Shown here one piece after another: positions 1-64,000 of a DNA stretch of 64,000 nt. The stretch spans positions 310,001 through 374,000 of the forward strand of contig JAEKKX010000006.1 of NCBI GenBank assembly GCA_019510125.1, written 5' to 3'. Origin of the DNA: Lysobacterales bacterium. GTDB taxonomy: Bacteria > Pseudomonadota > Gammaproteobacteria > Xanthomonadales > Xanthomonadaceae. Every line of letters begins with the position of its first letter. The first letter of the stretch is position 1. The notes beneath the pieces are model-generated. The model saw only the letters and a program-made list of their open reading frames with translations. It ran no database searches and was not told the DNA's origin. The position numbers and the translations under genes were made by a program.

Positions 1-196
1 CCGGAACCACCTGCGGGGGACGCTCGGCCTCGGGCTTCGCCGCGGCGTTGCCGCTGGCGGGCGTCTGCGCGGGCGCGGCGTCCGCGCACCAGCGCCGCCA
101 GTAGCCGGCCGGCGGCATCTCGGCCCGCACGGCGTCCGGACCCCCTCCCGGAGGAGAGGCGAACGACGAGCCGGGCGCGCTGGGAACGAAGGACAT
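1..196 (-). CDS. N-terminus of an unidentified protein, cut by the window edge
   Basis: An open reading frame starts with ATG at 196 on the minus strand, behind a GGAG Shine-Dalgarno about 5 bases upstream, and runs off the left edge. About 65 residues are visible. They are rich in Pro, Ala and Gly and hold one aromatic/basic patch, PAGYWRRWCAD, near residue 34. That patch recalls the start of RDD-type membrane proteins, but no membrane segment is visible, so no function is assigned. Confidence 0.5.
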   Translation of the reverse strand, partial: MSFVPSAPGSSFASPPGGGPDAVRAEMPPAGYWRRWCADAAPAQTPASGNAAAKPEAERPPQVVP

Positions 197-278
197 CGGG
201 ACTCCAGGGGCGAACCCGCATTATGCGGCTTCGTCCCCGGATGGGAAGCGCCGCGCCGCCGGAGCGCGGCGGTGCGGC

Positions 279-911
279 TCAGCGCGACGGGTCGAGAGCG
301 TTCGTGGTCGCCGCGGGCGGGGCGATCTCGCCCCCCGAAAACAGCCGCGCGAGGCCGCGGGTCACCTTGCGCCACAGCCACCAGACCACCAGCGCGGCGA
401 TCAGGCCCGTGCCGACGACCAGGATCAGCGCGATCCACGGGTGCGCCCAGGCCAGCGCCAGGCCGCCGACGACCATGCCGTCCTCGACCACCGACGCGGT
501 CCAGTTGGTGACCGGTTCGGGCGAGGTGTTGAGCAGGGCGCGGGTGCCGGCCTTCAGGACGTGGCTGGTCAGCGCCGCGCCGGCGCCGGCCGCCAGCATG
601 CCGCCGGCGAGGTCGCCGTCCGGCGACATCGCGGCCGCGGCGAGGAAGGCGCCGGCCGGAATGCGCAGCAGGGTATGCAGCAGGTCCCAGCCGGAATCGA
701 CGCCGGGGATCTTGTCGGCGAAGAACTCCACCGCCGCCAGCAGTCCCGAGATGCCGAGCACCCAGGGCGAGGTGGTGACTTCCAGCGCGGGCGGCAGGTG
801 CAGCCAGCCGAAATAGCCGGCGATGCCGACCCCGAACACGGTGAGATAGGCGCGCACGCCGGCGAGCCAGGCCAGCAGGATGCCGATGGCGAACACGTGG
901 GCTTCGGACAT
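279..911 (-). CDS. DUF4126 family membrane protein
   Basis: This 210-residue protein begins MSEAHVFAIGILL at an ATG preceded by GGGGAG. It holds several hydrophobic helices: an N-terminal one, then GVGIAGYFGWL, an Ala-rich middle region and a strong C-terminal segment ending VVWWLWRK. The order of helices and the motifs GVRAYLTVFGVG and FFADKIPGVDSGWD match the DUF4126 family of small inner-membrane proteins, whose function is unknown. It stands alone on the minus strand, divergent from the DUF6776 gene. Upstream in-frame codons exist, but only this start has a ribosome site at normal distance. Confidence 0.8.
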   Translation of the reverse strand: MSEAHVFAIGILLAWLAGVRAYLTVFGVGIAGYFGWLHLPPALEVTTSPWVLGISGLLAAVEFFADKIPGVDSGWDLLHTLLRIPAGAFLAAAAMSPDGDLAGGMLAAGAGAALTSHVLKAGTRALLNTSPEPVTNWTASVVEDGMVVGGLALAWAHPWIALILVVGTGLIAALVVWWLWRKVTRGLARLFSGGEIAPPAATTNALDPSR

Positions 912-1113
912 GGTGACACTCCCCCAGCGAATCCCGGCAGCGTCGCGGCCGGGCGCGGTGGCGACCGGTCGGGCCGCACGGGCGCAGAGTATCAGCCGCG
1001 CGGCTTGACGCAGGCTTAAGGGCCACCGGTCACGGTTTTGCCCGCTCGCCCCTTCCCGGGGCGTGAACGACGGCAGCGCACGCGCCGGGACGCTGCGGGT
1101 ACGATGGTCGGCG

Positions 1114-2565
1114 ATGAGCGAGTCCTCCGACACCACCGCCCCGCGGCGGCGCAATCGCCGCCGCAAAGTGCCCGCCGCCGCCGCGCCGCCGGCCGAACCG
1201 GCGGTGCGGGCGATCCTGGAGCAGGCGCTGCACCCGGATCAGACGGCGCTCGATGCCGAGGCCGGCGACGGCGCGGACGCGCCGCCGGCGCCTGACGCCA
1301 GGCCCCGCCGCGGCCGCCGCAAGCCCGCCGCAGCGCCTGCGGCCGAGCCTGCGGCGGAAACGTCCCGGAAACCCCAGACGCCGCGCAAACGACGTCGCCG
1401 TGGCGCGTCGTCGCCCGAGGCGGTCGCCGTGGAAGTGGTGGTCGAACGCGCCGCGGAGGACGTGGCGGCCGAAGGCGTCGCAGTGGAAAGCGTCCCGACG
1501 GAAAGCGTCGCGGCCGAGGGCGCCATCGTCGCCGCGGAGCCGGAGACGGCCGCCGCCGACGTTCCGGCGGCGACCGCGGCGTGGCCCGAGGCGACCGAAT
1601 GCTGGTCGCCCGCGCAGGACATCGCGGCGACGGCGGAGCACGCGCCCGCCGAGCTGCCGGCGGACGAGGCGTTCGCCGCTGCGGAGGCGCCGCCGCCGGA
1701 CGAGGCGGGTGGCGAAGCGGACCCCGGCGCGGCCCCCGGCGAGACCGAGGGCGGCGCCGTCGCCGAGGCGCGATCGCATGCGTCGCCGCATGAACTGCCG
1801 GATGCGCCGCCGCCGGAGCCGCCCGGACCTCCCCACGAACCGCCGCCCGGACCGCCGCCCGGACCGCCCCCGGCATCGTCCGCCGCCGCCCCCGGGCATC
1901 CGCCGGTCGCGCACGGCTGGGTCTACCTCGCCGTCGGCCTGTTCCTCGCCGCGCTCGGCTTCGGCGTGTGGGGCGTGTGGAACGTCTTCTTCACCGATGG
2001 CGACGCGCAGACGATGGCCGCGACCCGCGCCCGCGCCGACCGCCTGAGCCAGGAGGTCTCGACGCTGCGCCGCTCCGACCAGATCAGCCGCGACGCCAAC
2101 CGCGACCTCGAGCGCACCCTGGCCGAACGCGACGAGGAAATCGCCAGCCTGCGCGCCGACATCGCCTTCTACGAGCGCTTCGTCGGCGCCACCGGCCAGC
2201 GCCGCGGCCTCAGCGTGCATACCCTCGAAATGCGCAGGCAGGACGGCGACGCCTGGCATTTCGTCGCCACCCTCACCCAGAACGTGAACCGCGGCGCGGT
2301 CAACGACGGCCGGCTCGCGCTGTCGGTGGAAGGCACCCGCGGCGACCGCATGGAGAAACTGTCGTGGTCGACCCTGCGCAAGCAGGCCAACGCGCCCGGC
2401 CAGGCCTATTCGTTCAAGTATTTCCAGCAGTTGGAGGGCGAGATCCTGCTGCCGGCGGACTTCAAGCCGCTGCGGGTGACGGTGCGCCTGGTGCCGCAGA
2501 GCGGCAGCGCGGTGGAGCAATCCTTCCCCTGGCCCGAAACACTGCATTCCGCGGCCGGCGGATGA
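1114..2565 (+). CDS. DUF6776 family membrane protein with long disordered N-terminus
   Basis: This protein has 483 residues from the ATG at 1114; an upstream in-frame start at 1063 looks less likely. The first 250 or so residues are low-complexity Ala/Pro/Arg/Glu sequence ending in repeated PPEPPGPP-like blocks. One transmembrane helix follows (HGWVYLAVGLFLAALGFGVW). After it comes a coiled coil of about 60 residues beginning TRARADRLSQEVSTL, then a compact C-terminal domain of about 140 residues (FYERFVGATGQRRGLSVHTL) matching DUF6776. It is followed 45 bases later by erpA and then nudC, probably as one operon. The domain's role is unknown. The topology suggests an inner-membrane anchor with one soluble tail on each side. 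Confidence 0.8.
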   Translation: MSESSDTTAPRRRNRRRKVPAAAAPPAEPAVRAILEQALHPDQTALDAEAGDGADAPPAPDARPRRGRRKPAAAPAAEPAAETSRKPQTPRKRRRRGASSPEAVAVEVVVERAAEDVAAEGVAVESVPTESVAAEGAIVAAEPETAAADVPAATAAWPEATECWSPAQDIAATAEHAPAELPADEAFAAAEAPPPDEAGGEADPGAAPGETEGGAVAEARSHASPHELPDAPPPEPPGPPHEPPPGPPPGPPPASSAAAPGHPPVAHGWVYLAVGLFLAALGFGVWGVWNVFFTDGDAQTMAATRARADRLSQEVSTLRRSDQISRDANRDLERTLAERDEEIASLRADIAFYERFVGATGQRRGLSVHTLEMRRQDGDAWHFVATLTQNVNRGAVNDGRLALSVEGTRGDRMEKLSWSTLRKQANAPGQAYSFKYFQQLEGEILLPADFKPLRVTVRLVPQSGSAVEQSFPWPETLHSAAGG

Positions 2566-2610
2566 CGCCTGCGGCTTGAACGCCCGCGCGCCGGGCCGCA
2601 TCCTGTGCGC

Positions 2611-2988
2611 ATGGATACGCACGCTTCCGCTCCGTCCCCCGCCGATGCCGCGCCGTCGGCGCCGCTGGTCGATTTCACCGCCGCCGCCGCCGCCAAGGTC
2701 CGCGAGCTGATCCGCGAGGAAGGCAATCCCGCGCTGAACCTGCGCGTCTACATCCAGGGCGGCGGCTGTTCCGGCTTCCAGTACGGCTTCGAGTTCGACG
2801 AGCAGCGCAACGAGGACGACATGGCGATCGTCACCGACGAGGTGACCCTGCTGGTCGATCCGCTCAGCCTGCAGTACCTCGTCGGCGCGCAGGTCGATTA
2901 CACCGAGAGCCTGCACGGCGCGCAGTTCGTGATCCGCAATCCGAACGCGAAGACGACCTGCGGCTGCGGCAGCAGTTTCAGCGCCTGA
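2611..2988 (+). CDS. erpA: Iron-sulfur cluster insertion protein ErpA
   Basis: This 125-residue A-type carrier binds an Fe-S cluster and passes it to apo-proteins, including those needed for isoprenoid synthesis and respiration. The three invariant cysteines are present: Cys53 in [11 protein letters not shown], and Cys117 and Cys119 in the C-terminal CGCGSSF. About 20 extra Ala/Pro/Ser residues precede the conserved domain. The ATG at 2611 was chosen over a GTG two codons earlier, because the ATG gives the usual short N-terminus. The nudC start follows 8 bases after its stop, so the two are probably co-transcribed. Confidence 0.95.
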
Positions 2989-2995
2989 GCCGGCC

Positions 2996-3937
2996 ATGAC
3001 CCTGCCCGCGCCCCGCTTCGCATTCGTCGAGGGCGCGCTCGACCGCGCCGACGCCCTGCGCGACAAGCCCGATGCCCTGCAGGCCTACTGGCACGACGCG
3101 CGCGTGCTGGTGGTCGATGCCGACGGCCGCACCCGCGCGGACGCCGCGGGCGCGCTGGCGACCCCGCGCGGGCGCACGCTCGCGGACGCGGCGGGCGAGG
3201 CCGCGTTCCTGGGGGCCGTGTTCCTGGGCATGCGCGGGGACGAGGCCTGGTTCGCGATCGACGACGACCGCGAGTCCGCCGCCGCGGCACCGCCGGCGCC
3301 GTTCGAGGCGCGCGGCGCGCAGGACGGCCGCATCGACCTGCGCTCGGCCGCGGCCCAGTGGCCGGCGTTCGAGGCCACCGTCTTCGCCCAGGCCCGCGCC
3401 GTGCTGCACTGGCGCGCCCGGCACCGCCACTGCGGCGCCTGCGGCGGCCCGCTGCGCTTCCTGCGCGGTGGCTGGCAGGGGCATTGCGACGCCTGCGGAC
3501 TGGATCACTACCCGCGCACCGACCCGGCGGTGATCGTCGCCGTCAGCGACGGCGAACGCCTGCTGCTCGGCCGCCAGGCGAACTGGCCGCCGCGCCGCTA
3601 CTCGACCCTGGCCGGGTTCGTCGAGCCCGGCGAAACCCTCGAACAGACCGTGGCCCGCGAGGTGATGGAGGAATCCGGCGTTCGCGTGCGGACCAGCCGA
3701 TACCTCGCCTCGCAGCCGTGGCCGTTCCCCTCGTCGCTGATGCTGGGGTTCGTGGCCGACGCCGAACCGGACCCGCCCCGCGCCGACCAGGAGCTCGAGG
3801 ACGTGCGCTGGTTCTCGCGCGAGGACGTCGGCGCCGCGCTGCGCGGCGAAAGCGGTCCCGACGGGCTGCTGCTGTCGCCGTCGATTTCGATCTCGCGCTG
3901 GCTGATCGAGGCCTGGCACGCCGCCGCCGCCCGCTGA
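2996..3937 (+). CDS. nudC: NAD(+)/NADH pyrophosphatase NudC
   Basis: This Nudix hydrolase cleaves NADH and NAD to mononucleotides and can remove NAD caps from RNA. The 313-residue protein has the full NudC layout: an N-terminal domain, a zinc ribbon with Cys146/Cys149 and Cys164/Cys167 (HCGACGG and HCDACGLDHYPRTDP), and a catalytic domain. The Nudix box runs from Gly207 (GFVEPGETLEQTVAREVMEE). The family signature SQPWPFPSS lies at residues 239-247 and separates NudC from other Nudix enzymes. It closes the DUF6776-erpA-nudC group. A hairpin about 50 bases downstream probably ends the transcript. Confidence 0.95.
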   Translation: MTLPAPRFAFVEGALDRADALRDKPDALQAYWHDARVLVVDADGRTRADAAGALATPRGRTLADAAGEAAFLGAVFLGMRGDEAWFAIDDDRESAAAAPPAPFEARGAQDGRIDLRSAAAQWPAFEATVFAQARAVLHWRARHRHCGACGGPLRFLRGGWQGHCDACGLDHYPRTDPAVIVAVSDGERLLLGRQANWPPRRYSTLAGFVEPGETLEQTVAREVMEESGVRVRTSRYLASQPWPFPSSLMLGFVADAEPDPPRADQELEDVRWFSREDVGAALRGESGPDGLLLSPSISISRWLIEAWHAAAAR

Positions 3938-3986
3938 CCGGGCGCGCTCCGGGCCGCCGGCGGGCCGCGACCAGTTCCTGACGCAG

Positions 3987-4007
3987 GCCGTCACTCCAGG
4001 TGACGGC
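3987..4007 (+). terminator. Hairpin downstream of nudC
   Basis: A perfect 8-bp inverted repeat, GCCGTCAC / GTGACGGC, with a 5-base loop lies about 50 bases after the nudC stop. The only T-run (TTTT) comes some 18 bases later, so the terminator call rests on position and stem quality. Confidence 0.45.
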
Positions 4008-4270
4008 GTCGGTCCGAAGTGATGTGTTTTGCTTGACGTCTGCCGGCCTTGGTCAGGGGTCTTGCGCTGCGCCGGTCATCGCGCCCGTTGTCTCCCGTGT
4101 CTCCTCCCGGGCCGCCGTCGCGGCCGCGCGCCAGACGATGCGCGACGCCGCAACGACGCCGATTCAAGCCCGACTCGTGCGCCGAACATGCGCCGAATGC
4201 GCCCATCTTCGGCCTTCTTCTGGAATGCAATCGATTCTCATCATCACTGTCTCCACGAGAAGCGCAAACG

Positions 4271-4287
4271 TTGGCACGTTGCTTGCG
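4271..4287 (+). promoter_or_regulatory. Sigma-54 (RpoN) promoter of the GTPase/roadblock operon
   Basis: TTGGCACGTTGCTTGCG fits the sigma-54 consensus (YTGGCACGRNNNTTGCW) at nearly every position. The GG at 4273-4274 and GC at 4285-4286 have the required 12-base spacing. The start of transcription would fall near 4298, leaving a leader of about 150 bases before the first gene at 4449. It lies in the 511-base gap between nudC and 4449, where I see no gene. The leader ends with AAGAAGAGG as ribosome site. No activator site was identified. Confidence 0.7.
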
Positions 4288-4448
4288 CCAACCTCCTCGC
4301 AGCGCATGACCCGCCGCGTCGAAACGACGGCCGGGCGCGCGCGTCGGGTCCGGGGAGCGGGTCCGCTGCGTTCGTAATTTTCAACGCCGCCGTGTCGAAG
4401 GATCGTCCGCGGATCACATCCCGCGCACCATCAAAAGAAGAGGCCTCC

Positions 4449-5117
4449 ATGCAGCACGAGATCGGCGGATTGTCCGGAGGCACGGGACAGATCGCGGCCG
4501 TGTTCGATGCCGACGACGGCGCCCTGGGGCTCGTCACCCGGGCCGCCGGCGGACGCGAGGCCGTGTCGCTGGCGCTCGATGGCGTCGGCGAGGTCTGGCT
4601 CGACCCGGTCCTGAAGCGCGCCGTCGCGCGCGTGGACGACTGGACGGCGTTCTGCACCGCGCCGGCCGCGCGGCTGCGGATGAGGCCCTCGGGCGCACCC
4701 GCCGGCGTGGCCCAGCGCGAGTTGTCCGAACTGCTCTGGATGCTGGGCTACCACAGTTCGCGCGGGCGCCTGCCGGTCAGCATCAACCGGCATGCGGTGA
4801 TCCGGCTCGCGCACTGGCCGAACCTGAGCCGGTTGCCGCGGACGCCGGACATGTACCGGCTGTGCGCGCTGCTGGCGCGCCGTCCGAGCAGCATCCATCT
4901 CGCCGGCCGGCTGGTCGGCGTCGACGACGCCCAGGTCTTCCAGTTCTTCAGCGCCGCCCATGCCGGCGGCGCGATCGAGATGATCACCCGCGATCCGTCG
5001 CTGTCGCAGGTGCAGGCGCACGCGCAGGCGGATGAGGCCGACGTCGCGCGGCCGCTGTCGGAGACATCGGTCACCTCGATGCTCAAACAGTTGTGGAACA
5101 AGATGACGGGGCGCTGA
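4449..5117 (+). CDS. Uncharacterised protein with PatA-like C-terminal region, first gene of GTPase/roadblock operon
   Basis: The product has 222 residues, with no signal peptide or membrane helix. The N-terminal 90 residues look like a small alpha/beta domain (FDADDGALGLVTRAAGG). The region around residues 125-180 (RHAVIRLAHWPNLSRLP, then LLARRPSSIHLAGRL and a Gly-rich end) has the spacing of the winged-helix segment in PatA/DUF4388-type gliding and development proteins. That resemblance is weak and judged by eye. The tail TSVTSMLKQLWNKMTGR may be an interaction helix. The gene ends 3 bases before the GTPase start. A role as effector or adaptor of the GTPase is inferred from position only. 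Confidence 0.7.
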   Translation: MQHEIGGLSGGTGQIAAVFDADDGALGLVTRAAGGREAVSLALDGVGEVWLDPVLKRAVARVDDWTAFCTAPAARLRMRPSGAPAGVAQRELSELLWMLGYHSSRGRLPVSINRHAVIRLAHWPNLSRLPRTPDMYRLCALLARRPSSIHLAGRLVGVDDAQVFQFFSAAHAGGAIEMITRDPSLSQVQAHAQADEADVARPLSETSVTSMLKQLWNKMTGR

Positions 5118-5120
5118 TCG

Positions 5121-5666
5121 ATGGAGCGGAAAATCATTTTCGCCGGCCCGGTCGGCGCCGGAAAAACCACCGCGGTCGCCGCGATCAGCGACATCCCCGT
5201 GGTCTCGACCGAAGGCGCGGCCACCGACGACGTCGCGCTGCGCAAGGCCAGGACCACGGTCGCGATGGACTACGGCGTGCTGCACCTGGCCGACGGCGGC
5301 AAGGTGCACCTGTACGGCGCGCCGGGCCAGGACCGTTTCGATTTCATGTGGGACATCCTCACCGTCGGCGGCATCGGCCTGGTGCTGATGCTCGACCAGA
5401 TGCGTCCGGATCCGGTCGCCGATCTCGATCACTACCTCGACGCCTTCGGCGGCTTCATCAAGCGCACCGACGGCGCGATGGTGGTCGGCGTCAGCCGCAT
5501 GGACCTGTGCGCCGACGCCACGGTGGAACCGATCCGCGCCCGGCTGCTGCAAAGGGGGCTGAACGTCCCCGTGTTCGAGGTCGACGCGCGCGACCGCGAG
5601 GACATCCGCCAACTGCTGCTGGCGCTGCTGAGCCTGCTCGACCCCGCGGTCAGGCGGTTCCGGTGA
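5121..5666 (+). CDS. Small Ras-like GTPase, MglA / conservon type
   Basis: This 181-residue GTP-binding protein belongs to the bacterial small-GTPase group paired with roadblock proteins (MglA of gliding bacteria, CvnD-type of actinobacteria). The P-loop GPVGAGKTT is at residues 9-17 and the switch I threonine sits in ARTTVAMDYG. The G3 motif is modified to GAPGQDRFDF (66-75), lacking the usual DxxG aspartate. The G4 position reads SRMD rather than NKxD, a change known in this group. The next gene starts inside its stop codon (GTGA overlap). It should act with the roadblock proteins encoded downstream. Confidence 0.85.
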   Translation: MERKIIFAGPVGAGKTTAVAAISDIPVVSTEGAATDDVALRKARTTVAMDYGVLHLADGGKVHLYGAPGQDRFDFMWDILTVGGIGLVLMLDQMRPDPVADLDHYLDAFGGFIKRTDGAMVVGVSRMDLCADATVEPIRARLLQRGLNVPVFEVDARDREDIRQLLLALLSLLDPAVRRFR

Positions 5667-7102
5667 GCGCCGCCGCCGTGCCGTCCCCGGTGTCGATGGG
5701 CGCAGTGCCCGAACGGGTGCTGTCGCTGCGCGGGTTCGGCGTCGCCTACGGCGGCAAGGTCGTGCTCGCGGAGATCGACCTGGCGGTCGCCGAGGCCGGC
5801 ATGACCGTGCTGGTCGGACCCTGCGGCACCGGCAAATCGACCCTGCTGCGGACGTTGGCCGGCCAGGCCGCCGCCAATCCGGCGCTGCGCACCTGGGGCG
5901 ACGCCGACTACCTGGGCCTGCCGCTGGGCGCGGCGCCGGCCTGGCCGGCGCTGGTCGGCCAGAGCGCGCGGCTGATGATGTCGAGCGTGTTCGAGAATCT
6001 GGTCTGCAACCTGCCCGAACGGGCGCGCCTGACCCGCGCGCAACAGCGCGAAATCATCGAGCGCTGGCTGTGGGAGAACGACCTCGGCGCGCTCGCGTCG
6101 CGGCTGGAGGACCCGGTCGTCAGCCTGTCGCTCGCCCAACAGCGGCACGTGGCCATCGTCCGCGCGGTCGCCGCCGATCCGCGCCTGCTGTGCCTGGACG
6201 AACCGACCGCGGGGCTGGACGACGACGAGGCCGATCGCCTGCTCGACCATCTGCGTCGCGAGGCCTGCCGGCGCGCCCTGATCGTCACCACCCATCACCA
6301 GGGGCACGCGCGCCGGCTCGGCGGGCGCGTCGCGCTGCTGGCCGGCGGCCGCATCCAGGAAATCCAGCCCAACGCCGCGTTCTTCGACGCGCCGTCGACC
6401 CAGGCCGGGCGCGAATTCGTGCGCAGCGGCACCTGCCTGCTGCCGTCGCCGGACGCCGATCCGCAGGACCTCGACGAGGGCGTGCCGCCGCCGCCGCCGC
6501 TGCCGGACGCCGCGCGCGGCGCGATCAGCGGCGCCTGCGGACCGCGCGGGTTCCACTGGCTGCGGCCCGGCCTGCTGGCCGGCACCCCGCTGCCGGGCGT
6601 GTTCCATGACCGCGACTACGATCTCGCGGCGCTGCAGCGGGTCGGCGTCCGTCACCTGGTCAACCTGACCGAACAGGCGATGGCGCCCGAGCCGCTCGCG
6701 CGCTTCGGCATCGCCAGCCACTGGTTTCCGGTGATGGACATGACCCCGCCGTCGACCGCGCAGGCGGACGCCATCTGCGATCTCGTCGACCGCCTCGTGG
6801 CCGCCGGCGAGCCGGTGGCCGTGCATTGCCGCGCCGGCCTCGGCCGCACCGGCACCGTGCTCGCCATGCACCTGATCCGGACCGGGCTCGGAGCGCGCGA
6901 AGCGCTCGACGCCGCGCGCCGGATCGAACCGCGCTGGGTCCAGTCGTCGTCGCAGATCGCCGCGCTCGAGGCCTTCGCCGCGCACTGCGCGGGTCGTCGC
7001 GCGGACGCAATCGTTTCCCGCTCCGGTTTCGACCGGCGCGCCACCGTCGCCGTCGCCGGTGCGGTTTCTTTCACGTCAACCACCAAGAGGGGAGTCAACT
7101 GA
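5663..7102 (+). CDS. ABC-type ATPase fused to dual-specificity/tyrosine phosphatase domain
   Basis: The protein has 479 residues from a GTG start that overlaps the GTPase stop by four bases. Residues 20-260 form an ABC ATPase: Walker A GPCGTGKST (52-60), Walker B LLCLDEPTAG (175-184) and H-loop His211. The signature reads LSLAQQ instead of LSGGQ. A Pro-rich linker (PPPPPLP, about 275-281) leads to a cysteine phosphatase domain with the P-loop HCRAGLGRT (388-396; Cys389, Arg395) and a likely general acid at Asp359 in MDMTPPS. No permease gene is nearby, so the ATPase is probably not part of a transporter. I know of no characterised protein with this pairing. Its stop overlaps the next start (TGATG). 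Confidence 0.85.
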   Translation: MSAAAVPSPVSMGAVPERVLSLRGFGVAYGGKVVLAEIDLAVAEAGMTVLVGPCGTGKSTLLRTLAGQAAANPALRTWGDADYLGLPLGAAPAWPALVGQSARLMMSSVFENLVCNLPERARLTRAQQREIIERWLWENDLGALASRLEDPVVSLSLAQQRHVAIVRAVAADPRLLCLDEPTAGLDDDEADRLLDHLRREACRRALIVTTHHQGHARRLGGRVALLAGGRIQEIQPNAAFFDAPSTQAGREFVRSGTCLLPSPDADPQDLDEGVPPPPPLPDAARGAISGACGPRGFHWLRPGLLAGTPLPGVFHDRDYDLAALQRVGVRHLVNLTEQAMAPEPLARFGIASHWFPVMDMTPPSTAQADAICDLVDRLVAAGEPVAVHCRAGLGRTGTVLAMHLIRTGLGAREALDAARRIEPRWVQSSSQIAALEAFAAHCAGRRADAIVSRSGFDRRATVAVAGAVSFTSTTKRGVN

Positions 7103-7506
7103 TGTCACTCGACCAGGGCCTGCAGAAGGCCATGACCAGCGTTCCGGAATGCATCGCCGCCGGCTTCATCGATCTTTCGTCCGGCATGCTGCTCGGCGTG
7201 AAGACGGTGGATTCGCATCCGTCCGAAGTGATGGACCTGCTCGCAGCCGCGACGTCCGACCTGTTCCAGGGCACCAACGTCACGATGATCGAACAGATCT
7301 TCAAGAAGGCCCGTGGCCTGCCCGCGAACGACCATCACTATTTCCAGGAAATCATCGTCAACAGCGACAACCTCGTGCACGTGTTCGTGCGCGGCAAGGT
7401 CCACCAGAACTACGTGGCCTGCTTTGTGTGCCGTCGTTCGACCAACCTCGGCATGGCGCTCACCAAGGTGCGCGTGGCGATGCCCGAACTCGAAACGCTG
7501 GTCTGA
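7102..7506 (+). CDS. Divergent roadblock/LC7-like protein
   Basis: This 134-residue soluble protein has a strong ribosome site (AGGGGAG), and its ATG overlaps the preceding stop by one base. The pattern CIAAGFIDLSSGMLLG near the start, an amphipathic helix (EVMDLLAAATSDLFQ), a central beta strand (LVHVFVRGK) and the ending STNLGMALTKVRVAMPELE follow the roadblock/LC7 fold. The sequence is divergent, and the family call is by eye. Roadblock dimers act as GTPase regulators or scaffolds, so the GTPase at 5121 is the likely partner. Two cysteines close together (CFVC) are unusual for this fold. Confidence 0.7.
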   Translation: MSLDQGLQKAMTSVPECIAAGFIDLSSGMLLGVKTVDSHPSEVMDLLAAATSDLFQGTNVTMIEQIFKKARGLPANDHHYFQEIIVNSDNLVHVFVRGKVHQNYVACFVCRRSTNLGMALTKVRVAMPELETLV

Positions 7507-7614
7507 TCCCGATGATGCGGACCGGGCGTCGGCGCGCATGCCGGCGTCCGGCGCCGCACCACGGGGCAGCCCCAGCCGCATTCTCCCGCCCCCATCCGCA
7601 TCCGGCCCACCCCC

Positions 7615-8025
7615 ATGACTTTTCCGACGCCGTCGAATCCGCTCGCCACCCACGCCAGCCGCCTGCGCGGGCTGCTGCGCGCCCTGCATGTCGCCCAGCC
7701 CGACATCGAGGCGTCCGCGGTGATCTCGGGCGACGGGCTGGTCGTCGCGTCGGTGCTGGGCCAGGGCATCGACGCCGACCGCTACGCGGCGATGTGCGCG
7801 GCCCTGCTCGCGCTGTCCGAGCGCGCCTCGAAGGAAGCGCAGCGCGGCGCCCTGCAGATGGTGCTGGTACAGGGCGACCAGGGCGCGATGCTGCTGGTGC
7901 GCGCGGTCGACGACCAGGTGCTGGCGGTGGCCGCGCATCCGAAGGCCAACCTCGGCATGATCTTCAACCAGGCGCGCAAGACCGCCGCCGGCCTGCCGTC
8001 GCCGCACGGCGTGACGGCAGGCTGA
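7615..8025 (+). CDS. Roadblock/LC7 domain protein (MglB-like)
   Basis: A 136-residue roadblock protein showing the classical pattern: IEASAVISGDGLVVASVL near residue 30, a long helix (AMCAALLALSERASKE), a strand pair (ALQMVLVQG, AMLLVRAVDD) and the terminal ANLGMIFNQARKTAAG. Proteins of this family are GTPase-activating or scaffold partners of MglA-like GTPases. It lies 108 bases after the first roadblock gene and 9 bases before the globin fusion, in the same operon. The MglB role is inferred from the family and the neighbouring GTPase. Confidence 0.85.
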   Translation: MTFPTPSNPLATHASRLRGLLRALHVAQPDIEASAVISGDGLVVASVLGQGIDADRYAAMCAALLALSERASKEAQRGALQMVLVQGDQGAMLLVRAVDDQVLAVAAHPKANLGMIFNQARKTAAGLPSPHGVTAG

Positions 8026-8034
8026 GCCTGGCGC

Positions 8035-9639
8035 ATGGCCCATCTCGAATACCGCGACCGCCGCCTCGAGTCGCGACCCGACGAAACCGTCCTCGACGCC
8101 TGCCTGCGCCAGGGCGTCGCACTCCCGTTCTCCTGTCGCGGCGGCAGTTGCCACAGTTGCCTGTGCCGCAGCGACGATCCCGTCCCCGAGCGCGCCCGCC
8201 GCGGGCTGCGCCCCGATCTCGCCGCCAAGGGCTATTTCCTGCCCTGCGTGTGCGTGCCGGAAGGCGACCTGCGTTTCGAGCCGCCGCGGCCGGACGATCT
8301 CACCATCCGCGCCGTGCTCCAGTCCCGCACGTGGCTCTCGCCGGAGGTCTGCCGCGTCGTGCTGGAGCCGTTCACCGTGCTCGATGCGCGTCCCGGCCAG
8401 CACGTGGCGGTGCGCCGCGACGCGCAGCGCGTGCGCCGCTACTCCATCGCCAACGCGCCGGCGGCCGAGGGCGTCCTGGAACTCCACGTCAAGCGCATCC
8501 CCGGCGGCGCCGTCGGCGAATGGCTGTGCGAGACGCTGGCGATCGGCGACGAGCTCGACCTGCTCGGTCCCGACGGCGGCTTCGTCTATGCGCCCTCGCA
8601 TCCCGAACAGCCGCTGCTGTTCGTCGTCACCGGCACCGGCCTGGCGCCGGCGCTGGGCGTGATCCGCGATGCGCTCGAACAGGGGCACCGCGGCCCGATC
8701 CACCTGTATCACGGCAGCCGCCACGCCGAGGGGCTGTACCAGGACGCCGCGCTGCGCGCGCTGGCCACGGCGCATCCGGGCGTCCACTACCATCCCTGCC
8801 TGTCCTCGCTTGAGCACGATGCCGACGGGGTGCGCGCGGGCCGCGCGCACGCGGTCGCGGCGGCCGATCTCGCCGACCTCGCCGGCTGGCGCGTGCACCT
8901 GGCCGGCCTGCCAGCGATGGTCACCACCGCTTCGGCGCTGTTCCGTTCGCGCGGCGTGGCCGAGGCGGACCTGGTGGTCGATCCGTTCGAGCCGCCGTCG
9001 GCGCATCCGGTGGCCGACGCGGTGGCCGCGCACGTCGTCGAAGCGGCCGCGCCGACGACCGCGGAAGTGCCGCAGCCGGTGCCCGATCCCGAACTCTGGG
9101 CGGCGCTGGACGCGGGCGCGAAACTGATGCCGATCCTCGAGGAGTTCTACGGACGGGTGTTCGAGGACCCGCTGCTGTCGCCGTATTTCCACGGCAGCAC
9201 CCGCCAGCGCGCGATCGAGAAGGTCTACTCGTTCCTGCACCAGGTGTTCACCGGGAACAAGGTCTATTTCGGCGACCGTCCGCGCAACGCGCACCACTGG
9301 ATGACGATCTCCAACGAACTGTTCGACTATCGCGAGGACCTGTTCTTCGCGGTCGTGCGCCGCCACGGCGTGCCCGAGCCGGTGATCGAACGCTGGCGGG
9401 AGATGCAGGCGCGCTACCGGCCGGACATCGTCAAGTCCGCGCCGTGGCCGAAGATGCTCGACGGCGTCGCGCTGCCGCTCGACGGCTTCGGCACGATGAC
9501 GATCGATGTCGGCAGCGTCTGCGACGGCTGCGCCGGCGAGATCCACGCCGGCGAGACGGTGCGCTACCACCTGCGGCTGGGCTCGACCTACTGCCCGGGC
9601 TGCGCGGACGCCACGGCATCGGCTGGGGCGGCTGGCTGA
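8035..9639 (+). CDS. Ferredoxin - ferredoxin reductase - truncated globin - zinc ribbon fusion protein
   Basis: This 534-residue soluble redox protein has four parts. Residues 1-85 are a plant-type 2Fe-2S domain with Cys34, Cys39, Cys42 (CRGGSCHSC) and Cys71. Residues about 88-315 are an FAD/NAD(P)H reductase with the flavin motif RRYSIANAP and the nucleotide motif VVTGTGLAPALG. Residues about 355-480 are a truncated haemoglobin (EEFYGRVFEDPLLSPYFHG; proximal His in HHWMTISNELF). The last 50 residues carry two CxxC pairs (VCDGCAGEI and YCPGC) that should bind zinc. The layout resembles a flavohaemoglobin rebuilt from other modules, so NO dioxygenase or oxygen/NO sensing is plausible. It shares the GTPase/roadblock operon. 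Confidence 0.85.
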   Translation: MAHLEYRDRRLESRPDETVLDACLRQGVALPFSCRGGSCHSCLCRSDDPVPERARRGLRPDLAAKGYFLPCVCVPEGDLRFEPPRPDDLTIRAVLQSRTWLSPEVCRVVLEPFTVLDARPGQHVAVRRDAQRVRRYSIANAPAAEGVLELHVKRIPGGAVGEWLCETLAIGDELDLLGPDGGFVYAPSHPEQPLLFVVTGTGLAPALGVIRDALEQGHRGPIHLYHGSRHAEGLYQDAALRALATAHPGVHYHPCLSSLEHDADGVRAGRAHAVAAADLADLAGWRVHLAGLPAMVTTASALFRSRGVAEADLVVDPFEPPSAHPVADAVAAHVVEAAAPTTAEVPQPVPDPELWAALDAGAKLMPILEEFYGRVFEDPLLSPYFHGSTRQRAIEKVYSFLHQVFTGNKVYFGDRPRNAHHWMTISNELFDYREDLFFAVVRRHGVPEPVIERWREMQARYRPDIVKSAPWPKMLDGVALPLDGFGTMTIDVGSVCDGCAGEIHAGETVRYHLRLGSTYCPGCADATASAGAAG

Positions 9640-9692
9640 GCGGCTGGCTGATCCCGCCGGACCGGCCGCGGGCGACTGCTAGACTGCCCGGC

Positions 9693-10604
9693 ATGTCCAC
9701 CACCCTCATCGCCGTCGTGTTCGCCCTGGTGCTGGGGCACCTCGCGCCCGGGTTCGCCGCGGCGGTGCGCGGGCACGCGCTGTACTCCGACTGGCTGCGC
9801 TGGCTGGCCGCGCGGATGACCGTGCGCCCGGCGTTCTGGCGCGGTCGCGGCGGCATCCTGCTGGCGGTGCTGCCGCCGGTGCTGCTGGTCGCGCTGGTGC
9901 AGTTCGGCCTGCGCACGCCGCTGGCCGGTGTGCTCGGCCTGCTGTTCGCGCTGCTGGCGCTGTTCTGGGCCTGGGGCCCGCGCGATCTCGATGCCGATGT
10001 CGCCGCCGTCGTCGATGCCGGCGACGGCGACGCGCGCCGCATCGCCGCCGCACGGCTCGCGCCGGCGTGCGCAGGCGAAAGCGCCGAGCCGGGCCTGCTG
10101 GTCGAAGGCGTGTTCGCCGGCGCGCTGCGGCGCTGGTTCGGGGTGCTGGCGTGGTTCATGGTGCTCGGCCCCGCCGGCGCGGTGCTCTACCGTCTCGCCG
10201 CGCTCTCCGCCGAAGCGGAGGCCGCCGACGCGCTGCCCGAAGGCACCCGTGCCGGCGCGCGCGAACTGTTCGCGCTGCTGAACTGGCCGGTGGCGCAGGC
10301 CATGACCTTCTCGCTCGCGCTGGTCGGCAATTTCGACACCGTGCTCGGCGCCTGGCGCGAGCGCGGCGGCGCCTCGCTGCGCCTCGACCACGCCTTCCTC
10401 GGCGCCGCCGCCCGCGCCAGCGTGCGCAGCGAAGTCGCCGAAGAGGCGCAGGAATTCATCGAGGAGGGCGTCGCCCCCGGCAACGCCTGGGCGAAGCTGG
10501 GCGAACTGCCCGAACTGCGCGACGCGATGAGCCTGGTCTGGCGCATCCTGCTGCTGTGGCTGGCGATCCTCGCCCTGTTCGTCGTGGCCGGCTGGGTGAG
10601 CTGA
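9693..10604 (+). CDS. ampE: AmpE family membrane protein
   Basis: This 303-residue integral membrane protein has the AmpE layout: an N-terminal helix (TTLIAVVFALVLGHL), a pair of helices near residues 45-85, a soluble middle region, a helix around WFGVLAWFMVLGPAGAVLYRL, and a C-terminal helix (ILLLWLAILALFVVAGW). AmpE is known in gammaproteobacteria beside ampD and is linked to beta-lactamase regulation through cell-wall recycling; its mechanism is unclear. No ampD is in this window. It starts 53 bases after the globin fusion and may be read from the same transcript. The next 408 bases hold only repeats. Confidence 0.85.
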   Translation: MSTTLIAVVFALVLGHLAPGFAAAVRGHALYSDWLRWLAARMTVRPAFWRGRGGILLAVLPPVLLVALVQFGLRTPLAGVLGLLFALLALFWAWGPRDLDADVAAVVDAGDGDARRIAAARLAPACAGESAEPGLLVEGVFAGALRRWFGVLAWFMVLGPAGAVLYRLAALSAEAEAADALPEGTRAGARELFALLNWPVAQAMTFSLALVGNFDTVLGAWRERGGASLRLDHAFLGAAARASVRSEVAEEAQEFIEEGVAPGNAWAKLGELPELRDAMSLVWRILLLWLAILALFVVAGWVS

Positions 10605-10676
10605 GGCGTTCGCGCGCCGCGGCGCCACGGCCGGCGCTTGCGCCAAAGCCGCAGAGGCAGGCCGGCCGAGCTTTCG

Positions 10677-10980
10677 CAGGAGCGACGTGAGTCGCGCCCG
10701 ACGGCGTCCTGAGGGGCGGTCTGCGGCGCCGCGAGTCGCGTCTGATGGCGTCACGGGTCGCGACTTCCGTCGCTCCCACGAGACGGCTTTCGCTGCGGTC
10801 AGCCCGCAGGAAGCCGGCGCGCGCTTGTAGGAGCGACGTGAGTCGCGACCCGATGGTGTCCGGGGGCGTGACCTGACGGTGCAACGGGGCGCGATCTGAC
10901 GCCGCCGGGGTCGCGGCCTGACGATGCCGTGGGCTGTGATCTGAGGGCGCCGGGGTCGCGACTGACGTCGCTCCTACAAG
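10677..10980. repeat. REP-like inverted repeats between convergent ampE and metF
   Basis: The 408-base gap 10605-11012 holds no gene but has two pairs of the repeat GTAGGAGCGACGTGAGTCGC and its reverse complement. Direct copies are at 10677-10700 (degenerate) and 10827-10852. Inverse copies are at about 10755-10779 and 10953-10977. Between them lie short echoes of TCGCGnCnTGACGG. They sit between two converging genes and could fold at both transcript ends. Confidence 0.75.
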
Positions 10981-11012
10981 TCGCTCCTGCGAACAGAGGG
11001 CGATTTCGCTCG

Positions 11013-11837
11013 TTACGCCAGTCGCGCCAGCACCGACTGGGTCGGTTTGGCGAGGTTGAGGGTGTAGAAGTGCAGCGCCGGCGCGCCGCCGTCGAGCAGT
11101 CGCCGGCACATCGCAGCGACCAGGTCGGCGGCGAATTCGCGGATGCCGTCGACGTCGTCGCCGAGGGCCTGCATGCGCTTGCCGATCCAGCGCGGGATCT
11201 CGGCGCCGCAGGCCTCGGAGAAGCGCTTGAGCTGGCTGAAGTTCGAGATCGGCATGATCCCCGGCACGATCGGCACGTCCACGCCGAGCCGGCGCACGTC
11301 GTCGACGAAGCGGAAATACGCGTCCGGGTTGTAGAAATACTGGGTGATCGCGGCGTTGGCGCCGGCGTCGATCTTGGCCTTGAAGTGGCGCAGGTCGGCG
11401 AAGGCGTCCTCGGCCTGCGGGTGGGTCTCGGGGTAGCAGCCGACCTCGATCCGGAAATGGTCGCCGTGCTCGGCGCGGATGAAGGCGACCAGGTCCGAGC
11501 CGTAGCGCAGGTCGCCCATGCGCGCCATGCCCGAGGGCAGGTCACCGCGCAGCGCGACGATCCGGCGGCAGCCCAGCGCGCGATACAGCCGCAGCAGTTC
11601 GCGGATCTCCTCGCGGCTGCCGCCCATGCACGAGAGGTGCGGCGCGGCGTCGAAGCCGTGGGTCTGGGCCAGGTGGCGCACCGTTTCCGAGGTGTAGCTC
11701 AGGGTCGAGCCGCCGGCGCCGAAGGTGCAGGAGACGTACTCGGGCGCATGCGTGCGGAGCTTCTTCGCCGTCCGGTCCAGCAGGTCGCGCTGTTCGTCGG
11801 TCTTGGGCGGGTAGAACTCGAAGGAGATCGCGGGCAT
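11013..11837 (-). CDS. metF: Methylenetetrahydrofolate reductase MetF
   Basis: This flavoprotein reduces 5,10-methylene-THF to 5-methyl-THF, the methyl donor for methionine synthesis. The 274-residue sequence is full length for the bacterial enzyme. It shows the N-terminal SFEFYPPKT with the catalytic Glu, the FAD-binding stretch HLSCMGGSREEI, RIVALRGD, QYFYNPDAYFRFVDD and PIVPGIMPI. It is not next to ahcY or metK here; both lie elsewhere in the window. A sigma-70 promoter just upstream gives a leader of only about 20 bases, and the ribosome site is poor (CTCTCC before ATG). Confidence 0.95.
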   Translation of the reverse strand: MPAISFEFYPPKTDEQRDLLDRTAKKLRTHAPEYVSCTFGAGGSTLSYTSETVRHLAQTHGFDAAPHLSCMGGSREEIRELLRLYRALGCRRIVALRGDLPSGMARMGDLRYGSDLVAFIRAEHGDHFRIEVGCYPETHPQAEDAFADLRHFKAKIDAGANAAITQYFYNPDAYFRFVDDVRRLGVDVPIVPGIMPISNFSQLKRFSEACGAEIPRWIGKRMQALGDDVDGIREFAADLVAAMCRRLLDGGAPALHFYTLNLAKPTQSVLARLA

Positions 11838-11864
11838 GGAGAGCGTCCGGGCGGGCCGGGCGAA

Positions 11865-11894
11865 ATCATATCTCTTTATCGCGATGAATGTAAA
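11865..11894 (-). promoter_or_regulatory. Sigma-70 promoter of metF
   Basis: Read on the minus strand, TTTACA (11894-11889) and TATGAT (11870-11865) are separated by 18 bases. Each hexamer matches the consensus at five of six positions. Transcription would start near 11858, about 20 bases before the metF ATG. The AT-rich stretch stands out from the GC-rich surroundings. Confidence 0.7.
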
Positions 11895-11919
11895 ACAAAA
11901 ATGTTCCGGCGTCGGAAAC

Positions 11920-11953
11920 GACGACGGCCCGGGATCGCGCCCGGGCCGTCGTC
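11920..11953 (-). terminator. Terminator of nirS
   Basis: A perfect 14-bp stem (GACGACGGCCCGGG with its complement) and a 6-base loop lie 17 bases after the nirS stop. On the minus strand it is followed by GTTTCCGACGCC, not a pure T-run. The same GTTTCC tail follows the ahcY and metK hairpins. Confidence 0.75.
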
Positions 11954-11970
11954 GAACGCTGCGGCGTGGC

Positions 11971-14214
<2,244 letters not shown>

Positions 14215-14227
14215 TCAGGCCCGCGCC

Positions 14228-16474
14228 ATGTCGCCGCTCGTCCATGCCGTTCGCATCGCAGTGCTTTTGCCGTGGTGGGCGGTCCTGCCCGTGCAGGCGG
14301 CCGATCCCGCGCCGGGGGAGGGACACGCGCGCGAGCTCGATCGGATCGTCGTGATCGCCAGCCGCGCGCCCGAGCCGCTGGGCAAGGTCGTGGCGACGGT
14401 TTCGGCGATCGATCGCGCCACGCTCGATGCGCAGCAGGCGCGCACGCTCGGCGACCTCGTGCGCTACACGCCCGGCGTCGATGCGCTGGGCGACAGCGCG
14501 CGCTTCGGCTGGCAGGGATTCTCGATCCGCGGGCTCGACGGCAATCGCGTGGGCATGGAGATCGACGGCGTGCCGATGGCCGAGGCCTTTTCGGTCGGCC
14601 AGTTCGCCGCCGCCGGCCGCGATCTGGTCGATCTCGATCTCGTCGAGCGCGTCGAGATCCTGCGCGGTCCGGCATCGACGCTGTACGGCAGCGACGCGCT
14701 GGCCGGCGTGGTCGCGTTCCGCACGCGCTCGCCCGCGGATCTGCTCGCAGAGGTCGACGGGCCGGTCGGGCTCTCCACCCGGGTGTCCGCCTCCGGGCGC
14801 GACGGCGGCCGCGGCACGTCGGGCGCCTTCGCCGCGCGGGGCTTCGACGATCGGCTGCAGGCGATGCTGCTGGCGACCGCGCATGCGGGCCACGAAGCGG
14901 ACAACCGCTCGGACGCGCATCCGGCCAATCCGCTCGACAGCCATCAGAACGCCGCGCTGGCGAAGCTGCGCTGGGACGCCGCCGCGTTCGGGCGCTGGAC
15001 CGCCACGCTCGACCACGGCGAAGGCCATGTCGAGACCGACGTGCGCTCGCTGCGCTTCGGGCCCGGTCGCTTCTCGACGACCACCGACCTGCGCGGCGAC
15101 GACCGCCAGCGCCGCGACCGGGTCAGCCTCGGCGCGGAATGGACGCCGACGCGGGGCTGGCTCGACCGCGCTTCGCTGCTGCTCTACGGCCAGCGCACCG
15201 ACGCCCGCCAGGACACCGCGCAGACCCGGCTCGCCGACCGCACCACGCGCTTCCCGTCGCTGCGCCTGCGCCGGTTCGCGCTGCAGCAGGACAACCGCGG
15301 CCTGCAGTGGCAGGGCGAGGCCGGCAGTGGCGGGGCAGGCGGCGACAAGCCGGGCAGCGACAACGCCGCGGCGATCACCCATCGCCACGTCTTCGGCGTG
15401 TCGTTCGCGCGCAGCGAGTACCGGGGCCTGCGCGACGGCAGCGAGATCAATCTCCTGACCGGCGCGATCAGCACCGTGGTGCTCGGCGAGCGCTTCCCGG
15501 TGCGCGACTTCCCGAGCAGCACCGTGCGCGAAACCGGCGTGTTCTGGCAGGACGAGATCGGCGTCGGCACGCGTTTCGCCGTCATTCCCGGCCTGCGCTG
15601 GGAGCGCTACGACCTCGACGCCCGGCCCGACGCGATCTTCCGCGAGGACTACCCGACGATCGCGGTCGCGGACATCCGCCGCGATGCCTGGACGCCCAAG
15701 CTCGGCCTGCGCTGGGAGCCGGGCGAACACACCACCTGGTTCGTGCAGTACGCGCGCGGGTTCCGTGCGCCGCCGTTCGGCGACGTCAACATCGGCCTGT
15801 CGCTGACCCTGCTGAACTACGAGGTGCGGCCGAACCCCGACCTGCGCCCGGAGCGCAGCCATGGCCTCGAAGCCGGCTGGCGCTGGCAGGGCGAAGGCCT
15901 GCGCGCCAGCGTCACCGCGTACCGCAACCGCTACCGCGACCTGATCGATTCGCGCGCGAATCTCGGAGTCGATCCGACCACCGGCGCGACGATCTTCCAG
16001 TCGGTGAACCGCGCCCGGGCGGTGATCGAAGGGCTCGAGGCCGAGACGACGTGGACGCCGGGCGGCGGCGACTGGCAATTCCGCGCCGCCGCCGCGTGGG
16101 CGCGCGGGCGCGACCTCGCGCGCGACAGGCCGCTCAACAGCGTCGCCCCGGGCCGGCTGGTGCTGGGCGCGAGCTGGGCCCCGGCGACCGCGCACTGGGG
16201 CGTGGAAGCGGTGGCCACCGGCGTCGCCCGCCAGCCCGCGCTCGACGAGAGCGCCGGCCCGCTGTTCCATGCGCCGGGCCACGGCCTGCTCGATGTGTAC
16301 GCTTGGTGGAAGCCGGTGTCGTCGATGCGGGTGAACCTCGCGCTGCTCAACGCGTTCGATCGCCGCTACTGGGACTGGAGCACCGTCCGCGGCGTCTCGG
16401 CGACGGCCAGCGACATCGACTTCTACACCCGCCCGGGCCGCAGCGTCAGCGTGTCGGCGTCGTTCGACTGGTGA
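14228..16474 (+). CDS. TonB-dependent outer-membrane receptor, haem/haemoglobin type
   Basis: The 748-residue precursor has a signal peptide ending PVQAAD, a plug domain (DRIVVIASRAPEPLG, RGLDGNRVGMEIDGVPM, VERVEILRGPASTLYGSDAL) and a 22-strand barrel ending in the aromatic SVSASFDW. The short plug motif around DGVPMAEAFSVG and the barrel motif RGFRAPPFGDVNIG match the TonB haemoglobin/transferrin/lactoferrin receptor family, so haem uptake is likely. It is divergent from nirS across 175 bases. Haem import beside a haem-rich reductase makes sense, but the link is inferred. No Fur box is obvious upstream. Confidence 0.85.
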   Translation: MSPLVHAVRIAVLLPWWAVLPVQAADPAPGEGHARELDRIVVIASRAPEPLGKVVATVSAIDRATLDAQQARTLGDLVRYTPGVDALGDSARFGWQGFSIRGLDGNRVGMEIDGVPMAEAFSVGQFAAAGRDLVDLDLVERVEILRGPASTLYGSDALAGVVAFRTRSPADLLAEVDGPVGLSTRVSASGRDGGRGTSGAFAARGFDDRLQAMLLATAHAGHEADNRSDAHPANPLDSHQNAALAKLRWDAAAFGRWTATLDHGEGHVETDVRSLRFGPGRFSTTTDLRGDDRQRRDRVSLGAEWTPTRGWLDRASLLLYGQRTDARQDTAQTRLADRTTRFPSLRLRRFALQQDNRGLQWQGEAGSGGAGGDKPGSDNAAAITHRHVFGVSFARSEYRGLRDGSEINLLTGAISTVVLGERFPVRDFPSSTVRETGVFWQDEIGVGTRFAVIPGLRWERYDLDARPDAIFREDYPTIAVADIRRDAWTPKLGLRWEPGEHTTWFVQYARGFRAPPFGDVNIGLSLTLLNYEVRPNPDLRPERSHGLEAGWRWQGEGLRASVTAYRNRYRDLIDSRANLGVDPTTGATIFQSVNRARAVIEGLEAETTWTPGGGDWQFRAAAAWARGRDLARDRPLNSVAPGRLVLGASWAPATAHWGVEAVATGVARQPALDESAGPLFHAPGHGLLDVYAWWKPVSSMRVNLALLNAFDRRYWDWSTVRGVSATASDIDFYTRPGRSVSVSASFDW

Positions 16475-16529
16475 CGCGGTGCGCCGGCGCGGGCGCTAGA
16501 CTGCCCGCGTCCCGTGCCCTGCGTCCGCC

Positions 16530-17087
16530 ATGACTATCGTTTTGACCGAATTCGCCCGCCCGCGCCTGTTTCCCGCCGAACCCCGCCGCAACACGATCCA
16601 GGACTGCACGCCGGAACAGTTCGTGCAGCGGCTCAACGCGGAAACCCCGGTCGCCATGCTCGACGGCTACGCGCCGTTCTGCAAGCTCCACGTGCATCGC
16701 AACTGGACTTCGACGCGATGCATGACCATCCCGATCGACACCGGCAATCGCCACCTGCTGCGCAGCGCCTACGAAGCCCGCAACTCCCGCGAGCTGCCGG
16801 TGCTGGTGCGCTGGTTCGAGGGCGTGGAGCCGCCGGTCGCCGAGTACCTGATCGCGATCCTCTACGACCGCGAGCAGATGGCAAAGGAAGGCACGCCGTA
16901 CGACGCCGAGTGGGGCGTCGTCGGCTGCCTCTACACGATGACGCCCGAGGAAACCCCGATGACCCCGATCACCATGCTGCGCAACGCGCTGGGCGTGGAG
17001 GAGGGCGGCTCGGGCGTGCCGATCGACCGCGAGGCCTACCGGCGCGCGGTGGAGTTCTGGGAAGCGAATGCGGGTTGGCGCGGATGA
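16530..17087 (+). CDS. DUF3228 family protein
   Basis: This 185-residue soluble protein starts MTIVLTEFARPRLFP. The conserved DUF3228 blocks are visible: GYAPFCKLHVHRNW, a central ELPVLVRWFEGVEPP, and the C-terminal WGVVGCLYTMTPEETPMTP followed by RNALGVEEGGSG. The function of the family is unknown. It stands alone, 55 bases after the TonB receptor and converging with an MHS transporter. A REP-type inverted repeat lies between the two. Confidence 0.85.
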   Translation: MTIVLTEFARPRLFPAEPRRNTIQDCTPEQFVQRLNAETPVAMLDGYAPFCKLHVHRNWTSTRCMTIPIDTGNRHLLRSAYEARNSRELPVLVRWFEGVEPPVAEYLIAILYDREQMAKEGTPYDAEWGVVGCLYTMTPEETPMTPITMLRNALGVEEGGSGVPIDREAYRRAVEFWEANAGWRG

Positions 17088-17130
17088 AAAATTGGAGCGC
17101 TGCGACGGCTTGTGCGCGGAGCTGCTCTTT

Positions 17131-17191
17131 GTAGGAGCGACGTGAGTCGCGACCCGAAACGTCATCAGGTCGCGACTCACGTCGCTCCTAC
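17131..17191. repeat. Perfect REP-type inverted repeat (BIME-like)
   Basis: A 24-base arm starting GTAGGAGCGACGTGAGTCGC (17131-17154) and its exact reverse complement (17168-17191) are separated by 13 bases. The unit lies between the convergent DUF3228 and MHS transporter genes. It is the cleanest copy of the repeat in the window and could terminate both transcripts. Confidence 0.85.
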
Positions 17192-17273
17192 AGAAGCGTT
17201 GCTTGCGGAACGAATGCCAACGACGCGGCGCGATGCGTTGTCGATGCCGGGCGCGTGCGTGTTGCTCGCTCGA

Positions 17274-18587
17274 TCAGCTCTTGTACTTCCGCGCCCGGTT
17301 GATCGCGAGCGCGGCGAGGGTGCCGACGGCGCCGGAGAGCAGGTAGGCGCCCAGCCATTCGAGGCCGAAGCTGGCGCACAGGCCGAGGGCGACCAGCGGC
17401 GCGAAGGCGGCGCCGATCAGCCAGGCGAGGTCGGCGGTGAGCGCGGCGCCGGTGTAGCGGTAACGCTTGCCGAAGTTCGCGGTCACCGCGCCGGCGGCCT
17501 GGCCGTAGGACAGGCCCAGCAGCAGGAAGCCGATCAGCACGAACGCGGCCTGGCCGGCGCTGCCGCCGCCCATCAGGGTCGGCGCGAAGCCGCTGAACAT
17601 CGCGATGGCGATCGCCAGTCCGCCCAGCGTGCGCGCGCGGCCGACGCGGTCGGCGACGACGCCCGAGGCGATCACGCCGCCGATGGCGACGAGGCCGCCG
17701 ACGATCTGGATCGACAGGAAGCCGCTCATCGACTGGTCGGAATACAGCCGGATCCACGACAGCGGGAAGATCGTGACGATGTGGAACAGCGCGTAGCTGG
17801 CGAGCGCCGCGAACGCGCCGATGACCACGTGCTGGCCCTTCTCGGCGACGAGTTCGCGGATCGGGGTGGGCTCGAGGTCCAGTTCGTGCATCTTGCCCTG
17901 GTATTCCTCGGCGACGACGATGCGCAGTCGTGCGAACAGGGCGACGACGTTGATCGCGAAGGCGACGTAGAACGGATAGCGCCAGCCCCATTCGAGGAAG
18001 TCGCGCTCGGTCAGGCTGGCGAGCAGGAAGGCGAAGACCGACGCCGCGACGATGAAGCCGACCGGCGCGCCGAGCTGGCCGAGCATCGCGTACCAGCCGC
18101 GGCGTTCCTTCGGCGTGTTCAGCGCGAGCAGCGACGGCAGGCCGTCCCACGAGCCGCCCAGCGCGATGCCCTGCAGGATGCGCAGCAGCGCGAGCAGCAC
18201 GATCGACGCGCCGCCGAGGGTGGCGTAGCCGGGCAGGAACGCCATGCCCGCGGTGGCGGTGCCCAGCATGAACAGCGCAACGGTGAGTTTCATGCCGCGG
18301 CCCCAGTGGGTCTGCAGCGACATGAACAGGATCGTGCCGAGCGGCCGCGCGACGAACGCCAGCGCGAAGATCGCGAACGCGTACAGCGTGCCCCGCAGTC
18401 CGTCGGCGAACGGGAAGAACACCGCCGGGAAGGCCAGCGCCGAGGCGATGCCGTAGACGAAGAAATCGAAGTATTCCGAGGCGCGGCCGATGACCACGCC
18501 GACGGCGATTTCGCCCGGCGCCACGTCGGGATGGGCCTTGGTGCCGTGGTCGTGGGTGGAGGCGGTGGGACCTGTGGCGGTGTTCAT
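17274..18587 (-). CDS. MHS-family MFS transporter
   Basis: This 437-residue inner-membrane transporter has twelve predicted helices. Family marks of the metabolite:H+ symporter group are the N-terminal GRASEYFDFFVYGIASALAF, FVARPLGTILF near residue 80, RILQGIALGGSWDG, and a long central loop (EEYQGKMHELDLEPTPI). The substrate is not evident; relatives move organic acids, proline/betaine or shikimate. It is a single gene, divergent from the cyo operon. The ATG at 18587 was chosen because it gives a short cytosolic tail before helix 1; longer in-frame starts exist. Confidence 0.85.
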   Translation of the reverse strand: MNTATGPTASTHDHGTKAHPDVAPGEIAVGVVIGRASEYFDFFVYGIASALAFPAVFFPFADGLRGTLYAFAIFALAFVARPLGTILFMSLQTHWGRGMKLTVALFMLGTATAGMAFLPGYATLGGASIVLLALLRILQGIALGGSWDGLPSLLALNTPKERRGWYAMLGQLGAPVGFIVAASVFAFLLASLTERDFLEWGWRYPFYVAFAINVVALFARLRIVVAEEYQGKMHELDLEPTPIRELVAEKGQHVVIGAFAALASYALFHIVTIFPLSWIRLYSDQSMSGFLSIQIVGGLVAIGGVIASGVVADRVGRARTLGGLAIAIAMFSGFAPTLMGGGSAGQAAFVLIGFLLLGLSYGQAAGAVTANFGKRYRYTGAALTADLAWLIGAAFAPLVALGLCASFGLEWLGAYLLSGAVGTLAALAINRARKYKS

Positions 18588-18737
18588 CGGTCGCGGCGTC
18601 GGATCACGGGAAGCGGGGCACGGGCGAGTCACGGGAGCGTGCGGCCGGAATCGCCGCAGGACACAGACTGACAGAGCCCGGGTGCGCGGACCATAGGACA
18701 AAACGTCCAATCTTCTCGCAAGCGCGTCGCCTCTATA

Positions 18738-18751
18738 TTGATCGCGATCAA
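18738..18751 (+). promoter_or_regulatory. FNR/ANR box at the cyo promoter
   Basis: TTGATCGCGATCAA matches the FNR consensus TTGAT-N4-ATCAA exactly. It overlaps a TATATT -10-like hexamer (18734-18739), 28 bases upstream of cyoA. That position predicts anaerobic repression of the oxidase, as is known for cyo in E. coli. Confidence 0.75.
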
Positions 18752-18778
18752 TTCCGGTCGAGATTCCTCTCCCTCCCC

Positions 18779-19837
18779 ATGCGCTACAGGCTCCGTTCGC
18801 CGCTGGTCGTCGCCCTGGCGTCGGCCGCGCTGCTCTCCGGCTGCCGGCTGCAGGTGCTCGATCCCGCGGGCGACATCGCCAGCCGCCAGGCCGACCTGAT
18901 CGTGGTCGCCACGCTGCTGATGCTGATCGTGATCGTGCCGGTGATCGCGCTCACGTTCTGGTTCGCGTGGCGCTACCGCGCGTCCAACCGCGCGGCGACG
19001 TACACGCCGGACTGGGACCACTCCACCCAGCTCGAACTGGTGATCTGGGGCGTGCCGCTGCTGATCATCATCGCACTCGGCGCGGTGACGTGGATCAGCA
19101 CCCACCTGCTCGACCCCGCGCGCCCGCTCGACCGGATCGCCGCCGGCCGCCCGGTGCCTGCCGGCACCAGACCGCTGGAAGTGCAGGTGGTCGCGCTCGA
19201 CTGGAAGTGGCTGTTCGTCTATCCCGAGCAGGGCGTGGCCACGGTGAACGAGGTCGCGGTGCCGGTCGATCGCCCGGTGCATTTCCGGATCACCGCCTCG
19301 TCAGTGATGAACACCTTCTACGTCCCGGCGATGGCCGGGATGATCTACGGCATGCCCGGCATGGAGTCCGACCTCAACGCGGTGATCAACGCGCCGGGCG
19401 ACCACGAGGGTTTCTCCGCCAACTACAGCGGCGCCGGCTTCTCGCACATGCGCTTCCGCTTCCGCGGGCTGGCCGACGCCGACTTCGAGCGCTGGATCGA
19501 GCAGCAGCGCGCGGCCGGGACGACGCTCGACCGCGGCGCCTACCTCGAACTGGAGAAGCCGAGCCAGCGCGAGCCGGTCCGCCGCTACGGCGCGGTCGAG
19601 CGCGGGCTGTTCGACGCGATCGTGAACCGCTGCGTCGATCCGGCGCGGCTGTGCGCGAACCAGATGATGGCGATCGACGCCGCCGGCGGCCTCGGCAAGG
19701 ACGGCCTCGGCCAGATCGCGATGCCGCGCCGCGGCGATCCGCGGCTCGGTCCCTACGTCGCCTCGGGCGTGTGCGAGACGCCGGAAGCGCAGCGACGCCT
19801 CGTCCCCGCCGGCCTCGGCGGCGCGGGCGCGCCCTGA
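18779..19837 (+). CDS. cyoA: Cytochrome o ubiquinol oxidase subunit II CyoA
   Basis: This subunit of the proton-pumping quinol oxidase has 352 residues. It has a lipoprotein signal peptide (lipobox LLSGC, Cys22), two transmembrane helices (about 35-60 and 83-108) and a periplasmic cupredoxin domain (VVALDWKWLFVYPEQG, SVMNTFYVPAMAGMIYGMPG). The CuA cysteines of cytochrome c oxidases are absent, as expected for a quinol oxidase. The C-terminal 80 residues include a Cys pair (NRCVDPARLC). It opens the operon cyoABCD-SURF1-regB-regA and has an FNR box at its promoter. Confidence 0.95.
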   Translation: MRYRLRSPLVVALASAALLSGCRLQVLDPAGDIASRQADLIVVATLLMLIVIVPVIALTFWFAWRYRASNRAATYTPDWDHSTQLELVIWGVPLLIIIALGAVTWISTHLLDPARPLDRIAAGRPVPAGTRPLEVQVVALDWKWLFVYPEQGVATVNEVAVPVDRPVHFRITASSVMNTFYVPAMAGMIYGMPGMESDLNAVINAPGDHEGFSANYSGAGFSHMRFRFRGLADADFERWIEQQRAAGTTLDRGAYLELEKPSQREPVRRYGAVERGLFDAIVNRCVDPARLCANQMMAIDAAGGLGKDGLGQIAMPRRGDPRLGPYVASGVCETPEAQRRLVPAGLGGAGAP

Positions 19838-19918
19838 TCGCGCCCGGATCCCGCGTCGATCGCATCCCGAACCCGCCGCCCCGCGCACCCACAACGCCTT
19901 CGTTCCCGGAAGACCCCG

Positions 19919-21934
19919 ATGTCCCTGTCCACCGCCACCGCCGCCTATTCGCCCCTGACCGGGCGGATGTCGCTGGCCGACATCCCCATGCTGCACGAGC
20001 CCATTGTGCTCGCGACCTTCATCGGCACCGTGCTGGTCGGCCTCGCCGTGTTCGCCGCGATCACGAAGTACCGCCTCTGGGGCACGCTCTGGAAGGACTG
20101 GTTCACCAGCATCGACCACAAGAAGATCGGCATCATGTACATGGTGCTGGGCCTGGTGATGCTGCTGCGCGGCTTCGCCGACGCGCTGATGATGCGCCTG
20201 CAGCAGGCGATGGCGTTCGGCGACAACCTCGGCTACCTGCCGCCGCACCACTACGACCAGATCTTCACCGCCCACGGCGTGATCATGATCTTCTTCGTGG
20301 CGATGCCGCTGGTCACCGGGCTGATGAACTACCTCGTGCCGCTGCAGATCGGCGCGCGCGACGTGGCGTTCCCGTTCCTCAACAACTTCAGCTTCTGGAT
20401 GACCGTGGGCGGCGCGGTGCTGGTGATGCTGTCGCTGTTCTTCGGCGAGTTCGCCACCACCGGCTGGCTGGCGATGCCGCCGCTGTCGGGCATCGCGTTC
20501 AGTCCGGGCACCGGCGTGGACTACTACCTGTGGTCGCTGCAGGTGGCCGGCGTCGGCACGCTGCTGTCCGGCGTCAACCTGCTGGTGACGATCATCAAGA
20601 TGCGCGCGCCGGGCATGACGATGATGAAGATGCCGGTGTTCACCTGGACGGCGCTGTGCACCAACGTGCTGATCGTGGTGTCGTTCCCGGTGCTGACCGC
20701 GGCGCTCGCGCTGCTGACGCTGGACCGCTACGCCGGCACCAACTTCTTCACCAGCGACCTCGGCGGCAACGCCATGATGTACGTGAACCTGATCTGGATC
20801 TGGGGCCACCCGGAGGTCTACATCCTGATCCTGCCGCTGTTCGGCGTGTTCTCGGAGATCGTGTCCACCTACAGCGGCAAGCGCCTGTTCGGCTACTCGT
20901 CGATGGTCTACGCCACGGTCTGCATCACCGTGCTGTCGTACCTGGTGTGGCTGCACCACTTCTTCACGATGGGCTCGGGCGCGAGCGTCAACTCGTTCTT
21001 CGGCATCACCACGATGATCATCTCGATCCCGACCGGGGCCAAGATCTTCAACTGGCTGTTCACGATGTACCGCGGCCGCATCCGCTTCGAAGTGCCGATG
21101 CTGTGGACGATGGGCTTCATGGTCACCTTCGTGGTCGGCGGCATGACCGGCGTGCTGCTGGCGGTGCCGTCGGCGGATTTCGTGCTGCACAACAGCCTGT
21201 TCCTGGTCGCGCACTTCCACAACGTGATCATCGGCGGCGTGGTGTTCGGCCTGTTCGCGGCGATGACCCACTGGTTCCCCAAGGCCTTCGGCTACCGGCT
21301 CGACGCGTTCTGGGGCAAGGTCTCGTTCTGGTTCTGGCTGGCCGGCTACTGGTTCGCGTTCACGCCGCTGTACGTGCTCGGCCTGATGGGCGTGACCCGG
21401 CGCATGAGCCACTTCGACGACCCGTCGCTGCAGGTGTGGTTCGTGGTCGCCGCGTTCGGCGCGGTGCTGATCGCGATCGGCATCGCCGCGTTCCTCGTGT
21501 GCCTGTACGTCAGCTACCGCCGCCGCGAGCAGTTGCGAGACCTCACCGGCGACCCGTGGGACGGCCGCACCCTGGAGTGGTCCACGTCGTCGCCGCCGCC
21601 GGACTACAACTTCGCGTTCACCCCGGTGGTCCACGACACCGACGCCTGGTGGGACATGAAGCGCCGCGGCTTCGTGCGCCCGACCAGCGGCTTCCTGCCG
21701 GTCCACATGCCGCGCAACACCTCCGCCGGCGTGATCCTGGCGGCGACGAGCACGCTGGTCGGCTTCGCGATGATCTGGCACGTCTGGTGGCTGGCGATCG
21801 CGGGCCTGGTCGCGACCGTGGCCTGGGCCATCCGCAACAGCTTCGACCTCGATCGCGACTACCACATCCCCGCGGAGGTGGTCGAGGCCACCGAGCGTGC
21901 GCGCACCGCGCAACTGGAGGCCGTCCGTGTCTGA
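19919..21934 (+). CDS. cyoB: Cytochrome o ubiquinol oxidase subunit I CyoB
   Basis: This catalytic haem-copper subunit has 671 residues, the usual length for CyoB. The key metal ligands are visible: the haem b histidine in [11 protein letters not shown], the CuB His with cross-linked Tyr in WGHPEVYI, the CuB His pair in [10 protein letters not shown], and the high- and low-spin haem histidines in [11 protein letters not shown]. The N-terminus contains [15 protein letters not shown], typical of this group. It takes electrons from ubiquinol and reduces oxygen to water. The start is 81 bases after cyoA, and the end overlaps cyoC by 8 bases. Confidence 0.97.
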
Positions 21935-22601
21935 CGCCATCGCCCTGCGTCACGGAGAGGGTGCGCCGGCCGCGCCCGGCAGCGGGCGCCTCGACAGCAT
22001 GCCCTTCGACGGCATGTTCCTCGATACCGCCGGCCGCCATCATCCGCAGAACGGCTCGCTGTTCGGGTTCTGGCTGTACCTGCTCAGCGACCTGATGATC
22101 TTCGCCTGCCTGTTCGCCGCCTACGGCGTGCTCGGGCGCAACTACGCCGCGGGCCCGTCCGGCGCCGATCTGTTCGACCTGCGCCTGGTCGCGGCCAACA
22201 CCGCGGTGCTGCTGCTGTCGTCGATCACCTACGGCTTCGCGATGATCGCGATGCAGCGGCGCAGCCGCCGTGGCACGATCGGCTGGCTGCTCGCGACCGG
22301 CGCGCTGGGTCTGGCGTTCCTCGGCATCGAGCTGTACGAGTTCGCGCACCTGATCCACGAGGGCGCCGGCCCGCAACGCAGCGCGTTCCTGTCGTCGTTC
22401 TTCGCGCTGGTCGGCACCCACGGCCTGCACGTGTTCTTCGGCATCGTCTGGCTGCTGACGCTGTGCGTGCAGGTCGCGCAGCGCGGCCTGACCCGCGAGA
22501 ACATGCGCCGCATCGCCTGCCTGTCGATGTTCTGGCACTTCCTCGACGTCGTCTGGATCGGCGTATTCACCTTCGTCTACCTGATGGGCGTGCTGCCATG
22601 A
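21927..22601 (+). CDS. cyoC: Cytochrome o ubiquinol oxidase subunit III CyoC
   Basis: A five-helix membrane subunit of the Cyo oxidase, 224 residues long. The chosen GTG start ([12 protein letters not shown]) overlaps cyoB by 8 bases. Family motifs are [21 protein letters not shown] in the first helix, the buried Glu in [26 protein letters not shown], and [14 protein letters not shown] in the last helix. It stabilises the subunit I metal centres. Its stop codon overlaps the cyoD start (ATGA). Confidence 0.95.
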
Positions 22602-22999
22602 GCCAGTTGCCTTCCGAAGCCGCGCACGCCGCGCATCATGACGACCACGACGACGACGGCATCCCGCACGTCTCGGCGCGCGAGTACCTCACCGGCTTCG
22701 TGCTGTCGGTGGTGCTGACCGCGATTCCCTTCGCGCTGGTGATGGGCAAGGGCGTGCAGAACTCCACCGCGCTGGCGGTGGTGCTGCTGGCCTTCGCGGC
22801 GGTGCAGATCGTGGTCCACATGGTCTACTTCCTGCACATGAACGCCCGCTCCGAGGGCGGCTGGAACCTGCTGGCGCTGGTATTCACGGCGGTGCTGGTG
22901 ATCATCGTGCTCAGTGGTTCGCTGTGGGTCATGCACCACCTCAACAGCAACATGATGCCGGGCGCCCACGAGATGCAGGGGATGCAGGGCGTGCCATGA
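22598..22999 (+). CDS. cyoD: Cytochrome o ubiquinol oxidase subunit IV CyoD
   Basis: This small subunit of 133 residues has three helices: EYLTGFVLSVVLTAIPFALV, ALAVVLLAFAAVQIVVHMVY and LLALVFTAVLVIIVLSGSLW. The motif QIVVHMVYFLHMN is characteristic of CyoD. The N-terminus is rich in His and Asp (AAHHDDHDDDG) and the C-terminus is Met-rich (MMPGAHEMQGMQG), both of which might bind metal. CyoD assists assembly of the CuB centre. It overlaps cyoC and the SURF1 gene by four bases each. Confidence 0.95.
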   Translation: MSQLPSEAAHAAHHDDHDDDGIPHVSAREYLTGFVLSVVLTAIPFALVMGKGVQNSTALAVVLLAFAAVQIVVHMVYFLHMNARSEGGWNLLALVFTAVLVIIVLSGSLWVMHHLNSNMMPGAHEMQGMQGVP

Positions 23000-23778
23000 G
23001 CGCGTCGACGGCCTGCGTCGGGCGAGCGTCCGCGACCGCGCCTGCGGCGGCGCGGCGGGACCGTCCTTCGGCGGCGGCCGTGGCCCTGTGCGCGCTGCTG
23101 GCGGCGGCGTTCGCCGGCTTCGTCGCGCTGGGCGTCTGGCAATTGCAGCGCATGGCCTGGAAACACGCGCTGATCGCGCGGGTCGAGGCGCGCATCCACG
23201 CCGCGCCGGTCGCGCCGCCGTCACGCGCGGCCTGGCCGACGGTGACCGAGGAGAGCGACGGCTACCGCCGCATCCGCGTGACCGGCGCCTTCCTGCCGGT
23301 CGCCGAAGCGCGCACCCAGGCGGTCACCGACTTCGGCATGGGCGCGTGGGCGCTGGCGCCGCTGCGCACCGACGCCGGCGACATCGTGTTCGTCAATCGC
23401 GGCTTCGTGCCGCAGGGCGCGCGCGCGGCCGCCGCGCCGGCGGGCCGGGTCGAGATCGTCGGCCTGCTGCGACCGTCGGAGCCGGACGGCGGCTTCCTGC
23501 GCCGCAACGCGCCGGCCGACGATCGCTGGTATTCGCGCGACGTGGCGGCGATCGCGCGCGCGCGCCGACTGCCCGCGGCCGCGGTCGCGCCGTTCTTCAT
23601 CGACGCCGAGGCCGGCCCGCAGCCCGGCGGCTGGCCGCGCGGCGGCCTGACCGTCGTGCAGTTCCGCGACGCCCATCTCGGCTACGCCCTGACCTGGTTC
23701 GGCCTGGCCGCGCTCACGGTCTTGGCCGGCGCGCGCCTGCTCGTGTCGCGGCGCCGCATGCGGCAAGATGGCCGCTGA
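22996..23778 (+). CDS. SURF1 family oxidase assembly protein
   Basis: This 260-residue protein has the SURF1 layout. An N-terminal transmembrane helix follows a short basic segment (ALCALLAAAFAGFVALGVWQLQRMAWK), then come a periplasmic domain of about 150 residues (DGYRRIRVTGAFLP, FVNRGFVP) and a C-terminal helix (HLGYALTWFGLAALTVLAG). SURF1 proteins help insert haem into subunit I of haem-copper oxidases. Its place directly after cyoD (ATGA overlap) supports that role for this oxidase. Confidence 0.92.
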   Translation: MSASTACVGRASATAPAAARRDRPSAAAVALCALLAAAFAGFVALGVWQLQRMAWKHALIARVEARIHAAPVAPPSRAAWPTVTEESDGYRRIRVTGAFLPVAEARTQAVTDFGMGAWALAPLRTDAGDIVFVNRGFVPQGARAAAAPAGRVEIVGLLRPSEPDGGFLRRNAPADDRWYSRDVAAIARARRLPAAAVAPFFIDAEAGPQPGGWPRGGLTVVQFRDAHLGYALTWFGLAALTVLAGARLLVSRRRMRQDGR

Positions 23779-23794
23779 CGAAGAGGGCCCCGCC

Positions 23795-25180
23795 ATGCAG
23801 GCCATCCCTGCCGACCGGTCGACCGTGGAAACCGTCGCCAGCGGGCTGCGCACGCCGTCCGCGATCCCCGCGCCGGCCCACGCCGGCCTGCGCGGCATGC
23901 ACCAGCTCATCCAGTTGCGCTGGATCGCGGTGGGCGGGCAGTTGCTCACCATCGTGGTCGTCTATGCCGGCCTGCGCATCGCGCTGCCGCTGGGCTGGAT
24001 GCTCGGCACGCTCGCGGCGCTGGCGCTGTTCAACCTGTGCAGCCAGTTCGTGTGGTGGCGCTCCGGTCGGGTGTCGGAAGGGGCGCTGCTGGCGGCGCTG
24101 CTGGTCGACGTCGGCTCGCTCGCGTTCCAGTTGCACCTCGGCGGCGGCATCGCCAATCCGTTCATGTTCCTGTTCCTGCTGCAGGTCGCGCTGGCGACCG
24201 TGCTGCTGCGCCCGCCGGGCAACTGGATCGTCGCCGCCGCCACCGCGCTCAGCGTGGCGGTGCTGATCGCGGTGCCGAGCCCGACCCGGATCGAGGTCGA
24301 TCTGTCGAAGGGCCTCGCCGACCTCTACGTGCAGGGCCTGCTGATCTGCTTCGTGCTGATCGCCGCGCTGCTGGTGGTGTTCATCACCCGCATCGGCCGC
24401 ATCCTGCGCGAGCGCGACGCGCGCCTGGCCGAACTGCGCCAGCGCGCGGCCGAGGAGGAGCACATCGTGCGCATGGGCCTGCTCGCCTCCGGCGCCGCGC
24501 ACGAACTGGGCACCCCGCTGTCGACGCTGTCGGTGATCCTCGGCGACTGGCAGCACCTGCCGTCGATGTCGTCGGAGGCCGAGATCTACCACGACCTGGT
24601 CGAGATGCAGGCGCAGGTCGCGCGCTGCAAGTCGATCGTCACCAACATCCTGCTCGCCGCCGGCGAGACCCGCGGCGAGGCGCCGGTGCAGACCACGCTG
24701 CATGCGTTCCTGGACGAGCTCGCCGAGCAGTGGCGCACGCTGAGCAACCCGGCGGATTTCCGCTACGCGCGCCGGGTCGCGCCGAATCCGTGGATCGTCG
24801 CCGACGCCGGGCTGCGGCAGATGGTGTTCAACGTGCTCGACAACGCGCTGGAGGCGTCGCCGCAGCGTGTCGAGCTGGACGTGTCCGGCGGCGGCGACGA
24901 CCTGGTGATCGAGGTCCGCGACGCCGGGCCGGGGTTCGAGGCCGACGTGCTGGCGCGGCTGGGCACGCCGTACAACTCCACCAAGGGCCGCGCCGGCGGC
25001 GGCCTCGGGCTGTTCCTGTCGGTGAACGTGGCGCGCACGCTGGGCGGACGGCTGGCGGTGCGCAACCTGCCGCAGGGTGGCGCCGCGGTGACGGTCACGC
25101 TGCCGCTGGCGGCGATCGAGATCGACGCCGGCGCGCATCCGGACGACGACATCGGGGAGGGTCGCGACGATGACCGATGA
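23795..25180 (+). CDS. regB: Redox sensor histidine kinase, RegB/PrrB/ActS type
   Basis: This membrane sensor kinase (461 residues from the ATG at 23795, which has an AGAGGG site; an ATG at 23768 is the alternative) has six helices. The quinone-sensing motif GGGIANPF is at residues 116-123. The H-box is SGAAHELGTPLST, with phospho-His236. A cysteine 42 residues later (ARCKSIV, Cys278) is at the spacing of the redox-active Cys of RegB. N and G boxes follow (NVLDNALEAS, GGGLGLFLS). The RegB family senses quinone and oxygen state and controls respiratory genes. It lies in the same operon as the oxidase and overlaps regA by 11 bases. Confidence 0.92.
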   Translation: MQAIPADRSTVETVASGLRTPSAIPAPAHAGLRGMHQLIQLRWIAVGGQLLTIVVVYAGLRIALPLGWMLGTLAALALFNLCSQFVWWRSGRVSEGALLAALLVDVGSLAFQLHLGGGIANPFMFLFLLQVALATVLLRPPGNWIVAAATALSVAVLIAVPSPTRIEVDLSKGLADLYVQGLLICFVLIAALLVVFITRIGRILRERDARLAELRQRAAEEEHIVRMGLLASGAAHELGTPLSTLSVILGDWQHLPSMSSEAEIYHDLVEMQAQVARCKSIVTNILLAAGETRGEAPVQTTLHAFLDELAEQWRTLSNPADFRYARRVAPNPWIVADAGLRQMVFNVLDNALEASPQRVELDVSGGGDDLVIEVRDAGPGFEADVLARLGTPYNSTKGRAGGGLGLFLSVNVARTLGGRLAVRNLPQGGAAVTVTLPLAAIEIDAGAHPDDDIGEGRDDDR

Positions 25181-25709
25181 GCGCAGACTGCTGATCGTGG
25201 AGGATGACGTGGCGTTCGCGCGCACGCTCGCGCGCTCGTTCGAGCGCCGCGGCTACGCGGTGCGCGGCGCGACCGGGCAGGAGCCGCTGGCGAGCGTGCT
25301 CGACGGCTTCGCGCCGACCCATGCGGTGGTCGACCTCAAGCTCGCCGGCAACGCCTCCGGGCTGTCGTGGGTGAAGGACCTGCACGCGCACGATCCGGAC
25401 ATGCTGATCGTCGTGCTGACCGGCTACGCCAGCATCGCGACCGCGGTCGAGGCGATCAAGCTCGGCGCGATGCACTACCTCGCCAAGCCATCCAACACCG
25501 ACGACATCGAGGCCGCGTTCAAGCGCGCGGCCGGCGACGACGAGGTCGAGGTCGGCGCGCGCAAGACCTCGTCGATCAAGACGCTGGAGTGGGAGCGCAT
25601 CCACGAGACGCTGGTGGAGACCGGCTTCAACATCTCCGAAACCGCGCGCCGGCTGGGCCTGCACCGGCGGACGCTGGCGCGCAAGCTGGAGAAGCGGCGG
25701 GTGAAGTGA
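25170..25709 (+). CDS. regA: Response regulator, RegA/PrrA/ActR type
   Basis: The product is a 179-residue regulator. The receiver domain has the acidic pair EDD (11-13), phospho-acceptor Asp55 (HAVVDLKLAG) and a Lys in YLAKPSN. A short linker leads to a Fis-type helix-turn-helix (FNISETARRLGLHRRTLARK) that is nearly diagnostic for this family. RegA-type regulators bind promoters of cytochrome oxidases, denitrification and carbon/nitrogen-fixation genes. Here it is the last gene of the cyo operon, so the oxidase and its redox regulator are made together. Targets in this window (cyo, nirS) are inferred. Confidence 0.93.
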   Translation: MTDERRLLIVEDDVAFARTLARSFERRGYAVRGATGQEPLASVLDGFAPTHAVVDLKLAGNASGLSWVKDLHAHDPDMLIVVLTGYASIATAVEAIKLGAMHYLAKPSNTDDIEAAFKRAAGDDEVEVGARKTSSIKTLEWERIHETLVETGFNISETARRLGLHRRTLARKLEKRRVK

Positions 25710-25734
25710 GCCGCGGACCGGCGTCTGCCGCGGC
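25710..25734 (+). terminator. Hairpin after regA
   Basis: A 7-bp stem, GCCGCGG / CCGCGGC, with an 11-base loop directly follows the regA stop. It lacks a T-run. It lies in the 54-base gap to the convergent gene at 25764. Confidence 0.35.
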
Positions 25735-25763
25735 CCGCGCCGCACGCTGTCGCCGGGGCGCGA

Positions 25764-26267
25764 TCAGAAGAAATCCGCGCCGGCGGCGGTGATCAGCACC
25801 GTGCCTTCCGGATCGACCGGCGGCGACGAGACCGAGATCGCCACCGGGGTCATCTTGAACGCGATCGACAGCCCCCACAGCACTTCGTGGTCGGTCGGCA
25901 GGGTGATGGTGTTGCGGCCGTCGATGCCGGTCGAATGGTTGCCGGTGCGCCGGAACGGGCTGGCGCCGCTGCCGTTGACGAAGTCCTCGGCATGGATGCG
26001 GTTCGGGCCGTCGAAGACATGGACGCTGTCGATCGCCGCGTGCTGGCCGGTCTTGTAGAGCAGGAACAGGGTGCGCACCTTCGCGCGCGCGTCGTCGATG
26101 ATCACCGGCGTCGGGATCGGGATGTGGGCCCAGGCGGCCGGCGGCGATTGCCCGGCGCTGAAGGTGAACTGCATTTCGGTGCCCCAGCCCCAGTGGCGCA
26201 CGAGCAGCCCGCTCGGCAGTTCCGTCACCACGGCGTTGCCGTGGGCCCACGATGCTTGTTTGGTCAT
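25764..26267 (-). CDS. Uncharacterised conserved protein, possibly DUF6623-like
   Basis: This 167-residue soluble protein starts MTKQASWAHGNAV behind a good AGGAGA site. It has no signal peptide. Visible features are a Trp/Gly-rich N-terminus (RHWGWGTEMQFTF), several beta strands (PTPVIIDDARAKVRTLFLLYKT), a segment SVHVFDGPNRIHAEDF and a terminal strand region. The pattern looks like a beta-sandwich. The start resembles proteins annotated DUF6623, but I am not sure of that. It is a single gene between regA and the repeat array. Confidence 0.65.
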   Translation of the reverse strand: MTKQASWAHGNAVVTELPSGLLVRHWGWGTEMQFTFSAGQSPPAAWAHIPIPTPVIIDDARAKVRTLFLLYKTGQHAAIDSVHVFDGPNRIHAEDFVNGSGASPFRRTGNHSTGIDGRNTITLPTDHEVLWGLSIAFKMTPVAISVSSPPVDPEGTVLITAAGADFF

Positions 26268-26386
26268 GCCGCGTCTCCTGATGGCTCGATGGCTGCTGCC
26301 CGGCCCGCCGTCGCGGACCGGGGCCGGCGATGCCGGACATCGGGTGAACGGGAATCGCGGCGGGCGAAGGCCAGCCGGCGGCAGCG

Positions 26387-26790
26387 CTTGTCTTTCGTAG
26401 GAGCGACGTGCGTCGCGACCCGCTGTGTCGTCAGGTCGCGACTCACGTCGCTCCTGTGGCAGGGGTGTTTGCATCCGGCGGGGGGAGGCCGTTCGGGTTG
26501 CAGGAGGCCGGCCCGATCGGCGCGCCTCGCCGGTCCCGTTGCCGGGCCGTGTCTTTCGTAGGAGCGACGTCAGTCGCGACCCGCTGTGTCGTCAGGTCGC
26601 GACTGACGTCGCTCCTACGGCAGGGGTGTTTGCATCCGGCGGGGTGGGCCGTTCGGGTTGCAGGAGGCCGGCCCGATCGCGCGCCTTGCCGGCCCCGTCG
26701 CCGGGCCGTGTCTTTCGTAGGAGCGACGTCAGTCGCGACCCGCTGTGTCATCAGGTCGCGACTCACATCGCTCCTACGGCGGGGTGTTTG
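26387..26790. repeat. Three tandem copies of a ~160-base unit, each carrying a REP inverted repeat
   Basis: The unit carries TCTTTCGTAGGAGCGACGTC, a 24-base inverted partner, GTGTTTGCATCCGGCGGGG and a Pro/Ala-like GC tail. Direct arms start at 26397, 26558 and 26717, so the units are 161 and 159 bases apart. Inverse arms lie at about 26434, 26595 and 26754. Copies differ at a few bases. The 626-base gap 26268-26893 holds no gene that I can see. The array lies between the 5' end of the hypothetical gene and the 3' end of ahcY. Confidence 0.85.
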
Positions 26791-26841
26791 CATCCGGCGG
26801 GGGGGAAGCCGTTCGGGCGGCAAGAGGCCCGCGGAAACGAC

Positions 26842-26863
26842 GACGGGCGCCGAAGCGCCCGTC
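26842..26863 (-). terminator. Terminator of ahcY
   Basis: A 9-bp GC-rich stem, GACGGGCGC / GCGCCCGTC, with a CGAA loop (TTCG on the minus strand) lies 31 bases past the ahcY stop. It is followed on the minus strand by GTCGTTTCC, as after nirS and metK. Confidence 0.75.
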
Positions 26864-26893
26864 GGGTGAAGTCTCGCGGGGGAAACGCCGCGA

Positions 26894-28345
26894 TCAGTAG
26901 CGGTAGTGCTCGGGCTTGAACGGGCCGCTGACCGGCACGCCGAGGTATTCGGCCTGCTGCGCGGTGAGCGTGGTCAGCTTGACGCCGATCTTCTCCAGGT
27001 GCAGGCGCGCGACTTCCTCGTCGAGCTTCTTCGGCAGGATGTAGACCTTCGGGGAATAGAAGTCCTTGTTCGCCCACAGGTCGATCTGCGCCAGGGTCTG
27101 GTTCGAGAACGAGTTGGACATCACGAAGCTCGGGTGGCCGGTGGCGCAGCCGAGGTTGACCAGGCGGCCTTCGGCGAGCAGGAAGATCTCGCGGCCGGGG
27201 TTGCCGTCGACGGCGGGCAGCCTGTACTTGTCGACCTGCGGCTTGATGTTGATCTTCTCGGCGCCGCTGGCGTTGAGGCGGTCGACCTGGATCTCGTTGT
27301 CGAAGTGGCCGATGTTGCAGACGATCGCCTGGTCCTTCATGCCGAGCATGTGGTCGTAGGTGATCACGTCCTTGTTGCCGGTGGTGGTGACGTAGATGTC
27401 CGCCAGGCCCAGCGTGTCCTCGACGGTCTTGACCTCGTAGCCTTCCATCGCCGCCTGCAGCGCGCAGATCGGGTCGATCTCGGTGACGATGACGCGGGCG
27501 CCGTAGGCGCGCAGCGAGTGCGCCGAGCCCTTGCCGACGTCGCCGTAGCCGCAGACCACCGCGACCTTGCCGGCCAGCATCACGTCCATCGCGCGCTTGA
27601 GGCCGTCGGCCAGCGACTCGCGGCAGCCGTAGAGGTTGTCGAACTTCGACTTGGTGACCGAGTCGTTGACGTTGATCGCCGGGACCAGCAGCTTGCCGGC
27701 TTCGGCAAGCTGGTACAGGCGGTGGACGCCGGTGGTGGTCTCTTCGGAGACGCCCTTCCAGTCCTTGACCACCGTGGTCCAGAAGCCGGGACGTTCCCTG
27801 GCGACGCGCTTGAGCAGGTTCTTGATGATCTGCTCCTCGTGCGAGGCCGAGGGGGTGTTCACCCAGTCGCTGCCGTTCTCGAGCTCGTAGCCCTTGTGGA
27901 TCAGCAGGGTGACGTCGCCGCCGTCGTCGACGACCAGTTCCGGGCCGAGATACTTGTTGGAGCCGCCGCCCGGGAAGGTCACGGCGTCGAGGGTGCAGTC
28001 CCAGTATTCCTCAAGGGTCTCGCCCTTCCATGCGAACACCGGGGTGCCGGTGGCGGCGATCGCGGCGGCGGCGTGGTCCTGGGTCGAGAAGATGTTGCAC
28101 GAGGCCCAGCGCACGTCGGCGCCGACGTCCTTGAGGGTCTCGATCAGCACCGCGGTCTGGATGGTCATGTGCAGCGAGCCGGTCACGCGCACGCCCTTCA
28201 GCGGCTTGGACTCGGCGTATTTCCGGCGGATCGACATCAGGCCGGGCATCTCGTGCTCGGCGATCTGGATTTCCTTGCGGCCCCAGTCGGCCAGCGAGAG
28301 GTCGGCGACCTTGTGGTCCTGGATGGGCTTGACCTGTGCGTTCAT
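26894..28345 (-). CDS. ahcY: S-adenosylhomocysteine hydrolase AhcY
   Basis: This NAD-dependent enzyme splits S-adenosylhomocysteine into adenosine and homocysteine, clearing the product of methylations. The 483-residue protein is full length. The NAD-binding motif [20 protein letters not shown], substrate region [32 protein letters not shown] and the C-terminal KPEHYRY are all present. Translation starts at the ATG at 28345 with GGAGA upstream. An SAH riboswitch in the leader should turn expression on when the substrate accumulates. Confidence 0.97.
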
Positions 28346-28382
28346 GCGGTTCTCCGTCGTGTGCCCGGGCGGGGCAGTGAAC

Positions 28383-28463
28383 GGGCGCCGTTGATGCGTG
28401 GAACCTCCGCCGAGCCTGATCCCGGGGACGGCCGTCCGGCGGGCTTGCAGCGCCCCTCGGCGG
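28383..28463 (-). ncRNA. SAH riboswitch in the ahcY leader
   Basis: The minus strand shows the SAH-aptamer pattern. CCGCCGAG (28463-28456) pairs with CTCGGCGG (28414-28407). The conserved GGGGCGCTGCAAG follows the first arm, CAGGCTCGG forms the closing side, and AACGGCGCCCG (to 28383) provides the pseudoknot partner of GGGCGC. A -10-like TAGAAT at 28482-28477 places the transcript start just before the aptamer. The aptamer ends about 37 bases before the ahcY ATG. SAH riboswitches upstream of ahcY are known in Xanthomonadaceae. Confidence 0.88.
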
Positions 28464-28599
28464 GGGCAGGGGCGGCATTCTATCGCTATCTCGCGATGGA
28501 ACGATGAATCGGGCCGGCAGCATGACCTGTGGCGCATGGCGGGCCGCCGGGCCGGGGCGACCATGGGGGTCTTCACGTCGATTCCGGGGAGCCGCCGCC

Positions 28600-31140
28600 A
28601 TGTCCATCCGTTCCGCCCTTCCGCGCCGCCTGGCCCTGCCGGTGCTGCTCGCCGCCGCGTTGGCCGTGCCGGCAGTGCCGGCAGTGCACGCCCAGTCCGC
28701 CGCGCCCGCCGCGCCCGCGCCTGCCCGCGCCGACGGCGGCTACCGCGAGCCCGTCCCCGAGCTCAAGGCCATCGTCGACGCGCCGCGGCCGCCGCAGCTC
28801 TCGCTCAGCCCGCGCCGCGACCTGATCGCGCTGCAGCAGGTGCCGCCGCTGCCGTCGATCGCGCTGGTGGCGCAGCCGGAGCTGCGCCTGGCCGGCATGC
28901 GCATCAACCCGCGGACCTACGCGCCCAGCCGGTTTTCGTTCGTCACCGACCTGTGGCTGATGGCGGCCGACAGCGGCCGCGAGATCCGCATCGACGGCCT
29001 GCCGCAGCCGCTGTCGCTGGCCTCGGTGTCGTGGTCGCCGGACCAGAAGTACATCGCCCTCAACCAGCAGGATCCCTATTCCGGCGCGAACACGCTGTGG
29101 CTGGTCGATGTCGCCGCGCACCGCGCGCGCAAACTGCTGGACCGTTCGCTGAACACCGTGCGCGGCGACCTGCGCTGGATGCCCGACAGCCGGCGCCTGC
29201 TGGTGAACCTGCGCGTGGGCCAGGGCGGCCCGCCGCCCGAGGCGGTGGTGCCGACCGGGCCGGCCCTGCAGGAAACCCGCGGCAAGGGCGCGGTGCGGCA
29301 GATCCGCACCTACCAGGACATGCTGCGCGACGAGCACGACGCGCAGACCTTCGAGCACTATCTGCGCGTGCAGCCGGCGCTGGTGGACGTGGACGGCGGC
29401 GTGCGCGAGATCGGCGCGCCCGGCCTGTACGCCAGCCTGACGCCGTCGCCCGACGGCCGCCACCTGCTGTCGGAGAAGATCGAACGGCCGTTCTCCTACG
29501 TCGTGCCGTGGTCGTACTTCCCGCGCCGGATCGAGGTCCTCGACCTCGACGGCAAGCCCGAGCACACCGTCGCCACGCTGCCGCTGTTCGAGGGGTTGCC
29601 CAGCGGCAACGACGCCGTGCCCACCGGCGTGCGCGACATCGACTGGCGCAGCGACGCCCCGGCGACGCTGGTCTGGACCGAGGCCCGCGACGGCGGCGAT
29701 CCGGCGAAGCCGGCCGATATCCGCGACGAAGTGCTGATGCAGGCCGCGCCGTTCGATGCGCCGCCGGTGTCGCTGGCCAAGGTCGGCAGCCGGGTCGCCA
29801 GCATCGCCTGGGGTCGCGGCGACGTGGCGCTGCTCAGCGAGTTCTGGTGGAAGACGCGCAAGGTCAAGACCTGGCGGCTGGCGCCGGACGCGCCGGCGAC
29901 CGCGCCGGCGCTGCTGTTCGAGGGCTCCAGCGAGGATCGCTATGCCGATCCCGGCACGCCGGTGGCCGAGCGCGACGCCAACGGCTTCCCGCGCCTGCGC
30001 TTCTCGTCCGACGGCAAGAGCCTGTACCTGATCGGCGACGGCGCCTCGCCCGAGGGCGACCGTCCGTTCCTCGATCGCTGGAACCTCGCCGACAACACCA
30101 AGCAGCGGCTGTACCGCTCGGCCGCGCCGACCTACAGCGACGTGGTCGCGCTGCTCGACGACGACGCCAGGCGGGTGCTGATCACCCGCGAATCGCCGAC
30201 CGAGCCGGTGAACTTCTATCGCCTCGACCTCGCCGCGAAGGGCAAGCCGGTGGCGCTGACCCGGTTCACCCATCCCACGCCGCAGCTCCGCGACGTCAGG
30301 AAGGAGCAGATCCGCTACAAGCGCAAGGACGGGGTCGAACTCACCGCCAACCTCTACCTGCCGCCGGGCTTCAAGCCGGGCCGCGACAAGCCGCTGCCGA
30401 TGCTGATGTGGGCCTACCCGGCGGAGTTCAAATCCGCGGAGGCGGCGTCGCAGGTCACCGGTTCGCCCTACCGGTTCAACGCGATCAGCTACTGGGGGCC
30501 GCTGCCGTTCCTGGCGCGCGGCTACGCCGTGCTCGACAACCCGTCGATGCCGATCGTCGGCGAAGGCGACAAGGAACCGAACGACACCTACCTGCCGCAG
30601 TTGATCGCCGACGCCGAGGCCGCGGTCGACGAGGTCGTGCGCCGCGGGGTGGCCGACCGCGACCGGATCGCGATCGGCGGGCATTCCTACGGCGCGTTCA
30701 TGACCGCCAACCTGCTCGCGCACACCCGCCTGTTCAAGGCCGGCATCGCCCGCAGCGGCGCCTACAACCGCACGCTGACGCCGTTCGGCTTCCAGTCCGA
30801 GGAGCGCAACTACTGGGATGCGCGCGAGACCTACCAGACGATGTCGCCGTTCAACTACGCCGGCGACATCAAGGACGCGCTGCTGATGATCCACGGCGAG
30901 GACGACAACAACAGCGGCACCTTCCCGATCCAGAGCGAGCGCATGTTCGCCGCGATCAAGGGCCTGGGCGGCACCGCGCGACTGGTGATGCTGCCGAAGG
31001 AGTCGCACGGCTACCGCGCCCGCGAGTCGATCCTGCACATGCTGGCCGAGAGCGATGCCTGGCTGGACGAATTCGTGAAGCACGCGAAGCCGGCCGCGCC
31101 TGCGGCCGCGGCCCCGGCGAAGGACGCCGCGACGCCCTGA
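28600..31140 (+). CDS. Exported S9-family (prolyl oligopeptidase fold) serine peptidase
   Basis: The 846-residue precursor has an Ala-rich signal peptide ([22 protein letters not shown]) and a beta-propeller region up to about residue 580. A C-terminal alpha/beta-hydrolase domain follows. The nucleophile sits in [17 protein letters not shown], the Asp in [13 protein letters not shown] and the His in [13 protein letters not shown], a complete catalytic triad. Its length and N-terminal pattern ([13 protein letters not shown]) match the glutamyl-endopeptidase-like S9 peptidases of Xanthomonadaceae. The start has a GGGGAG site. The C-terminus is an Ala/Pro tail. Substrates are unknown; relatives degrade peptides in the periplasm. 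Confidence 0.88.
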
Positions 31141-31146
31141 ACGGCG

Positions 31147-31195
31147 GCGTCCGCGCGTCGCGATCGGCGATGTCGATCGCGACGCGTGCGGACGC
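31147..31195 (+). terminator. Long hairpin after the S9 peptidase gene
   Basis: An almost perfect 19-21-base inverted repeat begins 6 bases after the stop. The arms are GCGTCCGCGCGTCGCGATC and its complement with a 2-base bulge, and the loop has 9 bases. No T-run follows. The remaining 200 bases to 31399 are rich in CGATCG/GCGC words and hold nothing else recognisable. Confidence 0.55.
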
Positions 31196-31399
31196 ATCGA
31201 AGCGCGCGTCGACGCGCCGCATCGCGCATGCGATCGATCGTGCGCGCGATCTTCATTGACGACATCTTTCCCCCGTGCGCGCTCGCCGCCGCCGCTTCGG
31301 TTCGCGCGTCGAACATGGCTTGACGGACGATGGCGCAAGCGGTATCTGTCGCGCGGACACGCCGCAATCACGCCACCTCGAGGACGCACAGGGCAGGGC

Positions 31400-32709
31400 A
31401 TGCGCAAGGAGTCGCCACCAGGACGCGTGGACCCGAACGCGCAGGCCGATCCGGAAGCGGCCGCCGCCCCTGCGCCCGGCCGCGATGCCGGGCTCTACGC
31501 CCGCATCATCGCGGCCCAGAACGAGATCGTGCTGCTGGCGCACGACCCCAACCAGGTGGTCGATGCGGTCATCCGCCGCGCGTGCGAACTCACCCGGTCC
31601 GCCGGTGCGGTCGTCGAGATCTTGGACGACGACCATTTCGTGTACTGGGTCGCGAACGGTTCCGCCGCCGCGCAGGTCGGCATGCGCGTGGCGGCGAAGG
31701 ACAGCCTGTCGGGGCTGTGCGTCGCGCGCAACGAAGTGCTGCGCTGCGACGACTCCGAGCGCGACCCGCGGGTGAACCGCGAGGCCTGCCGGCGGGTCGG
31801 CCTGCGTTCGATGCTGGTCACGCCGCTGGTGTACGAGGACAAGCCGTTCGGCGTGCTCAAGGTGCTGTCGCCGTATCCGCGCGCCTACCGCGCGCCGGAC
31901 GTCCGCACCATGCGGATGATGGCGGCGCTGGTCGGCGCGGCGCTCGGCCATGCGCTCGGGTATTCCGACCTGCTCAGCGAATATCGCGGCCACCTCGCGG
32001 CCGAGCACGAGGCCGCGCAGGTGAAATCCGATCTCGCCGGACGCATCCGGACGCTGATCCGCGATCATGCGCTGGCCATCGTCTACCAGCCGATCGTGTC
32101 GCTGTCGGACGGCCACGTGCTGGCGTACGAGGCGCTGTCGCGGTTTCCCGCGGGCACGCCGACGCCGGACGTGTGGTTCGTGCAGGCGGCGGAGGTCGGC
32201 CTGGGCCTGGCGCTGGAGCTGGAGGCGGCGCGCGCCGCGCTGAGCCGGCTGGACGACATCCCGCACCCGTGCCGGCTGTCGATCAACGCGTCGCCGGACA
32301 CCATCGTGTCCGACGCGTTCCGCGCGCTGCTCGCCGCGCACGACACGGCCCGGGTGATCGTGGAGATCACCGAGCACACCACGGTGGCCGACTACGAGCG
32401 CCTGTGCGCCGTCCTGCGCGATCTGCAGGCGCGCGGCGTGATGGTCGCCATCGACGACGCCGGCGCCGGCTTCGCGTCGCTGCGGCACATCCTCTACGTG
32501 TCGCCGGACATCATCAAGCTCGACATCTCGCTGACCTGGTGTCGGCGATCCGGACCTTCGCCAGCGGCACCAACGCGACCGTCGTCGTCGAAGGCGTGGA
32601 GACCGAGCGCGAGTCGAGGACGCTGGCCCGGCTCGGCATCGAGTACGGCCAGGGCTACCACCTCGGCCGGCCGGCGCCGCTGGACGCCATCCCGGTGCCG
32701 GCGATCTGA
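31400..32709 (+). pseudogene. GAF-EAL cyclic-di-GMP phosphodiesterase gene broken by a frameshifting deletion
   Basis: From the ATG at 31400 the frame encodes a GAF domain (about residues 25-185) and most of an EAL domain. The EAL motif is AYEALSRF, and metal/substrate residues lie in LSINAS, VEITEHTTV and AIDDAGAGFASL. After IIKLDISLT (near 32536) the frame runs into unrelated sequence. The EAL domain resumes in another frame as DLVSAIRTFASGTNATVVVE to the stop at 32709. About 13-15 residues normally between these blocks are missing. A deletion between short GACC repeats would explain both the loss and the frame change. Unless this is an assembly error, the enzyme should be inactive. Confidence 0.8.
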
Positions 32710-32758
32710 GGGTCGCCGGCGCGGCGGCCGATGCCGAACCGCCCGGATCCCAGCCCGC

Positions 32759-34702
32759 TCAGATCTCCACCGGCGTGCCCAGTTCCACCAGTCGCGTGCT
32801 GGGGATGCGGAAGAACTCGTTGGCCGGCGCCGCGTTGCGGTGCAGGAACGCGAACAGGCGGTCGCGCCACTGCGGCATGCCGCGATTCGGCGGCGCGAGC
32901 ACGCTCTCGCGGCTGGCGAAGAACGTGGTGTCCATCGGATCGAACACCGGGCCGTCGCGATCGCCGGAGCGCATCAGCGCCAGCGGCACGTCGGGCGACT
33001 CCATGAAGCCCACCCGCACGGTCGCGCGCAGGAAATCGTCGTCGAGCCGTTCGAACGCCAGCCGCGCGTGCGCCGGCGCGACCGGCACCGGCAGCGTTTC
33101 CACGGTCAGCAGCAGGTTGCGCGCATGCAGCACCTTGTTGTGCTTGAGATTGTGCAGCAGCGCCTTGGGAACGATGTCCGGCGTGCCGGTGAGGAAGACC
33201 GCCGTCCCCGGCACCCGCAGCGGCGGCGACAGCCGCAGGCCGGGCAGGAAATCCGCCAGCGGCACGCCGTCCTTGTGCAGTTCGGCGTGCAGGATCGCGC
33301 GCCCGCGCGCCCAGGTGCGCATGACCGCGAACATCGCCACCGCCATCGCGATCGGGAACCACGCGCCGTCCTTGAACTTCGCGAGGTTCGCGGCGAGGAA
33401 GGCGACGTCGACCAGCACGAAGGCCGCGGCCAGCGGCCAGAACAGCCAACCGGGGATGCGGCGGCGGGTGCGCAGCAGCACGATCAGCAGCAGGCTGGTG
33501 ATCAGCATCGTGCCGGTGACCGAGACCCCGTAGGCGGTCGCCAGCGAGGTCGAATCGCCGAAGCCGAGCACGGTCGCGATCACCGCCGCCATCAGCAGCC
33601 AGTTCACGCCGGGCACGTAGATCTGGCCGGCGGTCTGGCGCGAGGTGTGGCGCACGCCCATCCGCGGCAGGTAGCCCAGCAGCATCGCCTGGCGCGCGGC
33701 CGAGTACGCGCCGCTGATCACCGCCTGCGAGGCGATCACCGTGGCCGCGGTCGCCAGGCCGATCATCGGATACAGCGCCCACGACGGCACGCCGAGGTAG
33801 AACGGGTTTTCCACCGCCGCCGGATCGCGCAGCAGCAGCGCGCCCTGGCCGAAGTAGTTGAGGGTCAGCGCCGGCAGCACGATGACGTTCCAGGCGACCT
33901 GGATGGGCCTGCGCCCGAAATGGCCCATGTCGGCGTACAGGGTCTCGCCGCCGGTGACCGCCAGCACCACCGCGCCGAGGATCAGCAGCCCGTGCCAGCC
34001 GTGGTCGGCGAAGAAGCGCAGCCCCCAGCGCGGATCGAGCGCGCGCAGCACCTCGGGATTGGCGAGCAGGTTGTGGATGCCGATCGCCGCGAGCGCCGCG
34101 AACCACACCAGCACCACCGGCCCGAAGGCGCGGCCGACGACCGCCGTGCCGAAGCGCTGCAGCAGGAACAGCGCGACCAGCACGCCGATCGCGATCGGCA
34201 GGATCCACGGCCCCAGTCCCGGCGCCGCGACGCCGAGTCCTTCGACCGCCGACAGCACCGAGATCGCCGGGGTCAGCACGCCGTCGCCGAAGAACAGCGC
34301 CACCCCGAACACGCCGAGCAGGCCGACGACGTAGGCGCCGCGCGAGCCGGGGACCAGTCCGCGCCCGACCAGTGCGGTGAGCGCCATGATCCCGCCTTCG
34401 CCCTCGTTGTCGGCGCGCATGATCACGGTCACGTACTTGACGGTGATCACCACCACCAGCGACCAGAAGATCAGCGACAGGATGCCGAGCACGCTCGGTG
34501 CGTCGGGCGCCAGCCCGTAGTGCGGAGAGAAGGCTTCCTTGACGGTGTACAGCGGACTGGTGCCGATGTCGCCGTAGACGATGCCGATGGCGCCGAGCAT
34601 CAGCGCGCCGAAGCGCGCGCGCGGCTCGGCGGGATGTGCGGGATGGGCCTTGGCATGGCGCGCGGCGTCGGCCGTGGCGGGAGAAGCGGGGAACGCGTTC
34701 AT
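32759..34702 (-). CDS. kup: Potassium uptake protein Kup
   Basis: This 647-residue K+/H+ symporter has twelve membrane helices and a soluble tail of about 190 residues. Family marks are the first helix [63 protein letters not shown] and the tail sequence [10 protein letters not shown]. It is the constitutive low-affinity system in E. coli. Here it stands divergent from a KdpD/KdpE-type pair, with no kdpFABC in view. Its start at 34702 is followed by an Ala/His-rich N-terminus before helix 1. Confidence 0.95.
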
Positions 34703-34784
34703 GGTGCGGATCGCAGGCGGCGAGGGAGGCGGCAGTCTCCCGCCGGCGGCCGTAAAGCCGGAAGACCGCGCGCCCGTCCCGCGC

Positions 34785-34804
34785 GTAAATTCGACGTAAA
34801 TTCG
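34785..34804. promoter_or_regulatory. Tandem 11-base direct repeat between kup and kdpDE, possible KdpE operator
   Basis: GTAAATTCG occurs at 34785-34793 and again at 34796-34804, exactly 11 bases apart, the spacing that OmpR/KdpE-type regulators use for tandem dimers. It is the only AT-rich patch in the 190-base divergent region. A related CGTAAAG lies about 34 bases upstream. Confidence 0.5.
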
Positions 34805-34892
34805 GCGCCGCGCGAAGGCCGCGCCATGCCCCGTCGGCGACGGTTCCGGCACAATGCCGGCGAGCGCCTTCCGGCGCCTCCGGAACGCGCCG

Positions 34893-36341
34893 ATGACCGA
34901 ACCGGTCCGCCACCTCGAATACCGCCAGCGCTTCGACCGGGCCGCCGGGCTGCTGCTCGCGGTCGGCGCGTCGCTGGCGGCGGTCGGCATCGCGGCGGTG
35001 GCCGAACGCTGGCTCGGCCTGGCCGACCTGTCGCTGGTGTTCATGCTGGCGGTGCTGCTGGTCGCCTCGCGCACGCGCACCGGGCCCGCGCTCGCGACCG
35101 CGGTGCTGTGCTTCCTCGCCTACAACTTCTTCTTCATCGCGCCGCGCTACACGTTCTACATCGACGCGCGCCACGGCATCGTCACCGTGTCGCTGTTCCT
35201 CGCCGCCGCGCTGCTGGCCGGCGGCCTGGCGTCGCGGCTGGCGATGCAGGTGGATGCGCTCGAACGCGCCCGTCGCCACGCCGAAGCGCGCGAGGCGCTG
35301 GTGCGCCGGCTGTCGTCGGCCGAGGACGACGCGACCGTGCTGCGGATCGCGACCGACGTGTTCCGCGACGTGCTCGACGCCGACCTGTGGCTGCGTGCGG
35401 ACGTCGCGACCGCGCGCGACGGCGTCGACGAACAGGGCTGGTGGTTCCTGCCGCTGGGCGCGGGCGAGGAGCGGCTCGGCACCCTCGGGCTGAAGTTCCC
35501 CGGTTACCTCGACCGGGTCGAGGACGGCCCGCGGCGACTGGCGCGGGCGCTGGCCGACGACGTCGCCGGCGCGCTGCGCCGGCTGCGGCTGCAGCATGCG
35601 CTCGACGATGCCCGGCTCGCGCACGAGCGCGAGCGCCTGCGCGCGGCGCTGCTGTCGTCGGTGTCGCACGACCTGCGCTCGCCGCTGGCGGCGATCCTCG
35701 GCGCCGCCGGCGCGCTGGAGAGCTATGGCGAGCGCCTGCCCGCCGACGAGCGCGGCGCGCTGCTGGAAACCGTGCGCCAGGAGGGCGAACGGCTCGACCG
35801 CTACATCCAGAACCTGCTCGACATGACCCGCATCGACCACGGCGCGCTGTCGCCGGTGCGCGAGTGGATCGGCGTCGACGAACTGGTCGGCGCCGCCGCC
35901 GCGCGCCTGCGCCGCTACCGGCCCGACGCGCTGTTCGCGAGCGACCTGGGCGCCGCGCCGGCGCTGATCCGGGTGCATCCGGCGCTGTTCGAGCAGGCGC
36001 TGCTCAACCTGCTCGACAACGCGGCGAAGTTCTCGCCGCCGGGCCGGCCGGTGCGGGTGCGCGCCGGTCGCGACGCCGCCGGCGCGACCTGGCTCGACGT
36101 GATCGACGCCGGCCCGGGCATCCCCGCGGCCGAGCGCGCGCACGTGTTCGACCCGTTCCATACCGCCGAGCGCGGCGACCGCGGCCGCGACGGTGTCGGC
36201 CTCGGCCTGGCGATCGCGCGCGGCATCGTCGAGGCCCACGGTGGCCGCCTCGAAGCGCTCGACGGCGACGACGGCGTCGGCGCGCGGCTGCGGATCGTGC
36301 TGCCGGCGGACGCGCCGCCGGAAGCGGAGGACGACGCATGA
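34893..36341 (+). CDS. Shortened KdpD-like sensor histidine kinase
   Basis: The product is a 482-residue membrane kinase that aligns with the C-terminal half of KdpD only. It has the four-helix DUF4118 segment ([35 protein letters not shown]), a GAF-like region of about 130 residues, and the kinase core with phospho-His in [17 protein letters not shown]-box [17 protein letters not shown] and G-box [13 protein letters not shown]. The usual N-terminal KdpD nucleotide-binding domain and USP domain (about 390 residues) are absent, so cytosolic ligand sensing must differ. It overlaps kdpE by four bases. Confidence 0.88.
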
Positions 36342-37042
36342 CCACGCGCGCGGTCGCACCCGCCCGGGTGCTGGTGATCGACGACGAACCGCAGATCCGG
36401 CGGTTCCTCGACATCGGCCTGCGCGCGCAGGGCTACGCCGTGCGCCTGGCCGCGACCGCCGGCGAAGGCCTGCAGGCGCTCGCGCTGGAGGGCGCTGACC
36501 TGGTCGTGCTCGACATGGGCCTGCCCGATCGCGACGGCATGGACGCGCTGCGCGAACTGCGCACGTGGTCGGAGGTGCCCGTGATCGTGCTGACCGTGCG
36601 CGCCGACGAGCGCGACAAGGTCGCCGCGCTCGACGCCGGCGCCCACGACTACGTCACCAAGCCGTTCGGCGTGCAGGAGTTCATGGCCCGCGTGCGCGCC
36701 TGCCTGCGCGGCCGCACGAACGCGGCGGGCGGCGTCGCCGTCTACGACGACGGCCGGCTGCGGGTCGATCCGGCGCAGCGACTGGTGCTGCTGGACGGCG
36801 AGCCGGTCGCCCTCAGCCGCAAGGAATACGCGCTGCTGCTGGCGCTGGTGCGCCACCCCGGCAGCCTCGTCACCCAACCGCAACTGCTGCGCGAACTGTG
36901 GGGGCCGACCCACGAGGACGACACCCACTACCTGCGCATCCTGGTCGGCAAGCTGCGCCAGAAGCTCGGCGACGACGCCACCGCGCCGCGCTGGATCGCC
37001 ACCGAGCCGGGGGTCGGGCTGCGGTTCCTCGCCGGCGGCTGA
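36338..37042 (+). CDS. kdpE: OmpR-family response regulator KdpE
   Basis: This 234-residue regulator has a receiver domain (VLVIDDEPQIRRFLDIGL; phospho-Asp in LVVLDMGLPDRDG; Lys in YVTKPF) and a C-terminal winged helix (LSRKEYALLLALVRHPG, THYLRILVGKLRQKLGDD). DEPQIRRFL and the KLRQKLE-type end are typical of KdpE. In most bacteria KdpDE controls kdpFABC, which is not found here. The divergent kup gene is the obvious candidate target. It ends one base from the convergent HEAT-repeat gene. Confidence 0.9.
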   Translation: MTTRAVAPARVLVIDDEPQIRRFLDIGLRAQGYAVRLAATAGEGLQALALEGADLVVLDMGLPDRDGMDALRELRTWSEVPVIVLTVRADERDKVAALDAGAHDYVTKPFGVQEFMARVRACLRGRTNAAGGVAVYDDGRLRVDPAQRLVLLDGEPVALSRKEYALLLALVRHPGSLVTQPQLLRELWGPTHEDDTHYLRILVGKLRQKLGDDATAPRWIATEPGVGLRFLAGG

Positions 37043-37043
37043 G

Positions 37044-38531
37044 TCAGGCGACGCCGGTCTCGACGATCCAGCGGATCGTGCGCCAGTCCGCGTCGGGACG
37101 GCCCGCGGCGATCGCGTCGATCCGGGCGAGCAGCGCCGCGCGCCGCTCCGGCGACAGCGATGCATAGCGCCGGCCCGCATGCGCGGGCCAGTGGCGCAGC
37201 GCCTGCGCCACGTCGGCATCGTCGGGCCGCTGCGCGCCCAGGTCGAACAGCATGTCCAGCGATTGCCACGGGCCGAGATGCCAGGTGGCGTCCAGCAGCA
37301 GGCGCCGGGCGCGGACGTTCGCCGCGCGGCCGTAGGCCGCGACCAGGGTGTCGCGGGACAGCACGCCGGGCACGCCCTTGCCCAGGGTCAGGGCGAGCCG
37401 CACCACCTTGCCCTGCGGCGCGGCCAGCGCGTCGCGCAGCATCGGCAGGGCGTCGTCGATGCCGGCCCGCATCAGGCCGCGCAGGACGGCGCAGCGCAGG
37501 TCGCCCGAGGCATCGTCGAGCGACGGACGCAGGCGCGCGACGTCCTCCGCCTGCGCCTGTTCCGCGAGCCCGAGCACGGCGCCGCGCGGCGCGGGGCCGG
37601 CCGCCCGGTCGATTGCCTGGTCGATTGCCGCGCGCCAGACGCCGCGGGCGTCGATCCCCAGCGCGCGCGCCGCGAACGCCGCCACGCTGCGCACCGACGG
37701 ATGCGGGTCGAGCAGCGCTGCGCGCACGCGGTCGGCGAACACGGCGTCCGGGCGTTGCGCCCGCACCCGCATCGCCTGCGCCCGCACCGGCGCGAAGCGA
37801 CTGCGCTCCGCGCGCGCCAGCAGGGCGTCGTCGAAGGCGATGCCGGCCAGCCCCGGGAGATCGCGGATCGCCCACAGCGCGATCACCGGATCGCGGCCGG
37901 CCAGCGCCCACGCGGCGAGTTCGGTCGCGCGTTCGGGATCGGCCTGCGCGATCGTGCGGCAGGCGAACATCCGCACTTGGGGATGGGGATGGCCGAGCAG
38001 CGCCCAGCGTCGTTCGGCCTGCGCGGGCGCGAGCAGGGCCGGCGCCAGCAGCGTGCACCAGGCGCCGTCGCGGAAGCGTTCGCGGCGGGACAGCGCCAGC
38101 AGCAGGTCGATCCGCTCGAACGGCCAGCCGGCGTCGCGCTCGACGCGCTGGCGCAGCGCGTCCTCGGCGCAGGCGCGCACCGGCGCGACCCAGTCGTCGC
38201 AGCGGATCGCCGCCAGCGCGTCGGCCAGGCGGCCTTCGCGCGTCTGCGACAGGCGCAAGGCGCGCTCGCGCAGATGGCCGTCGGCATGGCAGCCGATGCA
38301 GAACAGTTGCGCGTCGGGTTCGCGTTCGCGCGGCGGCATCGACGGCGACCAGGCCGGGCCCGGCGGCGCCGGTCGCCACCACGCCCGGCGCAGGGCCTCG
38401 TCCAGCGCCAGCCACTGCCCGGGGGACAGCGCGTGCAGGGCGGCGGCGGCCACTTCCGGCGTGGTTTCGATCCGCAGCGCACGGCGCAGCGTGTCGGTCA
38501 GCGCTTCGCGCCAGTCGCGTGCGGAGCTCAT
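37044..38531 (-). CDS. HEAT-repeat protein of unknown function
   Basis: The 495-residue protein is mostly alpha-helical, with recurrent helix pairs of the HEAT/PBS type (HPHPQVRMFACRTIAQ, DPHPSVRSVAAFAARALG, ASGDLRCAVLRGLM). No signal peptide or membrane helix is seen. A CIGCH motif at residues 78-82 looks like a c-type haem site, but the protein is not predicted to be exported, so it may be chance or a metal site. It is followed (in transcription it is preceded) by the Anbu operon on the same strand, 20 bases away. It could be a scaffold for that system. Confidence 0.7.
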   Translation of the reverse strand: MSSARDWREALTDTLRRALRIETTPEVAAAALHALSPGQWLALDEALRRAWWRPAPPGPAWSPSMPPREREPDAQLFCIGCHADGHLRERALRLSQTREGRLADALAAIRCDDWVAPVRACAEDALRQRVERDAGWPFERIDLLLALSRRERFRDGAWCTLLAPALLAPAQAERRWALLGHPHPQVRMFACRTIAQADPERATELAAWALAGRDPVIALWAIRDLPGLAGIAFDDALLARAERSRFAPVRAQAMRVRAQRPDAVFADRVRAALLDPHPSVRSVAAFAARALGIDARGVWRAAIDQAIDRAAGPAPRGAVLGLAEQAQAEDVARLRPSLDDASGDLRCAVLRGLMRAGIDDALPMLRDALAAPQGKVVRLALTLGKGVPGVLSRDTLVAAYGRAANVRARRLLLDATWHLGPWQSLDMLFDLGAQRPDDADVAQALRHWPAHAGRRYASLSPERRAALLARIDAIAAGRPDADWRTIRWIVETGVA

Positions 38532-38551
38532 CGGTGCGCGCAGGGGCCGCG

Positions 38552-39295
38552 CTACAGCGGCGCATCCTCCAGCCACGCCGGGTCGGGCAGATCGCGCACG
38601 CCCTGGCGCAGGGTCTCGTTCCACTGCCGGCTGATCGATTGCAGGTACGGGTCGTGTTCGTCCAGGCGCTGGCGCAGGTCGGCGCTGAAACTGTCGCGGC
38701 GGTACAGCAGCAGGTCCAGCGGCGGGCCGACCGAGAGGTTGGAGCGCATCGTCGAGTCGAACGACACCAGCACGCACTTGCACGCTTCGGTCATCGCCGT
38801 CTGCGGGGTGATGACGCGATCGAGGATGGGCTTGCCGAACTTGCTCTCGCCGGTCTGGAAGTAGGGCATCTCCGGCGAGCTCTCGATGAAGTTGCCCTCG
38901 GAGTAGACCAGGAACAGCCGCGGCGCTTCGCCGCGCACCTGGCCGCCGACGATGAAGCTGCCGGTGGGATCGACCCCGCTGTCGCGCAGGTAGGCCTCGT
39001 CGCGCTGGCGGATCTCGCGCAGCGCGTCGCCGATCATCCGCGCGATGTCGAACATAGAGCCGACCGACGCCAGTGCGCCGGGGGCGCCGTCGCGGCCGCG
39101 CTGCTCCAGCAGGTTCAGCGCGTTCTGGGTCAGCGAGAGGTTGCCGGCGGACAGCGTCGCGAACAGGTACTGGCCTGCGGACGCGAAGATCCGCATCTTG
39201 CCGGTGCGGCGGACGTCGTCGACGCCGGCGTTGGTGCGCGAATCCGACGCGAGCACGAGGCCCTGGTCGAGATTCAGTCCGATGCAATAGGTCAT
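38552..39295 (-). CDS. Anbu-type proteasome-like peptidase
   Basis: This 247-residue protein belongs to the ancestral beta-subunit (Anbu) group of proteasome-like N-terminal nucleophile hydrolases. It starts MTYCIGLNLDQGLVLASDSR, which leaves Thr2 as nucleophile once Met is removed. The Asp in SDSRTNAG and Lys in RTGKMRIFA stand at the expected catalytic places. Further family sequence includes GGQVRGEAPRLFLVYSEGNF. Anbu is usually encoded with an alpha-E protein, a circularly permuted ATP-grasp and a transglutaminase; the first two are the next genes upstream. The biological substrate is not known. Confidence 0.93.
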   Translation of the reverse strand: MTYCIGLNLDQGLVLASDSRTNAGVDDVRRTGKMRIFASAGQYLFATLSAGNLSLTQNALNLLEQRGRDGAPGALASVGSMFDIARMIGDALREIRQRDEAYLRDSGVDPTGSFIVGGQVRGEAPRLFLVYSEGNFIESSPEMPYFQTGESKFGKPILDRVITPQTAMTEACKCVLVSFDSTMRSNLSVGPPLDLLLYRRDSFSADLRQRLDEHDPYLQSISRQWNETLRQGVRDLPDPAWLEDAPL

Positions 39296-39422
39296 GGAAA
39301 CGGCAGGGCGCGGAGACGCCGCACATTCTGCCCGCTTCCGCGCCGCAGCGGGTAGCGCGGCGTCGTCCGGCGGTTCGCGCCGCGGATCGCGGGCGCGACC
39401 ACGGCGGCGTGCGCGACGACGA

Positions 39423-40403
39423 TCACGCCGCGGCCCGCGGCGGCACCATGTCGGCGGCGCTCATGAACTGGCGGTGGATCGCGTCGCCCAGCCGCACCAG
39501 CCGCGCCATCGCGGCCTGCAGCCACGGTTCCAGCCCTTCGGCGAGGATCTCGTCGATGCGCGCGTAGCGGACGTGGGCCGACAGCGCGCCGGCCTGGCGC
39601 ACCACTTCCAGCGCCTGGCCGCCGGCGAGATCGCGCAGCACCCCGTGCAGGGTGTGGGTGCAGGTCTGCAGCGAGCGCGGGTTGGCCTCGTGCAGCAGCA
39701 TCAGCTCGGCGACGCCGGCCGGATCGACGCTCTTGCGCTGCAGCCGGCGGTAGGTTTCGAACGCCGACAGCGACTGCAGCAGCGCGCTCCACTGGAAGAA
39801 CTCGGCGGTGTCGCGCACGGCGCCGTCCTCGCGCGGGCCGGCGTCGCCGCCGACCACGTCGAGCAGCCGGATCGCCCAGTCGGCGCGCTCGATGAACACG
39901 CCGAGCTGCATGAACTGGTAGCCCTCGCCGCGGCCCAGGGTGCCGATGGTGACGCCGCGGAACGAGGCGGAGCGGCTCTTGACCCGCTCCAGCAGGCTGC
40001 TCAGGCCGTCGCGGGCGATGCTGGCGCGGTCCAGCCCGCGCATTTCCAGCCACGAGGCGTTGAGGTCCTCGTACATCTCGGAGGTGATCGCCACGCGCTG
40101 CGCCCGCGCGGCCTCGCGCGCGGCGCGCAGGCAGCCGTGGATCGACGAGGGATTCTGCGGCGACAGCAGCAGGTGGTCGATCACGCTGTCGGCGTCGATC
40201 GCGCCGTAGCGCTGCTGGCAGGTCTCGAGCGCGCCCAGTGCGTCCAGCGCGCGCCGCCACGGCGCGGCCTGGGCCTTGCCGCGGTCGAGCCGTTCGGGAA
40301 GCATCGCGATGCGCGTGGTGACGTCGAGCAGGCGCGCGGTGTTCTCCGCGCGCTCCATGTGGCGCGACACCCAGTAAAGATCCTCGGCGGTGCGACAGAG
40401 CAT
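39423..40403 (-). CDS. Alpha-E domain protein
   Basis: A 326-residue all-helical protein beginning MLCRTAEDLYWVSRHMERAENTA at an ATG that overlaps the upstream stop by one base (TGATG). RHMERAENTARLLD and the later FIERADWAIRLLDVV are the two signature alpha-E motifs. This family always travels with circularly permuted ATP-grasp enzymes, and its function is unknown. It lies between the ATP-grasp and Anbu genes, with 127 bases to Anbu. The transglutaminase-like gene common at this point in other genomes is missing. Confidence 0.9.
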   Translation of the reverse strand: MLCRTAEDLYWVSRHMERAENTARLLDVTTRIAMLPERLDRGKAQAAPWRRALDALGALETCQQRYGAIDADSVIDHLLLSPQNPSSIHGCLRAAREAARAQRVAITSEMYEDLNASWLEMRGLDRASIARDGLSSLLERVKSRSASFRGVTIGTLGRGEGYQFMQLGVFIERADWAIRLLDVVGGDAGPREDGAVRDTAEFFQWSALLQSLSAFETYRRLQRKSVDPAGVAELMLLHEANPRSLQTCTHTLHGVLRDLAGGQALEVVRQAGALSAHVRYARIDEILAEGLEPWLQAAMARLVRLGDAIHRQFMSAADMVPPRAAA

Positions 40404-41860
40404 CAGGCCTCCAGAACCCAGGTGTCCTTGGTGCCGCCGCCCTGCGACGAGTTCACCACCAGCGAGCCTTCGCGCAGCGCGACCCGGGTCAGGCCGCCGG
40501 GCATCGCCACGATGCGCTTGCCCGACAGCACGTACGGGCGCAGGTCGATGTGGCGCGGCGCCAGGCCGCTGTCGACGAAGGTGGGGCAGGTCGACAGCGA
40601 CAGCGTCGGCTGCGCGATGTAGTTCGACGGCGCGGCGAGGATGCGCGCGCGGAAGTCCTCGATCTCGGCCTTCGTCGACGCCGGCCCGACCAGCATGCCG
40701 TAGCCGCCGGCGCCGTGGACTTCCTTCACCACCAGCTCCGGCAGGTGTTCCAGCACGTAGCGCCGGTCGTCCTCGCGCCGCAGTTGCCAGGTCGGGACGT
40801 TGAGCAGGATCGGCGTTTCGCTCAGGTAGAAGCGGATCATGTCCGGCACGTACGGGTACACCGACTTGTCGTCGGCGACGCCGGTGCCCGGCGCGTTCGC
40901 CAGCGTCACCCGGCCGGCGCGGTAGGCCGAGAACAGGCCCGGCACGCCCAGCACCGATTCCGGGCGGAACACGGTCGGGTCGAGGAAGTCGTCGTTGATC
41001 CGGCGGTAGATCACGTGCACGCGCTGCGGGCCGCGGGTGGTGCGCGCATAGACGGTGTCGTCGCGCACGAACAGGTCCGCGCCCTCGACCAGCTCCACGC
41101 CCATCTGCTGGGCGAGGAAGGCGTGCTCGAAGTAGGCGGAGTTGGCCGCGCCCGGCGTGAGCACCGCGACCGTCGGGTCGTCGATGCCCTCGGGCGCGGC
41201 CTCGCGCAGGGTGTCGAGCAGCGCGTCGGGATAGTGCTCGACCGGCGCGATCTGCTGGCGCGCGAACAGCTCGGGGACCAGTCGCGCCATCATCCGCCGG
41301 TTCTCGAGCATGTAGGACACGCCCGACGGCACCCGCAGGTTGTCCTCCAGCACGTAGTACAGGCCGTCGCCGGCGCGCACCAGGTCGATGCCGGAGATGT
41401 GCGAATAGATCCCGCCGGGCACGCGCAGGTCGCGCATCTCGCGCCGGAACGCGTCGTTCTCGAGCACCAGGTCGGCGGGCACCACGCCCTCGCGCAGGAT
41501 GCGCTGTTCGCCGTAGACGTCGCCGAGGAACAGGTTCAGCGCATGCACGCGCTGGCGCAGGCCGGCTTCGAGCATCCGCCACTCGGTCGCCGGGACGATC
41601 CGCGGGACCATGTCGAACGGGATCAGGCGCTCGTCGCCGGAGGCCTCGCCGTAGACCGAGAAGGTGATGCCGACGCGGTGGAACGCCAGTTCGGCTTCGC
41701 TGCGCTTGTGCCGCAGGACCGGTTCGGGGGTGCCGCGGAGCCAGTCGTCGAACGCGCGGTAATGCGGCCGGGCGACGCCGTCGGCGTCGTGCATCTCGTC
41801 GTAGCGCGACGCGCCCCACGTCGCCGCCGTCGCCTGGGTCTGCCTCGCGTCCGTCGTCAT
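40403..41860 (-). CDS. Circularly permuted ATP-grasp type 2 protein
   Basis: This 485-residue soluble enzyme is of the circularly permuted ATP-grasp family. Conserved stretches include YDEMHDADGVARPHY, GITFSVYG, IPFDMVPRIVPATEW, VYYVLEDNLRVPSG-like sequence, ELVVKEVHGAGGYGMLVGP and RPYVLSGKRIVAMPGGLTR, ending NSSQGGGTKDTWVL. The ATP-grasp fold suggests formation of an amide or ester bond on a peptide or amino acid, but no reaction has been assigned to the family. It is the first gene of the ATP-grasp / alpha-E / Anbu group. Confidence 0.92.
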   Translation of the reverse strand: MTTDARQTQATAATWGASRYDEMHDADGVARPHYRAFDDWLRGTPEPVLRHKRSEAELAFHRVGITFSVYGEASGDERLIPFDMVPRIVPATEWRMLEAGLRQRVHALNLFLGDVYGEQRILREGVVPADLVLENDAFRREMRDLRVPGGIYSHISGIDLVRAGDGLYYVLEDNLRVPSGVSYMLENRRMMARLVPELFARQQIAPVEHYPDALLDTLREAAPEGIDDPTVAVLTPGAANSAYFEHAFLAQQMGVELVEGADLFVRDDTVYARTTRGPQRVHVIYRRINDDFLDPTVFRPESVLGVPGLFSAYRAGRVTLANAPGTGVADDKSVYPYVPDMIRFYLSETPILLNVPTWQLRREDDRRYVLEHLPELVVKEVHGAGGYGMLVGPASTKAEIEDFRARILAAPSNYIAQPTLSLSTCPTFVDSGLAPRHIDLRPYVLSGKRIVAMPGGLTRVALREGSLVVNSSQGGGTKDTWVLEA

Positions 41861-42049
41861 CCCGGTGTCCGACTCCTGCCAAGGACCATCGGCTCGATCA
41901 ATAGCACGGGCCGGACGGCTTGCCTAGATGCTGCGCCGCACCAAAACCGGGGCCGGCGACGCTGCCGGCGCGATGCGGTCGGCCCGATCGACGATGCGCG
42001 CCGCCGACGGTCCGCTATCCTGCAGGCCCGCCCCCCGCGAGCCGTCCGC

Positions 42050-42841
42050 ATGTGCCTGATCGCGCTGGCCTGGCGCGCGCATCCGCGCTGGCGCCTGGTC
42101 CTGGCCGCCAACCGCGACGAATTCCACGCCCGGCCCACGCTGCCGCTGGCGCGCTGGACCGACACGCCGGCGGTCGTCGGCGGTCGCGATGCGCTGCACG
42201 GCGGCGGCTGGCTGGCGCTGCGCGGCGCCCGGCTGGCGGCGGTGACCAACGTGCGCCGCCCGCCGGAGCGCGAAGGCCGCAGCCGCGGCGAACTGGTCGC
42301 CGACCTCGTGCGCGCCGATACGCCGGTGACGCCGGCGCTGGACGCGCTCGCCGGCGCGGCGCCGGGCTTCCGGCCGTTCAACCTGCTGGTCCACGACGGC
42401 GAAACGCTGGGCTTCGCGACCAACCTGCCCGGCGCGCCGCGCGCCGGCGAGGACGGTCGCGCGTTCGCGATGCGCCTGCTCGCGCCGGGCGTCCACGGGG
42501 TGTCGAACGGCGACCTCGACGCCCCCTGGCCCAAGACCGCGCGGCTGATGGCGCGGCTGGACGCGTGGCGGACCTCGGCGGACGCGGCGGGCGACGCGCC
42601 CGACCTCGCGCCGCTGTTCGACGCGCTGGCCGATCCGGCCGCGGCCCCCGACGACGCGCTGCCCGACACCGGCGTCGGCCTCGAACTCGAGCGCCTGCTC
42701 TCGCCGGCCTTCATCCGCGGCGCGCGCTACGGCACCCGCGCCAGCACCGTCGTGCTGATCGGCGCGGGCGAGGCGCGGATCGTCGAGCGCCGGTTCGGGC
42801 CGGACGGCGTGTTCGAGGGCGAGACCGACCTGCGCGCCTGA
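42050..42841 (+). CDS. NRDE family protein (TANGO2-like)
   Basis: The product has 263 residues and starts MCLIALAWRAHPRWRLVLAANRDEFHARPT, the diagnostic N-terminus: Cys2 as the likely N-terminal nucleophile and the family-naming NRDE motif. Further on GGGWLALRGARLAAVTNVR, GFRPFNLLVHDGE, GVHGVSNGDLDAPWPK and the C-terminal ARYGTRASTVVLI fit the family. Eukaryotic TANGO2 affects Golgi and haem or lipid handling; the bacterial role is unsettled. It is divergent from the ATP-grasp gene across 189 bases and followed by a yceI-type gene. Confidence 0.9.
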   Translation: MCLIALAWRAHPRWRLVLAANRDEFHARPTLPLARWTDTPAVVGGRDALHGGGWLALRGARLAAVTNVRRPPEREGRSRGELVADLVRADTPVTPALDALAGAAPGFRPFNLLVHDGETLGFATNLPGAPRAGEDGRAFAMRLLAPGVHGVSNGDLDAPWPKTARLMARLDAWRTSADAAGDAPDLAPLFDALADPAAAPDDALPDTGVGLELERLLSPAFIRGARYGTRASTVVLIGAGEARIVERRFGPDGVFEGETDLRA

Positions 42842-42913
42842 TTGCGACGGATGTCGATTCCCCGCGCACCCGTTCGTCGTGGAAGATACGACACCGACAC
42901 AAGGAGCTTCGCC

Positions 42914-43567
42914 ATGCACCGTGCCGCCCCGTTCATCGCCCTGTCCCTGCTGGCCGGCGCCGCCGCCGCCGCGCCCGTGACCTACATCGTCGATCCCGGC
43001 CACACCTATCCCAGCTTCGAGGCCGACCACATGGGCGGCCTGTCGGTCTGGCGCGGCAAGTTCAACAAGAGCGAGGGCCGGATCGTCCTCGACAAGGCCG
43101 CCGGCGCCGGCAGCGTCGACATCCTGATCGACGCGGCGAGCATCGACTTCGGCCACGACGTCCTGAACGAACACATGCAGGGCGCCGACTATTTCGACAC
43201 CGCGAAGTACCCGCAGGCGCACTACGTCGGCAAGCTCGCCGGCTTCACCGCCGGCAAGCCGACCCGCGTCGACGGCGAACTCACCCTACGCGGCGTCACC
43301 AAACCGGTGACCCTGACCATCGGCAGCTTCAAGTGCATGCCGCATCCGATGCTCAAGCGCGAGGTCTGCGGCGCCGACGCCACCGCCACGCTGCAGCGCG
43401 ACCAGTTCGGCATCGACGCCGGCAAGGACTGGGGCTTCGACATGGCCGTGCAGTTGCGCATCCAGGTCGAAGCGGTGGCGGAGGACGCGCCGTCGGCCGC
43501 ACCGGCTCCGGGCGCGGCCCCGACGCCCGCGCCCGCGCCGGCGACGCGCGCCGACACCCAGTCCTGA
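42914..43567 (+). CDS. Exported YceI-like lipocalin-fold protein
   Basis: The 217-residue precursor has a signal peptide ([20 protein letters not shown]). The YceI domain ([59 protein letters not shown]) forms a beta barrel that binds polyisoprenoid-type lipids. The ending [12 protein letters not shown] matches the family, after which an Ala/Pro tail of about 40 residues is added. A Cys pair ([15 protein letters not shown]) may form a disulfide. The start has an AAGGAG site. It stands 72 bases after the NRDE gene. Confidence 0.92.
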
Positions 43568-43958
43568 CGGCCGATGCCGTCGGCCGGCGCTGACCGCCCG
43601 CCCTGACCCGCGGTCCTTTCGGCGACGCGCACACCGGACTGTCGCGAAGCCTCCGGCGCGCGCCGGAGCTTCGTGGATGCGCCCGGCGCATACGCCGCGA
43701 TCACCGTGGCCGCGTCCGCGCCACCGCGAGCACGAAAGCGTGACGATCGTCCATGCCGCGACGCGCCTCCGCCTGAACCCGGAGGTGGCGCATCCGCGCG
43801 GAAAAAGCAGGAAATTCCGCCGGATGTTAAGATGCCGGCATCAGGCCTCGCCTGCCACGCGCGTTCCGCGCAGCCGCCCAGGCAGTTGCCCGCTCCGCTC
43901 CCTCTCATGCGTGACCCGCTCCGATGCGTTCCGGGCGGCCGCTCAACGGGAGCGTTCC
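43568..43958. other. 391-base intergenic region with a hairpin; no gene recognised
   Basis: A terminator-like hairpin at 43646-43672 (GAAG-CTCCGGCG / CGCCGGAG-CTTC with a one-base bulge) probably ends the yceI transcript. A smaller stem, GGCCGA / TCGGCC, lies directly after the stop. Near 43828 TAAGAT could be a weak -10 for the methyltransferase gene. Nothing else stands out. Confidence 0.5.
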
Positions 43959-44630
43959 ATGCCCGGCTATTCCACCCGCAACCAGGCGGTCACCATCGCG
44001 GGCCATCCCTATCTGCTGCGGATCCTCAGCGACAAGCAGCAGTTCGCCGATCCGGACGGCTACGGCGCGCGTCTGGGGATTTCCTCCGCGCAATGGAGCC
44101 TGTTCGGCCAGTTGTGGCCAGCGGGCCGCCTGCTCGCGCAGGCGATGTCGCGTTTCGACATCGCCGGCAAACGCATCCTCGAACTGGGCTGCGGCATCGG
44201 CCTCGCCAGCCTGGTGCTGCAGCGGCGCGGCGGCGACGTCGTCGCGTCCGACATCCATCCGCTGGCCGAGCCGTTCCTCGCCTACAACGCGGCGCTGAAC
44301 GCGCTGCCGGCCGTGCACTATCGCCACCTGCGCTGGGACGTCGAACTGCCCACGCTGGGACGTTTCGACCTGATCATCGCCAGCGACGTGCTCTACGAAT
44401 CGGCGCACGCGGCGCTGCTCGCCGGCGTCGTGGAGCGCCATGCCGCGCCCGAGGCCGAGATCGTCATCACCGATCCGGGACGCGGCGAAAGCGGGCGTTT
44501 CAGCCGCATGCTCGACGCGGCGGGCTTCCACTGCACCGAAGTGCGCTGCCCGATGGACGATGCCGACACGCCGCCGTTCCGCGGCCGGCTGCTGCACTAC
44601 GTCCGCCACGTCGTCGGGGCGCCGGCATGA
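43959..44630 (+). CDS. Class I SAM-dependent methyltransferase
   Basis: The 223-residue enzyme has motif I at ILELGCGIGLASLVLQRRG, an acidic motif II (VVASDIHPLAEPFLAYNA) and motif IV FDLIIASDVLYE, the pattern of the lysine-methyltransferase group (METTL/Methyltransf_16). In bacteria such enzymes often methylate proteins. The start at 43959 has a GGGAG site. The next gene, a small cysteine-cluster protein, starts inside its stop codon, so the two are translated together. Confidence 0.85.
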   Translation: MPGYSTRNQAVTIAGHPYLLRILSDKQQFADPDGYGARLGISSAQWSLFGQLWPAGRLLAQAMSRFDIAGKRILELGCGIGLASLVLQRRGGDVVASDIHPLAEPFLAYNAALNALPAVHYRHLRWDVELPTLGRFDLIIASDVLYESAHAALLAGVVERHAAPEAEIVITDPGRGESGRFSRMLDAAGFHCTEVRCPMDDADTPPFRGRLLHYVRHVVGAPA

Positions 44631-44941
44631 ACCGCATGGTGCGCGAAGCGCGCAGCGCGATCCGCTGCACCGCGTGCGAGGCGGTCTGCTGCCGACTGAC
44701 GGTGGTCCTGGGCGAGGAGGACGACGTGCCCGCGCACCTGACCACCCACCTGCCCGGCGGCCTGCACGTCATGGCGCGCGATCCGGAAGGCTGGTGCGTG
44801 GCGCTGGACGGCGTGCGCATGAACTGCCGGATCTACGACACCCGGCCCACCGTCTGCCGCAGCTTCGTCATGGGCGGTCCGTACTGCAGCGCGGTCCGCG
44901 ATGAATACGCCGCCCGCCCCATCGAAACCACCCTGGTCTGA
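44627..44941 (+). CDS. YkgJ-family cysteine-cluster protein
   Basis: The product is a 104-residue protein with the cluster CTACEAVCC near residue 14, a Cys in GWCVALDGVRMNCRIYDTRP and a final PTVCRSFVMGGPYC. This spacing matches the YkgJ family of putative zinc- or iron-chelating proteins. It overlaps the methyltransferase gene by four bases (ATGA) and may be its partner or substrate, which is inference. The N-terminus is basic. Confidence 0.88.
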   Translation: MNRMVREARSAIRCTACEAVCCRLTVVLGEEDDVPAHLTTHLPGGLHVMARDPEGWCVALDGVRMNCRIYDTRPTVCRSFVMGGPYCSAVRDEYAARPIETTLV

Positions 44942-44950
44942 GGAGGCCCC

Positions 44951-45196
44951 ATGGCCGTCCGCCGCAAGGCCGATGCCGTCGACATCGCAAAAAAGGCTTC
45001 GGCCGTCGACCACTATGTCCCACCCCATGAACTCGCCCGCGAACGCATCGCCGAGGACATGGCCGCTTTCGAGCAGGCGGGCGGACGGATCGAAGTGCTC
45101 GGCAACACGCCGCTGCGGATCACCACGAAACCCGCCAAGTCCGCGGGCGCCCGCACCGGCGCCAGGGCCGGGGACCGCGATCCCGGCAAGGCCTGA
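44951..45196 (+). CDS. Small conserved protein of unknown function
   Basis: This 81-residue protein begins MAVRRKADAVDIAKKASAVDHYVPPHELARERIAED and ends in a basic, Gly/Ala-rich tail. AGGAGG precedes the ATG by 5 bases, a strong ribosome site. No membrane helix or known domain is seen. It follows the YkgJ gene by 9 bases, so it is probably part of that operon. I recognise no function. Confidence 0.7.
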   Translation: MAVRRKADAVDIAKKASAVDHYVPPHELARERIAEDMAAFEQAGGRIEVLGNTPLRITTKPAKSAGARTGARAGDRDPGKA

Positions 45197-45221
45197 TTTC
45201 CCTTCCCGACGAGAGACACCA

Positions 45222-45365
45222 TTGGCAAAGATCAACTATTCCTTCGAAAAACGGCAGCGCGAACTGGCCAAGAAAAAGCAGAAGGCGCAGAAGCTCGCGA
45301 AGAAACGCGGCGGGCGCGACGCTTCGTCCACCGACGAAGGCGACCGCTCCGCGCCTGCGCCATGA
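45222..45365 (+). CDS. Very small Lys/Arg-rich conserved protein with TTG start
   Basis: The frame encodes about 47 residues from a TTG at 45222: (M)AKINYSFEKRQRELAKKKQK and a basic helix, then a short acidic/Ser tail. Small proteins beginning MAKINYSFEKRQRELAKKKK are widespread in proteobacteria, which supports both frame and start. GAGAGA lies upstream. The sequence suggests a charged helix that could bind RNA or ribosomes. No ATG is available in frame nearby. Confidence 0.65.
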   Translation: MAKINYSFEKRQRELAKKKQKAQKLAKKRGGRDASSTDEGDRSAPAP

Positions 45366-45469
45366 ATCCCGACGGGCCGGCGTCCCGCGCCCGGCCCGGC
45401 ACGCCGTCGCGCCCTTCGTCGCGACCGGGCGCATGCGATGATGCCGTCCCGCCCGGACAGGAGTGCTGG

Positions 45470-46015
45470 ATGAAGGCCTCACGACACGCTGCGTTGCTGG
45501 AGACGCTGGAAGCCCGGTTCGCGAAGCACGCGCAGCGGCATCCGGGCCTTGCATGGGCGACGGTGTCCGCGCGCCTGCGGGCCGCGCCGGACAGGCTCGA
45601 AGCGCTCGCCGCGATGGAGGCTTCCGGCGGCGAGCCGGACGTCGTCGACCACGATCCGGCGACCGGCGAGGTGGTGTTCGTCGATTGCGCCGCGGAAAGC
45701 CCGCAGGGCCGTCGCAGCCTGTGCTACGACGCCGCCGCGCTCGCCGCGCGCAAGGCCAACAAGCCCGCCGGCAGCGCGGTGGCGATGGCCGACGCGATCG
45801 GCGTCCGGCTGCTCACCGAGGCCGAGTATCGCCGGCTGCAGACCCTGGGCCGCTTCGATCTCAAGACCTCGAGCTGGATCGCCACGCCCGACGCTGTCCG
45901 CAGGCTCGGCGGCGCGCTGTTCTGCGACCGCCGCTACGACCAGGTGTTCGTCTACCACAACGGCGCGGAGTCCTACTACGCCGCGCGCGGATTCCGCGGC
46001 CTGCTGCGGGTGTAG
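45470..46015 (+). CDS. DUF4256 family protein
   Basis: This 181-residue soluble protein starts MKASRHAALLETLEARFAKH behind AGGAG. Conserved blocks include EPDVVDHDPATGEVVFVDCAAESP, SLCYDAAALAARKANKP and LLTEAEYRRLQTLGRFDLKTSSWI, with a terminal YHNGAESYYAARGFRGLLRV. These match DUF4256, whose function is unknown. It is 104 bases after the small basic gene and converges with the HExxH gene. Confidence 0.88.
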   Translation: MKASRHAALLETLEARFAKHAQRHPGLAWATVSARLRAAPDRLEALAAMEASGGEPDVVDHDPATGEVVFVDCAAESPQGRRSLCYDAAALAARKANKPAGSAVAMADAIGVRLLTEAEYRRLQTLGRFDLKTSSWIATPDAVRRLGGALFCDRRYDQVFVYHNGAESYYAARGFRGLLRV

Positions 46016-46055
46016 CGGCAGGGCCGGCGATCGACGGCGCGACGCCGTCGCCGCG

Positions 46056-47375
46056 CTACATCACCGCGCACATGCCTCTCCTGGGCGCTTCGGCGTCAGG
46101 GACGCCATGCGCCGGTGCGGGGGCGTCCGGGACAGGCGCCGGATGTGTCCGTTCGTAGGCTTGCTCGAACAGTGCGTTCGCGGTCTTGGCGATCGACTGC
46201 GTTTCCGCCGGATCGTGCTGCACGCGCTGGTCGTTCGTCCCTCCGAGCCACATCCTGCCGTCCTGCCCGGTGCCGGCCTGCGCGATCTGCGAGGGGTCGT
46301 CCAGTCCCACGTCCCTGGCCTTCAGCAGCAGGTGCGCGACATCCTCCGCGCGCGCGTCGGGAAACCGTTGCTGCAGGAATTGGAAATAGCCGTTTTCGGG
46401 GCTGTCCGGCTGGTCCGGCGTCGGCAAGCCGGAGTCGACGACGCGCCCCAGGGCGACCCGCTCGACCGGATCGTGCGGCACCGCGACACCCAGCGCGGCG
46501 AAGTCGATCCGCGGTGACTGCAAGGGGTCGTGCACGACGGGCACGCTGCGTCCGTCATCGAAATCGAGGCTCTTCCGCGCTTCGACGTTGTTGACGGCGT
46601 TCAAGACGCCGTTGAGGCCCTGGCGCCACTCGTAGCCCTTGTCCTGGTAGAACAGCCGGCCCATGGTCTCGCGGTTGCCGGGGTCGTCGGCATCGAGATG
46701 GAGGCCGCCGGGACCGGTCGGCACCAGCCCCGGCTTGTAAGTGGCCGTCGGCCCCTGCGGCGTCTCGTGGAGGTCGACGTAGGGACCCATGTCCTGCGGC
46801 GAGAGCAGGTAGATCGCGTGCAGCGACAGGGGTTCGCCGGGATGCTGCGCGATCGCCCTGGACACGTGCGCATTGACGCCCGCCGTTTCCGCATCGATCT
46901 CGAAGTTCATGTCCCGGCGGAGATACTCCCGCGCGACTTCCGTGTAGTCGTGGGGCAGCGGCCCCGTGGCGATCTCGACGATCTGGTCGCTCAGTCTCTG
47001 GCTGGCCGCCCGGATGTCGTCGGCGTCCAGCGCATGCCGGCTTTCGTGGGCCAGCGTGAAGTGCAGGTTGTATTCCGTGGCGTGATCCTCCGTGATCCGC
47101 GCCAGGTGATCCAGCCCGATGCCGAGCGTCTGGGTACTGAAGCTGTACACGCCCTGGCCTTCGTTGGGGGTGGTCAGCATCCGGATGTTGCCGGCGTCGA
47201 CGGCCTGGAGCAGGTTCTCGTTCAGCGTGCCGGGATCCGTCAGCAGCCCGCGCAGCCGTTCGACGGGCTGATCGGGGAGAGGCGGTTCGCGGCGCGCTCG
47301 ACGCTCGGCATTCACGTCTTCGATCAACGTCTCGAACATCTCGTCGAGTTTCATCGCTGCCGGCGATGCGGCCAT
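46056..47375 (-). CDS. HExxH-containing protein with T4SS-effector-like C-terminus
   Basis: The 439-residue protein starts at 47375, the ATG six bases after AAGGAG. There is no signal peptide. Residues 105-120 read HFTLAHESRHALDADD, a metallopeptidase-type HExxH (His110, Glu111, His114). The last 120 residues (SPENGYFQFLQQRFPDARAEDVAHLLLKARDVGL, then a Gly/Asp-rich strand and DPAETQSIAK) resemble, by eye, the XVIPCD region that sends Xanthomonadaceae toxins through a type IV secretion system. The resemblance is partial. No immunity gene is obvious next to it. A secreted protease or toxin is the leading but unproven idea. Confidence 0.65.
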   Translation of the reverse strand: MAASPAAMKLDEMFETLIEDVNAERRARREPPLPDQPVERLRGLLTDPGTLNENLLQAVDAGNIRMLTTPNEGQGVYSFSTQTLGIGLDHLARITEDHATEYNLHFTLAHESRHALDADDIRAASQRLSDQIVEIATGPLPHDYTEVAREYLRRDMNFEIDAETAGVNAHVSRAIAQHPGEPLSLHAIYLLSPQDMGPYVDLHETPQGPTATYKPGLVPTGPGGLHLDADDPGNRETMGRLFYQDKGYEWRQGLNGVLNAVNNVEARKSLDFDDGRSVPVVHDPLQSPRIDFAALGVAVPHDPVERVALGRVVDSGLPTPDQPDSPENGYFQFLQQRFPDARAEDVAHLLLKARDVGLDDPSQIAQAGTGQDGRMWLGGTNDQRVQHDPAETQSIAKTANALFEQAYERTHPAPVPDAPAPAHGVPDAEAPRRGMCAVM

Positions 47376-47591
47376 GGTCATCTCCTTCCTGGTGATGTGG
47401 CGTGCCGTCGGGCATCGGCGCCGGTGCGGGGCGGTGCGTGACGACGGAGGGTCGGTGGCGTGCGCGCGAAAAAACGCTGCGGCCCATTCCCGGCGGGATG
47501 GGGCGACGCCGGGCCAGGGCATGCCGGGGCGGCGACCGCCGCAGTTTTACCGCGGCCGTTCGCGGGGAGTCAATGGTCGCGCATCGGAAAC

Positions 47592-47621
47592 GACGAAGGG
47601 CGCCTTGCGGCGCCCTTCGTC
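47592..47621 (-). terminator. Terminator of metK
   Basis: A perfect 13-bp stem, GACGAAGGGCGCC / GGCGCCCTTCGTC, with a 4-base loop lies 27 bases past the metK stop. GTTTCCGATG follows on the minus strand. The rest of 47376-47648 shows nothing else. Confidence 0.8.
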
Positions 47622-47648
47622 TGCGGCTGCGTCGATTTCGCGCAGCGC

Positions 47649-48878
47649 TTACTTCAGCTTCGCCGCCTTGCGCAGTTCCTCGGCCTTGTCGGTCTTCTCC
47701 CAGGAGAAGGCGGTCGCGGTGTGCTGCTTGCCGGCGCCGTCGACGTAGGTCACTTCCTTCGGCTTGCGGCCGAAGTGGCCGTAGGCCGCGGTGGCCTGGT
47801 AGATCGGGTGGATCAGGTCGAGCATCTTCACGATGCCGTACGGGCGGAGGTCGAAATGGGCGCGGATCAGCTTCTCGATCTGGTCGTCCGGGATCTTGCC
47901 GGTGCCGAAGGTGGTGACCGAGATGCTGGTCGGCTCGGCCACGCCGATGGCGTAGCTGACCTGCACTTCGCACTTGTCGGCCAGGCCGGCGGCGACGATG
48001 TTCTTCGCCACGTAGCGCGCGGCGTAGGCGGCCGAGCGGTCGACCTTCGACGGATCCTTGCCCGAGAACGCGCCGCCGCCGTGGCGGGCCATGCCGCCGT
48101 AGGTGTCGACGATGATCTTGCGGCCGGTCAGGCCGCAGTCGCCGACCGGGCCGCCGATCACGAAGATGCCGGTCGGGTTGATGTGGACCTTGTTCTTCGG
48201 CAGCGCCTCGTACCACTTCTTCGGCAGCACCGGCTTGAGGATGTGCTCGCGCACGCCCTCGACCAGGTCCTTGTGCTTGATGCCCGGGTCGTGCTGCGTG
48301 GACAGGACCACCGCGTCGAGGCCGAGGATCGCGCCGTCGCTGCCGTAGCGCAGGGTGACCTGCGACTTGGCGTCCGGGCGCAGCCACTTGAGCTTGCCGT
48401 TCTTGCGCACCTTGGCCTGCTGTTCGACCAGGCGGTGGCTGTAGTAGATCGGCGCCGGCATCGACTCCGGGGCCTCGTTGCAGGCGTAGCCGAACATCAG
48501 GCCCTGGTCGCCCGCGCCCTGTTCCTCCGGCTTCTTGGCCTTCTTGCCGGTGCCGTCCACGCCCGCGGCGATGTCCGGCGACTGCTTGCCGAGCATGTTG
48601 ATGATCGCGCAGGTGTGGCCGTCGAAGCCGACGTTCGAGTTGTCGTAGCCGATCTGGTTGATGACCTTGCGGGTCAGTTCCTCGATGTCGACCCAGGCGC
48701 TGGTGGTGACTTCGCCGGCGACGATCGCGGCGCCCGTCTTCACCATGGTTTCGCAGGCCACGCGGGCGCGCTTGTCCTGCGCGAGGATCGCGTCGAGGAC
48801 GGCGTCCGAGATCTGGTCCGCGATCTTGTCCGGATGGCCTTCGGAGACCGATTCGGAGGTGAAGAGGTAGCTGGACAT
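47649..48878 (-). CDS. metK: S-adenosylmethionine synthetase MetK
   Basis: This enzyme joins ATP and methionine to make S-adenosylmethionine. The 409-residue protein is full length. [21 protein letters not shown] with catalytic His, the central [12 protein letters not shown], the P-loop-like [18 protein letters not shown] and the ending [13 protein letters not shown] are all family signatures. Together with metF and ahcY it makes three methyl-cycle genes in one window, though at separate loci. The leader contains a conserved-looking hairpin just before the ribosome site. Confidence 0.97.
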
Positions 48879-48914
48879 CGACGGGCTTCCTTCTGTTTCG
48901 GGCGGTTTCGGGGA

Positions 48915-48955
48915 TTCATCCCTCGATCGGGATGAAAAGATGGGCGCGCATGATA
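48915..48955 (-). promoter_or_regulatory. metK promoter element and leader hairpin
   Basis: On the minus strand TATCAT (48955-48950) is a possible -10; I find no good -35. The transcript would start near 48943. An 8-bp inverted repeat, TTCATCCC / GGGATGAA, with loop GATCGA lies at 48936-48915, at the 5' end of a leader of about 65 bases. I could not match it to any known SAM or SAH riboswitch class. Confidence 0.4.
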
Positions 48956-49097
48956 CACCCCCGACCTGTCCGCTGCATGACCGCGGACGGGGGGCGGCCG
49001 TCCCGGCGCCAGTGTCACGCGAACGCCGTCCGGCCGCCACGGCGCTGTCGTCGTCGGGCCGCAGGCTGGCGGCCATCCAGGCCGACCGGTCCCGCCC

Positions 49098-50798
49098 ATG
49101 CAAGCGCTCGAACGCCACCTCCAGGCCCGCCATCCCCGCTGGTTCGCCGGCCGCCGCGCCAGCGTCGCCCGTTCCGTGCTGCGCGGCCTCGGCCGCTGGT
49201 CGCGGCTGGACGAGGTCGAGGCCTTCCTGGCCCGCCAGGGCCACCTGCGCGACTTCGAGTTCCTGGCCGCGGGGCTCGACTTCCTCGACCTGCGCTACCG
49301 GGTGGCGGACCGCGACCTGGCGGCGATCCCCGCGGTCGGCCGGCTGCTGATCGTCGCCAACCACCCGTCCGGGGCGCTGGACGCGCTGGCGCTGCTGCAC
49401 GCGGTCGGCCGGGTGCGCCGCGACGTGCGCATCGTCGCCAACGACCTGCTGTCGCTGCTGACCCCGATGGCCGGCCTGTTCCTCCCGGTGAAGGTGTTCG
49501 GCGGCCAGGCCGGCGCCGAGAGCCTGCGCGCGATCGAGGCCGCGCTGGCGCGCGAGGAGTGCGTGATCGTGTTCCCCGCCGGCGAGGTGTCGCGGCTGGG
49601 GCTGGCCGGCGTGCGCGACCGGCGCTGGCGCGGCGGCTTCGTCCGCTTCGCGCGGCGCACCGGGACGCCGGTGCTGCCGGTGCGCATCGCCGCCCGCAAC
49701 TCGGCGCTGTTCTACGGCGCGTCGGCGCTGTACCGCCCGGCTGGCACCGCGCTGCTGGCGCGGGAGATGTTCGCCCGCCGCGCGCGGCCGATCGCGCTGC
49801 ACGTCGGCCGCACGATGCGGCTCGATCCCGAGGCGTCGGCCGACGCCTGCCTGCGCGAGGTGCGTCGCGCGCTGTACGCCCTCGGCCGCGACCGCGGGCC
49901 CGCGCCGGGCCCGGCGCCGCTGGCGGAGGCGATCGACCCGGCGACCCTGCTGATGGCGATCGCCGGCACCGAGCTGCTCGGCCGCACCGGCGACGGCAAG
50001 GAGATCCGGCTGGCGCGGGTGACCGCCGACGCGCCGCTGCTGGCGGAGATCGGCCGCCTGCGCGAGCGCACGTTCCGCGAAGTGGGCGAGGGCACCGGCC
50101 GCAGCCGCGACGTCGACGCCTACGATCCCGACTACGAACACATCCTGGTCTGGGACGCCGCCGCGACGAAGATCGCCGGCGCCTACCGCGTCGCCCGCGG
50201 CGCGCCGCTGCTGGCCCGCCACGGCCTGGCCGGGCTCTACACAGCGTCGCTGTTCCGCTACGCCGACGAGGCGCTGCCGCGGATCGCGCAGGGCCTGGAA
50301 CTGGGCCGAAGCTTCGTGGTGCCCGAATACTGGGGCAGCCGCAGCCTCGACTACCTGTGGCAGGGCATCGGCGCCTACCTGCGCCGGCATCCGCAGGTGC
50401 GCTGGCTGTTCGGCGCGGTGTCGATCAGCGCCGCGCTGCCGCGCGAGGCGCGCGAACAACTGGTGGCGTACTACTCGCGCTACTACGGCGATGCCGACGG
50501 CGGCGCGGCGTCGCTGCGACCGTTCCGCTACGTCGCGACCCCGCCGGACTTCGGCGACCTCGACGCCGACACCGCGTTCGGCGTGCTGCGCGCCAACCTC
50601 GCCGCGCACGGCGCCACGGTGCCGGTGCTGTACAAGCAGTACACGGAACTGTGCGAGCCCGGCGGCGCGCGCTTCCTCGCGTTCGGCGTCGATCCGGATT
50701 TCAGCGACAGCATCGACGGCCTGATCGAAGTCGATCTCGCCCGGATCGCGCCGAAGAAGCGGCAGCGCTACCTGCAGCCGCGCGACGCCGTGGCCTGA
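49098..50798 (+). CDS. OlsF-like fused acyltransferase (ornithine-lipid type)
   Basis: The 566-residue protein has two acyltransferase modules. The N-terminal half is PlsC-like: [16 protein letters not shown] supplies the HxxxxD catalytic motif (from about residue 89) and [10 protein letters not shown] the second motif. The C-terminal half (from about residue 310: [31 protein letters not shown], then [11 protein letters not shown]) is the GNAT-like OlsB/hemolysin N-acyltransferase. OlsF enzymes with this order make ornithine lipids in one polypeptide. No signal peptide is seen; the enzyme is expected at the inner membrane. It is divergent from metK. Confidence 0.85.
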
Positions 50799-50992
50799 TC
50801 GCACGGCGACGCGGCGACGCCCTGCGCCGCACGGCGGCGCGGTCGGCTGTTGCGTCGCACAATGCTGCGCGCCTGTGAACGCGAAGCGTTTGCGGTACAG
50901 TGCGACCGCGGCCGGGATGCCGTACGCCGCCTGAGCATGCAGTTCGAGACTGCGCGGCTCGGCGTGTGCAGGTCAAGACACAGGGGAACGCG

Positions 50993-52996
50993 ATGCATCG
51001 GCATCACAGGGAGGTGGCGGCGCCGTGGACGCGGCGCCGTCGGATGGCGGCCATGGAGGCCGTCGCGTCGCCATGCCTGCAGGCGGCGCGCGCGTTGCGC
51101 AGCGCCGTGCTGGTCGCACTGTCCACGTCCGCACTGCTCGCGCTCGCGCCGGGCGTCGCCTGCGCACAGGCCGACGCGCCGGCCGACGATGCCGTCCGCA
51201 CCCTCGATCGCATCAGCGTCAGCGCGACCTCGCTGCCGACCACCGCCGCGGCCGCCTCCCAGCACGTCACCGTCATCGGCCGCGACGCGCTCGACGCGAT
51301 GGCCGGGATGAGCGTGGGCGACGTGCTGGCGACGCAGGCGGGGCTGGTGACCGACCGCGGCGCGCGCAGCGGCGGCTACGGCGCGCTGTACATGCGCGGC
51401 GCCGACCCCAGTCACGTCGTCGTGCTGATCGACGGCGTGCGCCAGAACGACCCGCTGTCCTCGCGCGGCAGCGCGGTCGACCTCAACACCCTCACCACCG
51501 GCGACGTCGAACGCATCGAGATCGTGCGCGGCAACGCCTCGGTGCTGAACGCCGAAGCGATGGCCGGCGTGATCCACATCTTCACCCGCCGCGGCGGCGA
51601 TGGCGCCTCGGCCGGGATCGACACCGGCGGCGACGGCCTCGCCGGGGTGCGCGCCAGCGTGCGCGGGGCCGGCTGGCGCGCGGGCGCGACCGCGCGCGAG
51701 GACGGCGACCGCGACACCGGCTACGGCCGCACCCGGGCGGCGGACGCCGGCTGGTCGCACGCCTTCGGCGAGCGCGTCGACCTGCAGGTGGACGCGCGCG
51801 TCGCCGACAGCCGCAACCTCGGCTTTCCCGACGACAGCGGCGGCGAGCGTTACGCCGACCTGCGCACGCTGGAAGAACGCCGCGCCACCAGCCGCCAGGG
51901 CGCGCTGCAGTTGCGGGTCGCGGGCGAGGACGGCAGTGCCCTGCAAGTCCAGGCGACCGCGCTGTCGCGCAGCAGCGACGAGCGCTCGCCGGGCGTCGCC
52001 CCGGGCCTGCGCGATCCGGCCGGGCTGCCGGCGATCGACAGCCTCGGCGAATACCGTCGCCAGGACGCGCAACTGCTGTGGCTGTCGAGGGACGACGCGG
52101 CGCTGCGCTTCACCGTCGGCGCGCAGTACCAGCGCGAGCACGGCACGCTCGACAGCCTCATCCGCTTCGGTCCGTTCTTCGCGCTGCCGGCGGATTTCGA
52201 CCTGCGCCGCCGCACCGTCAGCCTGCTCGCCGAAGCGCGCTGGCAGGTGGGCGCCTGGACCTGGCATGGCGGGGTGCGCCGCGAGGACCCCGATCGCGCC
52301 GACGCCAGCGTGCTGCCGATGCTGTCGCTGCAGCGGACGCTGGGCGCAGGCCGCGGCCAGTGGGGCGCGTCGGTCGGGCGCAGCGTCAAGCAGCCGAGCT
52401 TCTACGCGCTGGGCCACCCGCTGGTCGGCAATCCGGCGCTCAAGGCCGAGCATGCGCTGCAGCGCGAGCTGTACTACGCCAGCGACGCCGACGCCGCGTG
52501 GCCGCTGCGCCTGACTCTGTTCAGCGCGCGCTATCGCGATCTGGTGGATTTCGACGCCGGCCCGCCGCCGCAACTGGTCAACCGCGCGCGGGTCGCGGCC
52601 GACGGCGTCGAATGGTCGCTGTCGCACCGCTTCGCCAACGACTGGCGCCTGCGCTTCGACGGCAGCCGCCAGCGGGTGCGCGCCGACGACGGCGTCACCC
52701 TGCGTTTCCGTCCGCGACTGCAGTGGAACGCCGGGCTGGACCTGCCGCTGCCGCGCGCGTTCGCGCTGTCGCTGCAGGCGAACCATCTCGGCCGGCGCTT
52801 CGATTCGTCGATCCCGACCGGCGACCGCTGGCTGCCGGCGGTCACCACCCTCGACGCCGCGCTGCGCCGCCGCTTCGGCGCGGTCGAGGTGGTCGGGGGC
52901 ATCGACAACGTGTTCGACACCGCGCGCGAACAGGCCATCGGCACGCCGTGGCCAGGACGCCGGCTGCGGCTGTCGCTGACCTGGGCGACGCGCTGA
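50993..52996 (+). CDS. TonB-dependent receptor, BtuB-like
   Basis: The 667-residue precursor has a long signal region (the hydrophobic core starts near residue 37: SAVLVALSTSALLALAPGVACAQ). Its plug domain carries TLDRISVSATSLP, RGADPSHVVVLIDGVRQNDP and VERIEIVRGNASVLNAEAMAG, and the barrel ends LRLSLTWATR. The plug resembles the vitamin B12 receptor BtuB. I see no cobalamin riboswitch in the 194-base leader, so another substrate is possible. The AGGGGAA before the ATG at 50993 supports the start. It precedes the VTT gene by 50 bases. Confidence 0.85.
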   Translation: MHRHHREVAAPWTRRRRMAAMEAVASPCLQAARALRSAVLVALSTSALLALAPGVACAQADAPADDAVRTLDRISVSATSLPTTAAAASQHVTVIGRDALDAMAGMSVGDVLATQAGLVTDRGARSGGYGALYMRGADPSHVVVLIDGVRQNDPLSSRGSAVDLNTLTTGDVERIEIVRGNASVLNAEAMAGVIHIFTRRGGDGASAGIDTGGDGLAGVRASVRGAGWRAGATAREDGDRDTGYGRTRAADAGWSHAFGERVDLQVDARVADSRNLGFPDDSGGERYADLRTLEERRATSRQGALQLRVAGEDGSALQVQATALSRSSDERSPGVAPGLRDPAGLPAIDSLGEYRRQDAQLLWLSRDDAALRFTVGAQYQREHGTLDSLIRFGPFFALPADFDLRRRTVSLLAEARWQVGAWTWHGGVRREDPDRADASVLPMLSLQRTLGAGRGQWGASVGRSVKQPSFYALGHPLVGNPALKAEHALQRELYYASDADAAWPLRLTLFSARYRDLVDFDAGPPPQLVNRARVAADGVEWSLSHRFANDWRLRFDGSRQRVRADDGVTLRFRPRLQWNAGLDLPLPRAFALSLQANHLGRRFDSSIPTGDRWLPAVTTLDAALRRRFGAVEVVGGIDNVFDTAREQAIGTPWPGRRLRLSLTWATR

Positions 52997-53046
52997 CGCA
53001 GGCGCAGGCGCGCGACGCATCGGCTTCATCGGAAGGAGGGGCGACG

Positions 53047-53871
53047 ATGGCGCAGGGCGAAGGACGAGGCAGGCCGGGGTCCGTGGCGGCGCGCTGGCGC
53101 CTGGCGGCGCTGGCCTGCGCGCTCGTGCTGGCGCTGTCGCTGCCGTTCGTGCTGTGGGGCGAGCGCTTCGATCGCGCTGCGCCGCAGTGGCTGGAGGCGT
53201 TCGGTTCCGATGCGGCGTTCGCGGCATTCGGCATCGCCCTGCTGATCGTCGACGTGCTGTTGCCGGTGCCCAGCACGCTGGTCGCGATGGCGCTGTGCTG
53301 GCGGCTCGGCCCGTGGTGGGGCGGGGCCTGCGTCGCCGCCGGCTTCACCCTGTCGTTCGTCGTCGGCTATGCGCTGGGCCGCAGCGTGCCCGAGGCGCGG
53401 CTGCGGCGCTGGATCGGCCCCGCGCTGTGGGATCGCGTGCGCGACCGCGCCGACCGCCGCGCGCTGTGGTGGATCTCGCTGATGCGGCCGCTGCCGGTGC
53501 TGTCCGAGGCCAGCGCAGTGCTCGCCGGGGTCTGGCGGCTGCCGCCGCTGCCGGCCTTCGCCGCGGCGTCCGCGGCCTCGCTGGCGACCGCCGCGCTGTA
53601 TGCCGCGAGTGCGGCCCTGGGCCGCGACACGCCCGGCCTGCCCGCCGCGCTGCTGTGCGCGCTGGCGCTGCCGGCCGCCCTGTGGTTGCTGCACCGGCGC
53701 GTGGTCGCGCGCCTGCTCGGCCGCGCCGCCGCGGCGTCGCCTGCGGCGCAACCGATGCCGGCACAGGACAAGCCTTTGCAAGACTTGCCCGCACGAGACC
53801 TCCCCGCACGCGGCATGCCCGCACAGCGCATGTCGCCATCGATCCACCCCGACCCACAGGAGGAGCCATGA
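53047..53871 (+). CDS. VTT/DedA-type membrane protein
   Basis: The 274-residue protein has about six helices. The VTT (SNARE-associated) domain is visible in LLPVPSTLVAMALCWRLGPWWG, then FVVGYALGRSVPE and the re-entrant-type motif ISLMRPLPVLSEASAVLAGV. VTT proteins move or scramble lipids at the inner membrane. The C-terminal tail has a short repeated motif (KPLQDLPARDLPARGMPAQRM). Its stop overlaps the start of the exported Cys-rich protein (ATGA), linking the two genes. Confidence 0.82.
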   Translation: MAQGEGRGRPGSVAARWRLAALACALVLALSLPFVLWGERFDRAAPQWLEAFGSDAAFAAFGIALLIVDVLLPVPSTLVAMALCWRLGPWWGGACVAAGFTLSFVVGYALGRSVPEARLRRWIGPALWDRVRDRADRRALWWISLMRPLPVLSEASAVLAGVWRLPPLPAFAAASAASLATAALYAASAALGRDTPGLPAALLCALALPAALWLLHRRVVARLLGRAAAASPAAQPMPAQDKPLQDLPARDLPARGMPAQRMSPSIHPDPQEEP

Positions 53872-54872
53872 ACGTCCGTGTCTTCGCATCGGTCGCCGCC
53901 GCGCTCGCGCTGCTGGCCCTGTCCGCCCCCGGTCGCGTCGCCGCGGCCGAGGCCCCCGCCGCCGCGTCCACGCCGGCAGAGCGGCACATCTACTACACCG
54001 GCGGCGTCCACAACGACAAGGGCTGCATCCCGCTGGCGAAATGCGTGTATCCGCGCAAGGCCGGCGAGCCCACCGATCCGCAGTTCCCGAAATGGTGGGT
54101 CAGCACCTGGACGATGTACCGGGTGTTCGCGAACTACGACAAGGTCCCGCCGCCCTACGGCAATCCGCCGGCGGGACTGTCGTCCTCGGACTACCAGGTG
54201 TCGTACGGCGCCAGCTACTACGACGCGACCTACGTGCCGAAGGACGGCGACGGCACCGGCGCGATGATGGAGTACTACGACCAGTACTGCCTGCCGATCT
54301 TCCCGTCGGACAACCACTACACCTGCGCCTTCGTCTCGCTGGGCAACAAGGCCTACTTCCTGCGCTACGCCGACCGCCCGCAGGGCACGCCGCAGTGCTG
54401 CAAGTTCTCGCCGCAGAACCATCCGCCGCGGCCGGACTTCATCAAGCACCTGCCCTACGACCCCGCGCGCAGCACCCACGTGGGCGGGCAGGTCCAGGCC
54501 TATGCGCGCGAGGTGGGGCCGCAGAAGATCCTGTTCGGCTATGCGTTCTATTCGACCCCGACCTCGGACGACCCGGCGGACCCCAAGTCGCCGAAATACC
54601 GGCATCCGCAGTCGTTCTACTTCTCCGGCTATCCGCTGGACCCGCCGAACGCGCCGATCGTCAGCCAGAACTACACCAGCTTCCGCGCGCAGCGGCCCGA
54701 TCCGATCGTGACCTGGGACCAGGTCGCGCAGATGTGCCCGGCCGATCCGGAATGGTGCTGCCTGTTCGAGGGCGACTGCCCGAAGCAGGACGCCGCCGCG
54801 CCCGCCGCCGCGCGCGCCGCGCCGGCGCAGTGGTCCGACCTGCAGGGCCCGGATGGCGGGGCCGCGCGGTGA
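53868..54872 (+). CDS. Exported Cys-rich protein of unknown function
   Basis: The 334-residue precursor has a signal peptide (MNVRVFASVAAALALLALSAPGRVAAAE). The mature part contains about ten cysteines arranged in pairs and clusters (CIPLAKC, YCLP, YTCAF, QCCKF, MCPADPEWCC, DCPKQ), suggesting several disulfides. Tyr and Pro are frequent (YYTGGVHNDKG, KVPPPYGNPP). I recognise no domain. GAGGAGCC precedes the ATG. The end overlaps the VOC gene by four bases. It is probably periplasmic or extracellular and works with the VTT and VioB-like genes around it, which is inferred from the operon only. Confidence 0.75.
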   Translation: MNVRVFASVAAALALLALSAPGRVAAAEAPAAASTPAERHIYYTGGVHNDKGCIPLAKCVYPRKAGEPTDPQFPKWWVSTWTMYRVFANYDKVPPPYGNPPAGLSSSDYQVSYGASYYDATYVPKDGDGTGAMMEYYDQYCLPIFPSDNHYTCAFVSLGNKAYFLRYADRPQGTPQCCKFSPQNHPPRPDFIKHLPYDPARSTHVGGQVQAYAREVGPQKILFGYAFYSTPTSDDPADPKSPKYRHPQSFYFSGYPLDPPNAPIVSQNYTSFRAQRPDPIVTWDQVAQMCPADPEWCCLFEGDCPKQDAAAPAAARAAPAQWSDLQGPDGGAAR

Positions 54873-55246
54873 GCGCCGCGAACGCGCATCCGGCGGTGAT
54901 GTTCGAAGTGATCGCCCGCGACCAGGCGACGCTGATGGCGTTCTACGCCACCGTCTTCGGCTGGACCTACCGCACCGGCAGCGGCGGCTTCGCCTACATC
55001 GATTTCCCGACGGCGGCGCGGCCGCTGCTCGGCGGCATCGGCCAGGCGCAGGCGGGCGTGGCCGGGTTCGAGCCGGGGCGCAATTTCTATCTGCAGGTCG
55101 ACGACCTCGACGCCACCGTCGCCGCGGCCATCGCCGCCGGTGGCGCGCCGTACATGCCGGTCAGCGAGGCCGACGGCTACCGCTTCGCGATGATCCAGGA
55201 CCCGGAAGGCAATCCGGTCGGCCTGATCGCGCCGTTCGCCGCATGA
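54869..55246 (+). CDS. VOC (glyoxalase/bleomycin-resistance) family protein
   Basis: The 125-residue protein starts at a GTG within the preceding stop (GTGA). It has the paired beta-alpha-beta-beta-beta modules of the VOC fold: PAVMFEVIARDQATLMAFYA, the strand FYLQVDDLDATVAAAIAAGG and the final RFAMIQDPEGNPVGLIAP. FEVIARDQ and the Glu in QDPEGNPVG stand where metal ligands occur in this superfamily. The fold covers dioxygenases, lyases and binding proteins, so the reaction cannot be named. Confidence 0.88.
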   Translation: MSAANAHPAVMFEVIARDQATLMAFYATVFGWTYRTGSGGFAYIDFPTAARPLLGGIGQAQAGVAGFEPGRNFYLQVDDLDATVAAAIAAGGAPYMPVSEADGYRFAMIQDPEGNPVGLIAPFAA

Positions 55247-55298
55247 CCGTTCCGCCGCCCCGCGCGGTTCTTTCCACATCGTCGTCCGGGAGGGTCCG

Positions 55299-57248
55299 AT
55301 GAGCTACCTCAACGCACTGCGGCTGCATTTCGCCGGCAGCTTCCAGGCCAACGTCTCGACGGTCAACAACGACCCGGGGCATTTCGACAACGCCGGCTTC
55401 GAGCCTGCGTACCAGCAGATGCAGGGCATCAACATGTTCCCCGCGAACGGCTGGTTCAACCCGCAGGGCGACGCCACCTGGCGGTTGCTCGGCTGCGCGA
55501 TCACCGCGGCCTGGATGCCGACGGCGTCCGCGCCGTCGGCGCCGGCGCCGGCGGACGATCCGGTGCTCGGGTATTCGATCGCCGACAGCGACGCGCACGC
55601 GCCGGCCAAGCTCGTGGACCTGGATTCCGAGCAGCAGATGGTCTCGGAGATCTGGGGGCTGGAGGTGCGGATCGCCGACGCCGCCGGCAACACCCTGCTG
55701 CGCGGCCAGTTCGAGCCGGCGGCCTTCATCGACATCTGGAACCGCGCGACCGCCGGCGGTGGCGGCGACATGACCATGGGCGCGATGTACCAGTCGGTGC
55801 TGACCTCGCTCGAATGGGGCGACGTGTCGGCCTCGCCGTTCCTGCTCGCGCTGCAGGCGGCCTCGGCCGCCAGCGGCCTGCTGTCGATCAAGTTCAACGT
55901 CGACGGCATCAACATGAACTACGACGCGCCCGATTTCATGTGCGGGCGCATCGCCGGCACCATCGGCCCGGCGGCTCCCGGCGAGCCGCATCACTGCGTG
56001 GTCGGCCGACAGTTCATGGCGACGGTGTCGCCGCAGAACCCGGTGACGCCGCAGAGCGTGCTCAACTTCTGCGCGGCGGTGGTCGATGCGACCGCATCGA
56101 TCGTCTACCTCGACCTCGGCAACGCCCTGCCGACGACGATCCCCGGCGGCCCGCCGGCCGACCTCGGCGATCTGGCGCTGTCGGTGTACGACCCGATCGC
56201 GACGCCCGCCAACCCCGCCGGCGCCACCACCCAGCTCGCGACGATCGCCGCCGCCACCTACCTCGGCGATCCCGACTGGTACGCGTGCACCGCGGGCGTG
56301 GTGGCCCTGCCGTTCGATCCCTCGCTGGCGACGCAGGTGGCCGCTTTCCCGCTGGTCGTCAGCGGCAGCGCGCCGGTGCAGGGCGTGCAGGCGGTGGTCT
56401 CCGAGGCGCCGACCGGCGCGTTCGTGCGCGCGGACACGTTCGTCTGGCGCGCCAGCCCCGGCGACACCCTGCAGATCCCGGTGCTGGCCACGCGCTTCGG
56501 ACAGCCGCTGGCCGGCGCGGGCCTGGTGTTCGCGGCGGACGCGTCGCAACTGCAGCCGAGCAACGCGATCGACCCGCAGGACGTGCCGCCGGTCGCGACG
56601 CCGCTGTCGGCGATCGGGTTCCCGACCGCGACCACGACGCTGTCCGCCACCACCGGCAGCGACGGCTGGGCGACGCTGACCCTGCCGATGACCGATCCGG
56701 GCACGCCGCGCTGGTTCAACGGCGGCGCCGACTACGGCATCGACGGCCAGGTCTACGGCGTGCGTCCCGCGTTCGCGAACACGCAGGACAACGGCCCGCT
56801 GAATCCGTGGAATTTCGTCTCGATCCTGCTGTGGAGCGGTTTCGCGCCGAAGACGCCGGGCGCGCCGACCTGGTTCGACGACCTGCAGCCGATCTTCCAG
56901 CAGTACGCGAACCTCTATCCGGTGATGAACCGCTTCCTCGACCTCGGCGACTACGCCTCGGTGGTCGCGAACCGGCGCCTGCTGCTGCTGGCCTTCGGCC
57001 TGGACGCCGGCAATCCCAACGTGATGCCGGTGACCCGCGACCTGTCGCCCGCCAAGCGCCAGGCGATCCTGCAGTGGCTGCAGCAGCCCTCGCCGCCGCA
57101 GGGCACGCCGCCGCCGGCCGCCAAGGCCCGGCAGATGGCGAAGAAGACCGCCGCCGCGCCGCCGTCCGCGGTCATGCCCAAGGGCGGCAAGACCGCCGCG
57201 CTCGCCCGTCGCGTCGTCCTGCAGTCCCGCACCGGAGAAACGCCATGA
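55299..57248 (+). CDS. Protein resembling the N-terminal half of VioB/RebD-type enzymes
   Basis: This 649-residue soluble protein begins MSYLNALRLHFAGSFQANVSTVNNDP. That resembles the start of VioB (a short hydrophobic PRIHF-type strand followed by NAPTANRDP-like sequence). Residues about 530-600 (QYANLYPVMNRFLDLGDYAS and PVTRDLSPAKRQAILQWL) line up well with the VioB segment YELVYPFMSDKVFSLAD / STRELSAPKARLFLKYL, which in VioB directly precedes the ferritin-like half. The comparison is from memory and was not computed. The C-terminus is Ala/Lys-rich. Its stop overlaps the ferritin-like gene by four bases, so the pair may form one split enzyme. Confidence 0.7.
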   Translation: MSYLNALRLHFAGSFQANVSTVNNDPGHFDNAGFEPAYQQMQGINMFPANGWFNPQGDATWRLLGCAITAAWMPTASAPSAPAPADDPVLGYSIADSDAHAPAKLVDLDSEQQMVSEIWGLEVRIADAAGNTLLRGQFEPAAFIDIWNRATAGGGGDMTMGAMYQSVLTSLEWGDVSASPFLLALQAASAASGLLSIKFNVDGINMNYDAPDFMCGRIAGTIGPAAPGEPHHCVVGRQFMATVSPQNPVTPQSVLNFCAAVVDATASIVYLDLGNALPTTIPGGPPADLGDLALSVYDPIATPANPAGATTQLATIAAATYLGDPDWYACTAGVVALPFDPSLATQVAAFPLVVSGSAPVQGVQAVVSEAPTGAFVRADTFVWRASPGDTLQIPVLATRFGQPLAGAGLVFAADASQLQPSNAIDPQDVPPVATPLSAIGFPTATTTLSATTGSDGWATLTLPMTDPGTPRWFNGGADYGIDGQVYGVRPAFANTQDNGPLNPWNFVSILLWSGFAPKTPGAPTWFDDLQPIFQQYANLYPVMNRFLDLGDYASVVANRRLLLLAFGLDAGNPNVMPVTRDLSPAKRQAILQWLQQPSPPQGTPPPAAKARQMAKKTAAAPPSAVMPKGGKTAALARRVVLQSRTGETP

Positions 57249-58306
57249 TCTTCCTCAAACGCGCCCTCGTCGAAGGCCTGAAGACGCCGACCCCGGACTC
57301 GGTCGCGACCGCGCTGCAGAGCGCGATCGAGCTGGAGCACGCGACCATCCCCGCCTACCTGTACGCGCTGTATTCGCTGGACCCGGCGCGCAACGCGGCG
57401 GTCGCCGGGATCGTGCAGTCGGTGGCGTTCGAGGAAATGCTGCACATGACCCTCGCGGCGAACGTGCTCAACGCCATCGGCGGCACGCCCTGCATCGACA
57501 CCCCGGACTTCATCCCGAGCTATCCCGGTCCGCTGCCGGGCAGCGTGGAAGGCGGGCTGATCGTGCACCTGGCGCCGTTCTCGTCCGAGCAGTTGCTGAC
57601 CTTCCTGCAGATCGAACAGCCCGAGAACGCGATCGACATCCCGATCGTCAATCCGCTGACCGGCGATATCCCGACGCCCGAGCCCGACGGTGCGATCACC
57701 ATCGGGGCGTTCTACCAGGCGATCCTGGCGGCGCTGGCGCAGTTGCCGGCGTCGGCCTTCCAGAACCCGGCGCGCAACCAGGTCGGCCCCGACCTGATGC
57801 CCGAGGCGGTGGTGGTGACCGATCTGGCCTCGGCGCAGCAGGCGCTGAACACGATCGTCGAACAGGGCGAAGGCAACACCACCTCGCCGCTGGAGGTCGT
57901 GGGCGGCGGCTACGCGCACTACTACCGGTTCCTGCAGATCTTCGCCGGCAGCACGCTGCAGCCGGCGGCCGGGCAGACGCCGCCGTGGGCGTTCGGCGCG
58001 CCGCCGATTTCGCTGGACGTCGAAGGCATCCACCCGCTGCCGAGCGATCCGAAGGCGGCGAACTACCCGGCGGGCACGGCGCAGGCCTTCGCCAACGACA
58101 CCTTCAACTACACCTACACGTCGCTGCTGAAGGTCCTGCACGCGTTGTTCAACGGCCAGAACACCCAGGACTGCATGAACGACGCCATCGCGCTGATGAT
58201 GTCGCTCAAGGGCCAGGCCCGCGCGATGATGGCCGGCATCCCGAACCCGGCCGGGCCGTACACCGGCCCGAGTTTCGAATACCAGCCGACCAATCCCGCG
58301 CCCTGA
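57245..58306 (+). CDS. Ferritin-like protein, iminophenyl-pyruvate dimer synthase (VioB C-terminal) family
   Basis: The 353-residue protein begins with a ferritin-like four-helix domain. AIELEHATIPAYLYALYS (Glu29, Glu31, His32) and AFEEMLHMTLAANVLNAIGG (Glu63, Glu64, His67) supply di-metal ligands. The pattern ELE...LYAxYS then EEMxHxxLxxNxLxALG is that of the VioB/StaD/RebD C-terminal domain, which couples two indole-pyruvate imines. No amino-acid oxidase (VioA/RebO) gene is in the window, so the substrate here is unknown. It is translated together with the preceding gene. An inverted repeat follows its stop. Confidence 0.85.
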   Translation: MIFLKRALVEGLKTPTPDSVATALQSAIELEHATIPAYLYALYSLDPARNAAVAGIVQSVAFEEMLHMTLAANVLNAIGGTPCIDTPDFIPSYPGPLPGSVEGGLIVHLAPFSSEQLLTFLQIEQPENAIDIPIVNPLTGDIPTPEPDGAITIGAFYQAILAALAQLPASAFQNPARNQVGPDLMPEAVVVTDLASAQQALNTIVEQGEGNTTSPLEVVGGGYAHYYRFLQIFAGSTLQPAAGQTPPWAFGAPPISLDVEGIHPLPSDPKAANYPAGTAQAFANDTFNYTYTSLLKVLHALFNGQNTQDCMNDAIALMMSLKGQARAMMAGIPNPAGPYTGPSFEYQPTNPAP

Positions 58307-58320
58307 GCGCCGCCCGCCGA

Positions 58321-58344
58321 CGCGGACGCATCGCGGCGTCCGCG
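58321..58344 (+). terminator. Hairpin between the ferritin-like and DJ-1 genes
   Basis: A 9-bp stem, CGCGGACGC / GCGTCCGCG, with a 6-base loop lies in the 60-base gap. No T-run follows, so it could weaken rather than stop read-through into the DJ-1 gene. Confidence 0.45.
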
Positions 58345-58366
58345 AGGCCCCGACCGGAAAGACGCC

Positions 58367-59068
58367 ATGACATCGCCGCTGACCGTCGCCTTCGCCCTCT
58401 ATCCCGGCTGCACCCTGCTGGACTTCGCCGGGGCCACCCAGATCTTCGCCTACACCCCGGGCTTCCGCACCGTGTGGCTGGCGGCGACCGCCGATCCGAT
58501 CGCGACCACCGAGGGCGTGTCGGTGCTGCCGAACGCGACCTTCGCGCAGGCGACCGCGGCCGACATCGTGTTCGTCCCCGGCGGGGGCGGCGACGGCGTG
58601 ACCGCGGCGATGGCCGACCCCACGCTGCAGGGCTGGCTCAAGAGCGCCGGCGCGCAGGCGAAGTGGGCCGGCTCGGTCTGCACCGGCGCGTTCGTGGTCG
58701 CGGCGTCGGGCCTGTTCGACGGCTGCGCGGTCACCACCTACTGGAGCGCGCGCGATGCGCTGGCGCTGTTCCCGACGCTGGACGTGGTCCCCGGCTATCC
58801 GCGCTGGCAGGTCGATCGCGAACGCCGGCGCTTCAGCGGCGGCGGCATTTCGTCCTCGCTCGACCTCGCGCTGGAACTGGTCAAGGACATCGCCGGCGAA
58901 GGCGCGGCGCAGGCCACCCAGCTCGACAACCAGTACGCGCCGGATCCGCCGGTCCGCAGCGGCGATCCCACCCAGGCGTCGCCGGAACTGGTGATCTCGC
59001 TCACCCAGCAGCAGGCGTCGATGAACGCGCAGCTCGTGGCCGCGGTGCGGGCGATCGTCGGCGGCTGA
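58367..59068 (+). CDS. DJ-1/PfpI family protein, isonitrile hydratase-like
   Basis: The product has 233 residues of the DJ-1/PfpI fold. The catalytic elbow is GSVCTGAFVVAASGLF with Cys105-Thr106, and Asp19 in TLLDFAGATQIF. Asp, Cys and Thr at these spacings are the catalytic set of Pseudomonas isonitrile hydratase. The C-terminal QLDNQYAPDPPVRSGDP also matches that enzyme. Such enzymes hydrate an isonitrile to an N-formamide. Placement next to the VioB-like pair suggests a shared nitrogen-containing metabolite, which is inference. PfpI-type relatives without this activity exist. Confidence 0.85.
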   Translation: MTSPLTVAFALYPGCTLLDFAGATQIFAYTPGFRTVWLAATADPIATTEGVSVLPNATFAQATAADIVFVPGGGGDGVTAAMADPTLQGWLKSAGAQAKWAGSVCTGAFVVAASGLFDGCAVTTYWSARDALALFPTLDVVPGYPRWQVDRERRRFSGGGISSSLDLALELVKDIAGEGAAQATQLDNQYAPDPPVRSGDPTQASPELVISLTQQQASMNAQLVAAVRAIVGG

Positions 59069-59154
59069 GCGCGGCCGGTCGATCGGCGGTGCAAGAACGG
59101 CAGCGCAAGATCGGCAGTGGAAGCGCCTGCGCGGACGCCTGCTAGCATCCGCGC

Positions 59155-60207
59155 ATGGATTCCCTCACCCATCTGTTCTACGGCGGCGTCATCGCCGCCG
59201 CGATCGCGCCGCGCGCGCACCGCCGTGCGGCGCTGCTGGCCGGCATGGCGATCAACACGTTGCCGGATCTCGACGTCATCCCGCTGAGACTCCTCGCCGA
59301 CCCGGTGGCGCAGATGACCTGCCACCGCGGCGTCACCCACTCGATGCTGCTGCTGCCGTTCGTGGCCTGGGCGCTGTGGGCGTGGTTCCGGCGGCGCGGC
59401 GGGCGCGTGGCGGAGGCGCCGCGGCGCTGGTTCTGGGTGTTCATGCTGACCCTGCTGGCGCATCCGTTCATCGACGCCTTCACCGTCTACGGCACCCAGG
59501 TGCTGTGGCCGCTGCCGTTGCCGCCGACGATGTGGTCCAGTCTGTTCATCATCGACCCGATGTTCCTGCTGGTGTGGCTGCTGGCGTTCGTCGTGGCGAT
59601 GGCGGCGCCGCGGCGACGCCTCGCCGACCGCGCGCTGGTCGCCGGGCTGGCGCTGGGCTTCGGCTATCTCGGCTGGTCGCTGGTCGCGAAATGGCAGGTG
59701 GAGCGGGCGGCCGACCGCGCGCTCGCGCCGATGGCGCTGCAGGATGCGCCGCGCTTCAGCGTGCCGATGCCGTTCAACACGCTGCTGTGGCGGGTGGTGG
59801 TGATGACCCCGGACGGCTATCTGGAAGGCGAGCGCTCGGTGGTCGCCGACCGCGGCCCGATGCGGTTCCGCGCGGTACCGGCCGACGCCGCGCTGGTCGA
59901 GGCCGCGCGGTCCGTGTCCGCCGGGGCGCGGCTGCTGTGGTTCAACCACCATTTCGCCCGCGTCGACGCCGTCGACGGCCGCCTGCGCCTGACCGACCTG
60001 CGCATGGGCAGCGAGCCGGACTACACCTTCCGCTTCGACATCGCCGAGCGCAGCGCGCAGGCCGTGGACACGGCGGAGGGACCGAAGCCGGCGGTCGTCT
60101 GGCGCGCGATCGCGCCGGTGCAGTTGAAGTGGCCATGGGACGCGGCCGATCGTCTGCCCGCGATGTGGACGCGGATCTGGCGGGAACCGGTCGATTCCGC
60201 CGATTGA
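59155..60207 (+). CDS. Metal-dependent hydrolase, YdjM/DUF457 family membrane protein
   Basis: This 350-residue protein has an N-terminal membrane domain with the family metal-binding histidines: MDSLTHLFYGGVIAAAI, INTLPDLDVIP, CHRGVTHSMLLLPFV and LLAHPFIDAFTVYGTQVLWP. Four to five helices follow. The C-terminal 150 residues form a soluble beta-rich domain (RFSVPMPFNTLLWRVVVMTP). The family is called LexA-binding inner-membrane hydrolase in some databases; its substrate is unknown. It converges with the RiPP precursor gene, with a shared terminator between them. Confidence 0.87.
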   Translation: MDSLTHLFYGGVIAAAIAPRAHRRAALLAGMAINTLPDLDVIPLRLLADPVAQMTCHRGVTHSMLLLPFVAWALWAWFRRRGGRVAEAPRRWFWVFMLTLLAHPFIDAFTVYGTQVLWPLPLPPTMWSSLFIIDPMFLLVWLLAFVVAMAAPRRRLADRALVAGLALGFGYLGWSLVAKWQVERAADRALAPMALQDAPRFSVPMPFNTLLWRVVVMTPDGYLEGERSVVADRGPMRFRAVPADAALVEAARSVSAGARLLWFNHHFARVDAVDGRLRLTDLRMGSEPDYTFRFDIAERSAQAVDTAEGPKPAVVWRAIAPVQLKWPWDAADRLPAMWTRIWREPVDSAD

Positions 60208-60266
60208 AGGAGAATCCTCGAGGCGCGTCGAAGGCGCTGTGCGCCGCGCGGCGGCGGCGCCGGAGT

Positions 60267-60290
60267 GGGGAGGCCGCGGGCGGCCTCCCC
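60267..60290. terminator. Bidirectional terminator between the hydrolase and RiPP precursor genes
   Basis: A perfect 10-bp stem, GGGGAGGCCG / CGGCCTCCCC, with a 4-base loop lies in the gap between the two converging genes, 11 bases from the precursor stop. Confidence 0.65.
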
Positions 60291-60300
60291 CTGGACCGAC

Positions 60301-60504
60301 TTACCAGGCCCAGTCGTCGTCGCAGCCATCGTCGCCACCGTCGCCGTTCGGCGTGACGGTGACGGTGTTGAGGCGGATCGGCTCCTGCGGCTGCAGGCCG
60401 ACGTTGGAGAGACGACCGCCGGTCACGGCTTCGAGTTCGTGCTCGCGCAGTTCGCGCAGCTCACCGTGATCCTGCTCATGCAGCTTCATGACAAACGGCT
60501 TCAT
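60301..60504 (-). CDS. RiPP precursor peptide with double-glycine leader (graspetide-like)
   Basis: The 67-residue peptide starts at 60504, seven bases after an excellent AAAGGAG. The leader MKPFVMKLHEQD contains a PFxxxL-type helix start as in graspetide leaders and ends LREHELEAVTGG, the double-glycine site cut by C39 peptidases, after residue 30. The 37-residue core has Thr47, Thr49 and Thr51 followed by a cluster of six Asp and one Cys, ending DDDWAW. Thr donors and Asp acceptors are what an ATP-grasp ligase would join into ester rings. It is the last gene of an HlyD, ATP-grasp, C39-ABC operon. Confidence 0.85.
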   Translation of the reverse strand: MKPFVMKLHEQDHGELRELREHELEAVTGGRLSNVGLQPQEPIRLNTVTVTPNGDGGDDGCDDDWAW

Positions 60505-60592
60505 ATGGAGCTCCTTTGCTTCAGTATCGGCACAGTCCCCCTGCACCGTGGGTCCGGAATGCACCGGCATCCGTTCCGCGGTCGTCGCCGCG

Positions 60593-62701
60593 TCAATCCA
60601 TGCGTTCGGCCGCCTCCTTCGGCGCCGTGTCCTGTTTCGACGGCCGGTAGTCGCGCACGATGCGGCCGCCCTCCATCAGCAGCACGCGATCGGCGCTGGC
60701 GATGGTTTCCGGGCGGTGCGCGACGATGATCCGGGTCAGTTCGAGCGCGCCGACCGCGGTGTTGACCAGTCGTTCGCGCTCGACGTCGAGGTGGCTGGTG
60801 GCCTCGTCGAGGATCAGCAGCATCGGCCGGCGGTACAGCGCGCGCGCCATCAGGATGCGCTGGCGCTGGCCGCCGGACAGCGAGCTGCCCATGTCGCCGA
60901 TCAGGGTCTGGTAGCCCATCGGCATGGCGACGATGTCGTCGTGGACCGCGGCCCTGCGCGCGGCTTCCTCGATCCGCGCCTGGTCCCAGGCGTCGCCGAA
61001 CAGGCTGATGTTCTCGCCGATCGAACCGGCGAACAGTTGATCGTCCTGCATCACCACGCCGGCGCTGCGGCGGAAGTTCGCCGGGCCCAGGTGCTTGAGC
61101 GGCACGCCGTCGATGCGGATCTCGCCGGCCACCGGGGTCAGCAGGCCCAGCAGCAGCTTGACCAGCGTGCTCTTGCCGCATCCCGAGGGGCCGGCGATGG
61201 CCACCGACTCGCCGTGGCCGATGTCGAGGTCGCAGTTGGCGATGACCCACGGCTCGCCGTCCGCGTAGCGGAAGCTCAGCGAGCGCGCCTGGATCAGCGG
61301 CGGCTTCGCCAGCGGTTCGGTCGCCTGTTCGACCGGTTCGGGCTCGGTCATCACGATGTCGGCCAGGCGCTCGCCGTGCAGCCGCAGCATGCGGAACTCC
61401 ATCGCGCGGTCGATCAGGGCGGCCACGCGCTGGGTGAACTGTTCCTTGTACGCGAGGTAGGCGATCAGCATGCCGACGGTGAAGGTGCCGTCGAGCGCGA
61501 ACGACGCGCCGATCCAGATCACCGCGACGCGTTCCAGGCCGACGATCAGCGCGTTGCTCTGCGAGAACACCAGGTCCACGCGCGCCAGCCAGACCTCGCG
61601 GTCGATCGTGCGCCGCAGCAGGTTGAGGTAGGACGACCGCCGCTGGCCCTCGATGCCGGAGACCTTGATGGTCTGCATGCCGCGCGCGGTCTCGAAGAAG
61701 TGCGACTGCTGGCGCGCGGCCTCGACCAGTTGCTGCTCGCTGCCGTCGCGGAAGCGCCGGAAGGTCGCCATGCGCAGGCCCAGGTACAGCACCACCGCGA
61801 CCAGCGTCACCATCACCAGCGACGGGCTGTAGGCCAGCATCATCGCCAGGGTGGCCAGCGCCATCAGGCCGTCGACGACCGCTTCCACGAAGTTGGTGGT
61901 GATGGTTTGCTGGATCCGCTGCACCGAGCCGATGCGCGACACGATGTCGCCTAGGTGGCGCTTCTCGAAGTAGTCCAGCGGCAGCCGCAGCAGGTGGGCG
62001 AACACGTTGGCCATCCACTGCAGCCCGAACCGCGCGGAGAGGTAGACCACCGTCCAGCCGCGCAGCACCGAGACCGCCACCTGGATCACGACCAGCATCG
62101 CGAAACCGATGCCGAGCACGGTCAGCAGCGACGCGTCGGCCGAGACCAGCACCTGGTCCACGACCCACTGCATGTAGAACGGGGTCGCGAGCACGAATAC
62201 CTGCAGCGCGAGCGACAGCGTCAGCAGCAGCGCCAGCGCGCGCCAGAACCCGCGCACGGGCCCGGTCAGCTTGCGCAGGCTCACCGCTTCGCGGCGCGCG
62301 TCCGGGGTGAATTCCTGGCCGGGCTCCAGTTCCAGCGCGACGCCGGTGAAGTGGCGCGAGACCTCGGCGATCGGCAGCGTCCGTCGCCCGAGCGCGGGGT
62401 CGAGCACGACCACGCTGTCGCGGCGCACACTTTCGAGGACCACGAAATGGTTGAGGTCCCAGTGCAGGATCGCGGGCGTGTCCAGCCGCGACAGGCCTTC
62501 CAGTTCCAGGCGCAGGGCGCGACCGTGCAGGCCGAGCTTGCCGGCGATGTCGATCAACTGGCTCAGGCGCAGGCCCTTGAGCGACATCGGGAACCGGCGC
62601 CGCATCTCCGGCATGCCGATCTCCAGCCCGTGGTGCGCGGCGACCATCGCCAGGCACGCGAGCCCGCACTCGGAGGCCTCGGTCTGCACGACGCCCCGCA
62701 T
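60593..62701 (-). CDS. C39 peptidase-containing ABC exporter (PCAT)
   Basis: The 702-residue protein combines a leader peptidase with an exporter. Residues 1-130 are a C39 protease: Gln6, Cys12 (ASECGLACLAMVAAHHG), His85 (DLNHFVVLE) and Asp101 form the active site. Six membrane helices follow (about 150-430). The ATPase carries Walker A GPSGCGKST (504-512), signature SSLSGGQRQRI, Walker B LLILDEATSHLD and H-loop VAHRPET. It should cut the precursor after Gly-Gly and export the core. The gap to the ATP-grasp gene is 54 bases, and the precursor gene follows after 88 bases. Confidence 0.95.
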   Translation of the reverse strand: MRGVVQTEASECGLACLAMVAAHHGLEIGMPEMRRRFPMSLKGLRLSQLIDIAGKLGLHGRALRLELEGLSRLDTPAILHWDLNHFVVLESVRRDSVVVLDPALGRRTLPIAEVSRHFTGVALELEPGQEFTPDARREAVSLRKLTGPVRGFWRALALLLTLSLALQVFVLATPFYMQWVVDQVLVSADASLLTVLGIGFAMLVVIQVAVSVLRGWTVVYLSARFGLQWMANVFAHLLRLPLDYFEKRHLGDIVSRIGSVQRIQQTITTNFVEAVVDGLMALATLAMMLAYSPSLVMVTLVAVVLYLGLRMATFRRFRDGSEQQLVEAARQQSHFFETARGMQTIKVSGIEGQRRSSYLNLLRRTIDREVWLARVDLVFSQSNALIVGLERVAVIWIGASFALDGTFTVGMLIAYLAYKEQFTQRVAALIDRAMEFRMLRLHGERLADIVMTEPEPVEQATEPLAKPPLIQARSLSFRYADGEPWVIANCDLDIGHGESVAIAGPSGCGKSTLVKLLLGLLTPVAGEIRIDGVPLKHLGPANFRRSAGVVMQDDQLFAGSIGENISLFGDAWDQARIEEAARRAAVHDDIVAMPMGYQTLIGDMGSSLSGGQRQRILMARALYRRPMLLILDEATSHLDVERERLVNTAVGALELTRIIVAHRPETIASADRVLLMEGGRIVRDYRPSKQDTAPKEAAERMD

Positions 62702-62755
62702 CAGGCGGCCCCGCGGCGGGCGGGCGCGGCGACGGCCGCGGGCAGGGAGGTCGCG

Positions 62756-63796
62756 TCAGGCATGGGCGGATTCCGCCTCCGCCGTCGGCGTCGTGGCCGT
62801 CGCGGTCGAGAACAGCCTGCGCCGGAACGCGGCCGCGAACTCGCGGGTGAGCGCGCCGTCCACGATCTCGTCCAGCCAGCCCCAGGCGCCGTCCTGGTTG
62901 CATTCCAGGAACCAGGCGTCGCCGTCGGGATCGACCACGATGTCGACGCTGCCGGAGAACAGGCCCATCGCCGCCATGTAGGCGCGGAGCCGGTCCACCA
63001 GCGCGTTGTCGATGCCGCAGGGCTTGTAGTCGAGCAGGTGGACGCCCTTGCGCCAGTCGACGGTCGAGGACTGCAGCGCCTGCGAATCGATCCGGAACGC
63101 GTGCGGCTTGCCGTCGATCATCACCACCCGCAGTTCGTGGTCCTTGCGGATCTCGTGCTGGAAGACGTGCGGGCAGTAGCCGATGTCGCCGTCCTCGGCG
63201 CCGGACAGCGCCGCTTCGGAGACGCGCATGGTCATGATGTTGAAGGGCACGCTGCCGCCGGAGGGACCGGGCGCGACCTTGCCCGCGCTGAGCGACTTGA
63301 GGATCAGCCCGGACGGCGCGTCGCGCATCAGCGCCAGCGCGGCCGCCTTGTCGGTGGTGACCAGGGTCATCGGCACCTTCAGGCCGACGCCGGACGCGAC
63401 GATCTGCTGGTAGGGCTTGAGCAGGCAGCGCTTGGCGTCGAACGAATTGACCACCCGGTCGCCGTACAGGCAGGAGACGAGCTGGTACAGCGCGCGCCAT
63501 TCGCGCGCCACGAAGCTGGTGACGCTCGGGTCGTCGCCTTTGACGTAGACCGTGGTGCCCGGAATGATCTTGCTGCGATCCCAGATCAGCAGCCGGTCGG
63601 GCAGCGGGACGCCGCCGACCGACAGCCCGGTCCTGCCGGCGCCGTCGACGGTCAGCGAAACCCGGACGTCGTCGCGATAGTCGAGCACTTCGACCCGGAG
63701 GTCGCCGCCGCGCGCCATCTCGTCGGCCACGCGCTCGACGTGCGGGTCGGCCCGGGTGCCCAGGATCACGAAGGCGTGGTCGCGCTGGCTGTTCAT
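62756..63796 (-). CDS. ATP-grasp peptide ligase, MvdC/MvdD type (graspetide synthetase)
   Basis: The 346-residue enzyme starts at 63796 with GAGGA seven bases upstream; an in-frame ATG at 63820 is possible. It has the layout of RiPP ATP-grasp ligases: an N-terminal pre-ATP-grasp part (VILGTRADPHVERVADEM, LLIWDRSKI), the central lysine region (LILKSLSAGKVAP), FQHEIRKDHELRVVMIDGKP and the metal-binding end SVDIVVDPDGDAWFLECNQD. These match MvdC/MvdD, which form omega-ester or omega-amide rings in microviridin-type peptides. The precursor and its exporter are adjacent, so this is the likely core-modifying enzyme. Confidence 0.9.
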   Translation of the reverse strand: MNSQRDHAFVILGTRADPHVERVADEMARGGDLRVEVLDYRDDVRVSLTVDGAGRTGLSVGGVPLPDRLLIWDRSKIIPGTTVYVKGDDPSVTSFVAREWRALYQLVSCLYGDRVVNSFDAKRCLLKPYQQIVASGVGLKVPMTLVTTDKAAALALMRDAPSGLILKSLSAGKVAPGPSGGSVPFNIMTMRVSEAALSGAEDGDIGYCPHVFQHEIRKDHELRVVMIDGKPHAFRIDSQALQSSTVDWRKGVHLLDYKPCGIDNALVDRLRAYMAAMGLFSGSVDIVVDPDGDAWFLECNQDGAWGWLDEIVDGALTREFAAAFRRRLFSTATATTPTAEAESAHA

Positions 63797-63902
63797 TCCG
63801 TTGTCCTCGTCATGGTCCATTCAAAGCGTTGCCCGGCCCGCGCGCGCAGATGGCAGCGACGCGGCGACGCGGCGTGCGGGGGGCGTCCGGTGCGCGCGGA
63901 CG

Positions 63903-64000
63903 TCAGTCACCGAGGTTCCCCGACAGCGACTGCAGCGGATCGAGCACCCATTCCCAGAGCATCCGGCGCTCGCCCAGGATGTCCGCCTCCAGCAGCATGC
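63903..64000 (-). CDS. C-terminus of an HlyD-family secretion protein, cut by the window edge
   Basis: Thirty-one residues and a stop are visible, reading MLLEADILGERRMLWEWVLD and ending SLSGNLGD. This is the typical C-terminus of HlyD/CvaA-type periplasmic adaptors that work with C39-ABC exporters. The rest lies beyond the right edge. The gap to the ATP-grasp gene is 106 bases with no further small gene seen. It places an adaptor at the start of the RiPP cluster. Confidence 0.8.
   Translation of the reverse strand, partial: MLLEADILGERRMLWEWVLDPLQSLSGNLGD

What the first reader, a model, noticed from the sequence alone, without database searches (positions are those of the whole stretch)
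60301..64000. RiPP cluster of a probable new graspetide
Precursor with a GG-cleaved leader, MvdC/D-type ATP-grasp, C39 peptidase-ABC exporter and HlyD adaptor. The core TVTVTP...GDGGDDGCDDD places three Thr before an Asp-rich block and ends WAW. I do not recognise this ring pattern from microviridins, plesiocins or other described groups.
Basis: partly seen in the sequence, partly recalled or inferred. Interest (0 to 1): 0.88.

Follow-up and report, generated by a model that had tools for sequence, protein, structure and literature searches.

The report
Graspetide gene cluster in a Lysobacter relative
This stretch encodes a small secreted peptide that an ATP-using enzyme very probably ties into rings through ester bonds; it belongs to a known class of natural products (graspetides), in a rare and apparently untested family with its own ring-forming pattern.

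Summary
On the minus strand lie, in order, an HlyD adaptor, an ATP-grasp ligase of the graspetide-synthetase family, a C39-peptidase ABC exporter and a 67-residue precursor with a GG-ended leader. Eleven precursors at 8 of 9 ligase loci keep the leader motif and, in the core, invariant D-D-G-x-D preceded by Thr in alternate positions (exactly -11, -9, -7 in 8 of 11). I infer three Thr-to-Asp macrolactones (-54 Da), cleavage at GG and export. In 395 family genomes precursor and ligase are found in the same five. An EreA/ChaN-like protein is encoded beside the ligase operon at 6 of 9 loci, but it also occurs without it. 'New' is only partly supported. A 2022 survey already describes a gammaproteobacterial graspetide locus of this make-up (C39 peptidase plus erythromycin-esterase homologue) and a Lysobacter precursor cluster, and a Lysobacter capsici graspetide of group 19 has been expressed, with up to three water losses. 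Their sequences are in figures and supplements I could not read, so identity with one of them is open. I saw no TxTxT...DDGxD core in the texts searched. Most likely: a new or already catalogued, structurally uncharacterised family of a known class.

The parts
60301..60504 (-). Precursor peptide gene, 67 aa (30-aa leader ending GG, 37-aa core)
   Evidence: ORF with AAAGGAG upstream; aligned with 10 homologues; purifying selection
60415..60504 (-). Leader MKPFVMKLHEQDHGELRELREHELEAVTGG: Phhx(1,2)h motif (PFVMKL), predicted ligase-binding, and GG cleavage site
   Evidence: P3, F4, E10, D12, V27, G29 invariant in 11 of 11 rows (renumbered with Met1); motif as defined in PMC8939145 section 5
60352..60366 (-). 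TVTVT (T47, T49, T51): predicted ester donors
   Evidence: Thr exactly at -11, -9, -7 before DDGxD in 8 of 11 precursors
60319..60333 (-). DDGCD (D58, D59, D62): predicted acceptors
   Evidence: D, D, G and last D invariant in 11 of 11
60593..62701 (-). C39 peptidase-ABC exporter (PCAT), predicted to cut after GG and export the core
   Evidence: PF03412, PF00664, PF00005 above cut-off; TIGR03796 519 bits, below its 853.3-bit cut-off
62756..63820 (-). ATP-grasp ligase of the graspetide-synthetase family, predicted macrocyclase
   Evidence: TIGR04187 142.8 bits of 350; PDB hits 5ig8, 7m4s (AMdnB), 9bou, 7mgv (CdnC), 5ig9, and by profile 7drm; K135, K175, E229-L230-R231, D255-W256-R257, E306, N308 invariant in 9 rows
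63903..64000 (-). HlyD periplasmic adaptor, C-terminal end; the gene continues to about 65162 outside the window (L006:1903-3162)
   Evidence: Pfam HlyD_3 above cut-off; TIGR01843 131.3 bits, below its cut-off of 208.65

Best explanation
This is a graspetide (omega-ester RiPP) operon. The leader of the 67-residue precursor docks on the ATP-grasp ligase through its PFVMKL motif. The ligase phosphorylates Asp58, Asp59 and Asp62 and the hydroxyls of Thr47, Thr49 and Thr51 attack them, giving three macrolactones (-54 Da) that pin a short TVTVT strand, whose alternate Thr face one side, to the DDGxD segment across a Gly-rich turn. The C39 domain cuts after Gly29-Gly30, and the ABC transporter with HlyD and an outer-membrane channel releases the 37-residue peptide (expected monoisotopic mass 3955.82 Da with three water losses). 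An EreA/ChaN-like protein, probably periplasmic and encoded divergently next to HlyD, may open the lactones (self-protection) or trim the product. Shown here: gene content, homology, conservation, co-occurrence. Inferred: chemistry, ring number and pairing, export, bioactivity.
For: Ligase: the top four of its five NCBIfam hits are RiPP ATP-grasp maturase models. The PDB hits (5 by phmmer at E 0.01, 6 by profile at E 0.1) include AMdnB and CdnC; 5ig8, 5ig9 and 7drm are MdnB, MdnC and PsnB by recall, their records saying only ATP-grasp. Key positions are invariant in 9 rows. Precursors: 11 at 8 of 9 ligase loci, with T47, T49, D58, D59, G60, D62 invariant and T51 in 10 of 11; Thr at -11/-9/-7 in 8 of 11. 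In the window's core the only donors besides these three Thr are Ser33 and no Lys. Ligase and precursor are in the same 5 of 395 genomes. dN/dS of residues 47-67 is 0.06-0.13 over three pairs. Exporter at 7 of 9 loci, HlyD at 6 of 9. Precedent: rosaritide, from a TIGR04187 ligase with a PCAT, has three macrolactones from three Ser/Thr to three Asp by MS, variants and NMR (PMC13097080 section 8).
Against: No chemistry could be tested. The ligase is below the cut-offs of all five NCBIfam models it hits. Further acidic residues are well kept: Asp at -3 (D55) in 9 of 11 and Asp/Glu right after DDGxD (D63) in 9 of 11 (read off), so the acceptors are not fixed by conservation alone. L011 has Gly at the third Thr, and the first L009 precursor and L019 have shifted or extra Thr. 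L012 has only a precursor-like fragment without a leader start. The EreA/ChaN-like gene was not found in the fetched flanks of 3 of 9 loci (L009, L010, L013) and is in 33 of 395 genomes where this ligase was not found. L011 has no exporter or HlyD hit in its fetched flank.
Confidence: 0.74

Rival explanations
1. It is a graspetide, but the ring set is not the three named Thr-Asp lactones: two rings, a ring using D55 or D63, or a fourth ring in members with more donors.
For: D55 and an acidic residue at 63 are each kept in 9 of 11; L011 lacks the third Thr; L019 has four Thr in a row plus one more; Gra-8 of Lysobacter capsici was thought to have four conserved acceptors and gave at most three dehydrations (PMC9576775).
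Against: Only D58, D59 and D62 are invariant in 11 of 11, and Thr at -11/-9/-7 holds in 8 of 11.
Confidence: 0.33
2. The ligase does not macrocyclise; it adds a residue or makes another bond, and the product is a linear or otherwise modified exported acidic peptide.
For: ATP-grasp ligases also join peptides to other residues, as PGM1 in pheganomycin (PMC8939145 section 6).
Against: The named PDB relatives AMdnB and CdnC, and 5ig8/5ig9/7drm by recall, are graspetide synthetases; RimK family only E 0.068; donors and acceptors are the most conserved part of the core.
Confidence: 0.07
3. The EreA/ChaN-like protein is a chance neighbour and plays no part.
For: It is in 37 of 395 genomes, in 33 without this ligase. 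Of 20 regions fetched around homologues, 18 held it with no ligase, exporter or HlyD hit, one of them (L061) a 5.3-kb contig cut at the gene. It was not found at 3 of 9 cluster loci. Shuffled labels on its tree are as clustered in 41 of 500.
Against: It adjoins the ligase operon at 6 of 9 loci in two arrangements, and linked copies are interleaved with unlinked ones (4 changes), which fits repeated association, or loss of the cluster. PMC8939145 notes the same pairing.
Confidence: 0.35

Closest known systems
Graspetide loci of ATP-grasp branch 4, precursor cluster 2716 (PMC8939145)
   Same: Gammaproteobacterial; precursor with GG and Phhx(1,2)h motifs, ATP-grasp, C39 peptidase and an erythromycin-esterase-like protein; thought to spread horizontally.
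   Different: Its core consensus is in a figure and supplement that I could not read; only two sequences were in that cluster; identity is open.
Lysobacter precursor cluster 859, branch 3 (PMC8939145)
   Same: Lysobacter origin and a donor/acceptor configuration described as distinct.
   Different: Sequence not readable here; the text read mentions no esterase for it.
Gra-8 of Lysobacter capsici, group 19 (PMC9576775)
   Same: Related genus; at most three dehydrations; four C-terminal acceptors and at least four donors, a wording that the L019 member here would fit.
   Different: Sequence not available; in this family three acceptors are invariant and a fourth (D55) is kept in 9 of 11, absent from L019 itself.
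Rosaritide, group 21 (PMC13097080)
   Same: TIGR04187 ligase, PCAT exporter, three macrolactones between three Ser/Thr and three Asp.
   Different: Donors S8, S9, T11 and acceptors D22, D24, D26; its biosynthesis depends on a PPIase-like partner, none noted here; Micromonospora.
Thatisin, group 16 (Lysobacter antibioticus by recall; Ramesh 2021 not held)
   Same: Graspetide of a Lysobacter (recalled).
   Different: Two interlocking lactones (recalled); sequence not compared.
Microviridins, group 1
   Same: Homologous ligases.
   Different: Leader PFFARFL and core TxKxPSDxE (recalled) are absent; best PDB score 90 bits.

Membership tests
Graspetides | ATP-grasp ligase of the graspetide-synthetase family | tested here: met
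   RiPP ATP-grasp maturase models and graspetide-synthetase structures lead, though below NCBIfam cut-offs
Graspetides | Conserved catalytic and core-contact residues of these ligases | tested here: met
   K135, K175, ELR231, DWR255-257, E306/N308 invariant in 9 rows; ELR, DxR and ExN align in the PDB alignments except ELR in 9bou. Their roles are recalled.
Graspetides | Adjacent precursor with leader motif Phhx(1,2)h and a GG-type site | tested here: met
Graspetides | Core with conserved Ser/Thr/Lys donors and Asp/Glu acceptors | tested here: met
Graspetides | ATP-dependent side-chain ester or amide formation (loss of water) | not testable with these tools
   Needs co-expression and mass spectrometry
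Microviridins (group 1) | PFFARFL leader and MvdC/MvdD equivalog ligases | tested here: not met
   Leader is PFVMKLHE; MvdC 117.8 of 425 bits, MvdD 98.6 of 475
Plesiocin (group 2) | Repeated TTxxxxEE core (recalled) | tested here: not met
   No Glu pair and no such repeat in the 11 cores
Rosaritide (group 21) | Donor/acceptor spacing S8, S9, T11 / D22, D24, D26 | tested here: not met
Rosaritide (group 21) | PPIase-like partner gene | tested here: inconclusive
   None among the 10 neighbouring genes that I annotated by family or by eye; not every ORF around was scanned
Branch 4 / cluster 2716 loci of PMC8939145 | Precursor + ATP-grasp + C39 peptidase + erythromycin-esterase-like protein | tested here: met
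   All four present; the esterase-like label rests on the paper, on a recalled NExH motif and on PF04187 below cut-off
Branch 4 / cluster 2716 loci of PMC8939145 | Its core consensus | not testable with these tools
   Figure and supplement not held
Group 19 (Gra-8) | Four conserved C-terminal acceptors and at least four donors | tested here: inconclusive
   Three invariant acceptors, a fourth in 9 of 11; L019 would fit the wording; Gra-8 sequence not available

The most novel reading that the evidence does not exclude
A distinct, uncharacterised graspetide group whose core is a TxTxT strand tied by three esters to a DDGxD segment, and whose clusters have repeatedly acquired an EreA/ChaN-like hydrolase that opens the peptide's own macrolactones, giving self-protection or an off-switch for an ester-only peptide.
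Probability: 0.18. Interest if true: 0.6.

Novelty: new member of a known kind. Interest (0 to 1): 0.38.

Why it matters
If the rings form as predicted, the family adds a compact three-lactone scaffold with a clear, testable donor and acceptor code (Thr at -11, -9 and -7 before DDGxD) and natural variants, including four tandem precursors in Lysobacter psychrotolerans, for studying how one ligase tolerates shifted donors. The recurring esterase-like neighbour would make self-resistance to a graspetide, for which I read only proposals, directly testable.

Tried and rejected
Searched for the core motif in print: 'graspetide' (37 papers, 31 listed), 'thatisin', ATP-grasp/macrolactone/core peptide/Lysobacter, 'ester-containing peptide' with ATP-grasp, 'TxTxT' with graspetide terms (34 papers, 30 listed, 'TxTxT' in none of those 30), 'graspetide synthetase'/DxR/macrocyclase/plesiocin. 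'TVTVT' is not in the main text of PMC8939145. Most of these papers I saw only as listings. So absence from print is not shown.

Plasmid search with the ligase: 55 records, all under 60% identity. The precursor matched 0 Pfam families and 3 NCBIfam models, all below cut-off. A profile of the EreA/ChaN-like protein found 0 PDB sequences at E up to 1 and no NCBIfam model at its cut-off; PF04187 was hit below cut-off in 3 of the 5 members put to Pfam (window's, L008, L019; not L011 or L012; L007 was not run). Its fold and active site stay unproven.

Breadth: the class-level search found only the window's own genome of 369, the order-level one 3 of 398 (the window's included), both at E 1e-40, which would miss distant ligases. 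The genome searches score only the first few candidates of each genome, so their counts are lower bounds.

Considered and rejected: that base composition marks the window's operon as recently acquired. HlyD, ligase, exporter and the EreA/ChaN-like gene have GC3 0.90-0.95, neighbours 0.94-0.98; the short precursor has 0.84. A promoter scan around the precursor found none; 2 terminator-like sites (0.2 expected), one 67 bases past the precursor's stop on its strand. The ligase tree supported only the window/L007/L008 clade.

Rows dropped: L014 (56 residues matched); L016-L018 and L020-L022 (places already represented); L012's precursor-like fragment (E 1.6e-5); L059's EreA/ChaN-like copy (two overlapping frames) was left out of the tree. 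One search's HlyD query was off frame and was repeated correctly. A3's window row lacks Met1 because I gave coordinates three bases short. On checking, the confidence of the best explanation was lowered from 0.78 to 0.74 and rival 1 raised from 0.30 to 0.33 because D55 and residue 63 proved well conserved; the novel case went from 0.20 to 0.18 because L019 would fit the description of Gra-8.
Full report
What is there. The operon runs past the window's end, so I fetched the continuation (L006). On the minus strand, in order of transcription: HlyD adaptor (L006:1903-3162, that is 63903 to about 65162), ATP-grasp ligase (62756-63820), C39-peptidase ABC exporter (60593-62701) and precursor (60301-60504). 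The gaps are 82, 54 and 88 bases, which fits one operon. Divergently, at L006:3548-4765 (65548-66765), lies a 405-residue protein with a signal-like N-terminus (my reading) and a weak match to PF04187, the ChaN/Tiki family, 24.9 bits against a cut-off of 27.7. Beyond it is a dihydrouridine synthase. On the other side of the precursor, on the plus strand, is a YdjM-type gene.

The precursor reads MKPFVMKLHEQDHGELRELREHELEAVTGG | RLSNVGLQPQEPIRLNTVTVTPNGDGGDDGCDDDWAW. Its leader holds P-F-V-x-x-L, the Phhx(1,2)h motif that PMC8939145 derives for graspetide leaders (section 5), and ends in GG. The computed monoisotopic mass of the 37-residue core is 4009.85 Da, and 3955.82 Da after three water losses.

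Relatives. One scan of named genomes with the single ligase, which reaches close relatives only, gave 8 loci. I kept 7 (L014, a 56-residue match, was dropped) and added L019, the one genome of the family search not already represented; with the window that is 9 loci. Precursors were found at 8 of 9, 11 in all, four of them in tandem in Lysobacter psychrotolerans, L009. Aligned (numbering with Met1), P3, F4, E10, D12, V27, G29 of the leader and T47, T49, D58, D59, G60, D62 of the core are invariant in 11 of 11, and T51 holds in 10 of 11. Counted back from the first Asp of DDGxD, Thr sits at exactly -11, -9 and -7 in 8 of 11. The first L009 precursor has Thr at -14, -12, -10 and -8; L011 has Ser, Thr, Thr, Thr at -11 to -8; L019 has Thr at -11 to -8 and at -6. 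Two more acidic positions are well but not fully kept: Asp at -3 (D55) in 9 of 11, and Asp or Glu right after DDGxD (D63) in 9 of 11 (read off). The segment between GG and TxTxT varies in length and sequence.

Is it more than chance? Yes. In 395 genomes of the family the ligase (E 1e-30 or better) is found in 5 and the precursor profile (E 0.001 or better) in 5, and they are the same five; these searches score only the first candidates of each genome, so the counts are lower bounds. In the six cluster-bearing genomes searched with the precursor profile, five have one precursor and one (L009's) has four. For the three pairs of the window, L007 and L008, dN/dS is 0.20, 0.19 and 0.08 for the whole gene, 0.12, 0.27 and 0.02 for the leader, 0.58, 0.24 and 0.13 for residues 31-46 and 0.13, 0.06 and 0.08 for residues 47-67 (Nei-Gojobori counts on few sites, so approximate).

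The ligase. NCBIfam gives TIGR04187 142.8 bits, MvdC 117.8, MvdD 98.6, grasp-with-spasm 63.9 and RimK family E 0.068, each below its cut-off; Pfam gives none at E 0.001. PDB: phmmer 5 hits, profile 6 hits: AMdnB (7m4s), CdnC (7mgv), 5ig8, 5ig9, 9bou and 7drm; the last four records are named only as ATP-grasp or MvdD-like proteins, and I know 5ig8, 5ig9 and 7drm as MdnB, MdnC and PsnB by recall. The best pairwise score is 90 bits, so it is distant from the solved enzymes. K135, K175, ELR231, DWR255-257, E306 and N308 are invariant in the 9 family members.

How it most likely works. By analogy with characterised graspetides (PMC13097080 section 5), the ligase phosphorylates carboxylates and Thr hydroxyls attack; the strictly kept acceptors are D58, D59 and D62, and the window's core offers only T47, T49, T51 and Ser33 as donors. 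Alternate residues of a strand face one side, so TVTVT would present three hydroxyls together, and the Gly-rich NGDGG would let the chain turn back; this is inference. Rosaritide is a measured precedent for three Ser/Thr-Asp lactones made by a TIGR04187 ligase with a PCAT exporter, and its pairing is not simply nested (S8-D22, S9-D26, T11-D24; PMC13097080 section 8), so I do not predict pairing. The C39 domain should cut after GG; the exporter is at 7 of 9 loci and HlyD at 6 of 9 (L012's contig is only 3.8 kb).

The esterase-like neighbour adjoins the ligase operon at 6 of 9 loci: divergent from HlyD in the window, L007 and L008, and directly downstream of the ligase in L011, L012 and L019. 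It was not found in the fetched flanks of L009, L010 and L013. It is not exclusive: a profile finds it in 37 of 395 genomes, 4 of them among the 5 with the cluster. Of 20 regions that I fetched around homologues, L062 is the G292 cluster itself, L059 has a different ATP-grasp with exporter and HlyD, and the other 18 show the esterase-like gene with no ligase, exporter or HlyD hit; one of the 18, L061, is a 5.3-kb contig cut at the gene, and another, L044, is a second copy in G292. In a quick tree of 24 copies (6 linked, 17 alone, L061 unassigned), linked and unlinked copies interleave, with 4 changes, as many as starred branches force; shuffled labels need as few in 41 of 500, so the label is not clearly clustered. 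This fits repeated gain beside this cluster, or repeated loss of the cluster, or chance. PMC8939145 reports such a neighbour in its branch 4 loci and suggests modification or resistance.

What is known and what is new. PMC8939145 (abstract, section 5, section 6 parts 1-2 of 3, section 7, passages) catalogues 174 graspetide families, among them Lysobacter cluster 859 and the C39-plus-esterase cluster 2716. PMC9576775 (section 11 and passages) reports up to three dehydrations for Gra-8 of Lysobacter capsici, group 19, with four conserved C-terminal acceptors and at least four donors; the L019 core (E, then TTTTVT, then DD and D) would fit that wording, so this family may be group 19. PMC13097080 (sections 5, 7, 8 and passages) adds 19 groups to the earlier 24. 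I saw no TxTxT...DDGxD core in what I read or searched, but the consensus sequences are in figures and supplements. I therefore call it a new member of a known kind, quite possibly already listed, whose ring structure I have not seen described.

Noticed in passing
L007:9796-13062 and L008:7576-8184: A gene with condensation, AMP-binding and carrier domains (non-ribosomal peptide synthetase) starts downstream of the precursor in L007, in the same direction; L008 shows its start up to the contig end, with only a weak condensation match (E 0.009, below cut-off). The window has a YdjM-type gene there instead.
   Followed up: partly
L010:2141-5563: The HlyD and exporter genes of the Oleiagrimonas cluster have GC3 of 0.50 and 0.45 while neighbouring genes have 0.85-0.92, which suggests recent horizontal gain.
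   Followed up: no
L009:4555-5887: Four tandem precursors with differing cores (TNTWTIT, TVTFT, TVTIT, TVTIT) before one ligase in Lysobacter psychrotolerans.
   Followed up: yes
L059:4964-11890: In another genus of the family a different ATP-grasp gene lies with exporter and HlyD, a small ORF ending STGCD and an EreA/ChaN-like gene in two overlapping frames.
   Followed up: partly
L012:483-668: Precursor-like fragment with VAGG and TTWEVTAPADGGDVGCDE but no recognisable leader start.
   Followed up: partly
window 55299-58306: Two adjacent genes (649 and about 352 aa) without Pfam matches at E 0.001, followed by a DJ-1/PfpI gene; by eye they recall VioB-like and ferritin-like proteins (recalled, untested).
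   Followed up: no
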